From Dyella silvae (GTDB lineage: Bacteria; Pseudomonadota; Gammaproteobacteria; Xanthomonadales; Rhodanobacteraceae), in NCBI RefSeq assembly GCF_026421305.1, contig NZ_JAPJBQ010000002.1:806001-870000 (forward strand): 64,000 bases of DNA. Direction: 5' to 3'. Position 1 is the first letter of the stretch, and each line of letters starts with the position of its first letter. Of the stretch, positions 1 through 64,000 are shown piece after piece. Under the pieces are notes generated by a model that saw nothing but the letters and a program-made list of their open reading frames with translations, was not told the origin of the DNA and made no database searches. Position numbers and translations under genes: made by a program.

Positions 1-429
1 GGCACGGCTGATCGGTCCGCGCATGCACGGATTGCGCCACAGACTCTGCTTGACGATGCAATTGGCGTCGCGAATCTGGGATACCAGAAACACCACATCG
101 ATCAGCGACGGATGGTTGGCGATGATCATCTGGCCGGGCCGGCCGAGGCGCTCGGCGCCGATCACCTCGAACGTGAGCACGCCCGTGCGGTACATAAACT
201 GCACGTGCAGATGGAACGCGTAGCTGATCGCCGCCCGCATGCGGCGGCGGCGCGTCAGGCGGCATCCTGGCAACAGCCACAGCAGCGGGAACACCAGTGC
301 ATAAAGCAGCACGCCGCCGACACCAAAGAACGCGAAGCTCAAGCCGGTGGCGATAAGCCGCCAGAGATAGAAATCGCCGCGGCGCAGGCCTACGGGATCG
401 GCTGCCAGATCCATTGACGTGTCTTCCAT
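1..429 (-). CDS. Lysophospholipid-type acyltransferase of the aryl polyene cluster (3' end outside window)
   Basis: The reading frame runs off the left edge, so only the N-terminal ~143 residues are visible. A hydrophobic segment at about residues 20-55 suggests a membrane anchor. Further on is NHPSLIDVVFL, the NHxxxxD catalytic motif of PlsC-type glycerolipid acyltransferases. In aryl polyene clusters such an enzyme is thought to attach the polyene acyl chain to a lipid or glycolipid carrier at the inner membrane. I chose the ATG at 429 (MEDTSMDLAA); the ATG at 414 is an in-frame alternative. The start overlaps the 3' end of the upstream chain-length-factor-like gene, so the two are probably translationally coupled. 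Family assignment is firm, acceptor is inferred. Confidence 0.8.
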   Translation of the reverse strand, partial: MEDTSMDLAADPVGLRRGDFYLWRLIATGLSFAFFGVGGVLLYALVFPLLWLLPGCRLTRRRRMRAAISYAFHLHVQFMYRTGVLTFEVIGAERLGRPGQMIIANHPSLIDVVFLVSQIRDANCIVKQSLWRNPCMRGPISRA

Positions 430-1130
430 GTATGCACGAGAGAGGTGGTTGGTCCGTGCAACGCCCGTCGAACAAAGTCGAGTGCAAACGGCCAGTCGGT
501 TTTAACTTCGTTGGTGCTGCTGATGAGCTGCAGCTGCCAGCGTGAAGCAGGAGCAGTCCCGGTGCGTGAGGCACCCACGCGCAGCGCGACCGCATAGGAA
601 AAGGGGATATCGTCGATCCAGCCCGCATAGGGCGCGGGCGGGCGCTCTTCGGCGATCACCACGATGACGGCGGGCGCACCCTGGTCCAGTAGCGTGGCCG
701 CCTCGAGCATGGCGTGCTCGAACGTATCGCCCTCGCCAGCGATTGCCACCGCTTCGCCGCGTTGGCCGCGCAGGATGGACCACTGTCCGGCGATGGCGTT
801 GTGTACCGACAATCCGAACTGGGTGGGTGAAAGCGGCTGTTGATCGGCAACGTCGCCAAGCATGGCGTAGGTACGCGTGGTTTCGCCATGACGCGAGGCA
901 AATACGAACGGCAACTGCTCCTCGTCGCCACACAGCGGCCACGCCACGTGCAGCGCGATGCGCGCCATACGGCTGAGGCGGCGGCGTTGCATCGCTGGCA
1001 GGAAGCCGCAGTCCGGCTGCTCATCGTGTTCGTCGGGCGTCCACGGCGCGTTGGCCCAGGACTGCCAGGCTTCACTGCTATCCAATCCTGGTGCCCAGGC
1101 GCGCCAGTCGGCGATGCGCAGGTCGATCAT
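390..1130 (-). CDS. Beta-ketoacyl synthase chain length factor-like protein (KS N-terminal-like domain only)
   Basis: This 246-residue protein resembles the short ketosynthase-like proteins found in aryl polyene/xanthomonadin clusters (beta-ketoacyl-synthase-like N-terminal domain). The C-terminal half carries the family-like stretch SVHNAIAGQWSILRG followed by GEGDTFEHAM. No TACxSG nucleophile motif is present, so it is unlikely to condense acyl chains itself. A role in partnering or steering the full ketosynthases is inferred. The ATG at 1130 overlaps the stop of the preceding ketosynthase by 4 bp (ATGA), which fixes the start. Its own 3' end overlaps the acyltransferase gene. The open frame continues upstream of this ATG, but that part is a shadow of the ketosynthase gene. 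Confidence 0.8.
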   Translation of the reverse strand: MIDLRIADWRAWAPGLDSSEAWQSWANAPWTPDEHDEQPDCGFLPAMQRRRLSRMARIALHVAWPLCGDEEQLPFVFASRHGETTRTYAMLGDVADQQPLSPTQFGLSVHNAIAGQWSILRGQRGEAVAIAGEGDTFEHAMLEAATLLDQGAPAVIVVIAEERPPAPYAGWIDDIPFSYAVALRVGASRTGTAPASRWQLQLISSTNEVKTDWPFALDFVRRALHGPTTSLVHTWKTRQWIWQPIP

Positions 1131-2383
1131 GCATCGCCTCCGGTGTAGCGGCGGAACATCAGCGACGCGCAGCTGCCACCGAAGCCGAAGCTGTTGGACA
1201 GCGCACCGTCGATGCGATGGGGCGTTGTGACATCGAGCAGCGGTGCCTGACTGAACGCGGTATCGCGGTTGCCGATGGCGGTGCCGGTGGTAAAGCCGTG
1301 CTGCATCATCAGCAGGCAGGCGATGGCGTCCAGTGCGCCGGCCGCGGCTGGCGCATGACCGATCAACCCCTTGATGGATGACAGCGCAGGCACGCTGGAC
1401 TCGAGCTCGACAAACACGGTGGCAATCGCCTCCCACTCCGCCAGATCGCCCAGCGGCGTGGAGCAGGCATGGGTGTTGATGTAGTCGGGCAGGGCATCGG
1501 TTTGCGAGAGGGCCTGCCGCATCGCATCGGCGATGCCGGCCGGACCGGGACCGACCATGCTGGCCGCATCGGTGCTGGCGCCGTAACCGCACACTTCGGC
1601 GAGAATGCAGGCGCCGCGCGCCTGTGCGTGCTCGAGCGATTCCAGTACCAGCACGCCTGCGCCAGCGGCAAGCACGATGCCATCGCGTTCGGCGTCATAG
1701 GGACGTGATGCGCGGTCCGGTTGTGCATTGCTGTTGGTCGACAGGGCACCCATCGCATCGAACCAAAGCGCGGTGGTGTCGTGCAATTCTTCACTGCCGC
1801 CGCAGATTACTTGCTGCAGTTTGCCCAGCTGGATCAACTCCATGGCCTGGCCGATGGCATGCGCGCCGCTGGTACAGGCCGATGTAATCACCATGCTACG
1901 CCCACCGATGCCGAAGGCGTGGGCGAGATTGGCGGCCACCGAACTGCTCATCCCCCGCGTAACGATGTACGGCGACAGTCGCGCGATGCCGCGCGTGGCA
2001 AAGCTTTCCAGCGCCGTCTGGTGCTCGCTCAAGGCGGCACCGCCGCCGATGACCAGTCCGCACGAAGGCGAGGAGAGCTGCGCAGAGGTGAGTCCCGCTT
2101 GCGCAATCGCCTCCTTCGCGGCGTGCCAGGCGTACCAGGCCGTAGGCGGCAGGAAACGACGCAGTTTGCGTGGCGGCTCTTCCAGCAGGCTCTCGTCGAC
2201 CGGGCCGCCAACCTGGCAGCGCATGCCCAACGCCTCGAGCTGGTGCATATGGCGCAAGCCGCTGCGCCCGTGGCGCAATGCATCCAGCAGCTGATCATTG
2301 CCAACACCCACGCACGACACCGAGCCCATGCCGGTCACAACGACCCGGGGCATTGTCCGGCGAGGCGCGGCGGCAGCGTTCAT
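1127..2383 (-). CDS. Beta-ketoacyl-ACP synthase (FabF-like) with altered HGTGT motif, aryl polyene cluster
   Basis: A 418-residue type II ketosynthase. It has the N-terminal VVVTGMGSVS strand, a nucleophile in SACTSGAH (Cys170), a first catalytic His in INTHACSTPLGD and a second in KGLIGHAPAAAG. Cys-His-His is therefore intact, but the usual HGTGT sequence reads HACST. In E. coli-type aryl polyene biosynthesis a ketosynthase pairs with a diverged partner; this may be the diverged one of the two full-length enzymes here. It overlaps the upstream ketosynthase (stop at 2380) and the downstream CLF-like gene (start at 1130) by 4 bp each, so all three are one translationally coupled unit. Substrate preference is not visible in the sequence. 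Confidence 0.9.
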   Translation of the reverse strand: MNAAAAPRRTMPRVVVTGMGSVSCVGVGNDQLLDALRHGRSGLRHMHQLEALGMRCQVGGPVDESLLEEPPRKLRRFLPPTAWYAWHAAKEAIAQAGLTSAQLSSPSCGLVIGGGAALSEHQTALESFATRGIARLSPYIVTRGMSSSVAANLAHAFGIGGRSMVITSACTSGAHAIGQAMELIQLGKLQQVICGGSEELHDTTALWFDAMGALSTNSNAQPDRASRPYDAERDGIVLAAGAGVLVLESLEHAQARGACILAEVCGYGASTDAASMVGPGPAGIADAMRQALSQTDALPDYINTHACSTPLGDLAEWEAIATVFVELESSVPALSSIKGLIGHAPAAAGALDAIACLLMMQHGFTTGTAIGNRDTAFSQAPLLDVTTPHRIDGALSNSFGFGGSCASLMFRRYTGGDA

Positions 2384-3606
2384 GCGTCGGCTGCCTTGAA
2401 GATCAGCGACGTGTTGATGCCGCCGAAGGCAAAGTTATTGTTCATCACATAACGCGTATGGAGCGTGCGCCCCTCGCCGACGATGTAATCCAGCGGCGCG
2501 CACTCCGGGTCTGCCTGCTGCAGATTGAGCGTGGGAGCAAACCAACCCTCGCGCATCATCTCGATGGCCCACCAGGATTCCAGCGCGCCACAGGCGCCGA
2601 GGGTGTGGCCCACGTAGCCCTTCATGGAGCTGATCGGCGTTGCGGTGCCCAGCACCGAGGCCGTTGCGTGGCTTTCGGCCACGTCGCCGCGATCGGTCGC
2701 CGTGCCATGGGCACTGATGTAGCCGATGGCTTCGGGTGCCAGGCCGGCATCGTCCAGTGCCATGCGCATCGCGACGGCCATGGTTTCGCGAGTCGGCTGG
2801 GTGATGTGACTGCCGTCGGAGTTGCAGCCGAATCCAACCACCTCGGCATAGATGCGGGCACCGCGTGCGCGCGCATGTTCGTACTCTTCCAGTACCAGCG
2901 TCGTCGCACCTTCGCCGACCACCAGTCCATCGCGGGCGCGGTCGAATGGACGCGGCGTCAGTGCCGGTTCGTCATTGCGCGTGCTGGTGGCGAACAGCGT
3001 ATCGAACACGGCCGCGCCGGGGCCGGAGAGTTCTTCGGCGCCGCCACAGAGCATCAGTGTCTGCTTGCCTTGCTGGATCGCCTCATAGCCGAAGCCGATC
3101 GCCTGGCTACCCGACGTGCAGGCGCTGGAAGTCGGGATGATGCGCCCCTTCAGGCCGAAGAACACACCGACGTTCACCGCCGTGGTGTGCGCCATCATCT
3201 GGATATAGCTGGTCGCCGTAACGCCGTGCATGGAGCCGGTGTCGAGCATGTGACCCATCACGCGGATCGGCTCCACGCTGCCGCCGGATGATCCGTAAGC
3301 GACACCCATGCGGCCGTCGCTCACCGCGTCGTTGCCGAGCAGGCCGGCATCGGCCAGCGCTCGCTCACTGGCAGCCACGGCCAGCTGCGACACGCGCCCC
3401 ATCGAGCGAAGGTGACGGCGTGGCCAGGGCGGCAAGGTGAAATCGTCGACCGGGCAGCCGAGCCGCCCGTTGAGCGCGTCGAAGTAGTCCCATTCGGGCA
3501 TGCGGCGTACCGCATTGCGATACTGGCGCAAGCGCGCGGAAATGGTGGCCCAGTCATGGCCGAGCGGGGTGATGCCGCCGATGCCGGTGATGACGACGCG
3601 CTTCAT
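2380..3606 (-). CDS. Beta-ketoacyl-ACP synthase (FabF-like), aryl polyene cluster
   Basis: A 408-residue ketosynthase that starts MKRVVITGIGG, the normal N-terminus for the family, so I use the ATG at 3606 although the frame stays open upstream to 3723. It has the nucleophile in SSACTSGSQ (Cys163), canonical SAHGTATDRGD and MKGYVGHTLGACG histidine motifs, and full FabF length. It is therefore predicted to be fully active and to extend the polyene chain on the dedicated acyl carrier protein. It lies 31 bp after the stop of the MMPL exporter and overlaps the next ketosynthase by 4 bp. The specific role within the APE pathway (elongation versus initiation) is inferred from context only. Confidence 0.9.
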   Translation of the reverse strand: MKRVVITGIGGITPLGHDWATISARLRQYRNAVRRMPEWDYFDALNGRLGCPVDDFTLPPWPRRHLRSMGRVSQLAVAASERALADAGLLGNDAVSDGRMGVAYGSSGGSVEPIRVMGHMLDTGSMHGVTATSYIQMMAHTTAVNVGVFFGLKGRIIPTSSACTSGSQAIGFGYEAIQQGKQTLMLCGGAEELSGPGAAVFDTLFATSTRNDEPALTPRPFDRARDGLVVGEGATTLVLEEYEHARARGARIYAEVVGFGCNSDGSHITQPTRETMAVAMRMALDDAGLAPEAIGYISAHGTATDRGDVAESHATASVLGTATPISSMKGYVGHTLGACGALESWWAIEMMREGWFAPTLNLQQADPECAPLDYIVGEGRTLHTRYVMNNNFAFGGINTSLIFKAADA

Positions 3607-3637
3607 CAGTACGCGTCCTGCAGATGGGAAATTCGGT

Positions 3638-5998
3638 TCATGAATACGTCTCGGAGGCGGACAGGCTCGCCGGCGCAAACAGCGCCGTGATGCCAATGCC
3701 CAGCAACAAGGTGATGCCGACATGCTGCAGCGCCGGCATGGTGCTCAGGCCCAGCAGTCCAAACGAAAGCAGTGCCGTCACGGCGGAAAGCAGCACGCTG
3801 GCGTAGCTGGCGCCCGGCAGATGTGCCGTGTGAGGCTCACCCTCGCGCAGGAACACCGCGTAGTTGGCGCCAACACCAAGCACCAGCATCAGCGCCATCC
3901 AGTGGAACAAGGTCAGCGGCTCACCGAGGTAGCCGAACGTGGCCATGGTCAGGCCGATGCCAAGCAGCGGCGGCACCATGACGCGCACGGCGCTGCGGCC
4001 GTAGCGCCACGCGAACACGGCGCCGACCAGCAAGAGTGCCGCCAACAGCCACAGGCTGGCGTACTCGCGATAGCGTCCGAACAGCGCCGACACGCTTGCC
4101 GGCTTGTCGACCAGATGCGTGTCCTGCAGGCCGTTTGTCGCGCTGCGCAGAATGTCGGCATCGTTCTGGCCTTGCGGCAGCACGATCGATGCGTAGCCGT
4201 GTTCGCTCTGGCTCATCCACAGATAACGGAAGGGTAAGGACAAGGGCATCGACAGCCAGTCGTCAATCTTGAGCACGCGACCGGGCCAGCCCGCCAGATA
4301 GGCTTCGGCGATGGATGCCTTGATACCGGCCTGCTGGAGGGTGGCATCCAGCGCGGCACCCGGTGCGAACAGCGGCGCCAGCGCCGACTGGTTGTCGTGC
4401 TGGCGTTCTGCGGACGGCACCATGCTGGCCACGCCGGTCCAGCCATCGAGCTGCTGTTGCGCGACGAGTGCCTGCAGGCGTTGTTCCAGTGCTTCTTCGC
4501 GTTGCAGGGTCTGCTCAGGGGTGTCGCCCGTCACCAGGTAGAACTGGCTGACGTTGCCGATACCGGTGATGTCCCGGATGCGCGCTTCTTGCTGAGTCAG
4601 TGCGGCCGGTGGCGTGACCAGCAGGCGGATGTCGTCATCGTGGCCAAGGCGCAACCAGCCGGGGATGGCCAGGGCGATAACCAGCACAAACAGCGCGGCG
4701 CCGGTGCGTCCTTGTGCGAGGCGTGCCACACGCCGTTGCCACGCCCACGAGATGGTTATCAGGGCCGGGGTGAGCGCTCGGGTGGATGGGCTGGCGGCGA
4801 GGGCGGGCAGCAGCCAGAACACGCTAAGGCAGGCCACGGTCATGCCCACCATGGCGAAACAGGCCATCTGGCGTAGCGCCGGGAACGGCACCAATCCCAG
4901 CAGGGCGTAGCCCAGCAGTGAGGTACCCAACGCCAGCAGCAGCGCCGGACGTACCTGCCGGGCGCCACGTTGTGGTTGCCAGCCGGTACCCGCATAGGCG
5001 CGTGCGCAGAGGTACTGAATGGAATAATCCACCGCTTCGCCGAGCAAGGCGGCACCGAACACCAGCGTAAGCAGATGGATCTGGCCGAACACCAGCAACG
5101 TCACCGCGAGCGCACTCACCACGCCGATGGCAGTGGAGAGAAAGGCCACCAGCAGCGGCCGTGGCGAGCGGAAGGTCCACAACAGCAGCAGTGCAATGCC
5201 GAGGGTCGAGGCCAGTCCAACGACATGCACGTCGCGCTCGGCGCCGGCACGCGCTGCTGCCGCATAAAACACGGCGCCGGTACGCAGCAACTGCACGCCT
5301 TGATAGTCGCGCTCAACGCCATGCCACGCACGGTCTAGCGCTTCGAGCGCGACGCGTTGCACACCATCGTCATAGGACGAGCCGCGCAGGTTGGCGATCA
5401 CCATCACATAGGTGAGATCGTCGCGATGGGCAGTGAGCAGGTCGTCTTCGGGGACCAGCGGCGAGCGGCTCCACGGCTGCTGATCCATCCAGCGCTGGAG
5501 CCAGCCGAACGGATCGTCCTGCACACGAGTGCCAACGCCGGCGAGAAATGGTTCATTCAATCGGCGCGCCAGTGTCTGGCTTGCGTTGTACTGGGGGTGT
5601 GCGAGGTTCGCCCGGTCCGCATCGCTGAGCAGGCTGAAACGATAGGGCAGGTAAGGGGCAATAAACTGGTTGAGATCGAAATCCGGCAGCTCGGCGATAA
5701 CCGATGAAAACGCGTTGGTGGCAGTCAGCGCCTTGCCGAGTGCGCGGGCAGCGTCCTTCGCCTTGGCATCGTCCGCATCGACGACCACCAGCACCATGCG
5801 GTCGCCGTTGGCGTGTGCCAGGCGTTCTACTGCGGCTTCGGCCAGTGGATGGCGTTCGGTGACGGGCAACATTGCCAGCAGGTCCGTCTGGATCGGCAGC
5901 GGACCGCGCCCGAACAGTTGCCAGGCACCCAGCAGCACCATGCCCAGCGCGAAGCCAGCAAACAGCAGTGCACGCAGGGTCAGGCCGCGAGTGTTCAT
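3638..5998 (-). CDS. MMPL/RND-family exporter of the aryl polyene cluster
   Basis: The product has 786 residues. A first membrane helix lies near residues 8-27, followed by a large periplasmic loop. A helix cluster at about residues 245-420 contains GEAVDYSIQYLCARAY, similar to the GxxxDY motif used for proton relay in RND transporters. A second large loop and a second helix cluster (about 640-786) with LGVGANYAVFLREGE follow. This two-repeat plan fits the MMPL/RND exporter encoded in aryl polyene clusters, predicted to move the acylated pigment across the inner membrane. It starts at 5998 with a 4-bp overlap of the LolA-like gene, consistent with a coupled export pair. Confidence 0.88.
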   Translation of the reverse strand: MNTRGLTLRALLFAGFALGMVLLGAWQLFGRGPLPIQTDLLAMLPVTERHPLAEAAVERLAHANGDRMVLVVVDADDAKAKDAARALGKALTATNAFSSVIAELPDFDLNQFIAPYLPYRFSLLSDADRANLAHPQYNASQTLARRLNEPFLAGVGTRVQDDPFGWLQRWMDQQPWSRSPLVPEDDLLTAHRDDLTYVMVIANLRGSSYDDGVQRVALEALDRAWHGVERDYQGVQLLRTGAVFYAAAARAGAERDVHVVGLASTLGIALLLLWTFRSPRPLLVAFLSTAIGVVSALAVTLLVFGQIHLLTLVFGAALLGEAVDYSIQYLCARAYAGTGWQPQRGARQVRPALLLALGTSLLGYALLGLVPFPALRQMACFAMVGMTVACLSVFWLLPALAASPSTRALTPALITISWAWQRRVARLAQGRTGAALFVLVIALAIPGWLRLGHDDDIRLLVTPPAALTQQEARIRDITGIGNVSQFYLVTGDTPEQTLQREEALEQRLQALVAQQQLDGWTGVASMVPSAERQHDNQSALAPLFAPGAALDATLQQAGIKASIAEAYLAGWPGRVLKIDDWLSMPLSLPFRYLWMSQSEHGYASIVLPQGQNDADILRSATNGLQDTHLVDKPASVSALFGRYREYASLWLLAALLLVGAVFAWRYGRSAVRVMVPPLLGIGLTMATFGYLGEPLTLFHWMALMLVLGVGANYAVFLREGEPHTAHLPGASYASVLLSAVTALLSFGLLGLSTMPALQHVGITLLLGIGITALFAPASLSASETYS

Positions 5999-6603
5999 GG
6001 CATGCCCAGCGCTCGCGATTCGATCGGACTCAGCGCGCCGGCATCGCGCGTACCGCTGAATGCGATATCCGTGATTTCGCCGCTCTGCATTTCGACCTGG
6101 ATCGATTGCAGGAAGGTGTCGCCACTCAGCTCGATGGCGCGCAGAACGCGGGACATGCGTTCCTGCCGCGGGGTGAAGCGCAAAGTCCAGTGCGCGGCAT
6201 TGCCTCGGGTCTGCACGTCAAACTGGCGCAATGCCTCATCGGGCTGGCCAGACAGCATCGACTGCAGCATCTGGGTGACCTGGGCCACGCCACGGTCACC
6301 GTTGCGCAACACCTGCAGCTGGCCTTGTTCGTCGATGCGTGCCGTGCGTGCGCCGGTGAGTGCCAGCGTTTCGCGGTAGGGCTGGGTGACCTGCCAAAGC
6401 ATGCCGTGCCCGGTGACGAACACCAGTTGCCCCTTGCTCACCTGGGGTTGCACCAGCGCGGGATTCTCGCGGCTCTGGACGAAGTCCGCGCGTACGCGGG
6501 CATGGGTGGCGAGCTCGTCCAGCACGTGCTTGAGCAGGTCGGCGTCCTGCGCATGCAGGCTGCCTGCCAGCAGGCAGAGCAGGGCGGCTATCAGTGCGCG
6601 CAT
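5995..6603 (-). CDS. LolA-like periplasmic carrier of the aryl polyene cluster
   Basis: A 202-residue protein with an N-terminal signal peptide (MRALIAALLCLLAGSLHAQ). The mature part shows LolA-fold features: an N-terminal helix followed by VRADFVQSRENP, then KGQLVFVTGHGMLW and TLRFTPRQERMSRVL. LolA proteins shuttle lipidated cargo across the periplasm; the APE homologue is thought to carry the aryl polyene conjugate from the MMPL exporter to the outer membrane. The open frame extends upstream to 6930, but the ATG at 6603 gives the signal peptide and leaves a 13-bp overlap with the glycosyltransferase. Gene order glycosyltransferase-LolA-MMPL is typical of these clusters. Confidence 0.87.
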   Translation of the reverse strand: MRALIAALLCLLAGSLHAQDADLLKHVLDELATHARVRADFVQSRENPALVQPQVSKGQLVFVTGHGMLWQVTQPYRETLALTGARTARIDEQGQLQVLRNGDRGVAQVTQMLQSMLSGQPDEALRQFDVQTRGNAAHWTLRFTPRQERMSRVLRAIELSGDTFLQSIQVEMQSGEITDIAFSGTRDAGALSPIESRALGMP

Positions 6604-7379
6604 ACAACCTCCGCACCACGCAGACGGCGCCACAGCAGGCGCGGCGCGCGCGGCAGCATGCCGATCAGCAGGCGTGTATGCATCGCCGAAATGCGCACGT
6701 TGTCGTGCCACATGCGGAAATGGGAAAGCCCGTTTTCCGGGTAGATCACGCGGGTGGGCAGATTGCGCACGGGGACGCCGCGCCACACCAGGCGAACGGC
6801 CACTTCGGTGTCGAAATCCATGCGTGCAGGGAAGGGTTTGCGTGCCAGCTCGGCGCAGGTGGCAGCCAGCGGGTACAGGCGGAAGCCGCACATGGAATCG
6901 TGAATCTCCATGGACAGCGTTTCCAGCCACACAAAGAAATGGGTGATGTAGCGGCCGTATAGACGTCCGCGCGGCACGCTGTCGTCATAGATGGGCCGGC
7001 CGCAGACCATCGCTTTCGGGTCCGCAGCGCTCTCAGCGAGGAAGCGCGGTACATCGTTGACGTCATGCTGCCCATCGGCGTCGATTTGCAGCGCATGGCT
7101 GAAACCCGCCTGATGTGCGGCTACAAGTCCGGCGCTAAGCGCGCGCCCCTTGCCCTGGTTGCAGGGCAGGCGCAGCAGGCGCACGTCTGGCTGCGCCTGT
7201 ACGAGCGTGTCGAGCACCTCGCGGGTGGCGGCATCGCTGCCATCGTCCACGATCAACACCGGCAGGCCATGGGCGCGCAGGTCTGCCACGGTACGGACGA
7301 TGGTGTCCTTGTGGTTGTAAATCGGGATCAGTGCGCAAGGCGCAAATGCGACCCCGCCTGCCGTGGCGCTGGCCATCAT
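6591..7379 (-). CDS. Family 2 glycosyltransferase of the aryl polyene cluster
   Basis: A 262-residue GT2 enzyme with IPIYNHKDTIVRTV at the N-terminus, VLIVDDGSDAATREVLD (nucleotide binding) and a DXD-like QIDADGQHD metal site, followed by ARMDFDTEVAVRLVWRG in the C-terminal part of the domain. There is no long C-terminal membrane region, so it is probably cytoplasmic or peripheral. In aryl polyene clusters a GT2 is thought to glycosylate the lipid anchor or the polyene head. It lies 16 bp downstream of the acyl carrier protein stop and overlaps the LolA-like gene. Two Met codons (7379 and 7376) are equally possible starts. Confidence 0.87.
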   Translation of the reverse strand: MMASATAGGVAFAPCALIPIYNHKDTIVRTVADLRAHGLPVLIVDDGSDAATREVLDTLVQAQPDVRLLRLPCNQGKGRALSAGLVAAHQAGFSHALQIDADGQHDVNDVPRFLAESAADPKAMVCGRPIYDDSVPRGRLYGRYITHFFVWLETLSMEIHDSMCGFRLYPLAATCAELARKPFPARMDFDTEVAVRLVWRGVPVRNLPTRVIYPENGLSHFRMWHDNVRISAMHTRLLIGMLPRAPRLLWRRLRGAEVVCAH

Positions 7380-7395
7380 GTCAGTGGCCGCCGTG

Positions 7396-7665
7396 TCAGC
7401 GGTGGAGCAGAGCCTGCACGGTGGCTACCACATCGCCCACCGTACGCACGCTCTTGAAGTCCTCGGGCTTGATGCGCATCCCGGTCATTTCCTGCACCTG
7501 GATGGCCAGATCAACGGCATCGATGCTGTCCAGCTCAAGGTCGGTGAACAGATGCGCGTCCGGATTCACACGTGCCGGCTCGATCTCGAAGGTGTCGTGC
7601 AGCACGCCTCTCAGGCGGGACAGGATGTCCTCGTCACTGATGCCATTGGCCAAGATGGTGCTCAT
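7396..7665 (-). CDS. Acyl carrier protein of the aryl polyene cluster
   Basis: An 89-residue acyl carrier protein with the 4'-phosphopantetheine attachment site LELDSIDAVDL, where the Ser after Asp is modified. It carries the growing chain for the ketosynthases downstream. The ATG at 7665 has an AGGA ribosome-binding sequence just upstream and gives the normal ACP length; the frame stays open to 7743 but the added residues (MPSSCIAKTC...) look non-coding. It is the first gene visible in the minus-strand pigment operon, so the operon promoter probably lies between it and the terminator near 8000. Only one ACP is in the window; APE clusters usually encode a second, perhaps outside the window. 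Confidence 0.9.
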   Translation of the reverse strand: MSTILANGISDEDILSRLRGVLHDTFEIEPARVNPDAHLFTDLELDSIDAVDLAIQVQEMTGMRIKPEDFKSVRTVGDVVATVQALLHR

Positions 7666-7707
7666 AAATCCTGAAATCCTTAATTCCTGCGCCCTGGCGA
7701 GTCGTTG

Positions 7708-7731
7708 TGTATCGCATGTTTTTGCGATACA
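7708..7731. promoter_or_regulatory. Perfect 9-bp palindrome in the leader of the pigment operon
   Basis: TGTATCGCA and TGCGATACA are separated by the 6-nt spacer TGTTTT, 43 bp upstream of the acyl carrier protein start. It could be an operator for a regulator of pigment synthesis or a hairpin in the 5' leader. No regulator gene is adjacent to point to its ligand. The rest of 7732-7980 holds no convincing gene. It does contain a second inverted repeat (GCCTCAAT at 7865-7872 against ATTGAGGC at 7904-7911) enclosing an imperfect palindrome, GTAGGCAATGCCTTAC (7880-7895). Confidence 0.45.
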
Positions 7732-7988
7732 AGAACTCGGCAACCTACTGTCGCCGCTGTTGACGCGACACCGCGCAACAAACGACGACGACAGCGAGCC
7801 ACGTCACCGTGGCTGGAGCGTTCCATATATTGTGATGCGCCGGCGATACCGGCCCCCTTGATATGCCTCAATTGCGTTTGTAGGCAATGCCTTACACAAG
7901 AGCATTGAGGCTGAGGGAGTGTAGCAGAAGAAGGTGTCAGTGAGCTGTTCTTTCGATCGTAAGCCGACCGCCCACAGCGAGACTCCAT

Positions 7989-8028
7989 AAAAAAACGAGG
8001 CCGCCAGCAAAGCTGGCGGCCTCGTTTT
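7989..8028 (-). terminator. Rho-independent terminator of the leucine dehydrogenase gene
   Basis: A perfect 17-bp stem with an AAA/TTT loop (arms 7992-8008 and 8012-8028) ends in a T run when read on the minus strand. It lies 33 bp beyond the stop codon of the dehydrogenase gene and should separate that gene from the pigment operon. Confidence 0.92.
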
Positions 8029-8060
8029 CACCGCAACCGGTAAGCAACCGGTCGCAAGGC

Positions 8061-9164
8061 TTACTGACCGCGCATGCGGCCAGCAAAGCGCGGACCGTGG
8101 TCACCCATGGTCGGCAGCTTGATCTTGCCGATGGCCTCGATGCGCTCTTCGGCCAGACGATCGGCCGCCTTGTAGGTCGGCACGCCATCGTTCTTGGAGA
8201 TTTCGAAGATGCGGCCCAGGTTGTAGTAGATCGTGCGCATCATGCGCATGGCGCGCTCGCGGTTGTAGCCGTCGATTTCCAGCGACACGTTCATCACGCC
8301 GCCTGCGTTCACCGCGTAGTCCGGCGCGTACAGCACGCCGCGGCGCTGCAGCTCGTCGCCGATGGCGTCGGTGGCCAGCTGGTTGTTGGCGGCGCCGCAG
8401 ATGATCTTCGCCTTGATGCGGTCGATGGTCTGCTCGTTGAGCGTGCCACCCAGCGCGCACGGCGAGTACACGTCGGCGTCGACGTCGTAGATCTCGTCCA
8501 GGCCCACGGCTTCGCAGCCCAGCTCGTCCACGCAGCGCTGCACGGCATCCTTGTTGATGTCGGTGACGAACACCTTGGCGCCCTGCTCACGCAGCAGCTT
8601 GATGAACTCGCTGCCCACGTGGCCGCAGCCCTGCACGGCGTAGCTGTACTTGCCCACGTCTTCGTTGCCGTGCTTGACCTGCAGCGCGGCCATCAGGCCC
8701 TGCAGGGTGCCGAATGCGGTGAACGGCGACGGGTCGCCCGAGCCACCGTGCACCTGGTGCACGCCGGTCACGTATTCGGTTTCACGGAACACGTATTCCA
8801 TGTCGTTGACGTCGATGCCGACGTCTTCAGCCGTGATGTAGCGACCGTTGAGCGAGTTGACGAAGCGGCCGAACGCGCGGAACAGCGCCTCGGACTTGTC
8901 CTTGCTCGGATCGCCGATGATCACCGCCTTGCCGCCGCCCAGGTTCAGGCCGGCCACGGCGTTCTTGTAGGTCATGCCGCGGGACAGACGCAGCACGTCG
9001 TTCACCGCGTCCTGCTCGCTCTTGTACGGCCACATGCGCAGGCCGCCGAGCGCAGGGCCCAGCACCGTGTTGTGGATCGCGATGATGGCCTTGAGGCCAG
9101 CGTCCTTGTTGTGGCAGAAGACGACTTCTTCGTGACCCGTTTTGGCGATGGTTTCGAAAATCAT
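8061..9164 (-). CDS. Leucine dehydrogenase (Glu/Leu/Phe/Val dehydrogenase family)
   Basis: A 367-residue protein, the usual length of leucine dehydrogenase and shorter than glutamate dehydrogenase. The motif GPALGGLRMWPY, the substrate-binding lysine in GMTYKNAV (Lys67) and the catalytic Lys79 in GLNLGGGKAVI are typical. A Rossmann NAD-binding segment follows (VQGCGHVGSEF). It catalyses reversible NAD-dependent deamination of branched-chain amino acids to 2-oxo acids, either for catabolism or for making branched-chain fatty acid precursors, which are abundant in Xanthomonadales. The start ATG at 9164 has GGAG about 10 nt upstream; the open frame extending to 9362 is rejected. The gene is flanked by terminator-like hairpins on both sides, so it is probably monocistronic. 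Confidence 0.93.
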   Translation of the reverse strand: MIFETIAKTGHEEVVFCHNKDAGLKAIIAIHNTVLGPALGGLRMWPYKSEQDAVNDVLRLSRGMTYKNAVAGLNLGGGKAVIIGDPSKDKSEALFRAFGRFVNSLNGRYITAEDVGIDVNDMEYVFRETEYVTGVHQVHGGSGDPSPFTAFGTLQGLMAALQVKHGNEDVGKYSYAVQGCGHVGSEFIKLLREQGAKVFVTDINKDAVQRCVDELGCEAVGLDEIYDVDADVYSPCALGGTLNEQTIDRIKAKIICGAANNQLATDAIGDELQRRGVLYAPDYAVNAGGVMNVSLEIDGYNRERAMRMMRTIYYNLGRIFEISKNDGVPTYKAADRLAEERIEAIGKIKLPTMGDHGPRFAGRMRGQ

Positions 9165-9281
9165 TGGAACGGAGACTCCACGTTTGGCGGTGCCGTTGGG
9201 GACGGGCATCCGCAGGATGGAGGCGGGGTTCGATCCAGTGCGGCCCCGCCAGGGCGTACTAACTAAAGCCTTAAAGTCAAA

Positions 9282-9302
9282 GCCCCGACGAGTGGTCGGG
9301 GC
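9282..9302 (-). terminator. GC-rich hairpin between permease and leucine dehydrogenase genes
   Basis: GCCCCGAC and GTCGGGGC pair as a perfect 8-bp stem with a 5-nt loop. On the minus strand it is followed by TTTGACTTT, so it may end transcription of the amino-acid permease gene. Weaker outer complementarity (GTACTAAC near 9256 against GTTTAGTAC near 9321) extends the fold. The remainder of the 225-bp gap should contain the dehydrogenase promoter. Confidence 0.55.
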
Positions 9303-9389
9303 GGTGAATTTAGTTGGATAGTTTAGTACGTCCCCGGAATGGCGCTTGCTGCGTCGCCGCAAGTCGTTGACGTATGGAGGATTTGCCGG

Positions 9390-10796
9390 TCACGCCGGGG
9401 CGGCGAGCCGGCTGTTGCGCCGCCCGTAGGTCAGGTAGAGGGCGCAGCCCAGCAGCAGCCAGATGGTGAAACGCAGGTAGGTAATGGTGGGCAGGCCCCA
9501 GATCAGCCAGCAGGAAAAGCCCACCCCGATCAGCGGAACCAGCGGCACCAGCGGGGTGCGGAACGGGCGATGCAGCTCCGGCTGGCGCCAGCGCAGCACC
9601 GTCACCGCGCTGCAGATCACGATGAAGGCGCCCAGCACACCAATGTTCACCAGCTTGGCCAACTCATCCAGCGGAAACAGGCCGGCCGCCACCGTGGTGA
9701 CGGTACCCAGCAGCAGGGTGGAGCGGTGTGGCGTACGCCAGCGGGGGTGGATACCGGCGAACCACCCGGGCAGCAGGCCGTCGCGGCCCAGGCTGAAGCC
9801 GATGCGGGCCCCGGCCATCAGGTTGGCGAAGATCACGCTGGTGATGCCGCACACCGAGGCCAGCGAAATCACCACCATGGCCCACGGCAGGCCGATGCGT
9901 ATGAACGCGCCAGCCACCGGTGCGGCGTTATCCAGCGTGGTATAGGGCACGATACCGGTCAGCACCAGGCAGATGGCGATATAGAGCAGCATCGCGATGC
10001 CCAGTGACAGCAGCACCGCGCGGGGGAGGTCGCGCTGCGGGTTGCGGGATTCCTCCGCCGCGGTAGTCAGCATGTCGTAGCCAAACACGGCGAAGAACAC
10101 GACGGCGGCGCCAGTGACCACGCCATGCATGCCAAACGGCATGAACGGATGCCAGCGTTCCGGCTTCACGTAGGCGGCCCCGGCAATCACGATGAGCGCG
10201 GCGCCGGCGATCTTGATCGCGACGATCAGCGTATTGAACCGTGCGCCCCATTCCATCCGGACGGCGAGCAGGGCGGTGATGGCCAGCGAGATAAGGATGG
10301 CCGGCAGATTCACCACGCAGCCCGGCGCGCTGCCCCATGCACCTTGCGCCCACACGGGCAGCGGCAGCCCCGCGGCGTCCAGCAAGGCCTGCATATAGCC
10401 CGACCAGCCCACCGCGACCACGGCGGCGATCAGCGCGTATTCCAGCAACAGATCCCAGCCGATGATCCAGCCCGCAAACTCGCCCAGCACCGCATAACCG
10501 TAGGTGTACGCGCTGCCGGAAACGGGAATCAGCCCGGCGAACTCGGCATAGCACAGCGCGGCGGCGGCGCTGGCGATGCCCGCGATGATGAAGGACAGCA
10601 GCACGGCGGGGCCGGCCTGAGTAGCGGCCACCGTACCGGTGAGCACGAAGATGCCTACGCCGATGATGCCGCCAAGGCCGATGGCGGTGAGCTGCCAGAG
10701 CCCCAGCACGCGCCGCAGGCCGCTGCCGCCCTTGGCCGCTTCGCTCTGCAAGGCCTCCACCGGCTTTCGCCGCAGCATGTCGTTGATCAGACTCAT
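9390..10796 (-). CDS. APC-superfamily amino-acid permease
   Basis: A 468-residue inner-membrane transporter with about 12-14 hydrophobic segments. The first unwound helix shows IGLGGIIGVGIFVLTG, the substrate-binding GxG(I/V)xxxG motif of APC transporters. Other family features are GSAYTYGYAVLGEFAGWIIG in helix 3 and FGYDMLTTAAEESRNPQRD. Overall it resembles the cationic amino acid transporter/YfnA group, but the exact substrate cannot be read from sequence. The start ATG has GGAGAAACCG directly upstream. Its position upstream of peptidase and hydroxyproline genes on the same strand suggests uptake or exchange of amino acids released from peptides; that link is inferred. Confidence 0.88.
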   Translation of the reverse strand: MSLINDMLRRKPVEALQSEAAKGGSGLRRVLGLWQLTAIGLGGIIGVGIFVLTGTVAATQAGPAVLLSFIIAGIASAAAALCYAEFAGLIPVSGSAYTYGYAVLGEFAGWIIGWDLLLEYALIAAVVAVGWSGYMQALLDAAGLPLPVWAQGAWGSAPGCVVNLPAILISLAITALLAVRMEWGARFNTLIVAIKIAGAALIVIAGAAYVKPERWHPFMPFGMHGVVTGAAVVFFAVFGYDMLTTAAEESRNPQRDLPRAVLLSLGIAMLLYIAICLVLTGIVPYTTLDNAAPVAGAFIRIGLPWAMVVISLASVCGITSVIFANLMAGARIGFSLGRDGLLPGWFAGIHPRWRTPHRSTLLLGTVTTVAAGLFPLDELAKLVNIGVLGAFIVICSAVTVLRWRQPELHRPFRTPLVPLVPLIGVGFSCWLIWGLPTITYLRFTIWLLLGCALYLTYGRRNSRLAAPA

Positions 10797-10861
10797 CGGT
10801 TTCTCCCCCTCGTGCAGCGTGTCATTTCATGGTGTTGTCCGCGTCCCGGCGGATGAGTGCA

Positions 10862-12613
10862 TCACTCCTTGGCGTAGGGCGATTTGCCGCCGTCCGCAAT
10901 GAACTTGTCCACCTGCTGCTGCAGCACCGGTAGCGGCACGGAGCCAAGCGACAATACGGTGTCGTGGAAGGCGCGCAGATCGAAACGTTCGCCCAGCGCT
11001 TTCTCGGCTTTCGCGCGTGCATCGACGATGGCCAGTTCGCCCAGGTAGTAGGACAGCGCCTGTCCCGGCCAGGCGATATAGCGATCCACTTCCGTCTCGA
11101 TTTCGTGCTCGCTCAGCGCGGTGTTGTCGCGCATAAAGGCTTGCGCCTGCTCGCGCGTCCAACCCTGGTGATGAAGGCCGGTATCCACCACCAGACGGCA
11201 CGCACGCCACATCTGGTAGCTGAGGTAGCCGAAGCGGTCGTACGGCGTGTCGTACATGTCCATGTCCACGCCCAGCCGCTCGGCGTACAAAGCCCAACCC
11301 TCACCGTAGGCCGAGATATAGGTGTAGCGGCGGAAATCGGGCAGCCCTTCATGTTCGGCGGCCAGTGGCATCTGCATGGCATGGCCGGGTGCGGACTCAT
11401 GCAGAGTCAAGGCTGTCAGCGAATACAGCGGGCGCGATGGTAGGTCGTAGGTATTGACCAGATAGATGCCAGGGCCGCCGCGGCCACCGGTATAGAAGGG
11501 CGCCAGATCCGCCGGTACTGGTTCGATGGCAAAGCGTTGGCGCGGCAGGCGGCCGATATAGTTGCCGATCTTGCCGTCGACGCGCTTGGCGATCCACGCC
11601 GCGTCCTTCAACAGTTCATCCGGCGTCTTGGGGTAGAACTTCGGATCGGTACGCAAGTAGTGCAGAAATTCAGGGAAGCTGCCCTTGAAGCCGCTGTCGT
11701 GAATGGCCGCATCCATCTCCTTGCGAATGCGTGCCACTTCCTTGAGACCCAGCTGGTGGATGGCGTCTGGCGTCATGTCCAGCGTGGTGAATTCGCGAAT
11801 TTGCGATTGATAGAACGCCTTGCCTTGGGGCATGGCTTCCGCCGCCAGCGTGCTGCGCGCCTGCGGCATATAGGTGTTGCGCATGAAGTCCAGCAGCTTC
11901 GCGTAGGCAGGCATCACTGAGTGCTGAATGGCGTCGCGTCCCTGCTCACGCAACTGCGCCTGCACGCTCGCAGGGATGGTGGCAGGCATCTTGCGGAACG
12001 GCGTGTAGAACAGATTGTCGTCGCCTTTGGCGTTCACCACGTCGGCGATGGATTGATCGCGCCCGGTCAATGTCACGCGCGGTACGCTGAAGCCACGAGC
12101 TAGTCCCGCGCGCATGTTTGCGGTCTGTTCGTCGAAGTAGCGTGGCATGTCCTGCAGCTGGAGGATGTAGTGGCGGTAATCCTCTGCCGTGCGCAGCGTC
12201 CGGCGTGCGGTGAAGCCGAGATTGGTCCAGAACGCCGTGTCGCTGTTGAAGGGCATTTCCCAGGTGTGGAACTGTTGATCGGCCAACAACGTCTGGATCT
12301 GATGGCGATAGACCGCGTAGTTCACCGGATCGTCGCCGCGCAACTGACGGGGCGAGATCGCGTCGAGCTGCTTGAGTACATCAGCCCAGTAGCGCTCGCG
12401 CAGGGCCTGGGTGTCCGCATCAACCTTGGGCAGGTGATCGGCTAATGCCTGGTCGTGGCTGTCCTCATCATCCTCGCCCTTGAACTGCGCTTGCCGCCAT
12501 GCCCATTCCTTGGTGTAGATCGCGTGGAAGCGGGTGGTGGCGTCGTCTTCTGCGTGTGCCGGCAAAGCCGCGAGGCAGAGCGTGCAGGCGAGGGCGAGGA
12601 AGAGTGGCTTCAT
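10862..12613 (-). CDS. Exported DUF885 family protein (predicted metallopeptidase)
   Basis: A 583-residue protein with a clear signal peptide (MKPLFLALACTLCLAALPAHA), so it should be periplasmic or secreted. The DUF885 core is recognised by LTLHESAPGHAMQMPLA: the HExxPGH signature (His405, Glu406, His411) resembles a zinc-peptidase HExxH site with a two-residue insertion. WALYAERLGVDMDMYDTPYDRFGYL follows as the second conserved block and AWPGQALSYYLGE as the third. DUF885 members are annotated as dipeptidyl carboxypeptidase-like. Its neighbours, an M24 peptidase and hydroxyproline catabolism, make hydrolysis of proline- or hydroxyproline-rich peptides plausible. Confidence 0.85.
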   Translation of the reverse strand: MKPLFLALACTLCLAALPAHAEDDATTRFHAIYTKEWAWRQAQFKGEDDEDSHDQALADHLPKVDADTQALRERYWADVLKQLDAISPRQLRGDDPVNYAVYRHQIQTLLADQQFHTWEMPFNSDTAFWTNLGFTARRTLRTAEDYRHYILQLQDMPRYFDEQTANMRAGLARGFSVPRVTLTGRDQSIADVVNAKGDDNLFYTPFRKMPATIPASVQAQLREQGRDAIQHSVMPAYAKLLDFMRNTYMPQARSTLAAEAMPQGKAFYQSQIREFTTLDMTPDAIHQLGLKEVARIRKEMDAAIHDSGFKGSFPEFLHYLRTDPKFYPKTPDELLKDAAWIAKRVDGKIGNYIGRLPRQRFAIEPVPADLAPFYTGGRGGPGIYLVNTYDLPSRPLYSLTALTLHESAPGHAMQMPLAAEHEGLPDFRRYTYISAYGEGWALYAERLGVDMDMYDTPYDRFGYLSYQMWRACRLVVDTGLHHQGWTREQAQAFMRDNTALSEHEIETEVDRYIAWPGQALSYYLGELAIVDARAKAEKALGERFDLRAFHDTVLSLGSVPLPVLQQQVDKFIADGGKSPYAKE

Positions 12614-12653
12614 GCAGTTGTCCCGGGTGCGCTCTCACAGAAAGAAAGCAAAG

Positions 12654-13862
12654 TCATGCGAAGGGTCGATCGATCGCCGGCGAGGGTGGGGTGAACCACG
12701 CGGCGCCTTCTTCGGTCACGTAGAAGTGGTCTTCCAGCCGCACGCCAAAACGATCCGGCACCACGATCATCGGTTCGTTGCTGGCGCACATGCCGGGCGC
12801 CAGCGCGGTCTGGTCGCCGCGCACGAGATAAGGCGTTTCGTGGATGCTCATGCCACAGCCGTGACCCGTGCGATGCGGGATGCCGGGCAGGCGATAGTCG
12901 GGGCCAAGGCCTGCCTTTTCCACCACGGCGCGCGCGGCGCTATCCACCGACTCACAGGTCACACCCGGTCGAACAGCATCGAAGGCGGCTTGTTGCGCTG
13001 CCTGTTCCAGCTCCCAGATTCGCGCCTGCTCGGCGGTGGGGTTGCCGTAGATGTAAGTGCGGGTGATGTCGGAGTGGTAACCCTGCACGGTGCAGCCGGT
13101 ATCGATCAGCACCAGCTCGTCCTGCGCGAGATACTGCTCACCGGGTACGCCGTGCGGGTAGGCGGTGACCTGGCCGAACTGCACGATGCAGAAGGTGGAG
13201 CCGTTGTCCGCGCCCATGGTGCGATGCGCCTCATCGATAAATCGCACCAGTTCGCTACGGCTGATGCCCTCGCGCATGAGACCGGCCGCAAGTCGATGCA
13301 CCTGCAGCGTCATCGCGGTGGCCTGCTTCATCAGCGCCAGTTCGGCGGGTGATTTGCAGATACGGCAACCATCGACGATGGCGCTGGCATCCATCAGGGG
13401 TTTGCCGCCCAGCACCGCGCGCAGGCGTTCGGCGACGACAAACGGTGCCGCAGGATCCAGCGCGAGATTGCCGGCGCCACGCTCACGCAGCGCATCGGCG
13501 ACCAGCTGCTGCGGATCTTCGTGCTCTTCCCACAGGCGCACGTCCGCGGGAACCAGCAATACGCGTTCCAGCGAGCCGGCTTCGAAGGCCGGACAGATGA
13601 CGATCGGTGCGCCACGCTGCGTGATCAGCAGAGCTACCAGACGCTCGCTGGCACCCCACGGCACACCGCTGAAATAGCGCAGCGACGTGCCCGCCGTGAT
13701 CAGCACTGCATCGGCACCGAGGTTGCGCAGCAGGGAACGGGCGCGCTCCAGTCGCTGCTGATACTCGCCTGCACCGATCGGGCGTGCGGGAGTCGACCAT
13801 GGCGCGAGGGAAGCACGTGCCTGGGCGAGGTCCAGTCCGCCAATCTGTCCGTTCAAACTCAT
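12654..13862 (-). CDS. M24 family metallopeptidase (Xaa-Pro dipeptidase-like)
   Basis: A 402-residue protein with a creatinase/prolidase N-terminal domain (about residues 1-165) and a pita-bread catalytic domain. Metal-binding residues are visible in LVLIDTGCTVQGYHSDITR (two Asp), PHRTGHGCGMSIHE (His), CASNEPMIV (Glu) and GVRLEDHFYVTEEG (Glu). It should hydrolyse Xaa-Pro or Xaa-hydroxyproline dipeptides in the cytoplasm; no signal peptide is present. The ATG at 13862 overlaps the aldehyde dehydrogenase stop by 4 bp, so it is the downstream end of the hydroxyproline operon. The open frame continues upstream to 14168 but that is a shadow. Some M24 relatives hydrolyse other amides, so substrate is inferred from context. 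Confidence 0.88.
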   Translation of the reverse strand: MSLNGQIGGLDLAQARASLAPWSTPARPIGAGEYQQRLERARSLLRNLGADAVLITAGTSLRYFSGVPWGASERLVALLITQRGAPIVICPAFEAGSLERVLLVPADVRLWEEHEDPQQLVADALRERGAGNLALDPAAPFVVAERLRAVLGGKPLMDASAIVDGCRICKSPAELALMKQATAMTLQVHRLAAGLMREGISRSELVRFIDEAHRTMGADNGSTFCIVQFGQVTAYPHGVPGEQYLAQDELVLIDTGCTVQGYHSDITRTYIYGNPTAEQARIWELEQAAQQAAFDAVRPGVTCESVDSAARAVVEKAGLGPDYRLPGIPHRTGHGCGMSIHETPYLVRGDQTALAPGMCASNEPMIVVPDRFGVRLEDHFYVTEEGAAWFTPPSPAIDRPFA

Positions 13863-15457
13863 CCGCGTTGCGCTCCGAGATCGATATCGTCGATACACCA
13901 GACACCATCTATGCAGCGTGCCACGCCGCCGGGGTTGCGGTCGCGCAATTCCGCCGGCAGCTGATGTTCCGGTACGTTGTCGTAGCAGTGCAGGGCGGTG
14001 AAACGTTGCATGGCCGCCGGCATGCCCACCGCAGTAAAGCCCGGATGGCTGGTGCTTGGATAGGGACCGCCGTGATTCATGGCCGGACTCACCGCCACGC
14101 CAGTGGGCATGCGATTGCCGATCAGACGTCCGACGCGTGAGCGCAAGGCGGAGGCGACCTTTGACCACGCATCGTCATCGCTGCCATCAGCTGCGGTATA
14201 GAGCGTGCCGGTGAGATTGCCTTCGAACGCTGCGGCTACGGCAACCATCTGCGCCACATCATCCGCTCGCACCAACAGGCTGACCGGACCAAACGCTTCG
14301 GTTTGCAGTGCGTTCGGCTGACTCAGGAACTGCGATGCATCGACGCTGAGCAAGGTCGGCGCATGACGATAGCCGGGCGCACCGGCATCGCCACCCGCCA
14401 ACAATGCGGCACCCGCGGAACGCAACGTGGCAACACCATGCTGCAAATGGTCAAGCACACCCCGCGAGAACAGTACGCCGGGTGCCGCGCCCGCGAAATG
14501 CGCGGTTGCCGCTTCAACGAACGCATCGCCAGCGGCATCACGCGGAACGATCACCACGCCGGGGTTGGTGCAGAACTGGCCGCTGCCCATCGTGCAGGAT
14601 GCGAAGAACTCCTGTGCCAACGCCGCGCCACGCTCCGCCAGCGCGCCTGGCAGCAGAAACACCGGATTGACGCTGGACAGTTCCATATAAGCCGGAATAC
14701 CAGCGGCATCGGCGGCGGCCTTCAGGGCGAGGCCGCCAGCGCGGCTGCCGGTGAAGCCGATCGCGCCCAGGCGTGCGTCACCCGCCAGTCGGGCACCGAT
14801 GGCATGGTCGAAGTGATAGAGCATTTGCACGGAAGCCGGTGGAAGCCCGGCTTGTTGCAAGGCCGTCAGCGCCAGTTGAGCCAGCCGCTCGCTGGTGGCG
14901 GGATGCGAAGGGTGAGCTTTCGCAATCACCGGATTGCGCGCAGCGATCGCCGACGCGAAGTCGCTGCCCGCGATGGCGTTGAAGGCGAAGGGGAAGTTGT
15001 TAGGCCCAAACACCAGCACCGGCTTGGACAAAGGAGCGCGATGCGCGCGCAGATTCGCAGCCGTGTCGATCACCGGTTGCGTCCACGCGTAGCTGCGCAC
15101 GGCCTTGGCGGCCAAGCGCAGCTGGTTGGTGGTGCGTGGCAATTCCACCGCCGAAAGACGCGGTTGCTTGGGCAGCGCGGTCTCGGCGTTGGCCAGCGCT
15201 ACCAGCGTTTCCGCGTCCGCTTCAATGGCGGCGGCATAGGCCTCCAGAAAAGCGGCGATGCGTTCGGGAGGTGTGTCCGCCAAGGCAGCGGCAGCCGCTG
15301 TTGCGGCAGCGAGCGCGGCCTCCACATCGGCCTCGCCGCAGATGGGAAACGCGGGGCCGATCGGTTCGCCGGTGGTGGGGTCTTCCGCGCGGAACTCGCC
15401 CACCGGCTGCCGCGCCGCGCGCCACTCGCCGTTGATCAACAGAGGCTGCGTGGCCAT
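13859..15457 (-). CDS. NADP-type aldehyde dehydrogenase (2,5-dioxovalerate dehydrogenase-like)
   Basis: A 532-residue aldehyde dehydrogenase with the N-terminal LLINGEWRAAR segment, FGPNNFPFAFN coenzyme-binding stretch, GFTGSRAGG loop and a catalytic cysteine in MGSGQFCTNPG (Cys296). The atypically long C-terminal region and SGQFCTNPG sequence match the ketoglutarate semialdehyde dehydrogenases. In the bacterial trans-4-hydroxyproline pathway this enzyme oxidises 2,5-dioxopentanoate to 2-oxoglutarate, the last step into the TCA cycle. It starts 2 bp after the stop of the DHDPS-family gene and overlaps the M24 gene, so it sits inside a coupled operon. Confidence 0.9.
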   Translation of the reverse strand: MATQPLLINGEWRAARQPVGEFRAEDPTTGEPIGPAFPICGEADVEAALAAATAAAAALADTPPERIAAFLEAYAAAIEADAETLVALANAETALPKQPRLSAVELPRTTNQLRLAAKAVRSYAWTQPVIDTAANLRAHRAPLSKPVLVFGPNNFPFAFNAIAGSDFASAIAARNPVIAKAHPSHPATSERLAQLALTALQQAGLPPASVQMLYHFDHAIGARLAGDARLGAIGFTGSRAGGLALKAAADAAGIPAYMELSSVNPVFLLPGALAERGAALAQEFFASCTMGSGQFCTNPGVVIVPRDAAGDAFVEAATAHFAGAAPGVLFSRGVLDHLQHGVATLRSAGAALLAGGDAGAPGYRHAPTLLSVDASQFLSQPNALQTEAFGPVSLLVRADDVAQMVAVAAAFEGNLTGTLYTAADGSDDDAWSKVASALRSRVGRLIGNRMPTGVAVSPAMNHGGPYPSTSHPGFTAVGMPAAMQRFTALHCYDNVPEHQLPAELRDRNPGGVARCIDGVWCIDDIDLGAQRG

Positions 15458-15458
15458 G

Positions 15459-16364
15459 TCAGATCACCGGCGCGTTGGCGATGGCGTGATCGATCACGCG
15501 CATGGCGGCCTCACGCTCGGTGCCCGTGATGAGCAAACGCGGTGCGCGCACACGTTCGCTGCCCAGACCCACCTTTTCCTGCACCAGTTTGATCAGCTGG
15601 ACGAACTTGGGCACGGTGTCGAGACGAAGCAGCGGCAGGAACCACGCGTACAGTTCGGCGGCGGCATCCGCACCACCATCGCGTGCCAGCTCGAACAGCT
15701 TCACCGACTCCTTGGGGTACGCGTTGACCAGTCCGGCGATCCAGCCGCGTGCACCCATGGCCACGCCTTCGACGATGGCATCGTCCATGCCCACCAGTAG
15801 TTCCAGGCGGTTGCCGAGCAGTGAACGCAACGCGGCAAAGCGGCGCACGTCGCCGGAGGATTCCTTCACCGCCTGCACGTTCGGGAATTCATGCGCCAGC
15901 TCGGCAATCTGCTCGGGCGAGAAGTCCGTCTTGTACGCAATGGGGTTGTTGTAAAGCATGCACGGCAGATCGGTCGCAGCGATCACCGCACGCAGATGCG
16001 CGCCCATCTCGCGCCAGTCGGTGGAATACACATACGGCGGCAGCACCATCAGGCCCGATGCGCCCAACGCCTTCGCCTCGCGCGCCAGGCGCACGGCCTC
16101 GTCGGTGGAAAGCGCTGCAATACCGGGAATCACCGGAGCGCGGCCTTCGAGCGCCTTCACCAAAGTGCGGATGATCGCGAGCTTCTCATCGAAACTCAGC
16201 GTGGCGGCCTCGCCCAGCGAGCCCAGCGGCACGATGCCTTTGCAACCGCTGTCGATCAGTGTGCGTGCATGCTGCGCGAGAAAGCTGTGGTCGACCTGGC
16301 CATCGGCAGTGAAGGGCGTGGTGATGGCGGGAATCACGCCGCGCCAGATGGATGCGTTACTCAT
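15459..16364 (-). CDS. DHDPS-family lyase/deaminase, probably 1-pyrroline-4-hydroxy-2-carboxylate deaminase
   Basis: A 301-residue (beta/alpha)8 protein of the dihydrodipicolinate synthase family. The Schiff-base lysine lies in NVQAVKESSGD (Lys167), the catalytic tyrosine in PCMLYNNPIAY, and the GxxGE-like strand reads VPLGSLGEAATLS. In hydroxyproline clusters this family member removes ammonia and water from the cyclic imino acid to give 2,5-dioxopentanoate. Gene order with the aldehyde dehydrogenase downstream and hydroxyproline dehydrogenase subunits upstream supports that role over lysine biosynthesis. It is 11 bp from the upstream FAD protein stop. Confidence 0.88.
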   Translation of the reverse strand: MSNASIWRGVIPAITTPFTADGQVDHSFLAQHARTLIDSGCKGIVPLGSLGEAATLSFDEKLAIIRTLVKALEGRAPVIPGIAALSTDEAVRLAREAKALGASGLMVLPPYVYSTDWREMGAHLRAVIAATDLPCMLYNNPIAYKTDFSPEQIAELAHEFPNVQAVKESSGDVRRFAALRSLLGNRLELLVGMDDAIVEGVAMGARGWIAGLVNAYPKESVKLFELARDGGADAAAELYAWFLPLLRLDTVPKFVQLIKLVQEKVGLGSERVRAPRLLITGTEREAAMRVIDHAIANAPVI

Positions 16365-16375
16365 GATCAGCTACC

Positions 16376-17653
16376 TCAATAATCGTCGGAAGAAGGAAAC
16401 GTCGTGAGACCGGCCAAGGTGGCCAGCCGGGTGGGAAAGACAGGCGGGCGCGCGCCGTTGCGCGGAAAGCGCCCAAGCTCCGCCAGTGCGGTACCGCAGA
16501 TGCGCCCCTGACAGGCGCCCATGCCGCAGCGTGTGACGAGCTTGGCGGAGCGTGCATCGCTGAAGCCGTCCAGTTCGCCGAGCGTGACGTCTTCGCAACG
16601 GCAGATCAGCGTTTGTGCGTTGGCCAGCGAGAGCAGGCGCGGGTCGAGCGCAAAGTGGTGCGAGAGCAGTGCGCCGAAGCGCCGCTCTTTGCCGCGCATT
16701 GGAAGTAGTGCGGTAGCGGCTTGCGTCTGTCCAGCCGCCATGTGTCCCGCGATCTCGCCTTCGATACGTGCTACGGCAAGACCACCGATGCCGCCCGCTT
16801 CGCCGGCGGCGTAGATACCGGAAACACTGGTTCTCAACAGCGCGTCCACCTGAACGCGCGGGTGCGCTCCCTGATGCACCAGCGCACAGCCGAGCAGTTG
16901 CGCCAGTTCGACGTTGGGCACCAACCCGTAACCCACGCCGAGCATGTCGCACTCGATACTCTGGCTGCCGCGTGGGCCTTCGATGTCCACTCGACTCAGG
17001 GTGTCATCGCCGGACGCACCGCGAATAAAACTGCCGAAGTGATACGGCACACCCGCCAGGCGTGTGCGCAGGCCCAACGCCTGCATCGCCTTGGCAGGCC
17101 AATGCACCAGCTGACGCGCAAACGCATGCACGCTGGCCGCGGCTGCCTGTTCGTAGATGCCAAGAACATGGGCACCGTGCGCGCGTAGCGTGGCGGCGGC
17201 GGCAAGCAGTAACGGTCCGCTGCCAGCAATGACGACGCGCTTGCCTGCGACAGGCCAGCCTTGTTTCGCCAGGGCCTGCAGGCCGCCAGCGCCGGTGACG
17301 CCCGGTAAAGTCCAGCCGGGGAAGGGCAGCAGCAATTCGCGTGCGCCCGTGGCAAGCACCAGCGCGTCGTAGCGCAACTCGCTGGCGCCACGTGGCATCT
17401 CAACGCGCAACGCGGAAGGCTCCACCGCCACCACGGTATGTTGCGAAAGCAGTTCTACCTGGCCCAGGCCGCTGATGGCGGCGCGTGCTTCGCGTGGGGC
17501 ATGGTGGCGCACGTCATGGCGCCACACTTGTCCACCGGGTTGCGCCTGCGCGTCGATCAGGCCGACGCGTGCGCCATGCGCGGCGGCAGTACGCGCGGCA
17601 GTCAAACCTGCGGGACCTGCACCCACCACGAGAATGTCATAGCGCTCAGTCAT
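16376..17653 (-). CDS. FAD/NAD(P)-binding oxidoreductase subunit with C-terminal iron-sulfur motif
   Basis: A 425-residue protein with an N-terminal FAD-binding GAGPAGLTAARTAAAHG and a second Rossmann motif (VIAGSGPLLLAAAATLR). Near the C-terminus a BFD-like cysteine set (LICRCEDVTLGEL, then TRCGMGACQGRICG) is likely to hold an iron-sulfur cluster. This matches the larger subunit of multi-subunit hydroxyproline/octopine-type dehydrogenases that oxidise D-hydroxyproline and pass electrons to the respiratory chain. It overlaps the small 2Fe-2S protein gene by 8 bp, and that protein is its obvious partner. Which of the flavoproteins in the operon binds the substrate is inferred. Confidence 0.87.
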   Translation of the reverse strand: MTERYDILVVGAGPAGLTAARTAAAHGARVGLIDAQAQPGGQVWRHDVRHHAPREARAAISGLGQVELLSQHTVVAVEPSALRVEMPRGASELRYDALVLATGARELLLPFPGWTLPGVTGAGGLQALAKQGWPVAGKRVVIAGSGPLLLAAAATLRAHGAHVLGIYEQAAAASVHAFARQLVHWPAKAMQALGLRTRLAGVPYHFGSFIRGASGDDTLSRVDIEGPRGSQSIECDMLGVGYGLVPNVELAQLLGCALVHQGAHPRVQVDALLRTSVSGIYAAGEAGGIGGLAVARIEGEIAGHMAAGQTQAATALLPMRGKERRFGALLSHHFALDPRLLSLANAQTLICRCEDVTLGELDGFSDARSAKLVTRCGMGACQGRICGTALAELGRFPRNGARPPVFPTRLATLAGLTTFPSSDDY

Positions 17654-17891
17654 CGGTGCGCACCTGCATGCCTTCGATCACCGGCGTCATGCACGCACGT
17701 ACGTGCGGTACGCCATCGATGTTCACCCTGCACTCGAAGCAGACGCCCATGCCGCACAGTGGCGCACGCGCGGTGCCGCTGACCGAACGACGAAAGTGCA
17801 GCGTGACATGTGCCATGGCCGCCGCGACGCTGGCGCCCGCCGGGACTTCCACCGGCTGCCCGTTCACGCTGAGTCGGACGGTGGCACTCAT
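17646..17891 (-). CDS. (2Fe-2S)-binding subunit of hydroxyproline dehydrogenase-type enzyme
   Basis: An 81-residue ferredoxin-like protein. Cys46, Cys51 and Cys54 in LCGMGVCFEC, followed by Cys67 in HVRACMTP, give the CX4CX2C...C pattern of plant-type 2Fe-2S domains as found in HcnA/SoxA-like small subunits. The start is the ATG at 17891, which overlaps the DadA-like gene stop by 4 bp; the open frame upstream to 18023 belongs to no real protein. It should relay electrons between the two flavoprotein subunits encoded on either side. Confidence 0.9.
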   Translation of the reverse strand: MSATVRLSVNGQPVEVPAGASVAAAMAHVTLHFRRSVSGTARAPLCGMGVCFECRVNIDGVPHVRACMTPVIEGMQVRTDD

Positions 17892-19000
17892 GCCGCCATC
17901 CTCGATGGGGCATAAGGCGCGGGATCGATGGCCGGCGTGCGGCCGTGGATCAGATCCATCAACAAGCGCGCGCTGCCCAACGCGGTGGTGATGCCAAGGC
18001 CTTCGTGACCTGCCGCCACCCATTGATTCGTCGCACCGGGCACGGCGCCAAGGTACGGGCGGCCGTCGGGCGTGGTCGGGCGAAAGCCGGTCCAGATGCG
18101 CAGCGCCTGCAGGCGGCGAAGCGCGGGCACAAATGCAAAGCTGCGCTCCAGCATGCGTTGCACCATGGCAGGCGAAACAGAGGCGTCGATCGCGCTGAAC
18201 TCGCGCGACGAGCCGATCAGGATTTGCCCTGTGGGACGTGGCTGCACATTGAAAGCGACGCTGCTGTCGGCATCGCCATGCGCGCTGTCGGCATAGCCCA
18301 GTTCCAACAATTGGTGGCGCAACAAGTTCGGATAGCGTTCCGTGATGATCAGATGCCCCTTGCGCGCACGCATCGGCAACATCGGCAGCAATTCCGGTAT
18401 GGCACAGCCGGTCGCCACCAGCACGGGGCCGCTCAATCGTGTGCGGTCATCCAGTTGCACGCCACTGCTCAGCAATGCCTGTGCGCGGCGGCCCGCATAA
18501 AGGCGTGCGCCGCGCGATTGCGCGCGCTGCACCAGATAGCGCGCCATGCGTGGCGGATACACCACGGCCTCGCGAGGCACGAGCATGCCGCCGCTCAAAC
18601 CCGGTGTCAGCGCAGGCTCCAGTTCGTAGAGGGTCGCCGCATCGATCAGGTGGGCTTCGACGCCCGCGGCGCCGAGTCGCGCAGCACGCGCTGCGGCGGC
18701 GTTGCGATCGGCATCGCTGCGTGCCACCCACAAGGTGCCGCAGCGGCTGAATTCCGCTTCTTTCAGATCCGCAAACGCTTCCCAGTGATGCAGTGAGTAG
18801 CGCGCCAGCGCCAGCTCGGCCGGATCGTCATCCATCGCCACCAGATGCCCCATCGCGGCGGCGGTCGCGCCGCCGCCGATCGGGCCGGGTTCGATCAAGG
18901 CGACACGCATGCCTTCGGCGCTGGCCGCGTCAGCGCAACTGGCGCCGATCATGCCGGCGCCGATCACGATCAGGTCATAGTGGGCCATCGGGCCACTCAT
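17888..19000 (-). CDS. DadA-like FAD-dependent oxidoreductase, probable D-hydroxyproline dehydrogenase subunit
   Basis: A 370-residue glycine-oxidase/D-amino-acid-dehydrogenase family flavoprotein. The N-terminus holds the ADP-binding fold [18 protein letters not shown]. Further signatures are [12 protein letters not shown] and, near the C-terminus, [16 protein letters not shown] and [19 protein letters not shown], which close the FAD site. Together with the 2Fe-2S and FAD/BFD proteins downstream it forms a three-subunit dehydrogenase set expected to oxidise cis-4-hydroxy-D-proline to the pyrroline carboxylate. The ATG at 19000 overlaps the epimerase stop by 4 bp (ATGA); an internal ATG at 18988 is less likely. 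Confidence 0.88.
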
Positions 19001-19947
19001 TCCGCGCCGCTGCCCCAGGTGAATTCGTCGGCTTCGTCAATCAACAGCGTGGCGCGCGCCACGACGTGCGCGGTGCCGGTAATGCGCGGCAGTACACCGT
19101 GCGTGCCGGGCTGATACTGACCCTCGAACACGCTGCCGAGAATGCTTTCCTGCCGCCACACGTCACCCGGGGCCAGCTTGCCATCGGCGGCAAGGCAGGC
19201 CAGCTTGGCGCTGGTGCCCGTGCCGCAAGGCGAGCGGTCGTAGGCGAAGCCGGGGCACAGTACGTAGTTGCGGCCATGCATGCCGTTGACCGGCGAATCG
19301 GCGTTGATCTCGATATGGTCGATCTCGCCGCCCTCGGCGCCGGTGATGCGGTTGGCCTCCAGAGCCCGGCGGATAGCTTCGGTAAACGAGGTCAGTTCGC
19401 GGTGATTCTCGATCACCAGCGGCACAGGCGTGTGTTTGGTGATGTAGAACCAGTTGCCGCCCCACGCGATATCGCCGGTGACTTCGCCATAGCCCGGCAC
19501 GTCGACGCGCACGTCTTTGGCGTGGCGATAACTCTCCACGTTGTCGATGGAAACACGTCCATCCTCGTGGAGCTGTGCGCCCACCATGCCCACCGGCGTT
19601 TCGATCCAGTGGTGACCCGGGGCGATGCGGCCCATGTGTTGCAGCGTGCGTACCAGGCCGATGGTGCCGTGGCCGCACATGCCGAGATAGCCGACGTTGT
19701 TGAAGAAGATCACGCCGGCGCAGGCCTGCTCGCTTTGCGGCGGCAGCAGCAGAGCGCCGACCACGGTGCTGGAGCCGCGCGGCTCGCAGGCGATGGCGCT
19801 GCGCCATCGATCGAACTGGTGACGGAAGCGCTCGCGCTTGTCCATCGGCGTACCGTGGCCGAGGTCGGGGAAGCCAGAGACGACGACCCGGGTGGGTTCG
19901 CCGCCGGTATGGGAGTCGATGACGTCGATGGTGTGCATGGTGGTCAT
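18997..19947 (-). CDS. 4-hydroxyproline 2-epimerase (proline racemase family)
   Basis: A 316-residue cofactor-free racemase/epimerase. Two catalytic cysteines are visible, Cys91 in [10 protein letters not shown] and Cys241 in [12 protein letters not shown], the acid-base pair that inverts the alpha carbon. The N-terminal [11 protein letters not shown] is typical. It interconverts trans-4-hydroxy-L-proline and cis-4-hydroxy-D-proline, the entry step of the pathway encoded downstream. It is the first gene of the minus-strand operon. I use the ATG at 19947 (MTTMHTIDV); the open frame extends into the divergent promoter region, and no strong ribosome-binding site is seen. Operon context favours hydroxyproline over proline as substrate. 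Confidence 0.9.
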
Positions 19948-19979
19948 GCTCGCGCCGGGAGCCGTCAACGGTCTAGAGA

Positions 19980-20056
19980 TCCTTGCCCGGGTTCGATGCG
20001 GAATTCGGCACAATGGAAGACACCGGTTGCCATCCTTGCTGCAGGTGCAGCAAGGA
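19980..20056. promoter_or_regulatory. Three TCCTTGC half-sites in the divergent hydroxyproline/AraC promoter
   Basis: The 132-bp region between the epimerase and the AraC-type gene has TCCTTGC at 19980-19986 and 20033-20039. The same 7-mer is inverted (GCAAGGA) at 20050-20056. The last two sites form a perfect 10-bp palindrome with a GG spacer (20034-20055). The two direct copies start 53 bp apart, about five helical turns, which would suit AraC-family binding and looping. Regulation of both directions by the adjacent regulator is inferred. Confidence 0.5.
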
Positions 20057-20079
20057 CTTGCCCGTTACCAGTACTATCG

Positions 20080-20826
20080 ATGGATATGAAGATTTCAGCC
20101 GACGAACTGGAAGTGCTTTTCGACGCGTTGCCGGACGTGGTGTTCTTCGTGAAAGACAGCGACGGCCGCTACACCCACGCCAATCAGACACTGGTGCGGC
20201 GCCTGGGGCTCAAGCAGCGCAGCGACGTCATCGGCCGCAGCGTGACCGAGCTGTTTCCCGCCGCAATGGGCGGCTCCTATGCCACCCAGGACCGCCGCGT
20301 GCTGTCAGGCGAGGTCATCGACAACCAATTGGAAGTCCATATTTCGCCCAATCGCGCGCCGGGTTGGTGTCTTACCTGCAAGCGGCCGCTGGTGGTGCGC
20401 GGCAAAGTGCGCGGCGTCGTAGGCATCTCGCGTGATCTGGGCAAGCCAGACGGCAGACATCCCACCTATCTGCGGCTTGGCCGCGTACTCGCGTACCTGC
20501 AGGAGCACTACGCCGAGAACGTTCGTGTTGGCACGCTGGCCGGGCTTGCCGATCTTTCGGTGGCGCAGCTCGAGCGTCATTTCCGCAAGGTGTTCCAGCT
20601 CACGCCACAGCAGCTGCAGACCAAGTTGCGCATCGAGGAAGCCATGCGTCGCCTGCACGGTGACGAGAGCGTGGCGGCGATTGGCCTGGCCTGCGGTTTT
20701 GCCGATCAGAGCGCATTCGCCCGGCAGTTCAAAGCCACGGTGGGCATGACTCCGCGGGACTATCGGGCCATGGCCGCGGCATCGTCAGAGGGGCGGCGCA
20801 TGCCGTCCATTGACGCTGCGACATGA
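20080..20826 (+). CDS. AraC-family transcriptional regulator with N-terminal PAS domain
   Basis: A 248-residue regulator. Residues ~8-125 form a PAS fold (LPDVVFFVKDSDGRYTHANQTL, then GVVGISRDLGKPDG), a likely ligand-sensing module. Residues ~140-235 are an AraC double helix-turn-helix (LAGLADLSVAQLERHFRKVF; AIGLACGFADQSAFARQFKATVG with the terminal PRDYR). It is transcribed away from the hydroxyproline operon and is the natural candidate to control it, with hydroxyproline or an intermediate as effector. I start at ATG 20080 (MDMKISADE); the ATG at 20086 is also possible. The frame stays open far upstream but antisense to the operon, which I reject. Confidence 0.88.
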   Translation: MDMKISADELEVLFDALPDVVFFVKDSDGRYTHANQTLVRRLGLKQRSDVIGRSVTELFPAAMGGSYATQDRRVLSGEVIDNQLEVHISPNRAPGWCLTCKRPLVVRGKVRGVVGISRDLGKPDGRHPTYLRLGRVLAYLQEHYAENVRVGTLAGLADLSVAQLERHFRKVFQLTPQQLQTKLRIEEAMRRLHGDESVAAIGLACGFADQSAFARQFKATVGMTPRDYRAMAAASSEGRRMPSIDAAT

Positions 20827-20835
20827 GCCCATAAA

Positions 20836-20862
20836 AAAAGCCCTGCGAACGCAGGGCTTTTT
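20836..20862. terminator. Bidirectional terminator between convergent genes
   Basis: AAAAAGCCCTGC and GCAGGGCTTTTT pair around a GAAC loop, with A and T runs on both sides. It can stop transcription of the AraC-type gene from the left and of the YXWGXW lipoprotein gene from the right. Confidence 0.92.
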
Positions 20863-20885
20863 CCGTATGGCTGGATAGGGGGCGA

Positions 20886-21248
20886 TCAGCCGGCCACCCA
20901 CACACCTACATTGAGGTGCCAGCCGTCATTGCGGTGCTCATAGTGCGGGTGCACATAGTGATAGCCCTCGCGCTCGCCTTCCCAGTGGCCGTGGACCGCG
21001 ACGTACTGGTGGCCATTCCAGTGCCAGTAGCCGCGAGCCCAGACATAGCCCGGACGATGCGGCGGTTCTTCCTCGACCAGCACGGTCGGCGGCGGCTGCG
21101 GAGCGATCACTTCGACGTATTCGCGCTGCACCACCTGCTCACGCTCGACCACCACCGGGCGCGGACGGGGAGCCGGCTGCTCCACGACGCAGCCGCTGGC
21201 AAGCAGGGTCAAACCAGACAGAGCGATGAGACGGAAACGGATCGACAT
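20886..21248 (-). CDS. YXWGXW repeat-containing lipoprotein
   Basis: A 120-residue protein with a lipoprotein signal peptide ending in LLASGC, so the mature N-terminus (Cys20) is probably lipidated. A proline-rich linker follows. The mature part then carries YXWGXW-type aromatic repeats (GYVWARGYWHWNGHQYVAVHG, HWEGEREGYHYVHPHYEH). Function of this repeat family is not known; it is common in cell-envelope proteins of proteobacteria. A second, non-lipidated member lies 250 bp upstream on the same strand. The 247-bp spacer between them shows no further gene. Confidence 0.8.
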   Translation of the reverse strand: MSIRFRLIALSGLTLLASGCVVEQPAPRPRPVVVEREQVVQREYVEVIAPQPPPTVLVEEEPPHRPGYVWARGYWHWNGHQYVAVHGHWEGEREGYHYVHPHYEHRNDGWHLNVGVWVAG

Positions 21249-21495
21249 AGATGAAGTGCCTTTGTGAAAGAAATGTGAGTGTGACGGAGGAACGATGACG
21301 TGCCTGGCTTAGGCGTACCTTTCTATTACTGACCTTTTTTCCATCTATTTTTTCTTTGATGGCAAGGACTTGCGATGCCCCTTGGGCCTCCTTCGGTGGC
21401 TCTTTCGCCGATGTCGACGCTATGTGATTGACCTGGCTGGGGGAGTGGCCACCGGCGTCTGCCGGCGATGGCCACCGCGGTCGCAAGTTGTTGCC

Positions 21496-21819
21496 TCAGC
21501 GCTCCCAGTGACCCTCATGAAGCCGCCAGCCGTCGTGCTCATGCTCCCAACGCGTCGGGTGGTAGACGTAGCCGGGCCGGGCCGGAACCCAGTAGCCGTC
21601 GACCCAGACATGGCGATGGCCTTCCCAGCGCCAGTAGCCCGGTGCCCACACGAAGCCTTCGCGCGCCGGCGGCACCACTTCGTACTGCGGCGGAGGCGGG
21701 GCCACGTTGATGCCCACCGAGACCGATACCTGGGCTGCCGCGGATGGGGCGTAGACCGCACCAGCACTGGCGATGCCGAGTGCCGCTAGCAGGGCGAGCC
21801 TACGGGTGGTGTGCAGCAT
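21496..21819 (-). CDS. Exported YXWGXW repeat-containing protein
   Basis: A 107-residue protein with a cleavable signal peptide (LALLAALGIASAGAVYAPSA, probable cut after AAAQ). The mature part has the repeats FVWAPGYWRWEGHRHVWVDG and GYVYHPTRWEHEHDGWRLHE. The start at 21819 has AGGAG 8-12 nt upstream; an upstream in-frame ATG at 21843 would place that site inside the gene and is rejected. It resembles the lipoprotein at 20886-21248 and may be a paralogue that kept a secretory rather than a lipid signal. No function can be assigned. Confidence 0.8.
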   Translation of the reverse strand: MLHTTRRLALLAALGIASAGAVYAPSAAAQVSVSVGINVAPPPPQYEVVPPAREGFVWAPGYWRWEGHRHVWVDGYWVPARPGYVYHPTRWEHEHDGWRLHEGHWER

Positions 21820-21964
21820 GGGGTTCTCCTCCTGTGGTCGCACCAGGCGGCCTTGTGTCGGTGAACGGGTCGTTCTGGCACGTGTTGACGCCTACACGCG
21901 GGCTTGTTCAGGTTCGTTTGGGCTAACCACCGCCATTTGTTCAGCTTTCTTTGACGACAAAAGA

Positions 21965-21976
21965 ACGAACGGTCGT
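21965..21976. promoter_or_regulatory. Possible TetR operator
   Basis: ACGAACGGTCGT is a near-perfect palindrome (10 of 12 positions symmetrical) 16 bp upstream of the TetR-type start codon. It resembles operators that TetR-family repressors use for autoregulation. Confidence 0.45.
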
Positions 21977-21991
21977 GCTATTTTATGCCCC

Positions 21992-22621
21992 ATGAACAGC
22001 ACACCGACCGTTACCGGCAAGCGCGCGGCCACCCGCGAACTGATCCTTGACCACGCTTTCGAGCTGGCTCGGCGTGATGGGCTGGAAGGCCTTTCCATCG
22101 GCTCGTTGGCGCTGGACGTGGGCATGTCCAAGAGTGGCTTGTTCGCGCACTTCGGCTCCCGCGAAGATCTGCAGCTAGCGGTGCTGGACGCCGCACAGCT
22201 GCGATTTCTGCAGCGGGTGAAGTGGCCCGCCCTGAAGCTGCCGCGTGGTTTGCCGCGTGTGCGTGCCATCGTCGCCAACTGGGTGGAGTGGGGACGCGAG
22301 TATCAGAGCGGCTGCGTGCTGGTTACCGCTGCCAGCGAGTACGACGGCCGCGAAGGCCCGTTGCACGACGCCGTGACCCGGCAGCAGGCGGGCTGGCGAC
22401 AGGAAATGTGCCGCGCCATCGGCCACGCCATCGAGAACGGCGAGTTGAGCGAGACCACCAAGCCGGCGCTGCTCGCCTTTGAGATTTACGCATTGATGCT
22501 GGCCCTGCATCACGACGCGGGCCTGTTTGGTTTTGAAGAAGCGAGTCAGCACGCGCTGGCCGCCTTTGACCGTCTGCTCGTCAGCTATCGCCCGGAATCG
22601 GGCCAGAGGACCGCGCCATGA
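21992..22621 (+). CDS. TetR/AcrR-family transcriptional regulator
   Basis: A 209-residue regulator. The N-terminal helix-turn-helix reads TRELILDHAFELARRDGLEG, then SIGSLALDVGMSKSGLFAHF, the TetR recognition helix. The C-terminal part resembles the TetR ligand domain that often carries YQSGCVLVTAASEYDGREG. The start at 21992 (MNSTPTV) follows the operator-like palindrome; the open frame extends upstream to 21773 without support. Its stop overlaps the alpha/beta hydrolase start by 4 bp, so regulator and hydrolase form one operon, and the hydrolase substrate or product is a plausible effector. Confidence 0.9.
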   Translation: MNSTPTVTGKRAATRELILDHAFELARRDGLEGLSIGSLALDVGMSKSGLFAHFGSREDLQLAVLDAAQLRFLQRVKWPALKLPRGLPRVRAIVANWVEWGREYQSGCVLVTAASEYDGREGPLHDAVTRQQAGWRQEMCRAIGHAIENGELSETTKPALLAFEIYALMLALHHDAGLFGFEEASQHALAAFDRLLVSYRPESGQRTAP

Positions 22622-23553
22622 CCGCTTACGCCACGCCTGCTGTGCAACAACATCACCGCCATGGCGCCTTCAAGATTGGCGCTGTGCGCGCCGGCTTCGC
22701 GCTCGCCAGCCGGCTGGTGCCGACGCGAGCGGTCAATCAGGCCGTGCGCCTGTTCGTCACGCCATTCGCCAGCAGTCGTACGCGTGCACAACGTGCACAA
22801 CCCGATGCGGCCATGCAGCGTGGCGAGCTCACCATCCACGGCCGGCGCATTGCCACTTATGTCTGGGGCGACCCCTCGCGCCAGCCATATGTGTTGCTGG
22901 TGCATGGCTGGTCCAGCTTCGGTCTTCGATATCTGCCCTGGGTCGATTCGCTGCGCAAGATGGGCTATGCGCTGGTGTCGTTCGACCAGCCGGGCCATGG
23001 CAACAGCGAAGGGCGCTTCTGCACCTTGCCCGACTTCATCGACACTGTGCGTGAGGTGGGCCGCCACTTCGGCGACGCTGCGCTCACCGTTGCCCACTCG
23101 TTGGGCGGCGCGGCCGCTGCGCTTGCGCAGGGTGAGGCGTGGCATGCGCAGAAGCTCATCCTGATTGCGCCGGCTGCTGATCCGGTCGACGCCACCCGCC
23201 GGTTCAGCCGTTTCGTGCGCCTTGGCCAGCATCTCTTCGGCCGGCTTCACGAGAGTCTGCAGTCGATGACCGGTGTGAACATCCACGACCTGCAGGTGCA
23301 TCGCCACCTGCACAGCCTGGGGCAACCGGCCCTGATCGTGCACGACGTGGACGACCGCGACGTGCCCTGGAGCGAGGGCGAGCGTTATGCGCGGCACTGG
23401 AGCGGTGCCCGCCTGCTGAGCACGCAGGGGCTGGGGCATCACCGTGTGCTCGACGCGCCAGAAGTGATCGAGGCGTCGCTGGCATTCCTGCGCGGGGATC
23501 TGGTGGGCGAGCGGGTGGTGTCTTCGCCGAACTTGCCGTTTGGCGACAGCTGA
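22618..23553 (+). CDS. Alpha/beta hydrolase
   Basis: A 311-residue alpha/beta-fold hydrolase. The oxyanion strand VLLVHGWSSFGLRYLPWVDS, nucleophile elbow VAHSLGGAAAAL, acid DVDDRDVPWSEGE and catalytic histidine GLGHHRVLD are in the expected order. The nucleophile motif is A-H-S-L-G-G rather than G-H-S-x-G, so the first glycine is replaced by alanine. No signal peptide is obvious. It is translationally coupled to the TetR gene. The substrate (ester, lactone or lipid) cannot be told. Confidence 0.87.
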   Translation: MTAYATPAVQQHHRHGAFKIGAVRAGFALASRLVPTRAVNQAVRLFVTPFASSRTRAQRAQPDAAMQRGELTIHGRRIATYVWGDPSRQPYVLLVHGWSSFGLRYLPWVDSLRKMGYALVSFDQPGHGNSEGRFCTLPDFIDTVREVGRHFGDAALTVAHSLGGAAAALAQGEAWHAQKLILIAPAADPVDATRRFSRFVRLGQHLFGRLHESLQSMTGVNIHDLQVHRHLHSLGQPALIVHDVDDRDVPWSEGERYARHWSGARLLSTQGLGHHRVLDAPEVIEASLAFLRGDLVGERVVSSPNLPFGDS

Positions 23554-23578
23554 CCGACAGCGAGCGGACTTCCCTGTG

Positions 23579-23621
23579 GGAGCGCGCCCTGTGCGCTACG
23601 GCCGCCCACAGGGTGCGCTCC
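23579..23621. repeat. REP-like palindromic repeat
   Basis: GGAGCGCGCCCTGTG (23579-23593) and CACAGGGTGCGCTCC (23607-23621) pair at 14 of 15 positions around a 13-nt loop. The same unit (TGTGGAAGCGCACCCTGTGC) recurs as a diverged inverted pair at 59309-59438, so it is a dispersed repeat. It lies in the 231-bp gap after the hydrolase gene; the rest of the gap should hold the icmF promoter. Confidence 0.6.
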
Positions 23622-23784
23622 TGCCGAAATCCGTGCGCCAGATGGCAGTGCACGCGACGGGACAGACAGTACTGCCGCGCACGGTTTCGGCGAAAAACCA
23701 CATTGAGATCGCGCCGCAACATGTTCCGAACGTAACCATCCATTAAAATCGGGAGTTCGACGCTTACGCAGTTTCGGAGTCCCC

Positions 23785-26700
23785 ATGAGTTCCCCCGCCC
23801 AGCACGTTCCCGCCAGCGCCGCCCAGGCGGAGACCCGCCCCCTGCGCTTTGTCACCGCCGCCAGCCTGTTCGACGGCCACGACGCCGCCATCAACATCAT
23901 GCGGCGCATCATCCAGTCGCAGGGCGCCGAGGTGATTCACCTCGGCCATAACCGTTCCGTGGAAGACGTGGTGCGCGCCGCGCTGCAGGAAGACGCAGAT
24001 GCCATCGCGCTGTCGTCCTACCAGGGCGGTCACGTCGAGTACTTCAAGTACATGGTCGACATGCTCAAGCAGCATGGCGCTTCCCATATCCGGGTGTTCG
24101 GCGGTGGCGGCGGCACCATCACGCCGGAGGAAATCCGCGAGCTGCAGGCTTACGGCGTCGAGCGCATCTATCACCCCAATGACGGCATGAAGCTCGGCCT
24201 CACCGAGATGATCGAGGACGTGATGCATCGCACGCGCGCCGCGGCAGTGAAGCGCGCGAAGGAAGAGCCGTCTTCCACCGTGACGCCGCTGGTCGATATC
24301 GGCAACGAGATTGCCGTGGGCCAGGTGCTCTCTGCCATTGAGGAAGGCGGTATCGCCGAGGCCGAGCTCGATCATCTGCGCAAGCAATGGAAGATGGCCG
24401 GCAAGCAGACGCCCGTGCTCGGCGTCACCGGTACCGGCGGCGCGGGTAAGTCGTCCGTGGTGGACGAGCTGTTGCTGCGTTTCCTGCACGCGTTCCCCGA
24501 GATGCGCATTGCCGTGCTTGCTGTCGATCCGACCCGCCGCCGCAGCGGCGGTGCCCTGTTGGGCGACCGCATCCGCATGAATTCGCTGCGCAGCCATCGC
24601 GTGTACATGCGCTCGATGGCGACGCGCCGCCAGCACGCCGCGACCAGTGCCGTGCTGCGCGATTGCATCGATTTCCTCAAAGCCCAGCCGTACGACCTGG
24701 TGATTGTCGAAACCGCCGGCATCGGCCAGAGCGATTCGGAGATCGTCGATCTGGTGGATTTCCCCACCTATGTGATGACCAGCGACTACGGCGCCGCCAG
24801 CCAGCTCGAAAAGATCGACATGATCGACTTCGCCGAGCTGGTCGTGCTCAACAAGTTCGACAAGCGTGGCGCGGAAGACGCACTGCGCGACGTGCGCAAG
24901 CAGTGGAAGCGCAACCGCACCGCCTTCTCGCTCACCGACGAGCAGGTGCCGGTGTATCCCACCATTGCCAGCCAGTTCAACGATCCGGGTGTCACCTGGA
25001 TGTTCACCAACCTGTGCCGTCTGCTGCGCGACAAGCTTGGCCTGCAGGCGGAGAAGTGGACGCCCAGCCTCGACACCACGCTGAAGGAGCCGCGCGCCAC
25101 GGTGCTGATCCCGGGCAGCCGCGTACGCTATCTCGCCGAGATCGCCGAGCAGGGGCGCGGCATCAACAAGGAAATCGAGCACGAGGCCGAGTTCGCCAGC
25201 AAGGCGCAGCACTACTACGAGTCGCTGAAGGATCTGGGCGACGCCCATCTGCCGCGTCCGCTGGCCCGCTACGAATCGTCCGCGCTGCACGAAGAGGGCG
25301 TGGACCGCACGCTGCTCACCTTGCGTCAGCGCTACAACGAAGCCATCAAGGAACTCAGCCACCACGCCATCCACCTTCTGCACGAATGGCCGGCGCGCTA
25401 CAAGTCGGTGACCGATGAGGTCAACGAATACAAAGTGCGCGACAAGGTGATCCGCGTGGAGAACTACCGCGAATCGCTGAGCCACCAGAAGATCCCGAAG
25501 GTGGCGCCGCCCAAGACCAAGGACTGGGGCGACCTGCTGCGCTTCCTGCAGCGCGAGAACCTGCCGGGCCATTACCCGTACACCGGTGGCGTGTATCCGT
25601 ATCGCCGCACCGGTGAAGATCCCACCCGCATGTTCGCGGGCGAGGGCACGCCGGAGCGCACCAACCGCCGCTTCCACTACCTGAGCCAGGGCGGCGCGGC
25701 CACGCGCCTGTCCACCGCGTTCGACTCGGTGACGCTGTACGGTGAAGATCCGGCGCCGCGCCCGGACATCTACGGCAAGATCGGTAATTCCGGCGTCAAC
25801 ATCGCCACGCTGGACGACATGAAGAAGCTGTACTCCGGCTTCGACCTCAGTGCGCCGAGCAGCTCCGTGTCGATGACCATCAACGGTCCCGCGCCGATCA
25901 TCCTCGCGATGTTCATGAACACCGCGATCGACCAGAACGTCGAGAAGCACCTGAAAGAAGATCCGGCGCGCTGGGCCGCGGCCGAAAAGAAGATCGCCAC
26001 GATGTTCCCGAACGGTCGCCCGCAGTACTCGGGCGATTTGCCGAAGGGTAATGAAGGTCTGGGCCTCGGCCTGCTCGGCGTCACCGGCGATCAGCTGGTG
26101 GACGCCGACACCTACGCGCGCATCAAGGAAGAAACGCTGCAGACCGTGCGCGGCACAGTGCAGGCGGACATCCTGAAGGAAGATCAAGCACAGAACACCT
26201 GCATCTTCTCGACGGAATTCGCACTGCGCATGATGGGCGATATCCAGCAGTACTTCGTCGACCACAAGGTGCGCAACTTCTACTCGGTGTCCATCTCCGG
26301 CTACCACATCGCCGAAGCCGGTGCGAACCCGATCAGCCAGTTGGCCTTCACGCTCAGCAACGGCTTCACCATCGTCGAGTACTACCTCGCCCGAGGCATG
26401 AACATCGACGACTTCGCGCCGAACCTGTCGTTCTTCTTCTCCAACGGCATGGACCCGGAATACACCGTGATCGGTCGTGTGGCCCGCCGCATCTGGGCGC
26501 GCGCGATGCGTGAGCGCTACGGTGCCAGCGCACGCAGCCAGATGATGAAGTACCACATTCAGACGTCCGGCCGCTCGCTGCACGCGCAGGAAATCCAGTT
26601 CAACGACATCCGCACCACGCTGCAGGCGCTGTATGCATTGTTCGACAACTGCAACAGCCTGCACACCAATGCGTACGACGAAGCCATCACCACGCCGACC

Positions 26701-27252
26701 GAAGAAAGCGTGCGCCGCGCCGTGGCGATCCAGATGATCATCAACAAAGAGCTTGGCCTCAACTTCAACGAAAACCCGTGGCAGGGCAGCCACATCGTTG
26801 AAGCGCTCACCGATATCGTCGAAGAGGCGGTGTACAAGGAGTTCGAGGCGATCAGCGAACGCGGTGGCGTGCTCGGCGCGATGGACACCATGTACCAGCG
26901 CGGCAAGATTCAGGAAGAGTCGATGTACTACGAGCAGAAGAAGCACGACGGCAGCCTCCCGCTGATCGGCGTGAATACCTTCCTGCCGAAGGATCATGGC
27001 GGCGAAATCGCTACGGAGATTGAACTCATCCGTTCGACTGAAGGCGAAAAGGGTCAGCAGATCGACAACGTGCAGGCCTTCGGCAAGATGCGCAATAGCC
27101 TGGCACCGGAGAGCCTCAAGGTGCTGCAGAACACCGCTCGCGACCGCAAGAATGTTTTCGAGCAGCTGATGGAAGCGGTGAAGTACAACTCGCTTGGGCA
27201 GATCAGCCATGCGTTGTACGAGGTGGGCGGCGAGTATCGCCGGAACATGTAA
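23785..27252 (+). CDS. icmF: Fused isobutyryl-CoA mutase (IcmF), adenosylcobalamin-dependent
   Basis: An 1155-residue fusion with the IcmF domain order: cobalamin-binding domain first ([12 protein letters not shown], cobalt-ligand His32), then a MeaB-like G-protein chaperone with a P-loop ([12 protein letters not shown], from residue 213), then the mutase barrel. It isomerises isobutyryl-CoA and n-butyryl-CoA and links branched-chain amino acid degradation to fatty acid metabolism. In the barrel, Gln803 (AQNTCIF) occupies the position where methylmalonyl-CoA mutase has the carboxylate-binding arginine, as expected for IcmF. The aromatic position in [13 protein letters not shown] is Tyr604. 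The gene is codon-rich and uninterrupted; the long antisense open frame is a shadow. The leucine dehydrogenase at 8061-9164 could feed the same pathway. Confidence 0.95.
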
Positions 27253-27281
27253 TACCTCTCCACCCAAAGCGCTCGCGCGTT

Positions 27282-27336
27282 TTCTCCCTCTCCCCTTCGG
27301 GGAGAGGGTTGGGGTGAGGGGTGGGTGCTCGCGGTA
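27282..27336. repeat. Dispersed intergenic repeat, copy 1
   Basis: The unit starts TTCTCCCTCTCCCC, folds with GGGGAGAGGG, and continues TGGGGTGAGGGG and GGGTGCTCGC. A second copy 480 bp away (27762-27816) differs at only a few positions, in the same orientation. The hairpin could also terminate icmF transcription. Confidence 0.75.
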
Positions 27337-27523
27337 GCGTTCAATCCCCTCACCGTCATCCCTGCGAAGGCAGGACAAGCGCGAAGCGCGCAGAACGCCC
27401 GTAGGGCGGCCCCGAAGGGGCGAGCGTAGCGAGTCATCCAGTGACTTTCGCTCTTGATTTGGCGTTCCTGCCAGCGTGCCGCCTACGCGGCGGGCGTTTC
27501 GATCGTCTGCCGACGCTCGAGTC

Positions 27524-27553
27524 ACTTTTCTTTTGCTGGCCCAAAAGAAAAGT
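27524..27553. repeat. Perfect 12-bp hairpin, Xanthomonadales intergenic type
   Basis: ACTTTTCTTTTG and CAAAAGAAAAGT pair perfectly around CTGGCC. The surrounding sequence (pairing arms plus AACCCAAAGAAAATGGCC) is of a type I know from many Xanthomonadales intergenic spaces. It may act as a terminator or be a mobile repeat remnant. Confidence 0.6.
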
Positions 27554-27761
27554 AACCCAAAGAAAATGGCCTTAGGAGCTGGCAGCATTGCGCAGGAATA
27601 AGCCCGAACGCTCGAGGCGCGTTGTTGCTTGGCAACCTCCGCCGCTACACAGCGGGTACTTCCAGGCGCTTCGCAACGCGCCTTCGCGTAGAGGGCTTAA
27701 AGCCGAACGTCGCTTCGCGTCCTCTTTGCTGGCGCTTTGGGTATTTTGCGAGGCACTCCAC

Positions 27762-27816
27762 TTCTCCCTCTCCCCTCCGGGGAGAGGGCTGGGGTGAGGG
27801 GCGGGTGCTCGCCGCT
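27762..27816. repeat. Dispersed intergenic repeat, copy 2
   Basis: Same unit and orientation as 27282-27336, with single changes in the loop and between the two G-rich blocks. It ends about 85 bp before the glutathione S-transferase start. Confidence 0.75.
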
Positions 27817-27901
27817 ACCCTGCCTATCCACGCATCCCGCTGAAACCTCGCCAGCACCGCACCGTGCTAGCCTCGGCTGACTCCTGCCGACCCGGTGCCG
27901 C

Positions 27902-28573
27902 ATGCTTATCGTCCACCACCTCAACAACTCGCGATCCCAGCGTGTGCTCTGGTTGCTGGAAGAGCTCGGTGTGCCGTACGGGATCCGTCGATACCAGCGC
28001 GACCCGAAGACCCTGCTGGCGCCGCCGGAGTTGCGGGCGATCCATCCGCTGGGCAAGTCGCCAGTGGTCGAGGACGAGGGGCAGGTGCTGGCGGAGTCTG
28101 GCGCCATCATCGAATACCTGGTGGATCGCTACGACACCGGGCGCCTCGCGCCGTTGTCCGGCATGCCTGAGCGGCAGCGCTTCACGTACTGGCTCCATTA
28201 CGCGGAAGGCTCTGCCATGCCGCCGCTGTTGCTGAAGCTGGTGGCGTCGCGCATCGCCAATGCGCCGATGCCGTTCTTCGCCAAGCCGATTGCACGCAAG
28301 ATTGCGACGACGCTTCAGCGGAGCTTTGTCGATCCTCAGCTGGCCTTGCACCTTGGTTATATCAACAACGAACTGGCCGCTACCGGCTGGTTCGTCGGTG
28401 GCGAATTCAGCGCTGCGGATATCCAGATGAGTTTTCCGCTGGAAGCGGCCATGGCCCGCAGCGGCATGAATGCGAAGCTGCCGCACATTGCTGCCTTTGT
28501 GGAGCGCATTCACAAACGGCCTGCGTATCGCCGTGCGCTTGAACGCGGCGGCCCGTACACATTGCTCGACTGA
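27902..28573 (+). CDS. Glutathione S-transferase
   Basis: A 223-residue cytosolic GST. The N-terminal thioredoxin-like domain (about 1-80) begins LIVHHLNNSRSQRVLWLLEEL and contains the glutathione-contacting HPLGKSPVVED (cis-Pro region) and ESGAIIEYLVDRY. The C-terminal helical domain carries FVGGEFSAADIQMSFPLEAA, the conserved N-capping Asp region of GSTs. The likely catalytic residue is a Ser/Asn near position 10 (NNSRS), as in beta- or zeta-like bacterial GSTs. It probably conjugates glutathione to an electrophile; the substrate is unknown. It stands alone after a repeat-rich spacer. Confidence 0.9.
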   Translation: MLIVHHLNNSRSQRVLWLLEELGVPYGIRRYQRDPKTLLAPPELRAIHPLGKSPVVEDEGQVLAESGAIIEYLVDRYDTGRLAPLSGMPERQRFTYWLHYAEGSAMPPLLLKLVASRIANAPMPFFAKPIARKIATTLQRSFVDPQLALHLGYINNELAATGWFVGGEFSAADIQMSFPLEAAMARSGMNAKLPHIAAFVERIHKRPAYRRALERGGPYTLLD

Positions 28574-28653
28574 CGGGACAACACAGTGCTAGGGCAGTGT
28601 TTCATCGCCCAGGCGCCCATGATGCGCCCCTTGGAAAAGCTGTGGACTTCGTT

Positions 28654-28740
28654 GTCCAGAAGGTTTGCAACCGGAGCCGCAGGCACGCGATCGCTGCCCG
28701 CTTATCCGACCTGCGGTCTCCGGCTGCAAGCCTTCTGGAC
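28654..28740. repeat. Long imperfect inverted repeat (87 bp)
   Basis: A 30-nt left arm (28654-28683, starting GTCCAGAAGG) and a 31-nt right arm (28710-28740, ending CCTTCTGGAC) pair with few mismatches around a 26-nt loop. Pairing continues weakly outward. The outer decamer GTCCAGAAGG is also found in the inner arm of the element at 45732-45956. No gene is apparent in 28574-28791. Confidence 0.6.
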
Positions 28741-28791
28741 ATCGTGGTCCCCGCTATGCGCGTCGGGTCATCAGGGGATGCCGCATTGCGG

Positions 28792-29025
28792 CTACCGCGG
28801 CCCGATGCGTAGATGTGAGCGCTTGCTCATGGCGAACAGGCGTCGTTGCGTCAGGCACATCACGAGATAGAGCGAACTTAGTGCCAGCCCTCGCCATGTG
28901 CCGTTATCAGCATGGGGATGGAGCAAGAGCTCGTACACCGAGAATGCAAACAGCAGGGCCGCCGCCACCATGCAGAGGCCCCGCACAGGCAGTGGGCGCC
29001 ATAGGGTGCTTGTCATCGTCTTCAT
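28792..29025 (-). CDS. Small hypothetical membrane protein
   Basis: A 77-residue frame starting MKTMTSTLWRPLP. It has two hydrophobic segments (LCMVAAALLFAFSVYELLL and ALSSLYLVMCLTQ) separated by a polar HPHADNGTWRG turn, and a basic C-terminus (KRSHLRIGPR), so a two-helix inner-membrane protein with cytoplasmic ends is likely. The frame stays open to 29196, but the upstream part is not convincing. I do not recognise a family. It stands alone between a repeat region and a long spacer. Confidence 0.5.
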   Translation of the reverse strand: MKTMTSTLWRPLPVRGLCMVAAALLFAFSVYELLLHPHADNGTWRGLALSSLYLVMCLTQRRLFAMSKRSHLRIGPR

Positions 29026-29345
29026 GCCGCCATTGTGCGGAGCGCCCACGTAAAGAAGCGATGCGGCGGATCGGCTTCGCCATATAGAACGTGTAAAAAC
29101 TTCAGCGCGAACCGCCCCTCCGGACGTCTTTGAAGGCGCTTCTTGGGCGACATACGTCCGCCACTTTTGGATGGCTATCCGGCGCTTCGCGCCCATCTTT
29201 ACGTCAGGAGTGCGTCAGGTACGCACCACGATGTAAGTCGTGCGTCAGCTTCGCGCCGTGTTTGTTCAATAAAGCGTGAAGAGATAGGAAAAAACGTGGT
29301 GAAACGGCGCTGCATGCATCTTTGCGCAAGCTATGGCGGCGTACG
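29026..29345. other. 320-bp spacer with no convincing gene
   Basis: The sequence is less GC-rich than its surroundings. It has GC-rich direct and inverted fragments (for example GTGCGTCAGGTACGCAC around 29210) and short open frames without ribosome-binding sites. It should contain the promoter of the deacetylase/glycosyltransferase pair. Confidence 0.5.
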
Positions 29346-30113
29346 ATGGTTGGCATCCGGGTCGCGATCAGGGTTTTGGGGCGCTTCGTGAAGATACCGA
29401 TTTTGATGTATCACAACATCGCTCGAGTGCCGTCTGGCATCAGCGTCTATCGCAGCCTCTATGTGTCGCCTGCGTCGTTTGCGCGGCAGATGGGCTTGCT
29501 GCGCACATTGGGCTATCGCGGCGTATCGATGGGCGATGCCATGCCTTATCTACGGGGTGAACAGCAGGGCAAGGTCGCGGTGGTTACGCTTGACGATGGT
29601 TATGTCGATAACCTGGAATCGGCGGCGCCCATTCTGCAGCGCTATGGCTTCACGGCGACATGCTATGTCGTCAGTGGCCGCATCGGTCAGTACAACGCGT
29701 GGGATGACGAGAAACTCGGTATACGCAAACCGCTGATGACGACCGAGCAGTTGCGGTCGTGGCACGACGCCGGTATGGAAATTGGTGCGCACACGCGTAC
29801 GCACGTGCGCCTTAGTCAATGTACCGATCAGCAGCAGGTTGATGAAATTGGCGGCTCCCGGGCGGAGCTGGAAGATCGCCTCGGCATCGCCGTCACGCAG
29901 TTCTGCTATCCGTACGGTGATTGCGATGAGCGTGCCGTCGAGGCGACGCGTAACGCTGGCTTCGCAGCGGCGACCACAACGCATCGAGGCCGCGCCTCCG
30001 CGGGTCCCGCTACCGATTTCTGGCGGCTTCCGCGCATCCAGGTGGCGCGCCATCACCTGTTGCCGCAGGTGGCGGCCAAGGTACTCACCGGTTACGAAGA
30101 TCAGCGGTCATGA
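29346..30113 (+). CDS. Polysaccharide deacetylase family protein
   Basis: About 255 residues of the NodB/CE4 fold. PILMYHNIARVPSG, the metal-binding Asp motif VVTLDDGYVDNLESA, the zinc histidines in GAHTRTHVRLS (HxxxH) and the QFCYPYGDCDERA motif are in the canonical order. Such enzymes remove N-acetyl groups from sugars in surface polysaccharides. The start is uncertain: ATG 29346, an upstream TTG at 29322 or a GTG at 29388 (VKIPILMYHN, the usual family N-terminus). The stop overlaps the glycosyltransferase start by 4 bp. Base composition of this pair appears lower in GC than the flanks, hinting at acquisition. Confidence 0.85.
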   Translation: MVGIRVAIRVLGRFVKIPILMYHNIARVPSGISVYRSLYVSPASFARQMGLLRTLGYRGVSMGDAMPYLRGEQQGKVAVVTLDDGYVDNLESAAPILQRYGFTATCYVVSGRIGQYNAWDDEKLGIRKPLMTTEQLRSWHDAGMEIGAHTRTHVRLSQCTDQQQVDEIGGSRAELEDRLGIAVTQFCYPYGDCDERAVEATRNAGFAAATTTHRGRASAGPATDFWRLPRIQVARHHLLPQVAAKVLTGYEDQRS

Positions 30114-31222
30114 AGCTACTCTTTGTCGGTACCAATCCGGAAAACACGGGCGCTGCCACGCACTTCGTCGCACTGGCGCGTGCCATGGCGGAGGCCGGTC
30201 ACCAGGTCGAGTGCGTGGTGTCCAGGAAAGGGTTGATTGGCAAAGGCGTAGAAGCGGCCCACCTTCCTGCGTACTACAGCACCTTTCGCAATGTCTACGA
30301 TGTGCGCGGCTACAAGACGGTGTTGCAGCGTATTGGGAGATTTTCCCCCGACTGGCTGGTCGGCAATTTCGGAAAAGAGTACTGGCCGCTTATCGCGTGT
30401 AGCCGTCTTACGCACACGCCTGTGGCGCTGTTTCGGCATCGCCATCCACGCATGAGCAAGCTGTCCGAGTACGGCGTGCCTCGCCTGGCGCAGCGCTTTA
30501 TTGCCGTGTCCGAATATGCACGTAATACCTATCTGGCGTGGGGTGTTCCAGCGGAACGCGTCAGCATTTCTTATAACCCGGTCGACATGGCGGCCTTCAG
30601 GCCTGACCCGCAACGCCGCGCCCAGGTAAGGCGCGAGTTCGGTATCGACGATGACGCTGTGGTCATGGGCTTTGTAGGGCGCATGCATGGCGGCAAGGGC
30701 GTCACTCAATTGATGGAAGCCGTGAATGAGGCCATGGCGGTGCAACCGAAACTGCAGGCGCTCTGGGTGGGCAATGGCCCCGAAGAGCATGTATTGCATG
30801 GGATGGCGGACCGGAGTGGCATGTCCACCCGTCATCATTTCACGGGCTGGGTGGCCGATACCGCCCGCTACCACTGCGCGTTCTCATTCCTTGCGTTTCC
30901 GTCCGTGGAGCCGGAGACGTTTGGTCGCGTCGCCATCGAGGCCGAAGCCTGCGGCGTGCCGGTACTTGGCAGCAATATCGGTGGTATCCCTGAAACCATG
31001 TTGGATGGCGTGACGGGTTATTTGATCGAGCCCGGCAATATCCCCGCCTGGCGCGATCGCATCCTGGCCCTGTGCGATGAAGCGCGCTGCAATTCGATGG
31101 GTTCGGCGGCGCGCACCTATATCGCGGAGCATTTCAGTAATGCCGCCGTGGCACGTGATTTCGAGCAGCTGCTGCGTGAGGGTAGCGCTCATATGCATCA
31201 CTACCATCACGCTGCCACCTGA
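30110..31222 (+). CDS. Family 4 glycosyltransferase
   Basis: A 370-residue retaining glycosyltransferase with two Rossmann domains. The N-terminal domain begins KLLFVGTNPENTGAATHFVALA. The C-terminal GT4 domain has MGFVGRMHGGKGVTQLMEA and the nucleotide-sugar EX7E motif in EPETFGRVAIEAEACGVPVL, followed by GGIPETMLDG. It probably adds a sugar to a cell-surface glycan, coupled to the deacetylase by a 4-bp overlap. Only two genes form the unit, so the rest of the pathway must lie elsewhere. It ends 20 bp from a convergent gene with no obvious terminator. Confidence 0.9.
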   Translation: MKLLFVGTNPENTGAATHFVALARAMAEAGHQVECVVSRKGLIGKGVEAAHLPAYYSTFRNVYDVRGYKTVLQRIGRFSPDWLVGNFGKEYWPLIACSRLTHTPVALFRHRHPRMSKLSEYGVPRLAQRFIAVSEYARNTYLAWGVPAERVSISYNPVDMAAFRPDPQRRAQVRREFGIDDDAVVMGFVGRMHGGKGVTQLMEAVNEAMAVQPKLQALWVGNGPEEHVLHGMADRSGMSTRHHFTGWVADTARYHCAFSFLAFPSVEPETFGRVAIEAEACGVPVLGSNIGGIPETMLDGVTGYLIEPGNIPAWRDRILALCDEARCNSMGSAARTYIAEHFSNAAVARDFEQLLREGSAHMHHYHHAAT

Positions 31223-31241
31223 CAGCAATCGCCAGGGCGTG

Positions 31242-32807
31242 CTACCGGCCTGCCGCGTCGACGAGCTTCACCACGTCACTCCATGGCGTGGGACCCTCGT
31301 GCATGGCGTACACCGTGTCCACCTTCAGCTGTTCGCGTTCCACCGCCTGCACGACTTCGTGCATGAGTTGCGGGTCGTACAGGCTGTGGTCGGGGTTCAG
31401 GGCGAGCGTATCGCTGGCATAAAGCAGGTGGTGCTCAGGGAAATACACCATGTACTGGCGCTCGGTAGAGGCGCCGCGCAGCGGATAGAGCACGACGCGA
31501 TTGCTGCCATGGCCCACTTCCAGTTTGCCGGCCACGTCGATCCAGTGCGGTGCTTTCGGATGCTGTTGCAACGCATCGGGGCGCAAGTGGTGTGGCGCTG
31601 ATATCTGGCGCTCAAGCAGCGGCCGGTTAAGGTCGAGTGCGTACACCGTCATGCCTTCGGCGACTGCCTCGCGCACGCCGGCCAGATGTGGCCAGGAGTC
31701 GGAGGTAGTGAGTACGCCCTTGATCGGCTGGTTGGGGTATTCGCTGCGCGCCTTGGTGAGAATGCCCTGTGTGTAGGAAGGCGAAATCGGGGCCTCGAGC
31801 ACCAGTACGCCATCATCCTGCTTGATCAGCGTGGTGTTCCACGCACCTTGGTAGAGCTGCACGCCTGGCGCCAGTTCCGAGCGGGCCTTGTCGCTAAAAC
31901 TGCGGTTCCACCCCTTGGATTGCGCGCTTTTGGATGCTGCGTCCGCATCCATGGCGAATCGCTGATCATCCAGTTTGTCGTTGAACGTGGCGTCAAGTAG
32001 TTGAGTCGAACGCCAGTCGATGCCATTACGTTGCTCGACGATGGTGGTCGGCAACAACAGGCCCTGGAACAGATGCCAGTTGTCAAAATACACGCGCTGG
32101 TGGACATCGCCCCAGGCAAACCAAAAGTCGTTGAACGTGCGCGTGCTCTCCATGGCATCGGGTAAATGGTTATAGCCATTGAGCAGCACGCGGATGGGTA
32201 CACCTTGCCATGTGAATGCCACTACCGCGTGCGGTGTACCGCGCAGCCATTGCGAGGGCGCATAGTGCAGATCAGGTGCGGCCGCTGCCGTGAGAAGCAA
32301 TCGTTCGGGCCCAAGGGCCAATGCGTCGCGGGTGGCGTCCAGATCTGCCAGTGAGCAGGGGCGGTCAGCCTTCTCCGCACGATTGACGCCGCCCTGTGGT
32401 GTGGCGACCAATGTTTGCGTTGATTCAAACTGGTGCGGATCGGATTCGGGCCAGGTGACGGTCGCGAAGCTCAGCAGGCGTTGCCTCGCGAAATCCAGGG
32501 TTAGCTCATCGCGCTCATACGCGGTGATGAAAGGCTGCTGCCGGTACGACTGCTCTGTGAGTGCCACGTGTCCGGTGGTCTGGTAATGCACGTTGGCGAT
32601 GCTGGTCAGCTGCTGATGGCCGCCCATGGCTGCCATGGCCTGTTCGACGCAGGCGTGAACATCCAGGTTGGCGCATCCTTCATGCGCGCTTCCGGGTATG
32701 GTCTCACCATCACGAGGTACATCCGTGGCGAGGGCCGATGTGGCTATGGCGAATGCCAGGCTGCTCAATACGAAGGCGGTGCTGCGACTGCGCTTGCGAC
32801 GATCCAT
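31242..32807 (-). CDS. Exported metallo-beta-lactamase-fold protein with degenerate metal site
   Basis: A 521-residue protein with a signal peptide (FVLSSLAFAIATSALA). The N-terminal half (about 30-300) lacks a clear family match and contains a possible cysteine pair (EGCANLDVHACVEQ). The C-terminal half resembles an MBL fold: VLVLEAPISPSYTQGILTKA, then GVLTTSDSWPHLAGVREAV where HxHxDH would sit. Only the last His of that motif is retained (TSDSWPH). Later segments LEVGHGSNRVVLYPL and MVYFPEHHLLYASDTLAL resemble other MBL strands. It may be a binding protein or use a different metal set. It is monocistronic and faces the glycosyltransferase gene. Confidence 0.65.
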   Translation of the reverse strand: MDRRKRSRSTAFVLSSLAFAIATSALATDVPRDGETIPGSAHEGCANLDVHACVEQAMAAMGGHQQLTSIANVHYQTTGHVALTEQSYRQQPFITAYERDELTLDFARQRLLSFATVTWPESDPHQFESTQTLVATPQGGVNRAEKADRPCSLADLDATRDALALGPERLLLTAAAAPDLHYAPSQWLRGTPHAVVAFTWQGVPIRVLLNGYNHLPDAMESTRTFNDFWFAWGDVHQRVYFDNWHLFQGLLLPTTIVEQRNGIDWRSTQLLDATFNDKLDDQRFAMDADAASKSAQSKGWNRSFSDKARSELAPGVQLYQGAWNTTLIKQDDGVLVLEAPISPSYTQGILTKARSEYPNQPIKGVLTTSDSWPHLAGVREAVAEGMTVYALDLNRPLLERQISAPHHLRPDALQQHPKAPHWIDVAGKLEVGHGSNRVVLYPLRGASTERQYMVYFPEHHLLYASDTLALNPDHSLYDPQLMHEVVQAVEREQLKVDTVYAMHEGPTPWSDVVKLVDAAGR

Positions 32808-32947
32808 GTGAGGTCACCCTATCGCGCGTGAAGTGAGGTGTCGCGCAGCCTACGGGGCCGTTGCAGGGGTGCCGCCTGTGAGAAGTCATGGGGTGACTTT
32901 TGGCCCACTCGCTCTGTGCGGCGGGTTTGGATCGTTCGTAGTGATTG

Positions 32948-33212
32948 GGGCCTGTTCACACTATCCGTGTGGCCCGCGCCGGGAGCTTTTTGCCCGCCAG
33001 ACAAGGAAGAGTGAGGGACTGTATGTCGATACACGACCGAGCGATGACGCGGGATGGCGGGCAAAAAGACCCGGCCCTACGGGTTGCTTGTGCGTGGCCG
33101 CCATGCGGCAGCGCGCGGCTTGACCTGGCAGCCAGCCAGGCCTGCGCCACGCACTACCACCTGACGGCCACGCACAAGCAACGCGGGCTACACGGATAGT
33201 GTGAACAGGCCC
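32948..33212. mobile_element. Nested palindromic (MITE-like) element A with structured core
   Basis: Terminal inverted repeats of 31 nt (32948-32978 and 33182-33212) match at 30 positions, the outer 23 perfectly. Inside are two further hairpins: 32979-32999 with 33055-33074, and a perfect 18-bp pair 33083-33100 with 33165-33182. The second encloses a 40-nt core at 33114-33153 that reads TGCGTGGCGCAGG...TCAAGCCGCG on the minus strand and also occurs in the element at 45732-45956. It encodes no protein. Its right end coincides with the stop codon of the Hsp70-like gene. The rest of 32808-32947 holds no gene. Confidence 0.7.
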
Positions 33213-34591
33213 TAGTAGACCGTCTCGCTCGCCGCGACCGCCAGGCCGGACACCACGCCCAGCGAAGGATCGCCATGGACCAGAGGAATCTCCGGGAAAC
33301 AGGCGGCCACCCGGGCCTTTACTTGCGGTGAGCGTGATGTGCCGCCGGTAAGGAACACGCTGGCGGGCAGGGCAGGCAGGTCGTCGCGCACCACGGTCAG
33401 CGTGCGCTCCAATTGCGTGAGAAACGGCTCAATCGCTGTGTCGAGATCATCGCGGCTCGCATCCACTACCAGACCGTGCTCGATGAAATTCAGCTCGGCG
33501 CGATGGATTGCGTCAGCGCTCAGCCTGATCTTGGTGCGTTCGGCGGCCTGGTTAAGGCGCGTGGTCGCGCCCAGCTCCTGCAGGGCGCGCAGTCGCGGGC
33601 CATAAGGTGCTGCAACGAGGCGATAGTTCTGTTTGCGGAACTCGCGCTGCTTGGGCAGGTTGTGCACGCTGGCTGCTTCTACAAATTGATGCTGCGGTAT
33701 GCGCACGATGTCCTTGCCCATCAGCGGCATGAAACTGTGCAGGCTCACGCCCACATCCAGATCCGTGCCGCCCTTGGGCAGGCCCCAGTTGCGCGCGATC
33801 AGCGGCGACGCATCGCCACCCAGTTCCGCGTGAGTGACGTCGGTGGTGCCGCCGCCAATGTCCACGATCAGCGCATGCTGCCGGTCGTCGAGACTCTTGT
33901 GATAGTGCATCGCGGCGGCAGCGGGTTCTTCCAGAAAGCTGACTTCATCGAAACCTGCAGCGGACGCGGCTTCGCGCAGAATCTCGATCGCTTGTTCGGA
34001 ACCGGCAGCCCCCATCGAGCTGCGAAACTCGACCGGGCGGCCAATCACCGCGCCACGCACCGGCTGGCCGAACTGGCGGCTCGCCGTAAGGCGGATGTGC
34101 TCAAGAATGTGCGTGGCGATATGCACGATGACCTTGCGCACCTGTGGATCCAGGCGATAGCCGAACATGGATTTGGGCGATTCGATCAGGTTGCCGCCGC
34201 CGCTTTCCAGATAACCCTCCACCGCTTCTTCGCCGAACAGCGCGTGCTGGAAGCTGGCGACCGATGAGGTGGCGGCGCGCGCCTGTTCTTCCATCCACTG
34301 GCGCCGTACCACGCGCAACGCGTCGCGGCGCAGCTCCTCGTCGGAACGGGAAGTCGTCACGCCTGTCGCCGCCTGCCGGCGTAATTCCGTGCGGGCCGAG
34401 CGGATGTGCGCCTCCAGCTGAGCCTCGAGCTCGGGCGTCAGCTCGAAATCGTTCGGGTCGGGCACGAGTTCGGGAAAGTACACGGCCGTGCGGAACTGCT
34501 CCGCCTCGCCGAAACGAACCAGGGTGAGTTCACCGTCGATGATGGCAGCCGCCGCCGAATAGCTGGTGCCGAAGTCGATGCCGATATGCAT
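33212..34591 (-). CDS. yegD: Hsp70-family protein (YegD-like)
   Basis: A 459-residue Hsp70-type ATPase that lacks a substrate-binding domain, the plan of E. coli YegD. ATP-binding signatures are visible: HIGIDFGTSYSAAA (phosphate 1), ALIVDIGGGTTDVTHAELGG (phosphate 2) and FLTGGTSRSPQV (adenosine). The insert KGGTDLDVGVSLHSFMPLMG follows the phosphate-2 loop. A chaperone role is probable but unproven for this subfamily. The ATG at 34591 gives the canonical N-terminus; an upstream ATG at 34624 would add MADCPSARGLF. The last base pair of the stop codon belongs to the terminal repeat of the adjacent palindromic element, so insertion reached exactly the 3' end of the gene. Confidence 0.88.
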   Translation of the reverse strand: MHIGIDFGTSYSAAAAIIDGELTLVRFGEAEQFRTAVYFPELVPDPNDFELTPELEAQLEAHIRSARTELRRQAATGVTTSRSDEELRRDALRVVRRQWMEEQARAATSSVASFQHALFGEEAVEGYLESGGGNLIESPKSMFGYRLDPQVRKVIVHIATHILEHIRLTASRQFGQPVRGAVIGRPVEFRSSMGAAGSEQAIEILREAASAAGFDEVSFLEEPAAAAMHYHKSLDDRQHALIVDIGGGTTDVTHAELGGDASPLIARNWGLPKGGTDLDVGVSLHSFMPLMGKDIVRIPQHQFVEAASVHNLPKQREFRKQNYRLVAAPYGPRLRALQELGATTRLNQAAERTKIRLSADAIHRAELNFIEHGLVVDASRDDLDTAIEPFLTQLERTLTVVRDDLPALPASVFLTGGTSRSPQVKARVAACFPEIPLVHGDPSLGVVSGLAVAASETVY

Positions 34592-34819
34592 AAAGAGGCC
34601 GCGCGCGGATGGGCAATCAGCCATTATCTCAGGTCCTGCCGCTGACTGCCCGGAAAATCGCGCGCTGCATTGAGATGGATGAACCCGAGTAGCAGGCACC
34701 CTTCGTCATCCGTGCCCTTGATTCCATCGTTCCGCGTGACGTGAAGGGTGGGGTCACCCGTCGCTGGATCGAATCCCCTGGCAGCCGAGGCGGCCAGGGG
34801 CGGGTTCACTCAATAGCCG

Positions 34820-35584
34820 TCAGGTTCGCGTGATCGAGACACCGCCATCGACAAGCGAGGCCGTGCCGGTCACAAACGCTGAATCGTCGGATGCCAGGTA
34901 GAGTACCGAGCGCGCAAGTTCCTCGGGCGTGGCGACGCGCTTGAGCGCATGAAGGTTGGTGATGAACGTGCGGGTCTCTTCCGTGTCGTTCTTGTCCCGG
35001 TACATCTCCGTATCGACGGCGCCGGGAAGCACCGCATTGACGCGCACGCCCTGAGGGCCAAACTCCGAAGCCAGCGCCTGGGTAAGGCCGATCAGACCAG
35101 CCTTGCTTGCTGCGTAGGCTGCCGTGCCGGGAAAGGCAAAGGAGTAGCCGACAAAGGTGGAGGTGAAGATCACCGAGCCGCCGCCGTTCTTGAGCATTTG
35201 GGCAATCTGGTGCTTCGCGCCCAGAAACGGGCCGGTGAGGTTGATGGCCAGCGTCTGGTTCCAGCCCTCTTCGCTGACGTCGGTGCTGGCGCCACCTTCG
35301 CCCAAGGTGCCTGCGTTGTTGAACGCCACATCCAGTTGCCCGAACTTTGCCACGGCAAGATCGACCAGGGCTTTGGCGTAAGCCTCCGAACGGACATCGC
35401 CCGCCAGCGCTACGGCCACGCCACCGTCCGCTTCAATTTCCTTCACCAGCGTTTGGAGTTCAGACTCGCGGCGTGCACCCACAACGACCTTGGCACCCTC
35501 TTTCGCGAAGAGCTTTGCGGTTGCCCGGCCGATGCCCGAGCTGGCGCCGGTCACCAGCGCCACTTTGTTGGTCAGACGTGTCAT
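34820..35584 (-). CDS. SDR-family NAD(P)-dependent oxidoreductase
   Basis: A 254-residue classical short-chain dehydrogenase. The coenzyme motif TGASSGIGRA (TGxxxGxG), the NNAGTL motif and the catalytic tetrad in SVIFTSTFVGYSFAFPGTAA with YAASKAG (YxxxK) are present. PGAVDTEMYRD follows. The start has GGAG nine nt upstream of ATG 35584. A LysR-type gene lies upstream on the same strand, separated by 155 bp, and may control it. The substrate cannot be told from sequence. Genes of this type are often part of stress-inducible SDR/LysR pairs. Confidence 0.9.
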   Translation of the reverse strand: MTRLTNKVALVTGASSGIGRATAKLFAKEGAKVVVGARRESELQTLVKEIEADGGVAVALAGDVRSEAYAKALVDLAVAKFGQLDVAFNNAGTLGEGGASTDVSEEGWNQTLAINLTGPFLGAKHQIAQMLKNGGGSVIFTSTFVGYSFAFPGTAAYAASKAGLIGLTQALASEFGPQGVRVNAVLPGAVDTEMYRDKNDTEETRTFITNLHALKRVATPEELARSVLYLASDDSAFVTGTASLVDGGVSITRT

Positions 35585-35739
35585 GTTGGTATCTCCAGAT
35601 AGGTTGGGACACATGCCCGCGGCATGTGATGGACATACCTTGATCCCTCGCCACTGAAATGACTTACCACCGCGTTGGCGCTCACGTTCGAATTCATCGA
35701 ACGTGTTGGCGCCAGTCGTTCGGGAGGGCTCACCCCCGG

Positions 35740-36657
35740 CTACTCAACGATGTTTCGCCCCTGGATAAAGCGTTTCGCCAGCCGCGGTTGACGCAATTGC
35801 TCGAGCCACCAGGCAAGTGCACGCCCTTCCTGGTCACCGCGCCATGCCACATAGAGAACATTAGGCTCGCGGGGGTCGGCCACACGGCGTTGCACCAGCT
35901 CACCGCTGGCAAGCATGGCGCTGACGCGTTGGCGGGGTAGCCAACCAACGCCGAGTCCATCGCGCTGGGTCAACGCCTTGGCCCGGATGCTTGGCACCGC
36001 GAGCGTGGTCTGGCCGCCGATGACGCCATAGGCCCGGCCTTCGTTCCGGTGGGAGGTGTCCGCCACCACCACCGAACGGTGGGCGGCAATCATCTCGCGC
36101 GTCAGCGGCTCTTTGACCTTGGCGAGCGGGTGGCGCGGCGAGATAGCGAAAACCCATTCGATAACACCCAGTTCAAACCAGCGAAGATTGGGTGTAGAGG
36201 GTGGCTCGTTGGTCGCGCCGATCACCAGGTCCGCGCGTCCGTCGCGTAGTGCCTCCCATGTGCCGCCCAGTACTTCATGCGTGATGCGTAGCGCGACGCC
36301 GGAATGGAGCGCATCAAAGGCACGGATCACCGGCATCAGCAGCTCATACTCAATGATTTCATCCGTCACGATCCACAGACGATCTTCCCAGCCACTGGCT
36401 ACTTGCTTGACGCGTTGGGTCAGTCGCTCAAGGTCCATGCTGAGCCGCATGGCTTCCTTGGTCAGCAACTGGCCAGCGGGTGTGAGTTGCAGACGGTAGC
36501 GACGGCGATCGAACAGCAGGGCATCGAACCGTGCCTCTAACTGACGTGCCGCATGCGAAATAGTCGATGGCGCCTTGCCCAGACGTGCCGCTGCACCGGA
36601 GAGACTTCCGCTATCGCGAATCGCTGCGAGCAGGGCCAGTTCGTCCTCGGACAACAT
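35740..36657 (-). CDS. LysR-family transcriptional regulator
   Basis: A 305-residue regulator. The N-terminal winged helix-turn-helix reads LAAIRDSGSLSGAAARLGKA, then STISHAARQLEARFDALLFD. The effector domain covers about residues 90-300. The ATG at 36657 follows AAGGATCACCT, a good ribosome-binding site; the frame open upstream to 36711 is not used. It is transcribed toward the SDR gene and could regulate it or itself. Effector unknown. The helix-turn-helix starts one residue after MLSEDELAL, typical of LysR proteins. Confidence 0.9.
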   Translation of the reverse strand: MLSEDELALLAAIRDSGSLSGAAARLGKAPSTISHAARQLEARFDALLFDRRRYRLQLTPAGQLLTKEAMRLSMDLERLTQRVKQVASGWEDRLWIVTDEIIEYELLMPVIRAFDALHSGVALRITHEVLGGTWEALRDGRADLVIGATNEPPSTPNLRWFELGVIEWVFAISPRHPLAKVKEPLTREMIAAHRSVVVADTSHRNEGRAYGVIGGQTTLAVPSIRAKALTQRDGLGVGWLPRQRVSAMLASGELVQRRVADPREPNVLYVAWRGDQEGRALAWWLEQLRQPRLAKRFIQGRNIVE

Positions 36658-37094
36658 AGGTGATCCTTTCCAACGATGGCGTGGCAGGCATGGTAGGGCG
36701 TATCCCTGCATCTCACCAAGATCGCGCTTTCACAGACTGACCCGGTGCGCCGTTCTTGCCCAAGGCGGACAACCGCCTCGGCGGCGTTGAGGTGGGCGGC
36801 AATCGCTTCATGCACCACACCGCTGAAGACGGTAACGATGCCGATGGGCGCGGAGTTGTGTGAGGCGTCATGGAGCCATCGGCGAAACATAGGTTTCGCT
36901 CAGACAGCGTGCTTGAGGCACAGGGTTGCCAGGGACTGGCCAGTGAACAAACGTCAATTCCGCGTGAACGATTGAATCCGTATCGCGCATAGCCGTATCG
37001 CTTTGTCATTCGCTTTATATACTGTTGGGAGCAATCACATCCGCAGCGCTCCAGATAGCACGACTCACGCACGCGACACGCGAGGAGAGTGGGC
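36658..37094. other. 437-bp spacer, possible decayed reading frame
   Basis: A minus-strand frame at 36713-36890 gives a protein-like stretch (HDASHNSAPIGIVTVFSG, then AAHLNAAEAVVRLGQERR) that ends in unrelated residues. I do not recognise it and cannot tell a remnant from chance. Near 37014-37023 an A/T-rich TTTATATACT may be the -10 region of the response-regulator gene. Confidence 0.3.
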
Positions 37095-38228
37095 ATGGTG
37101 GCGAATGACGTTACAAAGCGTCCCACGATACTTGTGGTGGACGATGGTCCGGATAACCGGATGCTTCTGTCGGAGTTGCTCAAGCCGCTCTATAACGTCC
37201 TGACGGCTTCCGACGGCGAAGAAGGGCTGCGCATCGCGCTGGCACCTGAAAAGATCGATCTGATTCTGCTGGATGTCGTGATGCCAGGCATCTCGGGTTT
37301 TGAGGTCTGCAGGCAACTCAAGTCGCGACTCGAAACCCGTGCCATCCCGGTCATCTTTTTGACCACATTGAACGCGACAGAAGACGAGACGCGAGGGCTG
37401 GTGCTTGGTGCGGTCGACTACGTCACCAAACCCATCAATCCTCCTGTGCTGATGGCGCGCGTCGCCACCCATCTTCGTTTGAAAGCGGTCTCGGATTTCC
37501 TCCGGGACAAAAACGAATATCTGGAACAGGAAGTGGCGCGCCGCACGCACGAGGTGATGGTCGTGCAGGAAGTGACCATTCTCGCGCTGACGTCACTGGC
37601 CGAGGCGCGGGATAACGAGACCGGCAATCACATACGTCGCACACAGCACTACGTGAAAGTGTTGGCGGATCATCTCAAGGATCACCCCAGGTTCGCGGGC
37701 GAGCTGGATGAGGAGAAGCGGCGCCTGCTGTACCAGTCGGCACCGTTACACGATATCGGCAAGGTCGGTATTCCCGACAGCATTCTTCTGAAGCAGGGGC
37801 GCCTGACGCCGGAAGAGTTTGAGGTGATGAAGACCCATACCACGATAGGCCGTGATGCGATCCAGAATGCGGAGGATCATTTGGGCATCAATGTTCCCTT
37901 CCTGCGGCTCGCCAAGGAAATGGCCTATTGCCATCAGGAACGATGGAACGGAACGGGTTATCCCGAGGGGCGAGCCGGAGAAGACATTCCGCTTTCCGCC
38001 CGCTTGATGGCGGTGGCTGACGTCTACGACGCCTTGATCAGCCGAAGGGTCTACAAGAAGGGCATGCCGCACGAGCAGGCCATGCAGCTGATCAAGAACG
38101 GGCGAGGTATCGACTTTGATCCCGATATTGTCGACGCCTTTCTGGTGCTGCAGGGCGAGTTTCAGGCGATTGCCAGGCGCTTTGCCGATGCTGACGTACA
38201 CGCGCAAGACGAACGGTTGGGCGTGTAG
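37095..38228 (+). CDS. Response regulator with HD-GYP c-di-GMP phosphodiesterase domain
   Basis: A 377-residue two-domain protein. The receiver (about 10-125) has the phospho-acceptor Asp60 in LILLDVVMPG and the conserved Lys in DYVTKPINPP. A coiled linker (EYLEQEVARRTHEVM) joins it to an HD-GYP domain with LHDIGKVGIPD (His219, Asp220) and NGTGYPEGRAG (Gly288-Pro290). It should hydrolyse cyclic di-GMP when phosphorylated, like RpfG. The ATG at 37095 has AGGAG upstream; a GTG at 37089 is possible. The hybrid kinase starts 36 bp downstream on the same strand, so the two probably form a signalling pair. Confidence 0.92.
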   Translation: MVANDVTKRPTILVVDDGPDNRMLLSELLKPLYNVLTASDGEEGLRIALAPEKIDLILLDVVMPGISGFEVCRQLKSRLETRAIPVIFLTTLNATEDETRGLVLGAVDYVTKPINPPVLMARVATHLRLKAVSDFLRDKNEYLEQEVARRTHEVMVVQEVTILALTSLAEARDNETGNHIRRTQHYVKVLADHLKDHPRFAGELDEEKRRLLYQSAPLHDIGKVGIPDSILLKQGRLTPEEFEVMKTHTTIGRDAIQNAEDHLGINVPFLRLAKEMAYCHQERWNGTGYPEGRAGEDIPLSARLMAVADVYDALISRRVYKKGMPHEQAMQLIKNGRGIDFDPDIVDAFLVLQGEFQAIARRFADADVHAQDERLGV

Positions 38229-38263
38229 CGTCTCGTTCCTCCTGACGGGTGAGCCTTGTTGGC

Positions 38264-41200
38264 ATGAATGCCCTGTTCGAGCGATTGGTGCGACTACCGC
38301 TGCGCCGCCGAATCCAGATCGGCTTTGGCGGCGCGTTGCTGTTGGCGGTGCTGTTGGGTGCGTATGGCCTGAATGTTCAGCGGCTGCAGAAGGAGCGGAT
38401 GGACAGCCTGTACCAGAAGGACATGCTGGGGCTGGTGCATCTGGAGGAGGCCAGGACAGCGCTGGGCGATATCGGACAAAACCTGCGGGAGGCCGTACTG
38501 GTCGATCGTCTGGACGAACGTGCCGAAGCATTGCGTCAGTTGGCGGCGTCGGAAGCGGTGCTGCACCAGGAGATCGCGCAGGCGAGGCCTCTCATCTACC
38601 GCGACGACATCGAGCAGAAACTCGCGGCGTTCGAGCTCGCCTTTGCCGGTTACTGGCAACAGGTGCAAGACATCGAGACGCAGCTCAGAAATGCCGCAGG
38701 ATCGGCGGCCGCCCAGGATGCGGCCATCGCAAGCATGACCTCGCCGGCCTTCCGGCGAAGTGATGCGGCAGCGAAAGGTCTGCTGGCCAGTGTGGAGCAG
38801 ATGAAGCGTGACGGCGCTGATCAGGAAGTCGTAGCGGCAACCGTGCGCTTTCATCATGGCGTGCAGCTCACGATATGGCTGCTGGTGTTGGGTGTTATGG
38901 GGGGTGTGCTGTTCGCGCGCCTGGTCAGTCAATCCATCAGGCGACCGACGGAGGACCTGCGCCATGCACTCGATGCGCTGAGCTCCGGCGCGCTCGATAC
39001 GACCGTGCCATTTACCAACTATCCGAACGAAGCCGGTGAGCTCGCCCGTAGCATCGTGACCCTGCAGAACGAAGCCAGAAATATGGCAAGGCAGCGTTGG
39101 GTGAAGACCCACGTGGCGTCCATCTCCGCCGCGCTGCAGTCCGCGAGCGACGCCGACCAGCTGACCCAGCGCTTCCTCTCGGCCCTGGCGCTACTCATTC
39201 AATTGGGGCAGGGCGTTTTCTATGTCTACGAGGAGTCAGCAAAGCAATTGCAATGGTGTGGCGGCTATGCCGCCAGCGGTGCAAAGGCCACCATTTCATT
39301 GGGAGAGGGGTTGGTGGGGCAGTGTGCGGTGGATCGCCTGGCCGTGTCGGTGAAACAACCGGCTACCGACTTTCTGAGGGTGACCACAGGTCTGGGGGAG
39401 GGTGCCCCGGCCGAGATCATGGTGTTGCCTGTAGCGAGAGGCCATCGCCTGTATGGCGTGATGGAGCTGGCCACGCTGGCGCCGCTCTCCGAAGGTGAAC
39501 GTGAGTTGCTGGATGAACTCGTGCCGTTGTTGGCGATGAATATGGAGATTCTCGAGCGGGCCATGTGCACGCAGCAGCTTCTGCATGAGACCAGCCGGCA
39601 GGCCGAACTGACCGCGCAACAGGCGGTCGATCTGAAAGAGCAGACCATCGAGCTGGAAGCCCAAAAAGAAACCATCGCTGCGGCCAAAGCCTGGTACCGG
39701 GGCATTATTGACTCGGCGCCAGATGGCATCCTGATCGTCGACAAGGATGGCCGCATTCTGCTGGTGAACCCCAAGCTGGAGGCCATTTTCGGTTACGCAA
39801 GCGGCGAGCTGATCGGCACGCCGGTCGAGCGTCTCGTGCCGTACGCCGCTGGCGCCAGCCACGTTTTGTTTCGCCGTGAGTTCTTCGACCATGACATCAG
39901 CCGGCAGATGGGCAGTGGCAACGCCGATCTGCATGGCGTGCGAAAAGATGGCCGGGAGTTTTCCGTGGAAATCGGCCTGTCGTTTCTGCCCGATCTGGAA
40001 GGGCGCGGACGATGCGTGTGTGCATCGGTGCGCGACATCAGTGAGCGGCGCGCCCTGGAGGCTGCCATCCTCAAGAGCGAAGAGCGGCTTCAGTACATTC
40101 TGGATAGCGGTCCCATCGGCATTGCGGTGTCTACCGGCGGGCGGCTGCGGTTCGCCAATCCGAAATTTGTCGAGATGTTTGGCGTCGGTGCCGGGCAAGA
40201 GACCACCGACTTGTACGTCAACCGGGGCGAGCGCGAACAGATCTGGGCGAGCCTTGAAGCCGACGGCATCGTTGCCGAACGCGAAGTCAGGATGTACGAC
40301 CGGGCTGGCCGCGAGCGGGACATGCTGGTGACTTATCTGCCGATCAATTACGACGGCGAATCGGGTGCACTTGCCTGGGCCGTGGACATGACCGATCGCA
40401 AGGCGGCGGCAGATGCCGTGCAACGGGCCAGAGACGTTGCCGAAGAAGCCACCAGGGCAAAGAGTGATTTTCTGGCCAACATGAGCCACGAAATCCGCAC
40501 GCCCATGAACGCCATCATTGGCATCAGCCAGCTTGCGCTGGAGTCCGGGCCGGAGGCGAAACAGCGCGGTTACCTTGAGAAAATTCATCGCTCGGCGGGC
40601 AACCTGTTGGGAATCATCAACGACATCCTCGATTTTTCGAAGATCGAGGCAGGCCAGATGCATATGGAGCGTGTCGATTTCTGGCTGGAGGACGTGCTCG
40701 ATCAGCTGGCAAGCATGGTGGGCTTCAAGGCGGAGGAGAAGGGGCTGGAGCTGCTGTTCCGGCTGGCTTCCGACACGCCGGCGGGGCTCATCGGCGATCC
40801 GCTGCGCCTGGGCCAGATCTTGCTCAACCTGTGCAACAACGCGGTGAAGTTCACCGAGCATGGCTCGATTGTGGTGGGCGTCGAACGCGTGCCTGTAACG
40901 CACGATGGCGCGGAACTCCACTTCTGGGTGAAAGACACCGGCATCGGCATGACCAAGGATCAGTGCAGCCGCATCTTTGAATCCTTCGTGCAGGCGGACT
41001 CGTCTACCACGCGGCGTTACGGTGGCACCGGGCTTGGTCTGGCCATATCCCGGCGGCTGGTCGAATTGATGGACGGCCGACTCTGGGTAGAGAGCGAACC
41101 AGAGCAAGGTTCTACTTTCCACTTTCACGCCCGCTTCGGTCTGCAGCCGGGTGATCGGCAGCCGCGCCTCGCGCATCTTGAAGGGCTTGGCGGATTGCGC

Positions 41201-42421
41201 GTTCTGGTGGTTGACGACAGTGCGGAGGCTCGCGAAATACTTTCATTCATGATCGCCAGCCTCGGGCTTCAGGCGGACGTAGCCCCTGGCGGAGAAGAAG
41301 CACTGCGGCGCATCGACGATGCTCAGCGCGCGGGTCACCCGTACCAGCTCCTTCTGATGGACTGGAAAATGGCTGGCCTGGATGGTGTCGAAACCGTGGG
41401 GCGTCTTCAATCCAGTCCACGCGCACCTATTCCAGCGGTGATCATGGTGACCGCCTATGGCCGGGAGCAGGCGCTGGAAGAAGCGCACCGGCAAGGCGTG
41501 CGGCTCGATGGTGTGCTCGCCAAGCCAGTGACGCCTTATGTCTTGTCGACAGCGGTATGGCAGGCATTGAGCGAGGAAGGCGCGCCATCGCTATCGATGG
41601 CGCCTCAGCGTGCCGAACGCGATCGGGTGGTCGCATCGCTGGTAGGCTGCCGCGTGTTGCTCGTGGAGGACAACGAGCTGAATCAGGAGCTCGCCATTGA
41701 GCTGTTGCGTCGTGCCGGTATCGAGACGGTGTTGGCGCGCGATGGGCAGGAGGCACTGGACCTGCTGATGCGAGATTCGCATTTCGATGGCGTGTTGATG
41801 GATGGCCAGATGCCGGTCATGGATGGCTACACGGCCGCGCGCGCAATCCGGGATCAGCTGGCACTGGTTGATCTGCCGATCATTGCGATGACGGCGGATG
41901 CCATGGCCGGCGATCGCGATAAAGCCATCGCGGCAGGCATGAACGACCACATATCCAAACCGCTGGATGTGGATGCGATGTTTGCCACCATGGCGCGCTG
42001 GATCCATCCGAAGAAGCGTCAGGGTGAAGGGCTACCTTCAACGGAGCTCACGAAAGCTACTGGCATGCCCGAGTTGCCGGGCATCGACCAGCGAGCAGGG
42101 TTGGCCACTTGCGGCAACATCGAGCCGTTGTACGGGCGTCTGTTGTCGATGTTTTTGCACACGTATGCCGACTTCGCGAATGCGTTCAACGAGGCCAGGC
42201 AGGCCACTGACGAGAAGGCGGCATCGCGGCTCGCACACACGCTGCGGGGCGCCGCGGGCAATATCGGCGCCTTGCATGTGGCTGCGTCTGCTGCCGAGCT
42301 TGAACAGGCCTGCAACGCCAACGCGCCGCGGGAAGACATCGATCGTTTGCTCGCTGCCGTCAGTGCGGCGCTGCAGCCCGTGATCGATGGTCTGAGGACG
42401 CTCGAAGCTACGCCGATTTAG
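38264..42421 (+). CDS. Hybrid sensor histidine kinase (HAMP-GAF-PAS-PAS-HisKA-HATPase-REC-REC-HPt)
   Basis: A 1385-residue multi-domain kinase. Membrane helices near 20-38 and 207-226 flank a periplasmic sensor region, followed by HAMP, a GAF-like domain (~290-430), a coiled coil (~435-475) and two PAS domains (~480-605, ~610-715). The kinase core has NMSHEIRTPMN (His742) and an HATPase domain with G-boxes (DTGIGM; GGTGLGLAISRRLVE). Two receivers follow with Asp1033 (LLMDWKMAG) and Asp1180 (LMDGQMPVMDG). A C-terminal HPt domain has LAHTLRGAAGNIG (His1325). It could feed phosphoryl groups via HPt to the upstream HD-GYP regulator. A GTG at 38249 is an alternative start. Confidence 0.92.
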   Translation: MNALFERLVRLPLRRRIQIGFGGALLLAVLLGAYGLNVQRLQKERMDSLYQKDMLGLVHLEEARTALGDIGQNLREAVLVDRLDERAEALRQLAASEAVLHQEIAQARPLIYRDDIEQKLAAFELAFAGYWQQVQDIETQLRNAAGSAAAQDAAIASMTSPAFRRSDAAAKGLLASVEQMKRDGADQEVVAATVRFHHGVQLTIWLLVLGVMGGVLFARLVSQSIRRPTEDLRHALDALSSGALDTTVPFTNYPNEAGELARSIVTLQNEARNMARQRWVKTHVASISAALQSASDADQLTQRFLSALALLIQLGQGVFYVYEESAKQLQWCGGYAASGAKATISLGEGLVGQCAVDRLAVSVKQPATDFLRVTTGLGEGAPAEIMVLPVARGHRLYGVMELATLAPLSEGERELLDELVPLLAMNMEILERAMCTQQLLHETSRQAELTAQQAVDLKEQTIELEAQKETIAAAKAWYRGIIDSAPDGILIVDKDGRILLVNPKLEAIFGYASGELIGTPVERLVPYAAGASHVLFRREFFDHDISRQMGSGNADLHGVRKDGREFSVEIGLSFLPDLEGRGRCVCASVRDISERRALEAAILKSEERLQYILDSGPIGIAVSTGGRLRFANPKFVEMFGVGAGQETTDLYVNRGEREQIWASLEADGIVAEREVRMYDRAGRERDMLVTYLPINYDGESGALAWAVDMTDRKAAADAVQRARDVAEEATRAKSDFLANMSHEIRTPMNAIIGISQLALESGPEAKQRGYLEKIHRSAGNLLGIINDILDFSKIEAGQMHMERVDFWLEDVLDQLASMVGFKAEEKGLELLFRLASDTPAGLIGDPLRLGQILLNLCNNAVKFTEHGSIVVGVERVPVTHDGAELHFWVKDTGIGMTKDQCSRIFESFVQADSSTTRRYGGTGLGLAISRRLVELMDGRLWVESEPEQGSTFHFHARFGLQPGDRQPRLAHLEGLGGLRVLVVDDSAEAREILSFMIASLGLQADVAPGGEEALRRIDDAQRAGHPYQLLLMDWKMAGLDGVETVGRLQSSPRAPIPAVIMVTAYGREQALEEAHRQGVRLDGVLAKPVTPYVLSTAVWQALSEEGAPSLSMAPQRAERDRVVASLVGCRVLLVEDNELNQELAIELLRRAGIETVLARDGQEALDLLMRDSHFDGVLMDGQMPVMDGYTAARAIRDQLALVDLPIIAMTADAMAGDRDKAIAAGMNDHISKPLDVDAMFATMARWIHPKKRQGEGLPSTELTKATGMPELPGIDQRAGLATCGNIEPLYGRLLSMFLHTYADFANAFNEARQATDEKAASRLAHTLRGAAGNIGALHVAASAAELEQACNANAPREDIDRLLAAVSAALQPVIDGLRTLEATPI

Positions 42422-42596
42422 TCGATGTTGCTTCCACACGTACAAGGAGTGACCGTCTCATGGAACGGAGACCACTTTCGAAAAGGCGACCCGAATCGGG
42501 ACGGCGGCGCATGAAGTGGCGCGGCATCCTCTGACAGACAGCGGAGGGATGGCTGGTTACTTTCCGGTGGTCATTGCAGCACCGCAGTGAAGTAAC

Positions 42597-42630
42597 GCGG
42601 ATCGCGTGAGTTGCAGCTCACGCGACCCGC
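42597..42630. terminator. 14-bp stem-loop upstream of a short reading frame
   Basis: GCGGATCGCGTGAG and CTCACGCGACCCGC pair at 13 of 14 positions around TTGCAG. There is no T run, so terminator function is uncertain; it may instead be a leader structure, as it ends 31 bp before the short frame at 42661. Confidence 0.45.
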
Positions 42631-42660
42631 TGACCATAAGCAGCTTGCTAGGAGTTGATC

Positions 42661-42753
42661 ATGGCTACACCGGATCATACGGCACCCACGCGCTCGCCGA
42701 ATTCCCACGGAGGCACCCTCAGGGTCTCTCCCGCGCCGCCGCCTTCCCGGTGA
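42661..42753 (+). CDS. Possible 30-residue peptide
   Basis: ATGGCTACACCGG opens a 30-codon frame with a good ribosome-binding site (AGGAG eight nt upstream). The product begins MATPDHTAPTRSPNSHGG and is polar and proline-rich, with no homology I recognise. The site and the hairpin before it are the only evidence; it could be non-coding. Confidence 0.25.
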   Translation: MATPDHTAPTRSPNSHGGTLRVSPAPPPSR

Positions 42754-42827
42754 CCGCCGCATGGCGTAACGGTCATTCCGGCCGTGCGCCGCAACCCGAT
42801 ATGGGCTGACATATCGCCAGGGCATAT

Positions 42828-42849
42828 GCCGATAGGGATCACTATCGGC
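42828..42849. promoter_or_regulatory. Perfect palindrome, likely operator of the HigA-like gene
   Basis: GCCGATAG and CTATCGGC flank GGATCA, 43 bp upstream of the HigA-like start. Antitoxin-type HTH proteins bind such palindromes to repress their own operon, so this is a good operator candidate. Confidence 0.55.
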
Positions 42850-42892
42850 GCCGATCCCTGGCTTTAGCACGACTTACAGGGAAATCAGTTGC

Positions 42893-43261
42893 ATGATCGT
42901 ATGGATACCCCTGCATCCGCAGATGGAAGTGACACGTACACTCCCCGTGCGTTCGCCCGCCGAGGTACTTCAACAGGACTATCTTCGGGCGCGCGGCATT
43001 TCGCTCGCGCAACTGGCGCGGATGTCGGGCATCCCCATCGCCAGTGTCAGGCGTATTGCATCAGGTCAACGCGTAAGTCCCATCAGCCCGGGGATCGCGC
43101 TGCGCCTGGCTGCCGTATTTGGCACCAGTGCACTGTACTGGCTGGCGCTACAGGCCCGTTATGACCTTGACCGCAAGCACTCCGAGCGAGAAAGAGTGTG
43201 GTTGCCCGACGAGGCGATGCAAGGTGGCGCTGGCCGGACTGAGATTGACCACGCGCGATAG
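42893..43261 (+). CDS. HigA/VapI-like XRE-family HTH protein without adjacent toxin
   Basis: Up to 122 residues. The middle is a HigA-type helix-turn-helix: RSPAEVLQQDYLRARGISLAQ, then LARMSGIPIASVRRIASGQR and ALRLAAVFGTSALYWLALQARYDL, the pattern of addiction-module antidotes. The C-terminus is polar and divergent. ATG 42893 has AGGGAA upstream; an in-frame ATG at 42926 (MEVTRTLPVRSP) would be closer to the family N-terminus. No HigB/RelE toxin is seen on either side, so it is an orphan regulator or the toxin has been lost. The palindrome at 42828-42849 may be its operator. Confidence 0.75.
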   Translation: MIVWIPLHPQMEVTRTLPVRSPAEVLQQDYLRARGISLAQLARMSGIPIASVRRIASGQRVSPISPGIALRLAAVFGTSALYWLALQARYDLDRKHSERERVWLPDEAMQGGAGRTEIDHAR

Positions 43262-43455
43262 TGCGAGCGTGGCATAGCACCACTCAGCCGGTGGCGTCTC
43301 GCGAAGAGCCTGCCTTGATCGGTATCACCCAGAGATCCTGGCTGACGATTGAAGACATGGCGTTATGAAGTGGCGGGCATCGTGCCTGGCCGGTGCGGCA
43401 AGCGGGGCACGAATGCACCCGCCTGCGGCAAACAAGTTCAAGGGATGAAGCGAGA

Positions 43456-43737
43456 TTACTCCTCGCCGTCTTCCTCTTCCTCGTCTTCCTCTTCTTCGTC
43501 CTCTTCGAATTCGGCAAGCTCTTCCACGCGTTGGAAGTTGGCCGCTTCGTCGGCAAAGCTGATGCGCTTGCCATCGGCGCGCATCGGACGAACGTCGCGG
43601 CGCTTGCCGCCCGCTTCGTCGGATTCCACCAGGGCAAAGCAGACCAGCGACTCGGCGGTTTCTTCGCCGGCTTCGTCGTAGACGGCAACCCAGCCGGTAG
43701 CCGGCATGATCTGGATGATGGTTTCTTGCTTGGACAT
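43456..43737 (-). CDS. Small hypothetical protein with poly-acidic tail
   Basis: A 93-residue protein starting MSKQETIIQIMPATGWVAVY with GGAG before the ATG at 43737. The first 65 residues look like a compact beta-rich domain (VCFALVESDEAGGKRRDVRP, then MRADGKRISFADEAANFQRV). The last ~25 residues are almost only Glu and Asp, encoded by a repetitive cct/tcc tract (43457-43510) prone to slippage. I do not recognise the family. An upstream in-frame ATG at 43818 is unlikely. The gene stands alone between a HigA-like gene and a methyltransferase gene on the same strand as the latter. Confidence 0.65.
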   Translation of the reverse strand: MSKQETIIQIMPATGWVAVYDEAGEETAESLVCFALVESDEAGGKRRDVRPMRADGKRISFADEAANFQRVEELAEFEEDEEEEDEEEEDGEE

Positions 43738-43829
43738 GACCGCTCCGCGTTGGTTAAACAGCGAAGCTTGCCCGGCGCCCAAGGGGACTGCAAGCGGGTT
43801 CGTTGCGGGGTGGTTCACACACCTTTCGG

Positions 43830-44672
43830 TCAGCGGCGTATCGCCAGTACCCCGTCGAGCGCCAGTTCTGCCTTGAAGCCCGCTTTTTCCAGCCGCCTGG
43901 CTACTTCGCGGGGCACGTCGCGGTCGCTGGTGAGTTTGTTGGGGCTGCCGGTGTAATGGAACAAGCGGCCGCCGCGACGCAGCACGCGCGCAAGCTGGTT
44001 GTAGAACACTTGCGAATAGAGCTCGCCGGCAATGCCAAAACGCGGCGGATCGTGCAGCAAAGCGTCCACTGAAGCGTCAGGAATTTGCGCGATAGCCTCC
44101 GACACGTCGGCATGCGTCAGCTGCAGCCGTCCGCCACTATCAGGTGCATCCGGATCCGGCGACCATGGGTTGAGCGTACGCAACCACAACACGTCGGGAT
44201 TCTTCTCGAACGAGTGGATGCGGCCCACACCCGCCTCCAGACAGCAGGCAGCAAAGTAGCCCAGGCCACCGCAGGTATCGAGCAGCACCTTGCCGCGCGG
44301 TTCCACCAATGCCACTTTGCGGCGCGCGTCCTCAAACGGCGACTCCTTCGCCGTCGGCAGCATCTTGATGCCGTCGATCTCAAATGTCGGAGCGCCCCAT
44401 TCCGTAGGCACCAGCTTGATCAGGGATCCGGAAAAGCGCGACACCACCACGAACTCGTCGCCGTCCCAATAGTAGATCGTGCGATCTTTCAGCTTGTGAG
44501 GGTACGGATAGTGCTGTCCGTTCCACTCCCAGCTATCGGCGTGAAGCAGTGCGCTGCCTTGAGTGCGGGCCAGATCCAGCGATCCCGTCCATTCACTCGC
44601 ACCGGCATCACGCCTGGCCAGCAACGTATCGGCGACAGGGCGGGTGAGTAGCGGGCCAGAGTAATGCGACAT
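43830..44672 (-). CDS. Class I SAM-dependent methyltransferase resembling COG2521 (archaeal-type)
   Basis: A 280-residue protein whose C-terminal two-thirds is a Rossmann methyltransferase: VLLDTCGGLGYFAACCLEA (motif I), IHSFEKNPDVLWLRTLNPWS (motif II), then LLHDPPRFGIAGELYSQVFY with the DPPRF motif and RRGGRLFHYTGSPNK. The series DTCxGLGY, N-P-W-S and HDPPRF is what I recall from the COG2521 predicted archaeal methyltransferases. The substrate of that family is not established. The N-terminal ~105 residues form a separate beta-rich domain (YPYPHKLKDRTIYYWDGDEF). I chose the ATG at 44672 (MSHYSGP); the frame stays open to 44714. Confidence 0.75.
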   Translation of the reverse strand: MSHYSGPLLTRPVADTLLARRDAGASEWTGSLDLARTQGSALLHADSWEWNGQHYPYPHKLKDRTIYYWDGDEFVVVSRFSGSLIKLVPTEWGAPTFEIDGIKMLPTAKESPFEDARRKVALVEPRGKVLLDTCGGLGYFAACCLEAGVGRIHSFEKNPDVLWLRTLNPWSPDPDAPDSGGRLQLTHADVSEAIAQIPDASVDALLHDPPRFGIAGELYSQVFYNQLARVLRRGGRLFHYTGSPNKLTSDRDVPREVARRLEKAGFKAELALDGVLAIRR

Positions 44673-44770
44673 GAGCGGGATCTTGGGGGTGAGCGGGTGG
44701 GGATTCTTGTACAACCGGAAACGGATTGATACCTGAGCCTGGCGCGATTTTCCGAAAATCCACGTAAAAC

Positions 44771-44795
44771 AACGCCCGATTCGTCACCGGGCGTT
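44771..44795 (-). terminator. Terminator downstream of the exported methyltransferase-like gene
   Basis: AACGCCCG and CGGGCGTT pair around a 9-nt loop; on the minus strand the stem is followed by GTTTTACG. It lies between the exported methyltransferase-like gene and the COG2521-type gene and should separate their transcripts. Confidence 0.7.
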
Positions 44796-44828
44796 TGGTT
44801 TGGATGGCTGGACGGCGGAGCTATCGCA

Positions 44829-45638
44829 CTAGGGTTTGACGAATTTCAAGGTCATGCGATCCGACTCGCCGATCGCTTTCATCCCTGCATGTTCGCTCTC
44901 AGGCCCTGATAAATCCGGCGGCAAGCGATGGATGTTGATGTCCTCAGGGTCTTTCGGATTGGCGTTGATCTGCGAGACGTCGGCCAGACGGAAGCCCGCC
45001 TTGATCGCCTGCGAAATCATGTAGTCCTCGGAGATGCGGTGCAGTGCGCCGGCGGTGGCCTGACCGTCGGAGAAGGGTTTGGCACGGTGTTCTTCAATGC
45101 CGAGAACGCCGCCTGGTTTGAGCACGTCGTAGGACGCCTTGAATACGGCTGCGAGTGTGTCCGGGCTGTTGATCAGCCAGTCGTGGGTGTTGCGGAAGGT
45201 CAGCACCATATCGGCCGATCCGCCAGGGCCCAGATTTACCTGGTCAGGTGGCGCGAACGGAATGACCTTGGTGATGTGGCCGAATACCGCCGGATTGCTC
45301 TTGAGCTTGGCGTTGAATTTTTCGGCTTTGGGTGACGCCGCTTCGATCAGTTGGCCATGCGCTGCAAGGTAAGGTGCCAGTATTTCGGTATACCAGCCAC
45401 CGCCCGGCGACAGCTCGATGACGGTCATACCCGGCTGGATGCCGAAAAATTGCAGGGTTTCCACGGGGTGCCGGTACACATCGCGCGCCTTGTTGGCATC
45501 GGAGCGCCAGCTGCCGTTGACGGCCTGCTGCAGCGAAACCTCCGCAGCAGGAGGCTTGGTGTCGGCCGCCTGAGCGGCGGCAGCAAATAAAAGCAGGGCA
45601 GGGAGCAGGACTAGCGACTTGCACGTGCGCTTGAACAT
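44829..45638 (-). CDS. Exported methyltransferase-fold protein (paralogue of 58307-59074)
   Basis: A 269-residue protein with a clear signal peptide (SLVLLPALLLFAAAAQAAD) followed by a class I methyltransferase fold. Motif I is degenerate in its glycine spacing (MTVIELSPGGGWYTEILAPY), with ADMVLTFRNTHDWL and LKPGGVLGIEEHRAKP further on. Predicted periplasmic methyltransferases of this kind (COG4798-like) are known but their function is not, because S-adenosylmethionine is not available in the periplasm. It stands alone with its own terminator. The start has GGAGG upstream of ATG 45638. A binding or non-methyl-transfer role is possible. Confidence 0.8.
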   Translation of the reverse strand: MFKRTCKSLVLLPALLLFAAAAQAADTKPPAAEVSLQQAVNGSWRSDANKARDVYRHPVETLQFFGIQPGMTVIELSPGGGWYTEILAPYLAAHGQLIEAASPKAEKFNAKLKSNPAVFGHITKVIPFAPPDQVNLGPGGSADMVLTFRNTHDWLINSPDTLAAVFKASYDVLKPGGVLGIEEHRAKPFSDGQATAGALHRISEDYMISQAIKAGFRLADVSQINANPKDPEDINIHRLPPDLSGPESEHAGMKAIGESDRMTLKFVKP

Positions 45639-45731
45639 GGTTCGACCCTCCTGGCGATGAGGACTTTAAGCCTACGCCGAAAACGGGTCCGGAGAAAAAC
45701 TGCTGATGAATGCGGGCATCGGGGTCGATTT

Positions 45732-45956
45732 TTAAGGAAGCTCTGATCTATTCCCCATACCCGGCATGACGTCCAGAAGGCCCGCAGGGTGTGCTGCGTG
45801 GCGCAGGGCAGACTGGCCGTCTGTTCAAGCCGCGTGGCACGCCCTGCGGGCCTTCTGGGCGTCACCCCAGCATCTAAATTCAAAACGTTGGGGCCGCACG
45901 CTATGCGCGCATACCGTGCGGTGACGGGTATGGGGAATAGATCAGAGCTTCCTTAA
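45732..45956. mobile_element. Nested palindromic (MITE-like) element B with structured core
   Basis: Perfect 32-bp terminal inverted repeats (45732-45763 and 45925-45956) begin TTAAGGAAGCTCTGATC and could include a TTAA target duplication. Inside is a second inverted pair (45768-45794 with 45838-45864, 25 of 27 positions) that encloses a 40-nt core at 45795-45834, TGCGTGGCGCAGG...TCAAGCCGCG, shared with element A. A further hairpin (CCGCACG...CGTGCGG around a TATGCGCGCATA palindrome) fills the right side. It encodes no protein and lies in the 415-bp gap between two divergent genes. Confidence 0.72.
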
Positions 45957-46053
45957 GCCATCTGTACGTCGTTATCACGAAGCGTTACGTCCATGGCGTG
46001 TTGTCATGGATGACCTGGGTTACCCGTTGTTCTTACTCTGGAGGAGCACTGCT

Positions 46054-46464
46054 ATGCGGTTTATTCCGTACCTCAATTTCAATGGCAACTGCAGGGAGGC
46101 CTTTGACTTCTATGCCGGGGCTTTCCATGGCAAGGTCACCATGCGTATGACCTTTGGCGAATCCCCCTTGGCCAATGACACACCGCCTGATGCGCGTGAC
46201 CGTGTGATGCATTCACAGCTGGAAACACGGCAGGGCATTTTGATGGGAGCAGACGGCCCGCCGCACACACGCACCGACAACGGCATGGTCAACGTGGATG
46301 TCGCCACGCCGGACGAAGCCGATCGCATCTTCAAGGCACTCGCCGAAGGTGGCAGCGTGCAGATGCCTATCGCCGAAACGTTCTGGGCGCATCGCTTCGG
46401 CATGCTGACTGATCGTTACGGCAAGCCTTGGATGGTCAATTGCCTTAAGACGATGGGCGAGTGA
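46054..46464 (+). CDS. PhnB-like VOC family protein
   Basis: A 136-residue protein with the N-terminal sequence RFIPYLNFNGNCREAFDFY and the C-terminal FWAHRFGMLTDRYGKPWMVN of the PhnB/YP_004174-like glyoxalase-superfamily group. The metal site is typically incomplete in this group. GGAGGAG lies 7-13 nt before the ATG at 46054. Function is unknown beyond the fold; no operon partner is apparent. It faces the DUF899 gene across a hairpin. Confidence 0.85.
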   Translation: MRFIPYLNFNGNCREAFDFYAGAFHGKVTMRMTFGESPLANDTPPDARDRVMHSQLETRQGILMGADGPPHTRTDNGMVNVDVATPDEADRIFKALAEGGSVQMPIAETFWAHRFGMLTDRYGKPWMVNCLKTMGE

Positions 46465-46470
46465 TGGTGA

Positions 46471-46499
46471 TGGCGGGCTGCGTGTAACGCAGCCCGCCA
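46471..46499. terminator. Hairpin between convergent genes
   Basis: TGGCGGGCTGCG and CGCAGCCCGCCA pair perfectly around TGTAA. It lacks a T run, but its position between two convergent stop codons suggests transcript ends on both sides. Confidence 0.55.
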
Positions 46500-46511
46500 G
46501 TCCACCCGGTG

Positions 46512-47222
46512 TCAGTGGCCGTAGTCGAGCCTGGGATACCAGTCGGTGCCGCGCCCTTCGGGGACGCAATCCAGAATGGTCCAGATGGGCATGAGGTCTG
46601 GCGCGCCGCGCGGATCCTGTCCCGGGTCGGCGGTGGCGAAACCCATTTCGCCTGCCCAGAACAAGCGAGCGACGCCATCACGACGGGTGAATACATTGAA
46701 CGCGGGGTCATCACTGCCGTTGCCATCGGTGGCGTGATAGTCGCGGCTGAAGTGGCCGTTGAGATCCGAATACAGCTTGAGGTGACGCCAGCCGCGTTCT
46801 TTCTTGAAGGCCACCAGTTTTTCGATGGGCGAGCGGGCGATGACAGCCAGCGCCACGCGCTGCTCGATGTCCCGTGCTTCGCCATCCCACGCACTGAGCA
46901 ACGAAGTGCACATGGGGCAAGGCCGTTCGCGCTGCGGGCCGAACATGTAACTGTAGGTGACCAGTGACTGCTTATCGCCAAACAGTCCCGCAAAATCCAC
47001 CGGGCCGTCTTCGCCCATGAAGCGGTAGTCGCCTTCCACGGTGGGGCCGGGTGGTAACGCACGACGCTGCTCGGCCACGCGCTCAATATGCCGGCGCAAC
47101 TCGATTTCCTCAGCGAGCAAGGCATCGCGGGCGCGGCGGTAGTCGTCGCTTTCGCGATCAAAGCGCATGCCATTGCGGCGCACGAGCTCGGCGGCAGGAA
47201 TGAGTTGGGCGATGTCGTTCAT
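46512..47222 (-). CDS. DUF899 family (thioredoxin-like) protein
   Basis: A 236-residue DUF899 protein. The N-terminal helix pair (REESDDYRRARDALLAEE-type) is followed by a thioredoxin-like fold: LVTYSYMFGPQRERPCPMCTS, where CPMC gives a CxxC pair, then LNGHFSRDYHATDG and TRRDGVARLFWAGE. Such proteins are predicted redox or conformational proteins of unknown role. The ATG at 47222 (MNDIAQLIP) is used; the frame stays open to 47270. It stands alone opposite the PhnB-like gene. Confidence 0.85.
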   Translation of the reverse strand: MNDIAQLIPAAELVRRNGMRFDRESDDYRRARDALLAEEIELRRHIERVAEQRRALPPGPTVEGDYRFMGEDGPVDFAGLFGDKQSLVTYSYMFGPQRERPCPMCTSLLSAWDGEARDIEQRVALAVIARSPIEKLVAFKKERGWRHLKLYSDLNGHFSRDYHATDGNGSDDPAFNVFTRRDGVARLFWAGEMGFATADPGQDPRGAPDLMPIWTILDCVPEGRGTDWYPRLDYGH

Positions 47223-47395
47223 GGTGGTGACCTCGGCAGCGGGTGAGGGGACACAAGGCATTCTCCCCACGGCGCTGTTCTTGCTGTGTGGAGCGGCTTC
47301 ACTATGACGACGAACGGGATGCGATGAATTCGACGCGTTCGCCCTGCCTGCGATGGCGGGCGTTTCACGCCACCTCTACGAGATCTCGGTGGGGC

Positions 47396-48016
47396 TCAGG
47401 CGGCGAGGCGCTCGGCGAGGTAGGGCGACAGGGCGCTGTTGAGGGTGGCGGCCATCTGATGCGCCAGTTCTGCGTAGGTGGCAGCACGCGGTACGCGCGC
47501 GCGCTTGGGCGCGTGAGTCAATACATCGACGCGCCTGGTGTCCCGTGCGTCGGAGAGGCAGGCGAACAGGCAGGCGCGCGGGGAATCGAGAAACACGCGC
47601 ATCTCGATGGTCGCCACGGTATCGAGTGGCTCTCCGTCGACCGGCTTCACCAGGATGGTGAGCGACCGGTGGCCGCGGCGGCGCAACAGACGCAGGCATT
47701 CATCCTGCTCAATCACCAGCTGATGGCCATAGGGAATACCAAGGTCGCGAAGCAGTATGGCTTCCATCTCGGCCACGGCCTTGCGCACTTCGTTCTCGAT
47801 GCGGCCCAGGAAGCCCGCACGCAGCTCGTGGCGCGTGTAGTGCACCGGCATGGTGGAAACCTGAATGTCGTTCATGCGCACCAGGGTGGAGTGGTTGATG
47901 CGCGTGAAGCTCAGCCCTGCCGCCTCGTAGCTCTGCGTGGCGTTGGTGCCGCTGATACCCGCAAAAGCGGCCCAGGCAGCTTTGAGATAGGCGATGTTCG
48001 GCGCCGATTGCAGCAT
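47396..48016 (-). CDS. Hypothetical protein
   Basis: A 206-residue frame starting MLQSAPNIAYLKAAWAAFAG. It has no recognised domain but shows consistent coding character: an N-terminal helix, a VEIDQ-like central segment (HQLVIEQDECLRLLRRRGHR) and an RVFLDSPRACLFACL strand. The longer frame open to 48820 on this strand is antisense to the phosphoesterase gene and rejected. No neighbour suggests a function. A weak ribosome-binding sequence (GTGGGAA) precedes the ATG at 48016. Confidence 0.55.
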   Translation of the reverse strand: MLQSAPNIAYLKAAWAAFAGISGTNATQSYEAAGLSFTRINHSTLVRMNDIQVSTMPVHYTRHELRAGFLGRIENEVRKAVAEMEAILLRDLGIPYGHQLVIEQDECLRLLRRRGHRSLTILVKPVDGEPLDTVATIEMRVFLDSPRACLFACLSDARDTRRVDVLTHAPKRARVPRAATYAELAHQMAATLNSALSPYLAERLAA

Positions 48017-48259
48017 AGGTTTCCCACCGTAAAGGGTGTGCCCGGCGGTAACCAAAGCCATCGGCCGGGTGGTATGCGCTTTATCGGCGGTGGGCCGGGA
48101 AACTTCAGTGCCTCGGATAAGCCACTGACGCCGGACGTTTTTTATGTGCGTCATCCGGGCTGTGCGGCAGGTCACGTCAGCGACACGCGCCCATGATCGA
48201 ATGACGACATGCCACCCGGCGAAATGGACCCCAGTTCTCGCGAGCAGAAGGCGGAAATC

Positions 48260-49711
48260 ATGTCCAAGGCAAGCGCCAACCCGTTGACGGCCATCAACCA
48301 CATCGTGGTGTTGATGCTGGAGAACCGGTCTTTCGATCACATGCTGGGCTATCTCTATGCCGATAGCGGCAACGTTTCGCCCACCGGGCAACCGTTTGAG
48401 GGGCTCACGGGCAAGGAAACCAATCCGGGCGCCAGTGGCGGGGCCGCAGTGACGGTGTTTCCCATCCAGCCGGGTACCACGGCGACGTATTTCATGCCGG
48501 GCGCCGACCCGGGCGAGGGTTACACGGCGACCAACCTCCAGCTGTTTGGAACCAGCACGCCGCCTACGCCACCCGTGGCCACCAATGCGGGGTTCGTCAC
48601 CAACTTCGCTGCCGCTCTGACGCGCGAGGCGGCCCAAAAATGGCCGATCGTGCCGGGTACCACGGCATCGGACATCATGGGCATGCACACACCGCAAACG
48701 TTGCCGGTGCTGTCGGCGCTGGCGCGTGGCTATGCCGTGTGTGATCACTGGTTCGGGTCTGCACCCACCGAAACCTTGCCCAATCGCGCGTTCGTGCAGG
48801 CAGGTACCTCGCTGGGACATATGGACGACAGCACCAAGACGTTTGCCGCGCCGAGCATTTATGCGTCGCTGAGCAAGCTCGGCGTGTCATGGATGATCTG
48901 CGGCTACAACGCCGATCCGCTGACGCGCATGTCGTTCCCCGATCTGACCAGCGCACCCGACACCCATTTCGGCAAGTTTGCGGACTTCCAGACGGCCGCC
49001 GCCAACGGCACGCTCGCTGCGTATACGTTTCTTGAGCCAAGCTGGGGTTCCAGTGGCAACAGCCAACACCCCAACTACGATGTGGCGCTGGGCGAGCAAC
49101 TGATTCACGACGTGTACTACGCGTTGCGCCATGGCCCGGCCTGGGCCCAGACGCTGCTGATCGTTACGTATGACGAGCACGGCGGCTGCTACGACCACGT
49201 ACCACCACCCACCACTGCGGTACCGCCGGATGCCTCGGCCGGACAGAACGGTTTCGACTTCAAGCGATTCGGTCCTCGCGTGCCTACCGTGCTGATTTCG
49301 CCATTGATTCCCGCGGACACCGTGTTGCGGGTGCCGGGCGGGAGTATGCCGTTCGATCACACCTCCATCCTGCGCACCATCGAGAAACGCTGGAACGCAG
49401 CCCCGCTGACGGCGCGTGACGCTGCTGCACCTGATGTGGCCGCGGCGCTGAGTCTGGCCTCTCCGCGTACCGACGATCCGCTCGCCGGCGTGACCGTGCC
49501 CACGTCGAAGGGCACCAACCCCGCGGCGGGTACGCCATCGCATCTGCAGCAGGTTTATGCCGAGCTGGTGTCGCAGCTGCCGGTGTCCGATGCGAAAGAT
49601 AGTGCGCCGGCAGCACTGCCCATGCTGGGTACGGAAGCCGACTACGATCGCTATATCGAGCAACGGTTGGCCCAGTGGAAAGCGTGGAAGGGCGGTCGCG
49701 CATCCACCTGA
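48260..49711 (+). CDS. Phosphoesterase (phospholipase C/acid phosphatase family)
   Basis: A 483-residue member of the PF04185 phosphoesterase family. The N-terminal ENRSFDHMLGYLYA holds the first metal ligands. A nucleophile Thr/Ser is expected near SAPTETLPNRAFVQAG. Later ligands are VTYDEHGGCYDHVPPP and MPFDHTSILRTIEKRWN. Members cleave phosphodiesters of phospholipids or act as acid phosphatases. There is no signal peptide visible from the ATG at 48260 (AAGGCGG upstream), unusual for a family that is mostly exported; extending to the ATG at 48209 does not add one. Substrate not assignable. Confidence 0.85.
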   Translation: MSKASANPLTAINHIVVLMLENRSFDHMLGYLYADSGNVSPTGQPFEGLTGKETNPGASGGAAVTVFPIQPGTTATYFMPGADPGEGYTATNLQLFGTSTPPTPPVATNAGFVTNFAAALTREAAQKWPIVPGTTASDIMGMHTPQTLPVLSALARGYAVCDHWFGSAPTETLPNRAFVQAGTSLGHMDDSTKTFAAPSIYASLSKLGVSWMICGYNADPLTRMSFPDLTSAPDTHFGKFADFQTAAANGTLAAYTFLEPSWGSSGNSQHPNYDVALGEQLIHDVYYALRHGPAWAQTLLIVTYDEHGGCYDHVPPPTTAVPPDASAGQNGFDFKRFGPRVPTVLISPLIPADTVLRVPGGSMPFDHTSILRTIEKRWNAAPLTARDAAAPDVAAALSLASPRTDDPLAGVTVPTSKGTNPAAGTPSHLQQVYAELVSQLPVSDAKDSAPAALPMLGTEADYDRYIEQRLAQWKAWKGGRAST

Positions 49712-49924
49712 CGGTGGCGTATGCATGACCTATGTCCTAGGCGCCCACGCGCCGGGGCTTGCTATAACTGCCGCGACAGGATTTCTCGTTTGAGCTCGCT
49801 GCCCCGGCGACACAGGACATGACTGGCGTGGCAACACGTGCCGAGGCATCCACGATGGAGGTCGTGGAGACGGGCTCTCATTGGCAGCACCACATGGCAT
49901 GACCATTTTGGGGAGAGAAACCGC

Positions 49925-52234
49925 ATGACCCGATTGACGATTCGTCCGCTGCTGGCGGCTTGCCTGCTTGCTTCGATGGGCTCCGCTATGGCTGCGGCCG
50001 ACAACGGCCAGAGCAATCACAGCATGCTCGGTTTCAGCGCCGATGGCGCCGCCGCACAACAGAGCCTTGAACAGCGCTTTGATGCACTGCTTGATCCCGC
50101 CGATCAGCGCGAGTGGCTGAAGCAAATGTCGTCCGGCCCCAACCAGGTGGGCGCGCCGCACAATAAGGCCAATGCGGAGTTCATGCTCGCCAAATTCAAG
50201 GAATGGGGTTGGGATGCGCATATCGAGACGTTCAATGTGCTGTATCCCACCCCGAAAAAAATCGGGCTGGAGCTGACGGGCCCGCATCCGTACACCGCCA
50301 AGCTGCACGAACCGCAAGTGAAGGGCGACAGCACCTCCGGCATCCGCGACGGCGTGTTGCCGCCGTACAACGTGTATGGCGGCGACGGCGACGTCACGGC
50401 GCCGCTGGTCTACGTGAATTACGGCATGCCGGACGACTACAAAGAGCTCGAACGGCGCGGTATCGATGTGCGCGGCAAGATCGTCATCGCCCGTTATGGC
50501 GCTGGCTGGCGTGGGCTGAAGCCCAAGCTGGCTCAGCAACATGGCGCGATAGGTTGCCTGATCTACTCCGACCCGCGCGATGACGGCTACGGCGAGGGTG
50601 ACACGTACCCGCAAGGCGGCTGGCGTCCCGAAGACGGTGTGCAGCGCGGCTCGGTGGCCGACATGCAGCAGTACCCCGGTGATCCGCTGACGCCAGGCGT
50701 GGGTTCCACCCCCAATGCCAAACGTCTTGCCCTGAAGGATGCGAAAACCATCCTGAAGATTCCGGTGCTGCCGATTTCCTACGCGGACGCGACGCCGCTG
50801 TTGCAATCGCTGACCGGCCCGGTCGCGCCCTCCGGCTGGCGTGGTGCGCTGCCGCTGACCTATCACGTGGGGCCGAGCAGTGCGCCCGTGCACCTCACCG
50901 TGCAGTCCGACTGGGGACAGAAGCCGGTGTACGACGTCATTGCCGTGCTCAAGGGATCGGCTGAGCCCGATCAGTGGATCGTGCGCGGCAATCATCACGA
51001 CGGCTGGGTGTTCGGTGCGTGGGATCCGCTTTCCGGCAACGTTGCGCTGATGGCTGAAGCCAAGGCCATCGGCACGCTCTACAAGCAGGGATGGCGTCCG
51101 CAGCGCACGCTGGTCTACGCCAGCTGGGATGGTGAAGAGGCGGGTCTGCTCGGTTCCACGGAATGGGCCGAAACGCATGCGGACGAGTTGAAGAAAAAAG
51201 CCGTGCTTTATCTCAACTCCGACACCAACGGCCGCGGCTTCCTCGATGCCGGCGGCAGTCATTCGTTGCAGCACCTGGTGAACCAGGTGGCGGAAGGTGT
51301 GACTGATCCCGAGACGAAAGTGAGCGTGCTAGAGCGCCTGCGTGCCCACATCCTGGTGGAGGGTAATGCGAAGGGCGCTAAGGACGAAGCGAAGGAGTTC
51401 GCCAAACTCGCCGCTGAAGGTGGCGACGTGCCGATCGATGCATTGGGATCCGGCTCCGACTACAGCGCATTCCTTGAGCACCTGGGTATTGCCTCGCTCA
51501 ATCTCGGCTTCGGTGGCGAGGACGAGAGCGACGGCATCTATCACTCGCGCTACGACTCGTTCGATCACTACGCCCGTTTTGGCGATCCGACGTTCGACTA
51601 TGGCGTCACGCTTTCAAAGGTGGCCGGCCATATCGTGTTGCGCACGGCCGAAGCGAACGTGCTGCCGATGCGCTTCAGCGATTTCAGCGACACCATGGGC
51701 CGCTATGTCGATCAGCTGCACAAGCTGGTAGACGACACCCGCGAGGCCACCGACAAGCAGCATCGCTTGCTGGATCAGCATGCTTACGCGCTCGTGTCCG
51801 ATCCGGCCCGGCCGATGGCACCACCGGCTCGCGACTCCGACATGCAGGAGATCAAGCTCGCCCCGCTGGATGATGCAGCAAAGCGGCTCAAGCAGAGCGC
51901 GCAGGCCTACGAGGCGGCCTACAACGAGCGTGCAGCGGCAGGCTTCCATTTCTCCGCTTCGCAGCAGCAGCAACTGAACGCGCTGATGGCCCAGATGGAG
52001 CAGTCGCTGTCCGACCGCTCGGGCTTGCCAGAGCGTCCGTGGTTCCAGCACATGATCTATGCGCCCGGCATGTTGACCGGTTACGGCGTGAAGACGGTGC
52101 CCGGTGTGCGCGAAGCGCTGGAAGCCCGTCGCTGGGATGAAGCCAACCGGTATGCGCAGGTAACTGCAAAGACACTGGACGGTTACAGCACGCAGCTCGA
52201 TCGGTTGACGGCGTTGCTGAAGAAGGCGTCGTGA
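49925..52234 (+). CDS. Exported M28 family metallopeptidase (glutamate carboxypeptidase II-like)
   Basis: A 769-residue protein with a signal peptide (LLAACLLASMGSAMAAAD) and the PSMA/glutamate carboxypeptidase plan: protease-associated insert at about 130-270 (PLVYVNYGMPDDYKELERRG), then the M28 catalytic core. Zinc ligands lie in GNHHDGWVFGAWDPLSGN (His and Asp), DGEEAGLLGSTEWAE (Glu), LNSDTNGRGF (Asp) and YHSRYDSFDHY (His). A C-terminal helical domain follows. It probably trims peptides in the periplasm. GGAGAG lies upstream of ATG 49925. It stands alone. Confidence 0.92.
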   Translation: MTRLTIRPLLAACLLASMGSAMAAADNGQSNHSMLGFSADGAAAQQSLEQRFDALLDPADQREWLKQMSSGPNQVGAPHNKANAEFMLAKFKEWGWDAHIETFNVLYPTPKKIGLELTGPHPYTAKLHEPQVKGDSTSGIRDGVLPPYNVYGGDGDVTAPLVYVNYGMPDDYKELERRGIDVRGKIVIARYGAGWRGLKPKLAQQHGAIGCLIYSDPRDDGYGEGDTYPQGGWRPEDGVQRGSVADMQQYPGDPLTPGVGSTPNAKRLALKDAKTILKIPVLPISYADATPLLQSLTGPVAPSGWRGALPLTYHVGPSSAPVHLTVQSDWGQKPVYDVIAVLKGSAEPDQWIVRGNHHDGWVFGAWDPLSGNVALMAEAKAIGTLYKQGWRPQRTLVYASWDGEEAGLLGSTEWAETHADELKKKAVLYLNSDTNGRGFLDAGGSHSLQHLVNQVAEGVTDPETKVSVLERLRAHILVEGNAKGAKDEAKEFAKLAAEGGDVPIDALGSGSDYSAFLEHLGIASLNLGFGGEDESDGIYHSRYDSFDHYARFGDPTFDYGVTLSKVAGHIVLRTAEANVLPMRFSDFSDTMGRYVDQLHKLVDDTREATDKQHRLLDQHAYALVSDPARPMAPPARDSDMQEIKLAPLDDAAKRLKQSAQAYEAAYNERAAAGFHFSASQQQQLNALMAQMEQSLSDRSGLPERPWFQHMIYAPGMLTGYGVKTVPGVREALEARRWDEANRYAQVTAKTLDGYSTQLDRLTALLKKAS

Positions 52235-52265
52235 TACGGCTGAAGGACTAGTCAACCGTCATGAT

Positions 52266-52293
52266 CGTCATCCCAGCTTTCGCTGGGATGACG
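52266..52293. terminator. Bidirectional hairpin between convergent genes
   Basis: CGTCATCCCAGC and GCTGGGATGACG pair perfectly around TTTC. It is a version of a widespread GTCATCCC repeat and sits between the stops of the M28 and GIY-YIG genes, where it may end both transcripts. Confidence 0.75.
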
Positions 52294-52316
52294 GCAAAGG
52301 TAGAGGGCTGTTTCGC

Positions 52317-52595
52317 CTAGTCGCCTTTGAGAAACCCGATCTTGCGCTGCTTCGGCAGCTGCTTGATTTCCCATTCCGCACGCGAAGCGGCGGCCCGGTC
52401 GGCATAAGGCCGGGCGCCGATCATGCGCAAAGGCGGATGGGATCGTGTGTAGCGCGCGCCTTTGCCAGCCACGTGCGCTTCATAACGTGCTTCAAGATCG
52501 TTGGTGATGCCGGCGTAGTAGGAGCCGTCTTTGCACTCGATCAAGTACAGCCACCAGGTATTTGGTTGTGTGGTGGGTTTTTCGCCGACAGTCAT
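52317..52595 (-). CDS. GIY-YIG nuclease family protein
   Basis: A 92-residue protein with the GIY-YIG core near its start: WWLYLIECKDGSYYAGITND (YLI...YAG) and LEARYEAHVAGKGARYTRSHPP, the conserved Arg/His region. It is of the single-domain YhbQ-like type. The Glu expected later in the fold lies in RAEWEIKQLPKQRK. Predicted DNA-cleaving or repair role; substrates for this type are not well defined. It ends near a bidirectional hairpin. Confidence 0.9.
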   Translation of the reverse strand: MTVGEKPTTQPNTWWLYLIECKDGSYYAGITNDLEARYEAHVAGKGARYTRSHPPLRMIGARPYADRAAASRAEWEIKQLPKQRKIGFLKGD

Positions 52596-52628
52596 GGGTA
52601 CGCGATGGGTGGTGCACTCGCCTGAAGT

Positions 52629-53093
52629 TTAGCGTGTGGCGGCTGCCAGCTTCGACTTGGCGAAAAAAGCCACAATCCAGCCGAACAGCAACATGGCCGC
52701 CAGGTTGGCGACAAAGCTGAAGACGCTGAAATGCGGGGTGGCATGCAACGCGGAAAGCGGCACCACCACATAGTTCATGACGAAGAACACCACGACGCCA
52801 TAAGCCACACCCCAAACCGGCCAACGCCGGTTGGCCGCGATGTGGCGGCGCGTGATCAGCACAAACACGGCTGCAATGATGAGCGACATAATCCATTGCA
52901 GCAGCATGCCGAGCGCGGCATTGGAAAAGCCGCCGGCCAGCGATGCTTTGCCAAGTACGCCACCGGCGACGTATTTGAGAATGACCACCGGGCTGTAGCC
53001 GCTGATAAGCGAAGCCGCGCCGATATCCAACGTACCGGCGACAAGGCCGCCCCAGAGCGTGGCGGCCAGAGCAGGGTGACGCGATCCAGACAT
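52629..53093 (-). CDS. Hypothetical four-helix inner-membrane protein
   Basis: A 154-residue protein with four hydrophobic segments (about 8-25, 55-75, 90-110, 125-145). It begins MSGSRHPALAATLWGGLVAG and ends FAKSKLAAATR. GGAGAA precedes ATG 53093; the longer frame to 53177 is not used. I see no catalytic motif; it resembles small YagU/DUF1440-like membrane proteins but I would not assign it firmly. The start of the adjacent gene to its right is over 100 bp away. Confidence 0.65.
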   Translation of the reverse strand: MSGSRHPALAATLWGGLVAGTLDIGAASLISGYSPVVILKYVAGGVLGKASLAGGFSNAALGMLLQWIMSLIIAAVFVLITRRHIAANRRWPVWGVAYGVVVFFVMNYVVVPLSALHATPHFSVFSFVANLAAMLLFGWIVAFFAKSKLAAATR

Positions 53094-53193
53094 GACGTTC
53101 TCCGAAGGTACGCAGTGGTCCAGCAGGGAGGAACTCGGCCGCGCCACTCTAATGGCAGGCATGGCCGCAGGCGACATGACTTCCCGCAGGGTG

Positions 53194-54642
53194 TCAGGCG
53201 TTCATCATCGCGTCGGCGGCGAACACGCCGGAAAACATGGACGTGGAGACGCCAAAACCGGGGTAGGTGGTTTGCCCCGCCAGGTACAGGCCTTCGATCG
53301 GCGTTCGGTGCGGAAACTGTTGATCTGGCCGGGCAGCGGGCGAAAGGCCGTAAACAGCGCCTCGGTAAAGATGCCACTCGTTGGCGTAGTCACGCGGGCT
53401 GATCAGTCGCGTGGTGGCGATATCCAGTGGCTGGTGCCTGCCCAGTGCGGCAATGCTGGCGTCTGCCAGGTCGGAGGTAGCCTGTTCGGTCCAGGCCTCC
53501 ATGGGCATGTTCTCATCCACGGCGGCGAACATCTCCACGATGCTGCCGCCCGGCGGCGCCAGTTCAGGCATAGGCAGGGTGGGCACGGTGTAGTTGAACC
53601 AGTGGACGCCTTGCGGTTGCGAGGTAAGAAACAGCTGCTGCTCTTCCATCATGGGGATGTGATTGACCGAGTGCGCCGGCGGCAGCACGCGATTGCGCAA
53701 GCCGAGCTGTATGCCGAGCGTGCGCTGCGATAGCGGTGCACGCTGCACGCGTCGCTGCAAGGTGCCGGGAACGAGCGAGGGATCCACCAGCTGCGTGAAG
53801 GTGGTCATGCCGCTGGCGGTGGAGATCACCGCGTCGGCCGCGATGACTTCGCCACTATTGAGCGACAACCCCCGCACACGCCCGCCGTCGATGCGAATAC
53901 GCGATACCCCTGCGCCTGTGCGAACTTCGCCGCCGAGGCGTCGGAACGTGCTCTCCAGCACGTCGCTGATCGCGCCCATGCCACCCACTGGCAGGTGCAG
54001 CCCATCCTGCAGCATCGACACCAGGCCGATGATCAGGAAGATCGGCGTGCGCTCGGCGGGCAGGCCGGTATACAGCGTCACGGCGGCGAGCGCGGCGCGC
54101 GCTTGTGGATCGCTGAAACTGCGGCGGAGCTCAGTGGCCAGCGTGCCATGCAGCTTGGGCAAATGGCGCCACGCCTTGATCAGAACACGCGAAAGCGACA
54201 TCGGTTGCGTGAGCAGATCATTCGCGAAGATGTTGAGCAGCGGATTCCACCGATTGACGCATCGTTCGATTTCATCTTGCAGTGTCGCCGTGCGTGCTTC
54301 GCCGTTCTTGCCTTCGATGCGCACATGATGGCGATCACGGAGCGTGATCAGCGTATCGTCCGGCAACAGCGAGGCCTGTGGTGTCGCAATGCGGCGTAGC
54401 GGCAACGTCGTGGCGCGGTCGATACCCAGACGCGCAAAGGCATGGTCCAGCAGCTCGGGAACGGCGAGAAACATGGCGCCGTTGTTGAAGCGGTATCCAT
54501 CGATCAGGGTGGTGGAACAGCAGCCGCCTAACGTATCGCGGGTTTCAAACAGGCTTACTCGCACGCCCTGGCTGATCAGCCGAATGCCGGCAGCAAGCCC
54601 GGCAACACCGCCGCCGATAATGGCGACATGCTTGGGTTTCAT
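53194..54642 (-). CDS. Phytoene-desaturase-like FAD-dependent oxidoreductase
   Basis: A 482-residue CrtI/amine-oxidase-type flavoprotein. The N-terminus holds HVAIIGGGVAGLAAGIRLIS, followed by FETRDTLGGCCSTTLIDGYRFNNGAMFL, the FAD-binding region. PVGGMGAISDVLESTFRRLGGEV and the C-terminal GLYLAGQTTYPGFGVSTSMFSG are typical of carotenoid desaturases and isomerases. No other carotenoid gene is nearby, so the substrate may be another lipid or polyene. GGAG lies upstream of ATG 54642. The frame upstream to 54705 is not used. Confidence 0.82.
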   Translation of the reverse strand: MKPKHVAIIGGGVAGLAAGIRLISQGVRVSLFETRDTLGGCCSTTLIDGYRFNNGAMFLAVPELLDHAFARLGIDRATTLPLRRIATPQASLLPDDTLITLRDRHHVRIEGKNGEARTATLQDEIERCVNRWNPLLNIFANDLLTQPMSLSRVLIKAWRHLPKLHGTLATELRRSFSDPQARAALAAVTLYTGLPAERTPIFLIIGLVSMLQDGLHLPVGGMGAISDVLESTFRRLGGEVRTGAGVSRIRIDGGRVRGLSLNSGEVIAADAVISTASGMTTFTQLVDPSLVPGTLQRRVQRAPLSQRTLGIQLGLRNRVLPPAHSVNHIPMMEEQQLFLTSQPQGVHWFNYTVPTLPMPELAPPGGSIVEMFAAVDENMPMEAWTEQATSDLADASIAALGRHQPLDIATTRLISPRDYANEWHLYRGAVYGLSPAARPDQQFPHRTPIEGLYLAGQTTYPGFGVSTSMFSGVFAADAMMNA

Positions 54643-54747
54643 CCATGCTCTCCGTGGGGTGGGGCGGCCACACCTTAATGCAACCAAGGTGACGATCGTT
54701 ATCACATGGATCGCCGATGGACCGCCGGTGCCGGTACCATCGCAGGC

Positions 54748-55398
54748 ATGCGCTTTTCAGACCTGCATGCTGGCCCTGCCGAAACACTGGTAGCAGAGCT
54801 TCGCGATTATCCCGAATGGCATCGGGGGCGCGAGCGCTATGGTGTGTGGATGGTGCCGGTCGATGATGCGGCTCTGCTGAGCTATATCGGCGACGTGCGC
54901 CGGCAACTGGCGGATCTGCTTCATCCTGATGGGCAGAGGCAACCGCATCTTACGGTGTTCGTTTGCGGCTTTCACGAACCGCAACGTGTGGCTGACGATG
55001 ATTTTCCCCCGGAGCGATTGCAGCAACAGCTTGCGTTGCTGAAGAGCGGCACCGGTGCGCCCTGTTCGTTGCCGTTGGCGTCACCAGACAGTTTTGCCAG
55101 TGCAGCGTTCATTCCCGTCGGCGATCCGCAAGGCAGGCTGGCGCATTGGCGGCGGCTGTTGGGACAAGCCAGTGAGGAGGTGCGCCCATCGGCCTACATC
55201 CCCCACATCACGCTGGGTTTGTATCGCCGCAGGGTCGATGCGCAAGTGATTCGGGAGAGGCTTGGCGGCATCGACGCACCTGCCATGCCGATGGCGATAA
55301 CGCAGCTGCATTACGCAACTTACGATACACGCAGCCAGTTTGGCCCTTTACACAGTCACCATCGTCTACCACTAAGTGCGCGAGCGGTATTGCGTTAA
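54748..55398 (+). CDS. 2H phosphoesterase (2'-5' RNA ligase family) protein
   Basis: A 216-residue protein with two HxT/S motifs of the 2H superfamily: QPHLTVFVCGF and IPHITLGLYRR, which form the phosphoesterase site. It may hydrolyse cyclic phosphates or ligate 2'-5' bonds in RNA. The ATG at 54748 gives a compact protein; an in-frame start at 54706 is possible. The second family member, ThpR, is only 660 bp downstream. Its promoter overlaps that of the divergent flavoprotein gene. Confidence 0.85.
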   Translation: MRFSDLHAGPAETLVAELRDYPEWHRGRERYGVWMVPVDDAALLSYIGDVRRQLADLLHPDGQRQPHLTVFVCGFHEPQRVADDDFPPERLQQQLALLKSGTGAPCSLPLASPDSFASAAFIPVGDPQGRLAHWRRLLGQASEEVRPSAYIPHITLGLYRRRVDAQVIRERLGGIDAPAMPMAITQLHYATYDTRSQFGPLHSHHRLPLSARAVLR

Positions 55399-55420
55399 GC
55401 CGGACGGCCTTTCAACACGA

Positions 55421-55918
55421 TTACGTCAGCATCGTATGCGCGCGGAAGGGCAGGTGTATCGCGCCGGCCTCTTCGATGGCGGGCTCGGCGATAGACAAGA
55501 GCTCGCGATCGCCATCGATGACCACCAGAATATGGCCGGAATCGATCTCGCCCTTGAAGCGGCGATGGACCACATCAGGCACTTCGGAGCCGACCAGCGC
55601 GCCAGTCCAGCCTCCGATGGCTGCTGCGGCCAGCGCCATCGCGCCCGCGCCTGTCAGGGTGACGCCCAGCGGTGGAATGGCGGCGGCGACTAGTCCCAGC
55701 ACCACGCCGGTGCCGCCAGCGCAGGCCATGCCGCGCACGGCAGCCGGATAGAAATCGGTGCAACCCGTCATCAAGTGATCAGGAATCTGGTCATGCTCGA
55801 TGTCCTCCCGGGCGACCAGGGCGATGTCGTCGTCGGGGATGCCTGCTTGCAGCGCAGCGTCCATGGCTGCACGCGCGGAATCGAGGTCGTTGGTGCTGAA
55901 GACGCTGCGGATTTTCAT
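55421..55918 (-). CDS. DUF1269-like glycine-rich membrane protein (stress protein family)
   Basis: A 165-residue protein with an N-terminal soluble segment (STNDLDSARAAMDAALQAGI), a glycine/alanine-rich double hydrophobic stretch (GTGVVLGLVAAAIPPLGVTL to AAAAIGGWTGALVG) and a C-terminal soluble segment (GHILVVIDGDRELLSIAEPA). This resembles the general-stress YflT/DUF1269 plan. GGAGGG precedes ATG 55918. It sits convergently between two 2H phosphoesterase genes; there is no direct evidence linking them. Confidence 0.7.
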   Translation of the reverse strand: MKIRSVFSTNDLDSARAAMDAALQAGIPDDDIALVAREDIEHDQIPDHLMTGCTDFYPAAVRGMACAGGTGVVLGLVAAAIPPLGVTLTGAGAMALAAAAIGGWTGALVGSEVPDVVHRRFKGEIDSGHILVVIDGDRELLSIAEPAIEEAGAIHLPFRAHTMLT

Positions 55919-56060
55919 GAATCCCTCCTGCCAATGCAACACGCGGTGCGCGCTTGCGGAATGCATGGTGGCGCGACGGTGAATACGATAAAGGCGCCAT
56001 GTGGTTCATGCGGATACCTCAAGAGGCATTTGCGGTAGGCTCTAACGCCTTTCCTTCGAT

Positions 56061-56681
56061 ATGTCGTGCATGAGTTTCCGTCGTTCCCCGTCGCCCGATA
56101 TACAACCTGACTTGCTGGGAGGCGGGTCGGGCGCGCCTGCCGAGATCCATCGGTTGTTTTTCGCCTTGCTGCCGGGCGAACCCGTGCGGCGGCAGATCGA
56201 AACGGTGGCCGCCGGCGTAGCGGTGGCGCAGCATCTGCGTGCACGCATGATTCGCCCGTCGCGCTATCACGCCACACTGCATTTTCTTGGCGACCACCCG
56301 ATGCTGCGCAACGACATCGTGCAGGCGGCTGTCGGCGCGGCTCGCAAAGTCCGTTGCGCGCCGTTCGATCTGGTGCTGGACAGCGCTTCGGGTTTTCATG
56401 GCCGCGAGCCGCCCTGCGTATTGCGTTGCTCGCAGGTGCCGGCGGAACTGACCGGCCTGTGGCAGGACTTGCGGCAGGCGTTGGCGCTGGCCGGGCAGGG
56501 CGTGCATCTCTCCCGCACCTTTACGCCGCACGTCACGTTTGCCTATAGCCGTGGTGCACCGCCGCAGGAGATGGCCGTCGAACCCATCACGTGGCGGGTA
56601 GATGGTTTTGCATTGCTGCATAGCGTGGTGGGCGGCGGTGACTATCGCATGCTCGACGCATGGCGTTTTGCGCCGGCCTGA
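56061..56681 (+). CDS. thpR: RNA 2',3'-cyclic phosphodiesterase (ThpR)
   Basis: A 206-residue protein. HRLFFALLPGEPVRRQIETV opens the fold, followed by the two catalytic motifs HATLHFLGDHP and HVTFAYSRG (HxT/S). This is the ThpR plan: it opens 2',3'-cyclic phosphates and can ligate tRNA halves in vitro. ATG 56061 and 56070 are both possible starts. It is the second 2H gene within 1.3 kb. Regulation and substrate in this organism are unknown. Confidence 0.87.
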   Translation: MSCMSFRRSPSPDIQPDLLGGGSGAPAEIHRLFFALLPGEPVRRQIETVAAGVAVAQHLRARMIRPSRYHATLHFLGDHPMLRNDIVQAAVGAARKVRCAPFDLVLDSASGFHGREPPCVLRCSQVPAELTGLWQDLRQALALAGQGVHLSRTFTPHVTFAYSRGAPPQEMAVEPITWRVDGFALLHSVVGGGDYRMLDAWRFAPA

Positions 56682-56800
56682 CCTGCCGTGCCTGGCCGTA
56701 TGGCCGTCCACCTCGCAAGAAATATCTTGAAGTGGGTGGTGCCATGGTGGCCGGTATAAGGACATACTCACGGCTCCTTCCGACGCCGCCGAGACGTTAC

Positions 56801-58198
56801 ATGTTCAAACCCCTGTGTGCTTCGTTGCTGACCTTCGCGGTGGCGCTTCCCGCCACGGCTGCCTCGCTGGATGCTCATCAAGCGCAGGCTCGCGATATTT
56901 TCAGCCACTTGATCGCGTTCAAGACCGAAATCGGGCAGGGGCAGGTACCGGTCATGGCCAGGTACCTGGCCGATCAGTTCCGCGCGGCGGGCTTTCCGGA
57001 TGAAGACATTCACATTGTGCCGCATGGCGAAACGGCGGCGATGGTGGTGCGCTATCGCGGCAATGGCACCGGAGGCAAGCCGATTGCGCTGATGGCGCAT
57101 ATGGACGTGGTGACGGCCAAGCCGGAGGACTGGCAGCGCGATCCGTTCAAGCTGATCGAGGAGAACGGTTATTTCTACGGGCGCGGCACGGAAGACATCA
57201 AGAGTGGCGTCACGGTGCTGGCCGCCAACTTTATACGGCTGAAGAAGGAAGGTTTCGTACCCACGCGCGATCTCATCATTGTCTACACCGGCGACGAGGA
57301 AACCTCGCAGGACACGATGGAAGATCTGGTCAAGAACCATCGCGACCTGGTGGATGTGGAGTACGCGCTCAATACCGACGCCGGTGGCGGCGAATTGAGC
57401 GAGGCAGGCAAGCCACTGGTGTTTGGCGTGCAGACGGCGGAGAAGGCTTATGCCAGCTTCGAATTGACTACGCGCAACCCCGGCGGCCACAGCTCGCTGC
57501 CGCGGGCCGATAACGCCATCTACGAGCTGGCCGATGCATTGAAGAAGGTGCAGGCCTATCAGTTCCCGGTGATGTGGAACGACACCACCATCGCCTCGTT
57601 CAAGGCGCTGGGCGAGAAGCGACAGGACAAGGTGGGCGAAGCCATGCGCGCGTTCGCCAAAGATCCACATGACGCTGAGGCGGCTGGCGTGCTCGCCGCC
57701 GAGCCGTCCGAAGTGGGCAAGACGCGCACCACATGCGTGGCGACGTTGTTGCGTGGTGGTCACGCCGACAACGCGTTGCCGCAGTCGGCCACGGCCACCA
57801 TCAACTGTCGCGTTTTCCCGGGCGTTGCCATCGATACCGTGCGCAAGTCGTTGCAGGATGCGGTGGGCCCGAAGGTGGAGGTGATGCTGGTTGGCAAAGC
57901 CATCGCCAGCGATGCCTCCCCGTTGCGCCCTGACGTGATGGCGGCAGTGACCAAGGCGGTGCATTCGATTCGGCCGGGCGTGGCGATCACGCCCGAGCAG
58001 GAGTCGGGTGCGACGGATGGACTCTATTTCCGTGCCGCCGGTATTCCCACGTATGGCGTGAACGGCATGTTCATGAAGAACAGCGATGACTTTGCGCACG
58101 GCCTCAACGAGCGCGTTCCAGTCAAAGGGTTCTATGACGACGTGGCTTACTGGTACGTCTTGCTGAAGACGCTGGCGGGTCCGGCGCCGGCGAAGTAA
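56801..58198 (+). CDS. Exported M20 family metallopeptidase
   Basis: A 465-residue M20/M25/M40 dipeptidase-type enzyme with a signal peptide (LCASLLTFAVALPATAASLD). Zinc ligands appear in LMAHMDVVTAKPEDWQ (His, Asp), IIVYTGDEETSQDTMED (Glu) and ALNTDAGGGELSE (Asp). A dimerisation domain (~190-330) is followed by FRAAGIPTYGVNG and a terminal His near DFAHGLNERVP. It hydrolyses peptides or acyl-amino acids in the periplasm. The ATG at 56801 follows no strong site; the frame open upstream to 56660 lacks a signal sequence. A hairpin leads into the next gene. Confidence 0.9.
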   Translation: MFKPLCASLLTFAVALPATAASLDAHQAQARDIFSHLIAFKTEIGQGQVPVMARYLADQFRAAGFPDEDIHIVPHGETAAMVVRYRGNGTGGKPIALMAHMDVVTAKPEDWQRDPFKLIEENGYFYGRGTEDIKSGVTVLAANFIRLKKEGFVPTRDLIIVYTGDEETSQDTMEDLVKNHRDLVDVEYALNTDAGGGELSEAGKPLVFGVQTAEKAYASFELTTRNPGGHSSLPRADNAIYELADALKKVQAYQFPVMWNDTTIASFKALGEKRQDKVGEAMRAFAKDPHDAEAAGVLAAEPSEVGKTRTTCVATLLRGGHADNALPQSATATINCRVFPGVAIDTVRKSLQDAVGPKVEVMLVGKAIASDASPLRPDVMAAVTKAVHSIRPGVAITPEQESGATDGLYFRAAGIPTYGVNGMFMKNSDDFAHGLNERVPVKGFYDDVAYWYVLLKTLAGPAPAK

Positions 58199-58260
58199 GT
58201 CGGCCCGCGAGCCAGTTCACGCTTCCGTGATGTGCCGGAACTCCTGATGCGGTTTATCCT

Positions 58261-58286
58261 GTGGGGGCGCAGAATGGCGCCCCCAC
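58261..58286. promoter_or_regulatory. Perfect 10-bp hairpin in front of the second exported methyltransferase-like gene
   Basis: GTGGGGGCGC and GCGCCCCCAC pair around AGAATG, 20 bp upstream of the start codon at 58307. It has no T run. It is either a weak terminator of the M20 gene or a structure in the leader of the next gene. Confidence 0.45.
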
Positions 58287-58306
58287 CTCTGATCACGGAG
58301 TTCGTT

Positions 58307-59074
58307 ATGCGTCCGACCGTTCTTGCAGTGCTGGTAGCCCTTGCTTTCCCTGTCACCTCGGCGCTGGCGACGCCGCCCGCGCCATCGGACATTCCCGCGT
58401 ATGTCACCGCGGCCATCAACGACCCTGCCCGTAAGGACGACACCGCCGACGACGAGCGCCGCAAGGTTGGCGAACTGATGACGTTTGCTCAGGTGAAGCC
58501 AGGCCAGGCCGTGGTGGATCTGATTCCCGGCAGTGGCTACTTCACCCGCGTGTTCAGCGCTGTGGTGGGCCCCAAGGGGCACGTGTATGCGGTGTGGCCC
58601 AACGAATATGCGAAGGAATCGAAAACGGATGTGCAGGCGTCCAAGGCGCTGGTAGCCCAGCCGCACTACGCCAACGTGGGAGTTTTGATGGGCCCCGCGG
58701 CGACGTTCAAGACGCCGGAGAAGGTGGATCTGGTGTTCACCTCGCAGAACTACCACGACTACCCCGACAAGTTCATGGGCAAGGTCGATCCGGTGGCCTT
58801 CGATAAGCAGGTGTTCGACTCGCTCAAGCCGGGCGGCCTGTTCGTGGTGATCGATCATGCGGCGGAAGCGGGCTCGGGCATGCGTGATACCGACACGCTG
58901 CATCGCATCGACCCGGCCATTGTGAAGAAGCAGGTAGAATCGGTGGGCTTCGTGTTCGATGGCGAGAGCGACGTGCTGCGCAATCCGGCCGATCCCCACA
59001 ACATCAAGGTATTCGACAAGTCGATTCGTGGTCATACCGACCAGTTCGTCTATCGTTTCCGTAAGCCTGGTTAA
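58307..59074 (+). CDS. Exported methyltransferase-fold protein (paralogue of 44829-45638)
   Basis: A 255-residue protein with a signal peptide (VLAVLVALAFPVTSALATPP) and a class I methyltransferase fold: AVVDLIPGSGYFTRVFSAVV (motif I), then VYAVWPNEYAKESK, VDLVFTSQNYHDYPDKF and LKPGGLFVVIDHAAE. It is of the COG4798-like kind, with the same difficulty that SAM is absent in the periplasm. GGAG precedes ATG 58307. The stop is followed within a few bases by the small Cys-rich gene, so the two may be cotranscribed. It is a distant paralogue of 44829-45638. Confidence 0.82.
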   Translation: MRPTVLAVLVALAFPVTSALATPPAPSDIPAYVTAAINDPARKDDTADDERRKVGELMTFAQVKPGQAVVDLIPGSGYFTRVFSAVVGPKGHVYAVWPNEYAKESKTDVQASKALVAQPHYANVGVLMGPAATFKTPEKVDLVFTSQNYHDYPDKFMGKVDPVAFDKQVFDSLKPGGLFVVIDHAAEAGSGMRDTDTLHRIDPAIVKKQVESVGFVFDGESDVLRNPADPHNIKVFDKSIRGHTDQFVYRFRKPG

Positions 59075-59078
59075 TGGT

Positions 59079-59291
59079 TTGACTGATACACAACATCCTC
59101 AAGTAGTGGAGGGCGCAACTGCGCCCTCCAACGATCCGCCGCCGACGCCACCGCAACGCCCCGACGACGAAGACTGTTGCGGTCAGGGCTGCGTGCCGTG
59201 CATCTTCGATCTCTACGACGAAGCCATGGGGCGCTACCGCGAAGAGCTGGCGGCTTGGAAAGAGCGGCATCCGGGCGAATCACCCACGTAA
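59079..59291 (+). CDS. Small oxidoreductase-like domain protein with CCGxGCxPC motif
   Basis: About 70 residues. The C-terminal part is the conserved sequence EDCCGQGCVPCIFDLYDEAM with RYREELAAWKERHPG, a known small domain (oxidoreductase-like, N-terminal) with four cysteines that may bind iron-sulfur or zinc. No ATG opens the frame before it: TTG at 59079 or GTG at 59106 are the candidates. A perfect stem-loop (TGGAGGGCGC...GCGCCCTCCA, 59107-59130) lies within the proline-rich N-terminal part, so either the hairpin is coding or the start is further down. It follows the methyltransferase-like gene by 4 bp. Confidence 0.7.
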   Translation: MTDTQHPQVVEGATAPSNDPPPTPPQRPDDEDCCGQGCVPCIFDLYDEAMGRYREELAAWKERHPGESPT

Positions 59292-59308
59292 CCGCGCACA
59301 TCGTCCCT

Positions 59309-59438
59309 TGTGGAAGCGCACCCTGTGCGCGATCGCGGATTAACGACATCCCTCGTCAGCCGGTTGTCGCGCACGGTGAAAACTGAATGGCAAGGCAGCA
59401 TCGTGGCCTGACAGGCGCGCGCAGGGTGTGCTTGCACA
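59309..59438. repeat. Inverted pair of REP-like units
   Basis: TGTGGAAGCGCACCCTGTGC (59309-59328, pairing through 59330) and a 22-nt reverse copy at 59417-59438 match at 19 of 22 positions. They flank about 86 bp of spacer. They resemble the palindrome at 23579-23621, so this is a dispersed REP-type family in this genome. The second unit ends 44 bp before the creatininase-family start. Confidence 0.6.
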
Positions 59439-59482
59439 GGAGAGGGTTTTACAATCGGCGCCTGGTTTTTCAGGACGAACCC

Positions 59483-60298
59483 ATGTCTTTCCCGTCGTTG
59501 CGAGCCCTGCTGTGCGGACTGGTGCTGCTAAGCGCTCACACCGCTGTCCTTGCGCAAGCGCCGCGCACCGTGCTCCTGGAAAACCTCACCTGGACCGAAA
59601 TCCGCGATCAGGTGCAGGCCGGCAAAACCACCATCATCATTCCCATCGGCGGCACCGAGCAGAGCGGCCCGGGCATCGCCGTGGGCAAGCACAATGCGCG
59701 CGTGGCTTATCTCTCGCAGAAGATCGCCGAGCGACTGGGCACGGCGCTGGTGGCCCCCGTGGTGGCCTATGTGCCCGAGGGCGGCACCGCGCCCCCGACG
59801 TCGCACATGCGTTTCCCCGGCACCATCACCCTGCCTGACGCGGTGTTCGAGCAGATGCTGGAATCGGCGGCGCAGAGCTTCGCCGTCCATGGTTTCCGCA
59901 ACATCGTGTTCCTGGGCGATCACGGTGGCTATCAGAAAGATCTCGAGCAGGTAGCGGCGCGCTTGAACAAAGCATGGGCTGGCAAAGCCAAGGCCATTGT
60001 GCCGCCCGAGTACTACGCCAGTTCGTCCGAAGGCTTCGCGCAGCAATTGCGCCAGAAGGGCTTCAAGGATGACGAGATCGGCACCCACGCCGGGCTGGCC
60101 GATACCTCGCTGCAACTGGCGGTGGCGCCGCAAATGGTGCGGCTCGACTCATTGCAGCACGGTCCCAGGCTGGGGCAGGCCGATGGCGTATACGGCGGCG
60201 ACCCGCGCCGCGCCTCGGCTGAACTCGGTCAAATGGGTATCGATGCTATTGTGTTACATACCGTTGACGCCCTGAAGAAAGATACTCAGGGCCGCTGA
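59483..60298 (+). CDS. Exported creatininase-family protein with changed metal ligands
   Basis: A 271-residue protein with a signal peptide (LLCGLVLLSAHTAVLAQAP). The creatininase fold is seen in IIIPIGGTEQSGPGIAVGKHN, GTITLPDAVFEQMLESAA and NIVFLGDHGGYQKDLEQVA, then EIGTHAGLADTSLQLAV. The usual EQHGPHxPLxTD is here EQSGPGIAVGKH: the second metal ligand His is Ser and the Asp is His. The metal site must therefore differ from creatininase or be lost. It lies 48 bp upstream of the beta-propeller gene, probably in one operon. A REP-like unit lies just before the start at 59483. Confidence 0.8.
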   Translation: MSFPSLRALLCGLVLLSAHTAVLAQAPRTVLLENLTWTEIRDQVQAGKTTIIIPIGGTEQSGPGIAVGKHNARVAYLSQKIAERLGTALVAPVVAYVPEGGTAPPTSHMRFPGTITLPDAVFEQMLESAAQSFAVHGFRNIVFLGDHGGYQKDLEQVAARLNKAWAGKAKAIVPPEYYASSSEGFAQQLRQKGFKDDEIGTHAGLADTSLQLAVAPQMVRLDSLQHGPRLGQADGVYGGDPRRASAELGQMGIDAIVLHTVDALKKDTQGR

Positions 60299-60346
60299 TG
60301 CCCCACTCGGGGTCCCCCTGGACTTCCACCCATAAGTTGTCTGCCC

Positions 60347-61522
60347 ATGGCTATTGCTAAAACCAAGCGCTTCTCCCGCCTGTTCCGTCTCGCCCCGTTC
60401 GCGCTCGCCGCGGCTTGCGTGGGCGGCAACGCATTGGCGGCATCGTCGGTCACCACCGTTCCCGGCATGCCGCCGGTGACCAACCCCGCGAACATGTACA
60501 GCGAAGTGGGCGTCAATCACTTCAGCGCCGAAGTGGCGAAAGACCCTGCGCGCATCTACGTGCCCAACCTGCGTTCAAACGACGTCTACGTGATCGACCC
60601 GGCCACCTACAAGGTGGTGGACAAGATCAAGGTGGGCGAAGGTCCCCAGCATGTGGTGCCGTCGTGGGACATGCGCACGCTGTGGGTGACCAACAACGCC
60701 GAGCGCAAGAAGACCGGCAGCCTGACGCCGATCGACGCGCGTACCGGCAAGGCCGGTGCGAACGTGCCGGTCGACGACCCGTACAACATGTACTTCACGC
60801 CGGACGGCAAAGAAGCCATCGTGGTCGCCGAGGCGTTTGCGCGTCTGGACTTCCGCGATGCGCACACCATGGCGCCGCACTCGAGCCTCCAGGCGCCCGA
60901 GTGCAAGGGCATCAACCACGCCGACTTCTCCATCGACGGCAAGTACGCCATCTTCACCTGCGAATTCACCGGCAAGCTGGTGAAGATCGATATGGTGAAC
61001 CGCAAGGTGCTCGGCTACCTCGACCTGTCCAAGAAGGGCATGCCGCAGGACATCCGCGTGTCGCCCGAAGGCAAGACGTTCTTCGTCGCCGACATGATGG
61101 CCGACGGTGTGTACCTGGTGGATGGCGATAGCTTCAAGGAGGTCGGTTTCGTCAAGACCGGTGTGGGCACGCATGGCCTGTACCCGAGCCGCGACGGCAC
61201 CAAGCTCTACGTGGCCAACCGCGGCTCCAACAAGGTGCATGGCGCGCCGAAGGGCAAGGGCAGCGTGTCGGTGATCGACTTTGCGACGCAGAAGGTCGTG
61301 GCCAACTGGCCGGTGCCCGGCGGCGGCAGCCCGGACATGGGTAACGTGAGCGCCGACGGCAAGACACTGTGGCTGTCCGGCCGCTTCGACGATGTGGTCT
61401 ACGCCTTCGACACCACTACGGGTGCAGTGCACTTCGTCAAGGTGGGTCAGGAGCCGCACGGTCTGGCCGTGTGGCCGCAGCCGGGCCGCTACTCGCTGGG
61501 TCACACCGGCATCGTGCGCTAA
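60347..61522 (+). CDS. Exported YVTN-type beta-propeller protein (YncE-like)
   Basis: A 391-residue protein with a signal peptide (LAPFALAAACVGGNALAASS) and six to seven beta-propeller blades, e.g. ARIYVPNLRSNDVYVIDPAT, YNMYFTPDGKEAIVVAEAFA, QDIRVSPEGKTFFVADMMAD, HGLYPSRDGTKLYVANRGSN and MGNVSADGKTLWLSGRFDDV. It is probably periplasmic and may bind a ligand or a cofactor-containing protein. The gene ends before a strong terminator and follows the creatininase-family gene by 48 bp. No heme motif (CxxCH) is seen. Confidence 0.85.
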   Translation: MAIAKTKRFSRLFRLAPFALAAACVGGNALAASSVTTVPGMPPVTNPANMYSEVGVNHFSAEVAKDPARIYVPNLRSNDVYVIDPATYKVVDKIKVGEGPQHVVPSWDMRTLWVTNNAERKKTGSLTPIDARTGKAGANVPVDDPYNMYFTPDGKEAIVVAEAFARLDFRDAHTMAPHSSLQAPECKGINHADFSIDGKYAIFTCEFTGKLVKIDMVNRKVLGYLDLSKKGMPQDIRVSPEGKTFFVADMMADGVYLVDGDSFKEVGFVKTGVGTHGLYPSRDGTKLYVANRGSNKVHGAPKGKGSVSVIDFATQKVVANWPVPGGGSPDMGNVSADGKTLWLSGRFDDVVYAFDTTTGAVHFVKVGQEPHGLAVWPQPGRYSLGHTGIVR

Positions 61523-61545
61523 GCCAAAGCTTGTGCTGCAAACAG

Positions 61546-61577
61546 AAACGGCGGCTTCGATGAGGCCGCCGTTTTTT
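61546..61577 (+). terminator. Rho-independent terminator of the beta-propeller gene
   Basis: AAACGGCGGC and GCCGCCGTTT pair around TTCGATGAG and are followed by a T run (GTTTTTTTG). It lies about 25 bp after the stop codon and also faces the EamA transporter gene from the other side. Confidence 0.93.
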
Positions 61578-61610
61578 TGTGCCCGAATTTTCACCCACTA
61601 CAACGATTGC

Positions 61611-62669
61611 TCAAGCATGCCCATGACGATGATGGATGTCCGGATAGTGCGGGTGCGTGTGCGTGATCGGTTCGTGGCGATGCGGGTGCGTGTGCGGTTC
61701 CGTACCGTCCCATTCGAAGTCGTGATCGTGCTGATGATGCTCATCGTGTACGTGGCGATGCGAGTGGAGCATTGCCTCGTGCGTGTGCTCATGCTCGTGC
61801 CGTTCGGTGAGATGCAGCCATACACCAAGGCCCATCACCGCAGCCGACAACCAGAAGGCGAGCGAGGCGTGTTCGCCGAACAGCAGAATGGCCAGCGCAG
61901 CGCCGATGAATGGCGCAGTGGAGAAATACGCGCCGGTTCGGGCAGTGCCAAGGCCGCGCAAGGCCAGCACAAACAACACCAGGCTGACCCCGTAGCCGAG
62001 GAAGCCGATCAGCATGGCGGGTGCGATCTGCGTCCACGCAGGCATTGCGGCGCCTATCGCCAGTCCAAGCACGGTATTGATGACGCCGGCGACCAGGCCC
62101 TTGCTGCCGGCGAGAAAGAGCGCGTCCTGCGCCGATACGTTGCGGGTGAGGTTGTTGTCGATGGCCCAGCACAGGCAGGCACCCGCGATGGCCAGCGGGC
62201 CGACCCACGTGCCCGCGCCGCCCTGCGCGCCTGACCACGAGAGCAGCACGCCACCGGCCACGATGAGCAGCATGCCAGCCACGATACGTCGATCCGCATT
62301 CTCCTTGAACACCACCCAGGCCAGCACGGCGGTGAGCACCGCTTCGAGATTGAGCAGCATGGAAGCGGTGGCCGCAGTGGTCTGCGCCAGTCCCACCATG
62401 AGCAGTAGTGGGCCAAGCACGCCGCCAAATACCACCGCACCCAGCCACCACCACCATTCGTTCGCCGGCAGTGCCGGCAGTCGTATGGCTCTGTCACGGA
62501 TGACACGCACCAGATTCAGCCCCACGCCGCTACCTAGATAGAGCAGCCCGGCGAGCAGAAACGGCGACGTATTGCCGACCAGTTGCTTAGCAAATGGCGT
62601 GCTGGCACCAAACAGCGCGGCCGCAAGCAGCGCCGCCAGCACGGAGGGGGAGAGCTTGGTCTTGGTCAT
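61611..62669 (-). CDS. EamA/DMT-family transporter with histidine-rich C-terminal tail
   Basis: A 352-residue transporter with ten hydrophobic helices over about residues 8-295 and two EamA repeats (ALLAAALFGASTPFAKQLVG; AIAGACLCWAIDNNLTRNVS). The last ~60 residues form a soluble tail very rich in His with Asp and Glu (HEHEHTHEAMLHSHRHVHDE, then HPHRHEPITHTHPHYPDIHH). Such a tail suggests metal (zinc, nickel or cobalt) sensing or binding, unusual for EamA proteins, which usually export metabolites. The start is ATG 62669; the frame continues to 62762 without a site. It is monocistronic. Confidence 0.88.
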   Translation of the reverse strand: MTKTKLSPSVLAALLAAALFGASTPFAKQLVGNTSPFLLAGLLYLGSGVGLNLVRVIRDRAIRLPALPANEWWWWLGAVVFGGVLGPLLLMVGLAQTTAATASMLLNLEAVLTAVLAWVVFKENADRRIVAGMLLIVAGGVLLSWSGAQGGAGTWVGPLAIAGACLCWAIDNNLTRNVSAQDALFLAGSKGLVAGVINTVLGLAIGAAMPAWTQIAPAMLIGFLGYGVSLVLFVLALRGLGTARTGAYFSTAPFIGAALAILLFGEHASLAFWLSAAVMGLGVWLHLTERHEHEHTHEAMLHSHRHVHDEHHQHDHDFEWDGTEPHTHPHRHEPITHTHPHYPDIHHRHGHA

Positions 62670-62958
62670 GGGCTTATCGTGGCGGGACGTTGAGCCGCGA
62701 ACGCAGGGAGGGCGTGTGCACCATTCTATGCTGGTCAGGTCGCTGTGGGGTGTGCGAATCATTCTTTGTCGGGTGCCAGGCTATTTGGACGTCCATACCC
62801 GTGTGATCTTTCTGGCTTGAATGGGCGATAGGTATTCACATCAATACCCAGTCCAACCGTCATCCCCGCGATAGGGGCGGTGAGAAGGCACGTTGGGGCG
62901 AGGGCTGGCATTTCGGAACCCCGCCCCCACGTGAAGATTTCCCCGTCGAGGAAGTCAC

Positions 62959-63954
62959 ATGATTCCCTTTTCTGTACTCGATCTGGCGCCCGTGACCCAG
63001 GGCAGCACCATCACCCAGGCATTCGCCAACACGCTGGATCTGGCGCGGCGCGCCGAAAAGCTCGGCTATACGCGCTATTGGCTGGCGGAGCACCACAATA
63101 TGCCGGGCATCGCCAGCGCGGCCACCGCGGTACTGATCGGCCACGTGGCCGGCGGTACGTCGACGATTCGCGTGGGCGCCGGCGGCATCATGCTGCCCAA
63201 CCATGCGCCGCTGCAGGTGGCTGAGCAGTTCGGCACGCTGGCGTCGCTGTATCCGGGGCGCATCGATCTTGGGTTGGGGCGCGCCCCGGGCACGGATCAC
63301 CCCACGGCACGTGCGTTACGCCGTTACTTCGACAGTGCGGAAGCGTTCCCGCAGGACGTTACGGAACTCTTGGCTTATTTCGAGCCGGCCACCAACGATC
63401 AGCCAGTGCGTGCGGTGCCCGGCGCAGGTATCGAGGTGCCGGTGTGGTTGCTGGGCTCCAGCCTGTTCAGCGCACGACTGGCAGCGGCGATGGGCTTGCC
63501 GTTCGCATTCGCTTCGCACTTTGCGCCGGATGCCATGGACGAGGCGTTGGCGCTGTACCGGCGCGATTTCCGTCCATCGCGTCGTTTGTCGTCGCCCTAC
63601 GCCATGCTGGGCATCAACGTGGTGGCCGCCGGCAGCGATACCGAAGCGAAGCGTTTGTTCACCACGCAGCAGCAGAGTTTCATCAATTTGCGGCGTGGCA
63701 TGCCCGGCCTGATTCCGCCGCCCATCGACGATATCGAAAGTTACTGGACGCCTACGGAAAAATTCGGTGTCGAGCGTGCTTTGGCGTGTGCTGTCGTGGG
63801 CGATGCGAACACGGTGCAGGAAGGTATTGAGGCATTCGTGGCGCGTCATCGCCCTGATGAGCTGATGGTCACCGCCAATGTGTTCGATCACGAGGCGCGT
63901 TGCAGGTCGTTCGCCACCGTGGCCGAAGTGAGGGAACGGATCGCAGCGAAGTAA
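62959..63954 (+). CDS. Luciferase-like (LLM) flavin-dependent oxidoreductase
   Basis: A 331-residue TIM-barrel flavoprotein of the bacterial luciferase-like monooxygenase superfamily, group YhbW-like. It opens with [20 protein letters not shown] and contains [40 protein letters not shown] and [14 protein letters not shown], all standard. AGGAAG lies upstream of ATG 62959. It uses FMN(H2); the substrate is unknown. The 289-bp gap before it has a GGTATT/AATACC stem near 62832 and shows no gene. Confidence 0.9.
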
Positions 63955-64000
63955 CGGGGTGAGGAGGCGTTTGCTTCAGAGCGCGGCGGTGGCAAAACTC

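Follow-up and report, generated by a model that had tools for sequence, protein, structure and literature searches.

Two palindromic elements, A and B, lie in the 64,000-nucleotide stretch of the Dyella silvae genome that was analysed (contig NZ_JAPJBQ010000002.1, positions 806,001 to 870,000; the window). Each carries a 40-nt core that forms the tip of a long hairpin (arm 1) within the larger palindromic element. The first-pass annotation had placed one core on the minus and the other on the plus strand, with identical flanks around two differing hairpins; exact matching confirmed the sites, strands, flanks and hairpins, and the stem changes between the two hairpins are as it described them. 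The pattern TGCGTGGCGCAGG-N12..22-TCAAGCCGCG occurs exactly twice in the window and in none of 100 dinucleotide shuffles. Folding of both elements bears out the core hairpin, as 8 bp with a 5-nt loop, and redraws the internal loop beneath it, for which GCAGG and TCAA had been proposed, as GCA/AA.

Taken whole, each element folds as a base stem, formed by the terminal repeats, that bears the arms (Table 1). The z-scores are -18.8 for A and -18.7 for B, with 0 of 200 shuffles folding as well, values for which the long inverted repeats alone suffice. R1, a covariance model of arm 1, matches element A at 33098-33169 on the minus strand (91.5 bits) and element B at 45779-45850 on the plus strand (91.1 bits). 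The ORF that adjoins element A we take, by eye, to be Hsp70-like.

Table 1. Coordinates in the window of the two elements, their parts and the ORF adjoining element A
Feature	Position	Strand	Basis or description
Element A, putative class I MITE	32948..33212	- (arm 1 core strand)	terminal inverted repeats; ends and layout recur in other copies
Terminal inverted repeats of element A	32948-32978 / 33182-33212		31 nt, 97% complementary
Arm 2 of element A	32979..33079	+	inverted repeats I3, I7; motif with conserved AAGGAAG
Arm 1 of element A, core-bearing long hairpin	33080..33185	-	inverted repeat 33080-33119 / 33146-33185
Core of element A	33114..33153	-	GGC, internal loop GCA/AA, 8-bp hairpin, loop UGGCU; exact match, compared over 150 loci
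Neighbouring ORF, 495 aa	33212..34699	-	TAG stop overlaps outermost base of element A
Element B, putative class II MITE, arm 2 shortened	45732..45956	+	terminal inverted repeats
Terminal inverted repeats of element B	45732-45766 / 45922-45956		35 nt, 97% complementary
Arm 1 of element B	45767..45864	+	inverted repeat 45767-45802 / 45829-45864
Core of element B	45795..45834	+	internal loop GCA/AA, hairpin loop UGGCC; exact match and fold
Small CCCC/GGGG hairpin, A+T-rich loop, between element B arms	45865..45893	.	fold; alike in several class II copies
Arm 2 remnant of element B, plain palindrome	45894..45921	.	inverted repeat I3; compared with L050, L042, L022

The first-pass annotation had not recognised the core as a described family, and as regards Rfam this holds: the window has no match at the gathering threshold. 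Searched with lax thresholds, two copies drew no model at its gathering score, most of those listed being microRNA precursors or other hairpin-like models, and readings as a hammerhead, an attC site or a group II domain V were weighed on general grounds and set aside. No description of the element was met in the titles or abstract openings of the open-licence PMC papers listed, and a class I copy compared with plasmids and a class II copy compared with phages gave no match.

Two terminal-repeat classes and their insertion sequences

Elements A and B represent two terminal-repeat classes that have the core in common and differ in their terminal repeats and outer arms. Class I copies (element A) end like GAGCCTGTTCA or GGGCCTGTTCA, and their arm 2 has a different conserved motif; class II copies (element B) end like GGGATGCTCTGATC. 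In the longer class II copies the opposite strand of arm 2 reads GGCGAAGGCAGACTGGCTGTCTGTCGAGACGG, a diverged core, and the arm 2 remnant of element B is without this antisense core: element B has lost its second core. R1 meets arm 2 solely on the strand opposite arm 1, in 10 of 10 matches in the window's genome and 9 of 9 at other loci (L119 and L142 being left out of the latter set as repeats of L069 and L075). Because arm 1 hairpins also give R1 scores of 35-56 bits on their wrong strand, the arm 2 matches of the model by themselves argue weakly for homology, and the visible motif, not the R1 score, is the main evidence for a core in arm 2.

At 4 of 247 loci a REP-like hairpin of about 45 bp (CTCGCTCCTCAA..GCCATCCATGGC..CCCGCGTGC) lies within arm 2, close to the tip, in copies of both classes (L054 1677-1721, L072 1351-1395, L109 199-243 and L114 470-514, with a similar one in L096). 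In REPs of the REPIN type, mobilised by RAYTs, each hairpin has a GTAG-type tag at its foot. GTAG is present inside the 5' side of arm 1 at 46 of 150 loci, within the stem and not at its foot.

Both kinds of end also bound insertion sequences in relatives. A class I end does so in the genome G041 (locus L269), around two overlapping ORFs with DUF4096 and DDE_Tnp_1 domains, and a class II end in G017 (L272), around an ORF with DUF772 and DDE_Tnp_1 that covers 259 of 285 profile positions, ending 26 short; NCBIfam names both transposases IS5 family. The G041 genome holds 110 copies of AGAGCCTGTTCA. Among relatives, matching ends were found at one of three loci with the transposase model PF13340 and at one of four with PF05598. 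Neither model has a match in the window's own genome, and most of the element-rich genomes searched are without either (PF13340 in 2 of 7, PF05598 in 2 of 8). For the ends, the free-standing new element class proposed in the first-pass annotation thus gives way to a known insertion-sequence family, the very finding that it had named as evidence against itself. Since the terminal repeats match those of IS5-family insertion sequences, the carrier is, to judge from sequence, an IS5-type MITE with the structured core as its cargo. It has the usual MITE traits, being without a transposase gene, short (265 bp for element A, 225 bp for element B) and multicopy (at least about 31 places in the window's genome).

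Relatives hold copies of which only 53-55 bp, all terminal repeat, is left (L250, L251, L253, L254), so that the arms are not needed for persistence, and also one-armed copies, L252 with arm 1 only and L256 and L258 with arm 2 only. Flanking 3-mers are identical at 7 of 15 loci with paired ends, where 3.5 would be expected and 160 of 5000 shuffles reach as high a number. In first flank statistics, class I showed no clear duplication and class II only palindromic TA-type flanks. The flanks of element A do not match; those of element B are the palindromic TTAA on both sides, which extension of the ends could also give. In a search of the genus for an empty site of element A, the gene side aligned in 18 relatives and the sequence beyond the element in none.

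At L269 (1364-2600) the IS5-type insertion sequence is nested in what is left of a second copy of itself, and TGA flanks the outer ends on both sides. At L248 a pair of ends 3.5 kb apart was considered as a larger element and rejected, being a composite of two inverted copies of a repeat of about 520 bp around an ORF; these repeats (249-3780), with AGAGCCTGTTCA ends, flank a 738-aa ORF, presumably a trimeric autotransporter by its appearance, and could make up a composite transposon. The large repeat of L248 and L249 carries CTTTCTCTTTGCTGACCCAAAGAGAAAG-type pyrimidine/purine tracts that may be triplex-forming.

Distribution and conservation of the core

A slightly shortened core pattern occurs nine times in the window's genome. 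R1 has at least 43 matches there, which we take to represent about 31 places, with 10 second arms and 2 readings in reverse; this is a lower bound, from the best 150 of 2186 candidates, and two of the places are at contig ends. The two contig-end loci L025 and L026 (G000) have identical cores; the assembly breaks inside the element, which leaves the copy number slightly uncertain.

Across wider samples, each including the window's own genome, R1 matches at least 75 of 147 family genomes (at least 20 of 26 genera) and at least 38 of 250 genomes drawn from the order; among 369 drawn from the class it matches at least one, the window's own being the only one among the matches scored. These figures rest on the best 33, 19 and 13 candidates per genome for family, order and class, respectively, so weak matches are lost and copy numbers are lower bounds. 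Beyond the window's family, five loci were inspected by sequence, all in one other family of the order, and weaker R1 matches occur in three further families of the order. Among named genomes, 21 of 61 stretches with the exact pattern also match R1, and these belong to Dyella species, a Rhodanobacter denitrificans MAG, a Rhodanobacteraceae bacterium, Pseudoxanthomonas winnipegensis and Xanthomonas sp. NCPPB 1128; the other 40, without an R1 match, were taken as chance.

Among the 150 loci compared, five of them from the second family, the core takes 146 distinct forms, with unpaired bases that are largely kept: the 3' internal loop is AA at 144 loci, the 5' internal loop GCA at 100 and GCC at 26, and the top of the hairpin CTGGCCG or CTGGCTG at 124. 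Among the 145 loci with a CTGG top there are 59 different stems. In an alignment of 57-58 rows from the window's genome and family relatives (L039 was dropped from 59 loci at the cut-off), 97.5% of the 1710 cells are paired, both sides have changed in 23 of the 30 pairs, and 0 of 500 shuffles reached any of the five measures observed; with related rows and an alignment fitted to the structure, such figures are tilted in its favour.

The first-pass annotation had argued from compensatory changes between its two copies to selection on a folded single strand. Two such copies are insufficient for that, because templated repair also keeps long palindromes paired. The covariance-model search of the genome and its relatives that it suggested has nonetheless produced many copies with further covariation, and these, together with the conserved unpaired loops and the strand bias described below, support a selected single-strand fold rather than chance palindromes. 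Its interpretation overall is partly supported.

The copies seem to lie close to the 3' ends of genes, as predicted by a simple codon-usage caller on 3-kb loci for 67 elements with neighbours on both sides. In raw distances, predicted gene 3' ends are a median of 2 nt away, 45 of 57 being no farther than 60 nt, and predicted 5' ends a median of 79 nt (29 of 77 within 60 nt). Gene 3' ends within 15 nt number 23 on the arm 1 side and 14 on the arm 2 side, which is no significant bias (p = 0.19). As TAA, TGA, TCA and TTA each read as a stop on one of the two strands, insertion at a stop codon could leave the stop intact.

Wobble decay in the two arms

A palindrome kept at the DNA level alone should lose its pairs to G-T and to A-C mismatches equally often, and the ratio of the two on a given strand is thus the test of single-strand folding applied here. 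Wobble alignments comprised 66 class I and 40 class II copies (7 of the 150 R1 loci were without a boundary, and a length and class filter left out 37 of the other 143); changes were counted on a tree, over the union of the pairs predicted on both strands. Read on the core strand, changes of Watson-Crick pairs in arm 1 went to G-T and A-C in 66 and 9 events in class I and in 65 and 15 in class II. In arm 2 the bias is the reverse, 17 to 54 and 11 to 38, so that class I arm 2, with its own motif, is also biased to fold on the strand opposite arm 1. The base stem is even, 32 to 36 and 21 to 19. Two-sided binomial p values run from 8e-12 to 1e-4 for the arms and are 0.72 and 0.87 for the base stem.

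Raw counts of G-T and A-C cells, class I then class II, are 343:9 and 162:15 in arm 1, 17:75 and 27:98 in arm 2, and 44:70 and 67:27 in the base stem, where a single column gives 7:32 of the class I count and another 40:0 of the class II count. By columns, those with more G-T than A-C and those with the opposite number 26:4 and 17:12 in arm 1, 6:14 and 6:15 in arm 2, and 8:13 and 8:5 in the base stem; by this measure class II arm 1 has the weakest strand bias.

Both C>T and A>G steps feed the wobble bias. Damage to an exposed strand should also be seen at unpaired columns, which are few. In arm 1 these have 14 C>T to 4 G>A changes in class I and 7 to 2 in class II, and no excess of A>G (3 against 9 T>C in class I, 0 against 3 in class II). 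In arm 2 the unpaired changes track base content and not strand, C>T affecting 38 of 874 C and G>A 14 of 299 G in class I, and 14 of 353 C and 10 of 140 G in class II.

The base stem has double changes that keep a pair in 189 events in class I and 100 in class II, without strand bias, and these are read here as templated repair or as renewal by transposition. The inner terminal-repeat sequence is very variable among copies and largely complementary, again with no strand bias, a pattern pointing to renewal of one end with the other as template.

Copies that have a gene end solely on the arm 1 side (17) and those that have one solely on the arm 2 side (7) show a similar wobble bias, so the constraint seems to follow the lineage of the element and not the local gene; the bias has no visible dependence on local transcription, and much of it may be inherited. 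As the wobble decay splits by arm, each arm seems to be under selection for a single-stranded fold on its own strand, the two strands being opposite.

A structured cargo and its possible roles

Accounts of MITE transcripts usually go no further than stable stem loops. Correia/NEMIS, RUP, ERIC and QMITE are bacterial MITEs that insertion sequences mobilise (PMC2229807, PMC10969869), and they resemble the present elements in being small, non-autonomous, multicopy and mostly intergenic, with terminal inverted repeats, transcripts predicted to fold, and ends that match an insertion sequence. The present elements, compared with Correia, ERIC and RUP by description, differ in having two terminal-repeat classes around one structured core and an opposite strand bias of the arms. 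REPINs, which are inverted REP doublets associated with RAYT transposases, share the inverted doublet of palindromic units, the compensatory changes and the extragenic position (PMC3116915), whereas here there are IS5-family ends, a length of about 225-300 bp, and a base stem with two long arms. According to PMC2229807, bacterial repeats other than CIR form a stem loop by pairing of their ends, with no arms, and CIR of Caulobacter and Brucella has, like the present elements, a linker between two long hairpin arms. One terminal loop of CIR bears a GANTC motif, and CIR is described there as only partly MITE-like; the present elements have instead a UGGCY core with a GCA/AA loop and are closed by a base stem of terminal repeats. 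Since structured MITEs and palindromic repeats of these kinds (ERIC, Correia, RUP, REPIN, CIR) are known from such accounts, the element is not wholly new in kind; what is new here is the strand-split wobble signature of its two arms.

The explanation that we favour, with a probability of roughly 0.55, is that two IS5-type MITE classes share a structured cargo whose arms would fold on opposite strands, in the RNA of transcripts from neighbouring genes. The terminal repeats would be the DNA part, presumably recognised by IS5-type transposases in trans. Arm 1, with its fixed GCA/AA internal loop and UGGCY hairpin loop, would be selected to fold on one strand, and arm 2, which in long class II copies contains the diverged core copy in inverted orientation, on the other, so that from either end, read 5' to 3', the folding arm would come first. 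Given the tendency of the elements to adjoin stop codons, transcripts of neighbouring genes would enter from either end, and whichever arm is then at the 5' side would fold in the RNA as a protein-binding, RNA-stabilising or processing domain. That RNA and not single-stranded DNA is the folding molecule, and what its role would be, we infer: gene 3' ends often adjoin the element, which should let transcripts run into it from either end, and wobble pairs are very well tolerated. A wider version, less likely than not, would make the element a direction-independent mobile RNA device of the Xanthomonadales, with one domain per strand, of which the first-made arm folds and binds a host factor, and which is borne on two classes of IS5-type ends.

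The arms might instead form single-stranded DNA or cruciform hairpins, with a DNA-binding protein taking arm 1 and arm 2 on opposite strands, for example in transposition or replication. The inverted two-core layout of class II, which mirrors two transposon ends, speaks for such a role, as do a bias with no visible dependence on gene side, which suits element propagation, and the better tolerance of G-T than of A-C in folded DNA. IS5-type transposases, however, act on double-stranded ends, copies of little more than terminal repeats exist, and no partner protein was found in a profile search that comprised the two transposase models; we regard this DNA role as rather unlikely. That the core is an ancestral relic and the internal sequence inherited filler of plain IS5 MITEs is very improbable: hairpin elements with identical terminal repeats and no core (L249, L259) would fit, as would the one-armed copies, but the unpaired bases are largely kept while the stems vary across the 150 loci, those of the second family included.

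A reading without any strand-specific function would have templated (quasi-palindrome) correction keep the pairing and damage to an exposed strand give the bias. Pair-keeping double changes are indeed common, in the base stem too, as templated copying would produce; single-strand deamination is expected to cause C>T and A>G on one strand, and C>T exceeds G>A at the unpaired columns of arm 1. Templated correction would nevertheless erase internal and hairpin loops, which have stayed unpaired and conserved, the base stem of the same elements is without bias, and in both classes the two arms are biased in opposite ways. Also missing from the few unpaired columns of arm 1 is the A>G excess predicted from such damage, and at those of arm 2, also few, base content and not strand accounts for the changes. 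Correction and damage are therefore an improbable explanation.

The terminal repeats serve as an internal control within each element, their pairing being kept without strand preference, in contrast to the pairing of both arms, which is tied to one strand. The comparison of G-T with A-C decay is cheap and can be applied to other bacterial palindromic repeats as a test of single-strand folding. If the RNA reading is true, a mobile element would be spreading conserved RNA domains beside gene ends across a bacterial order.
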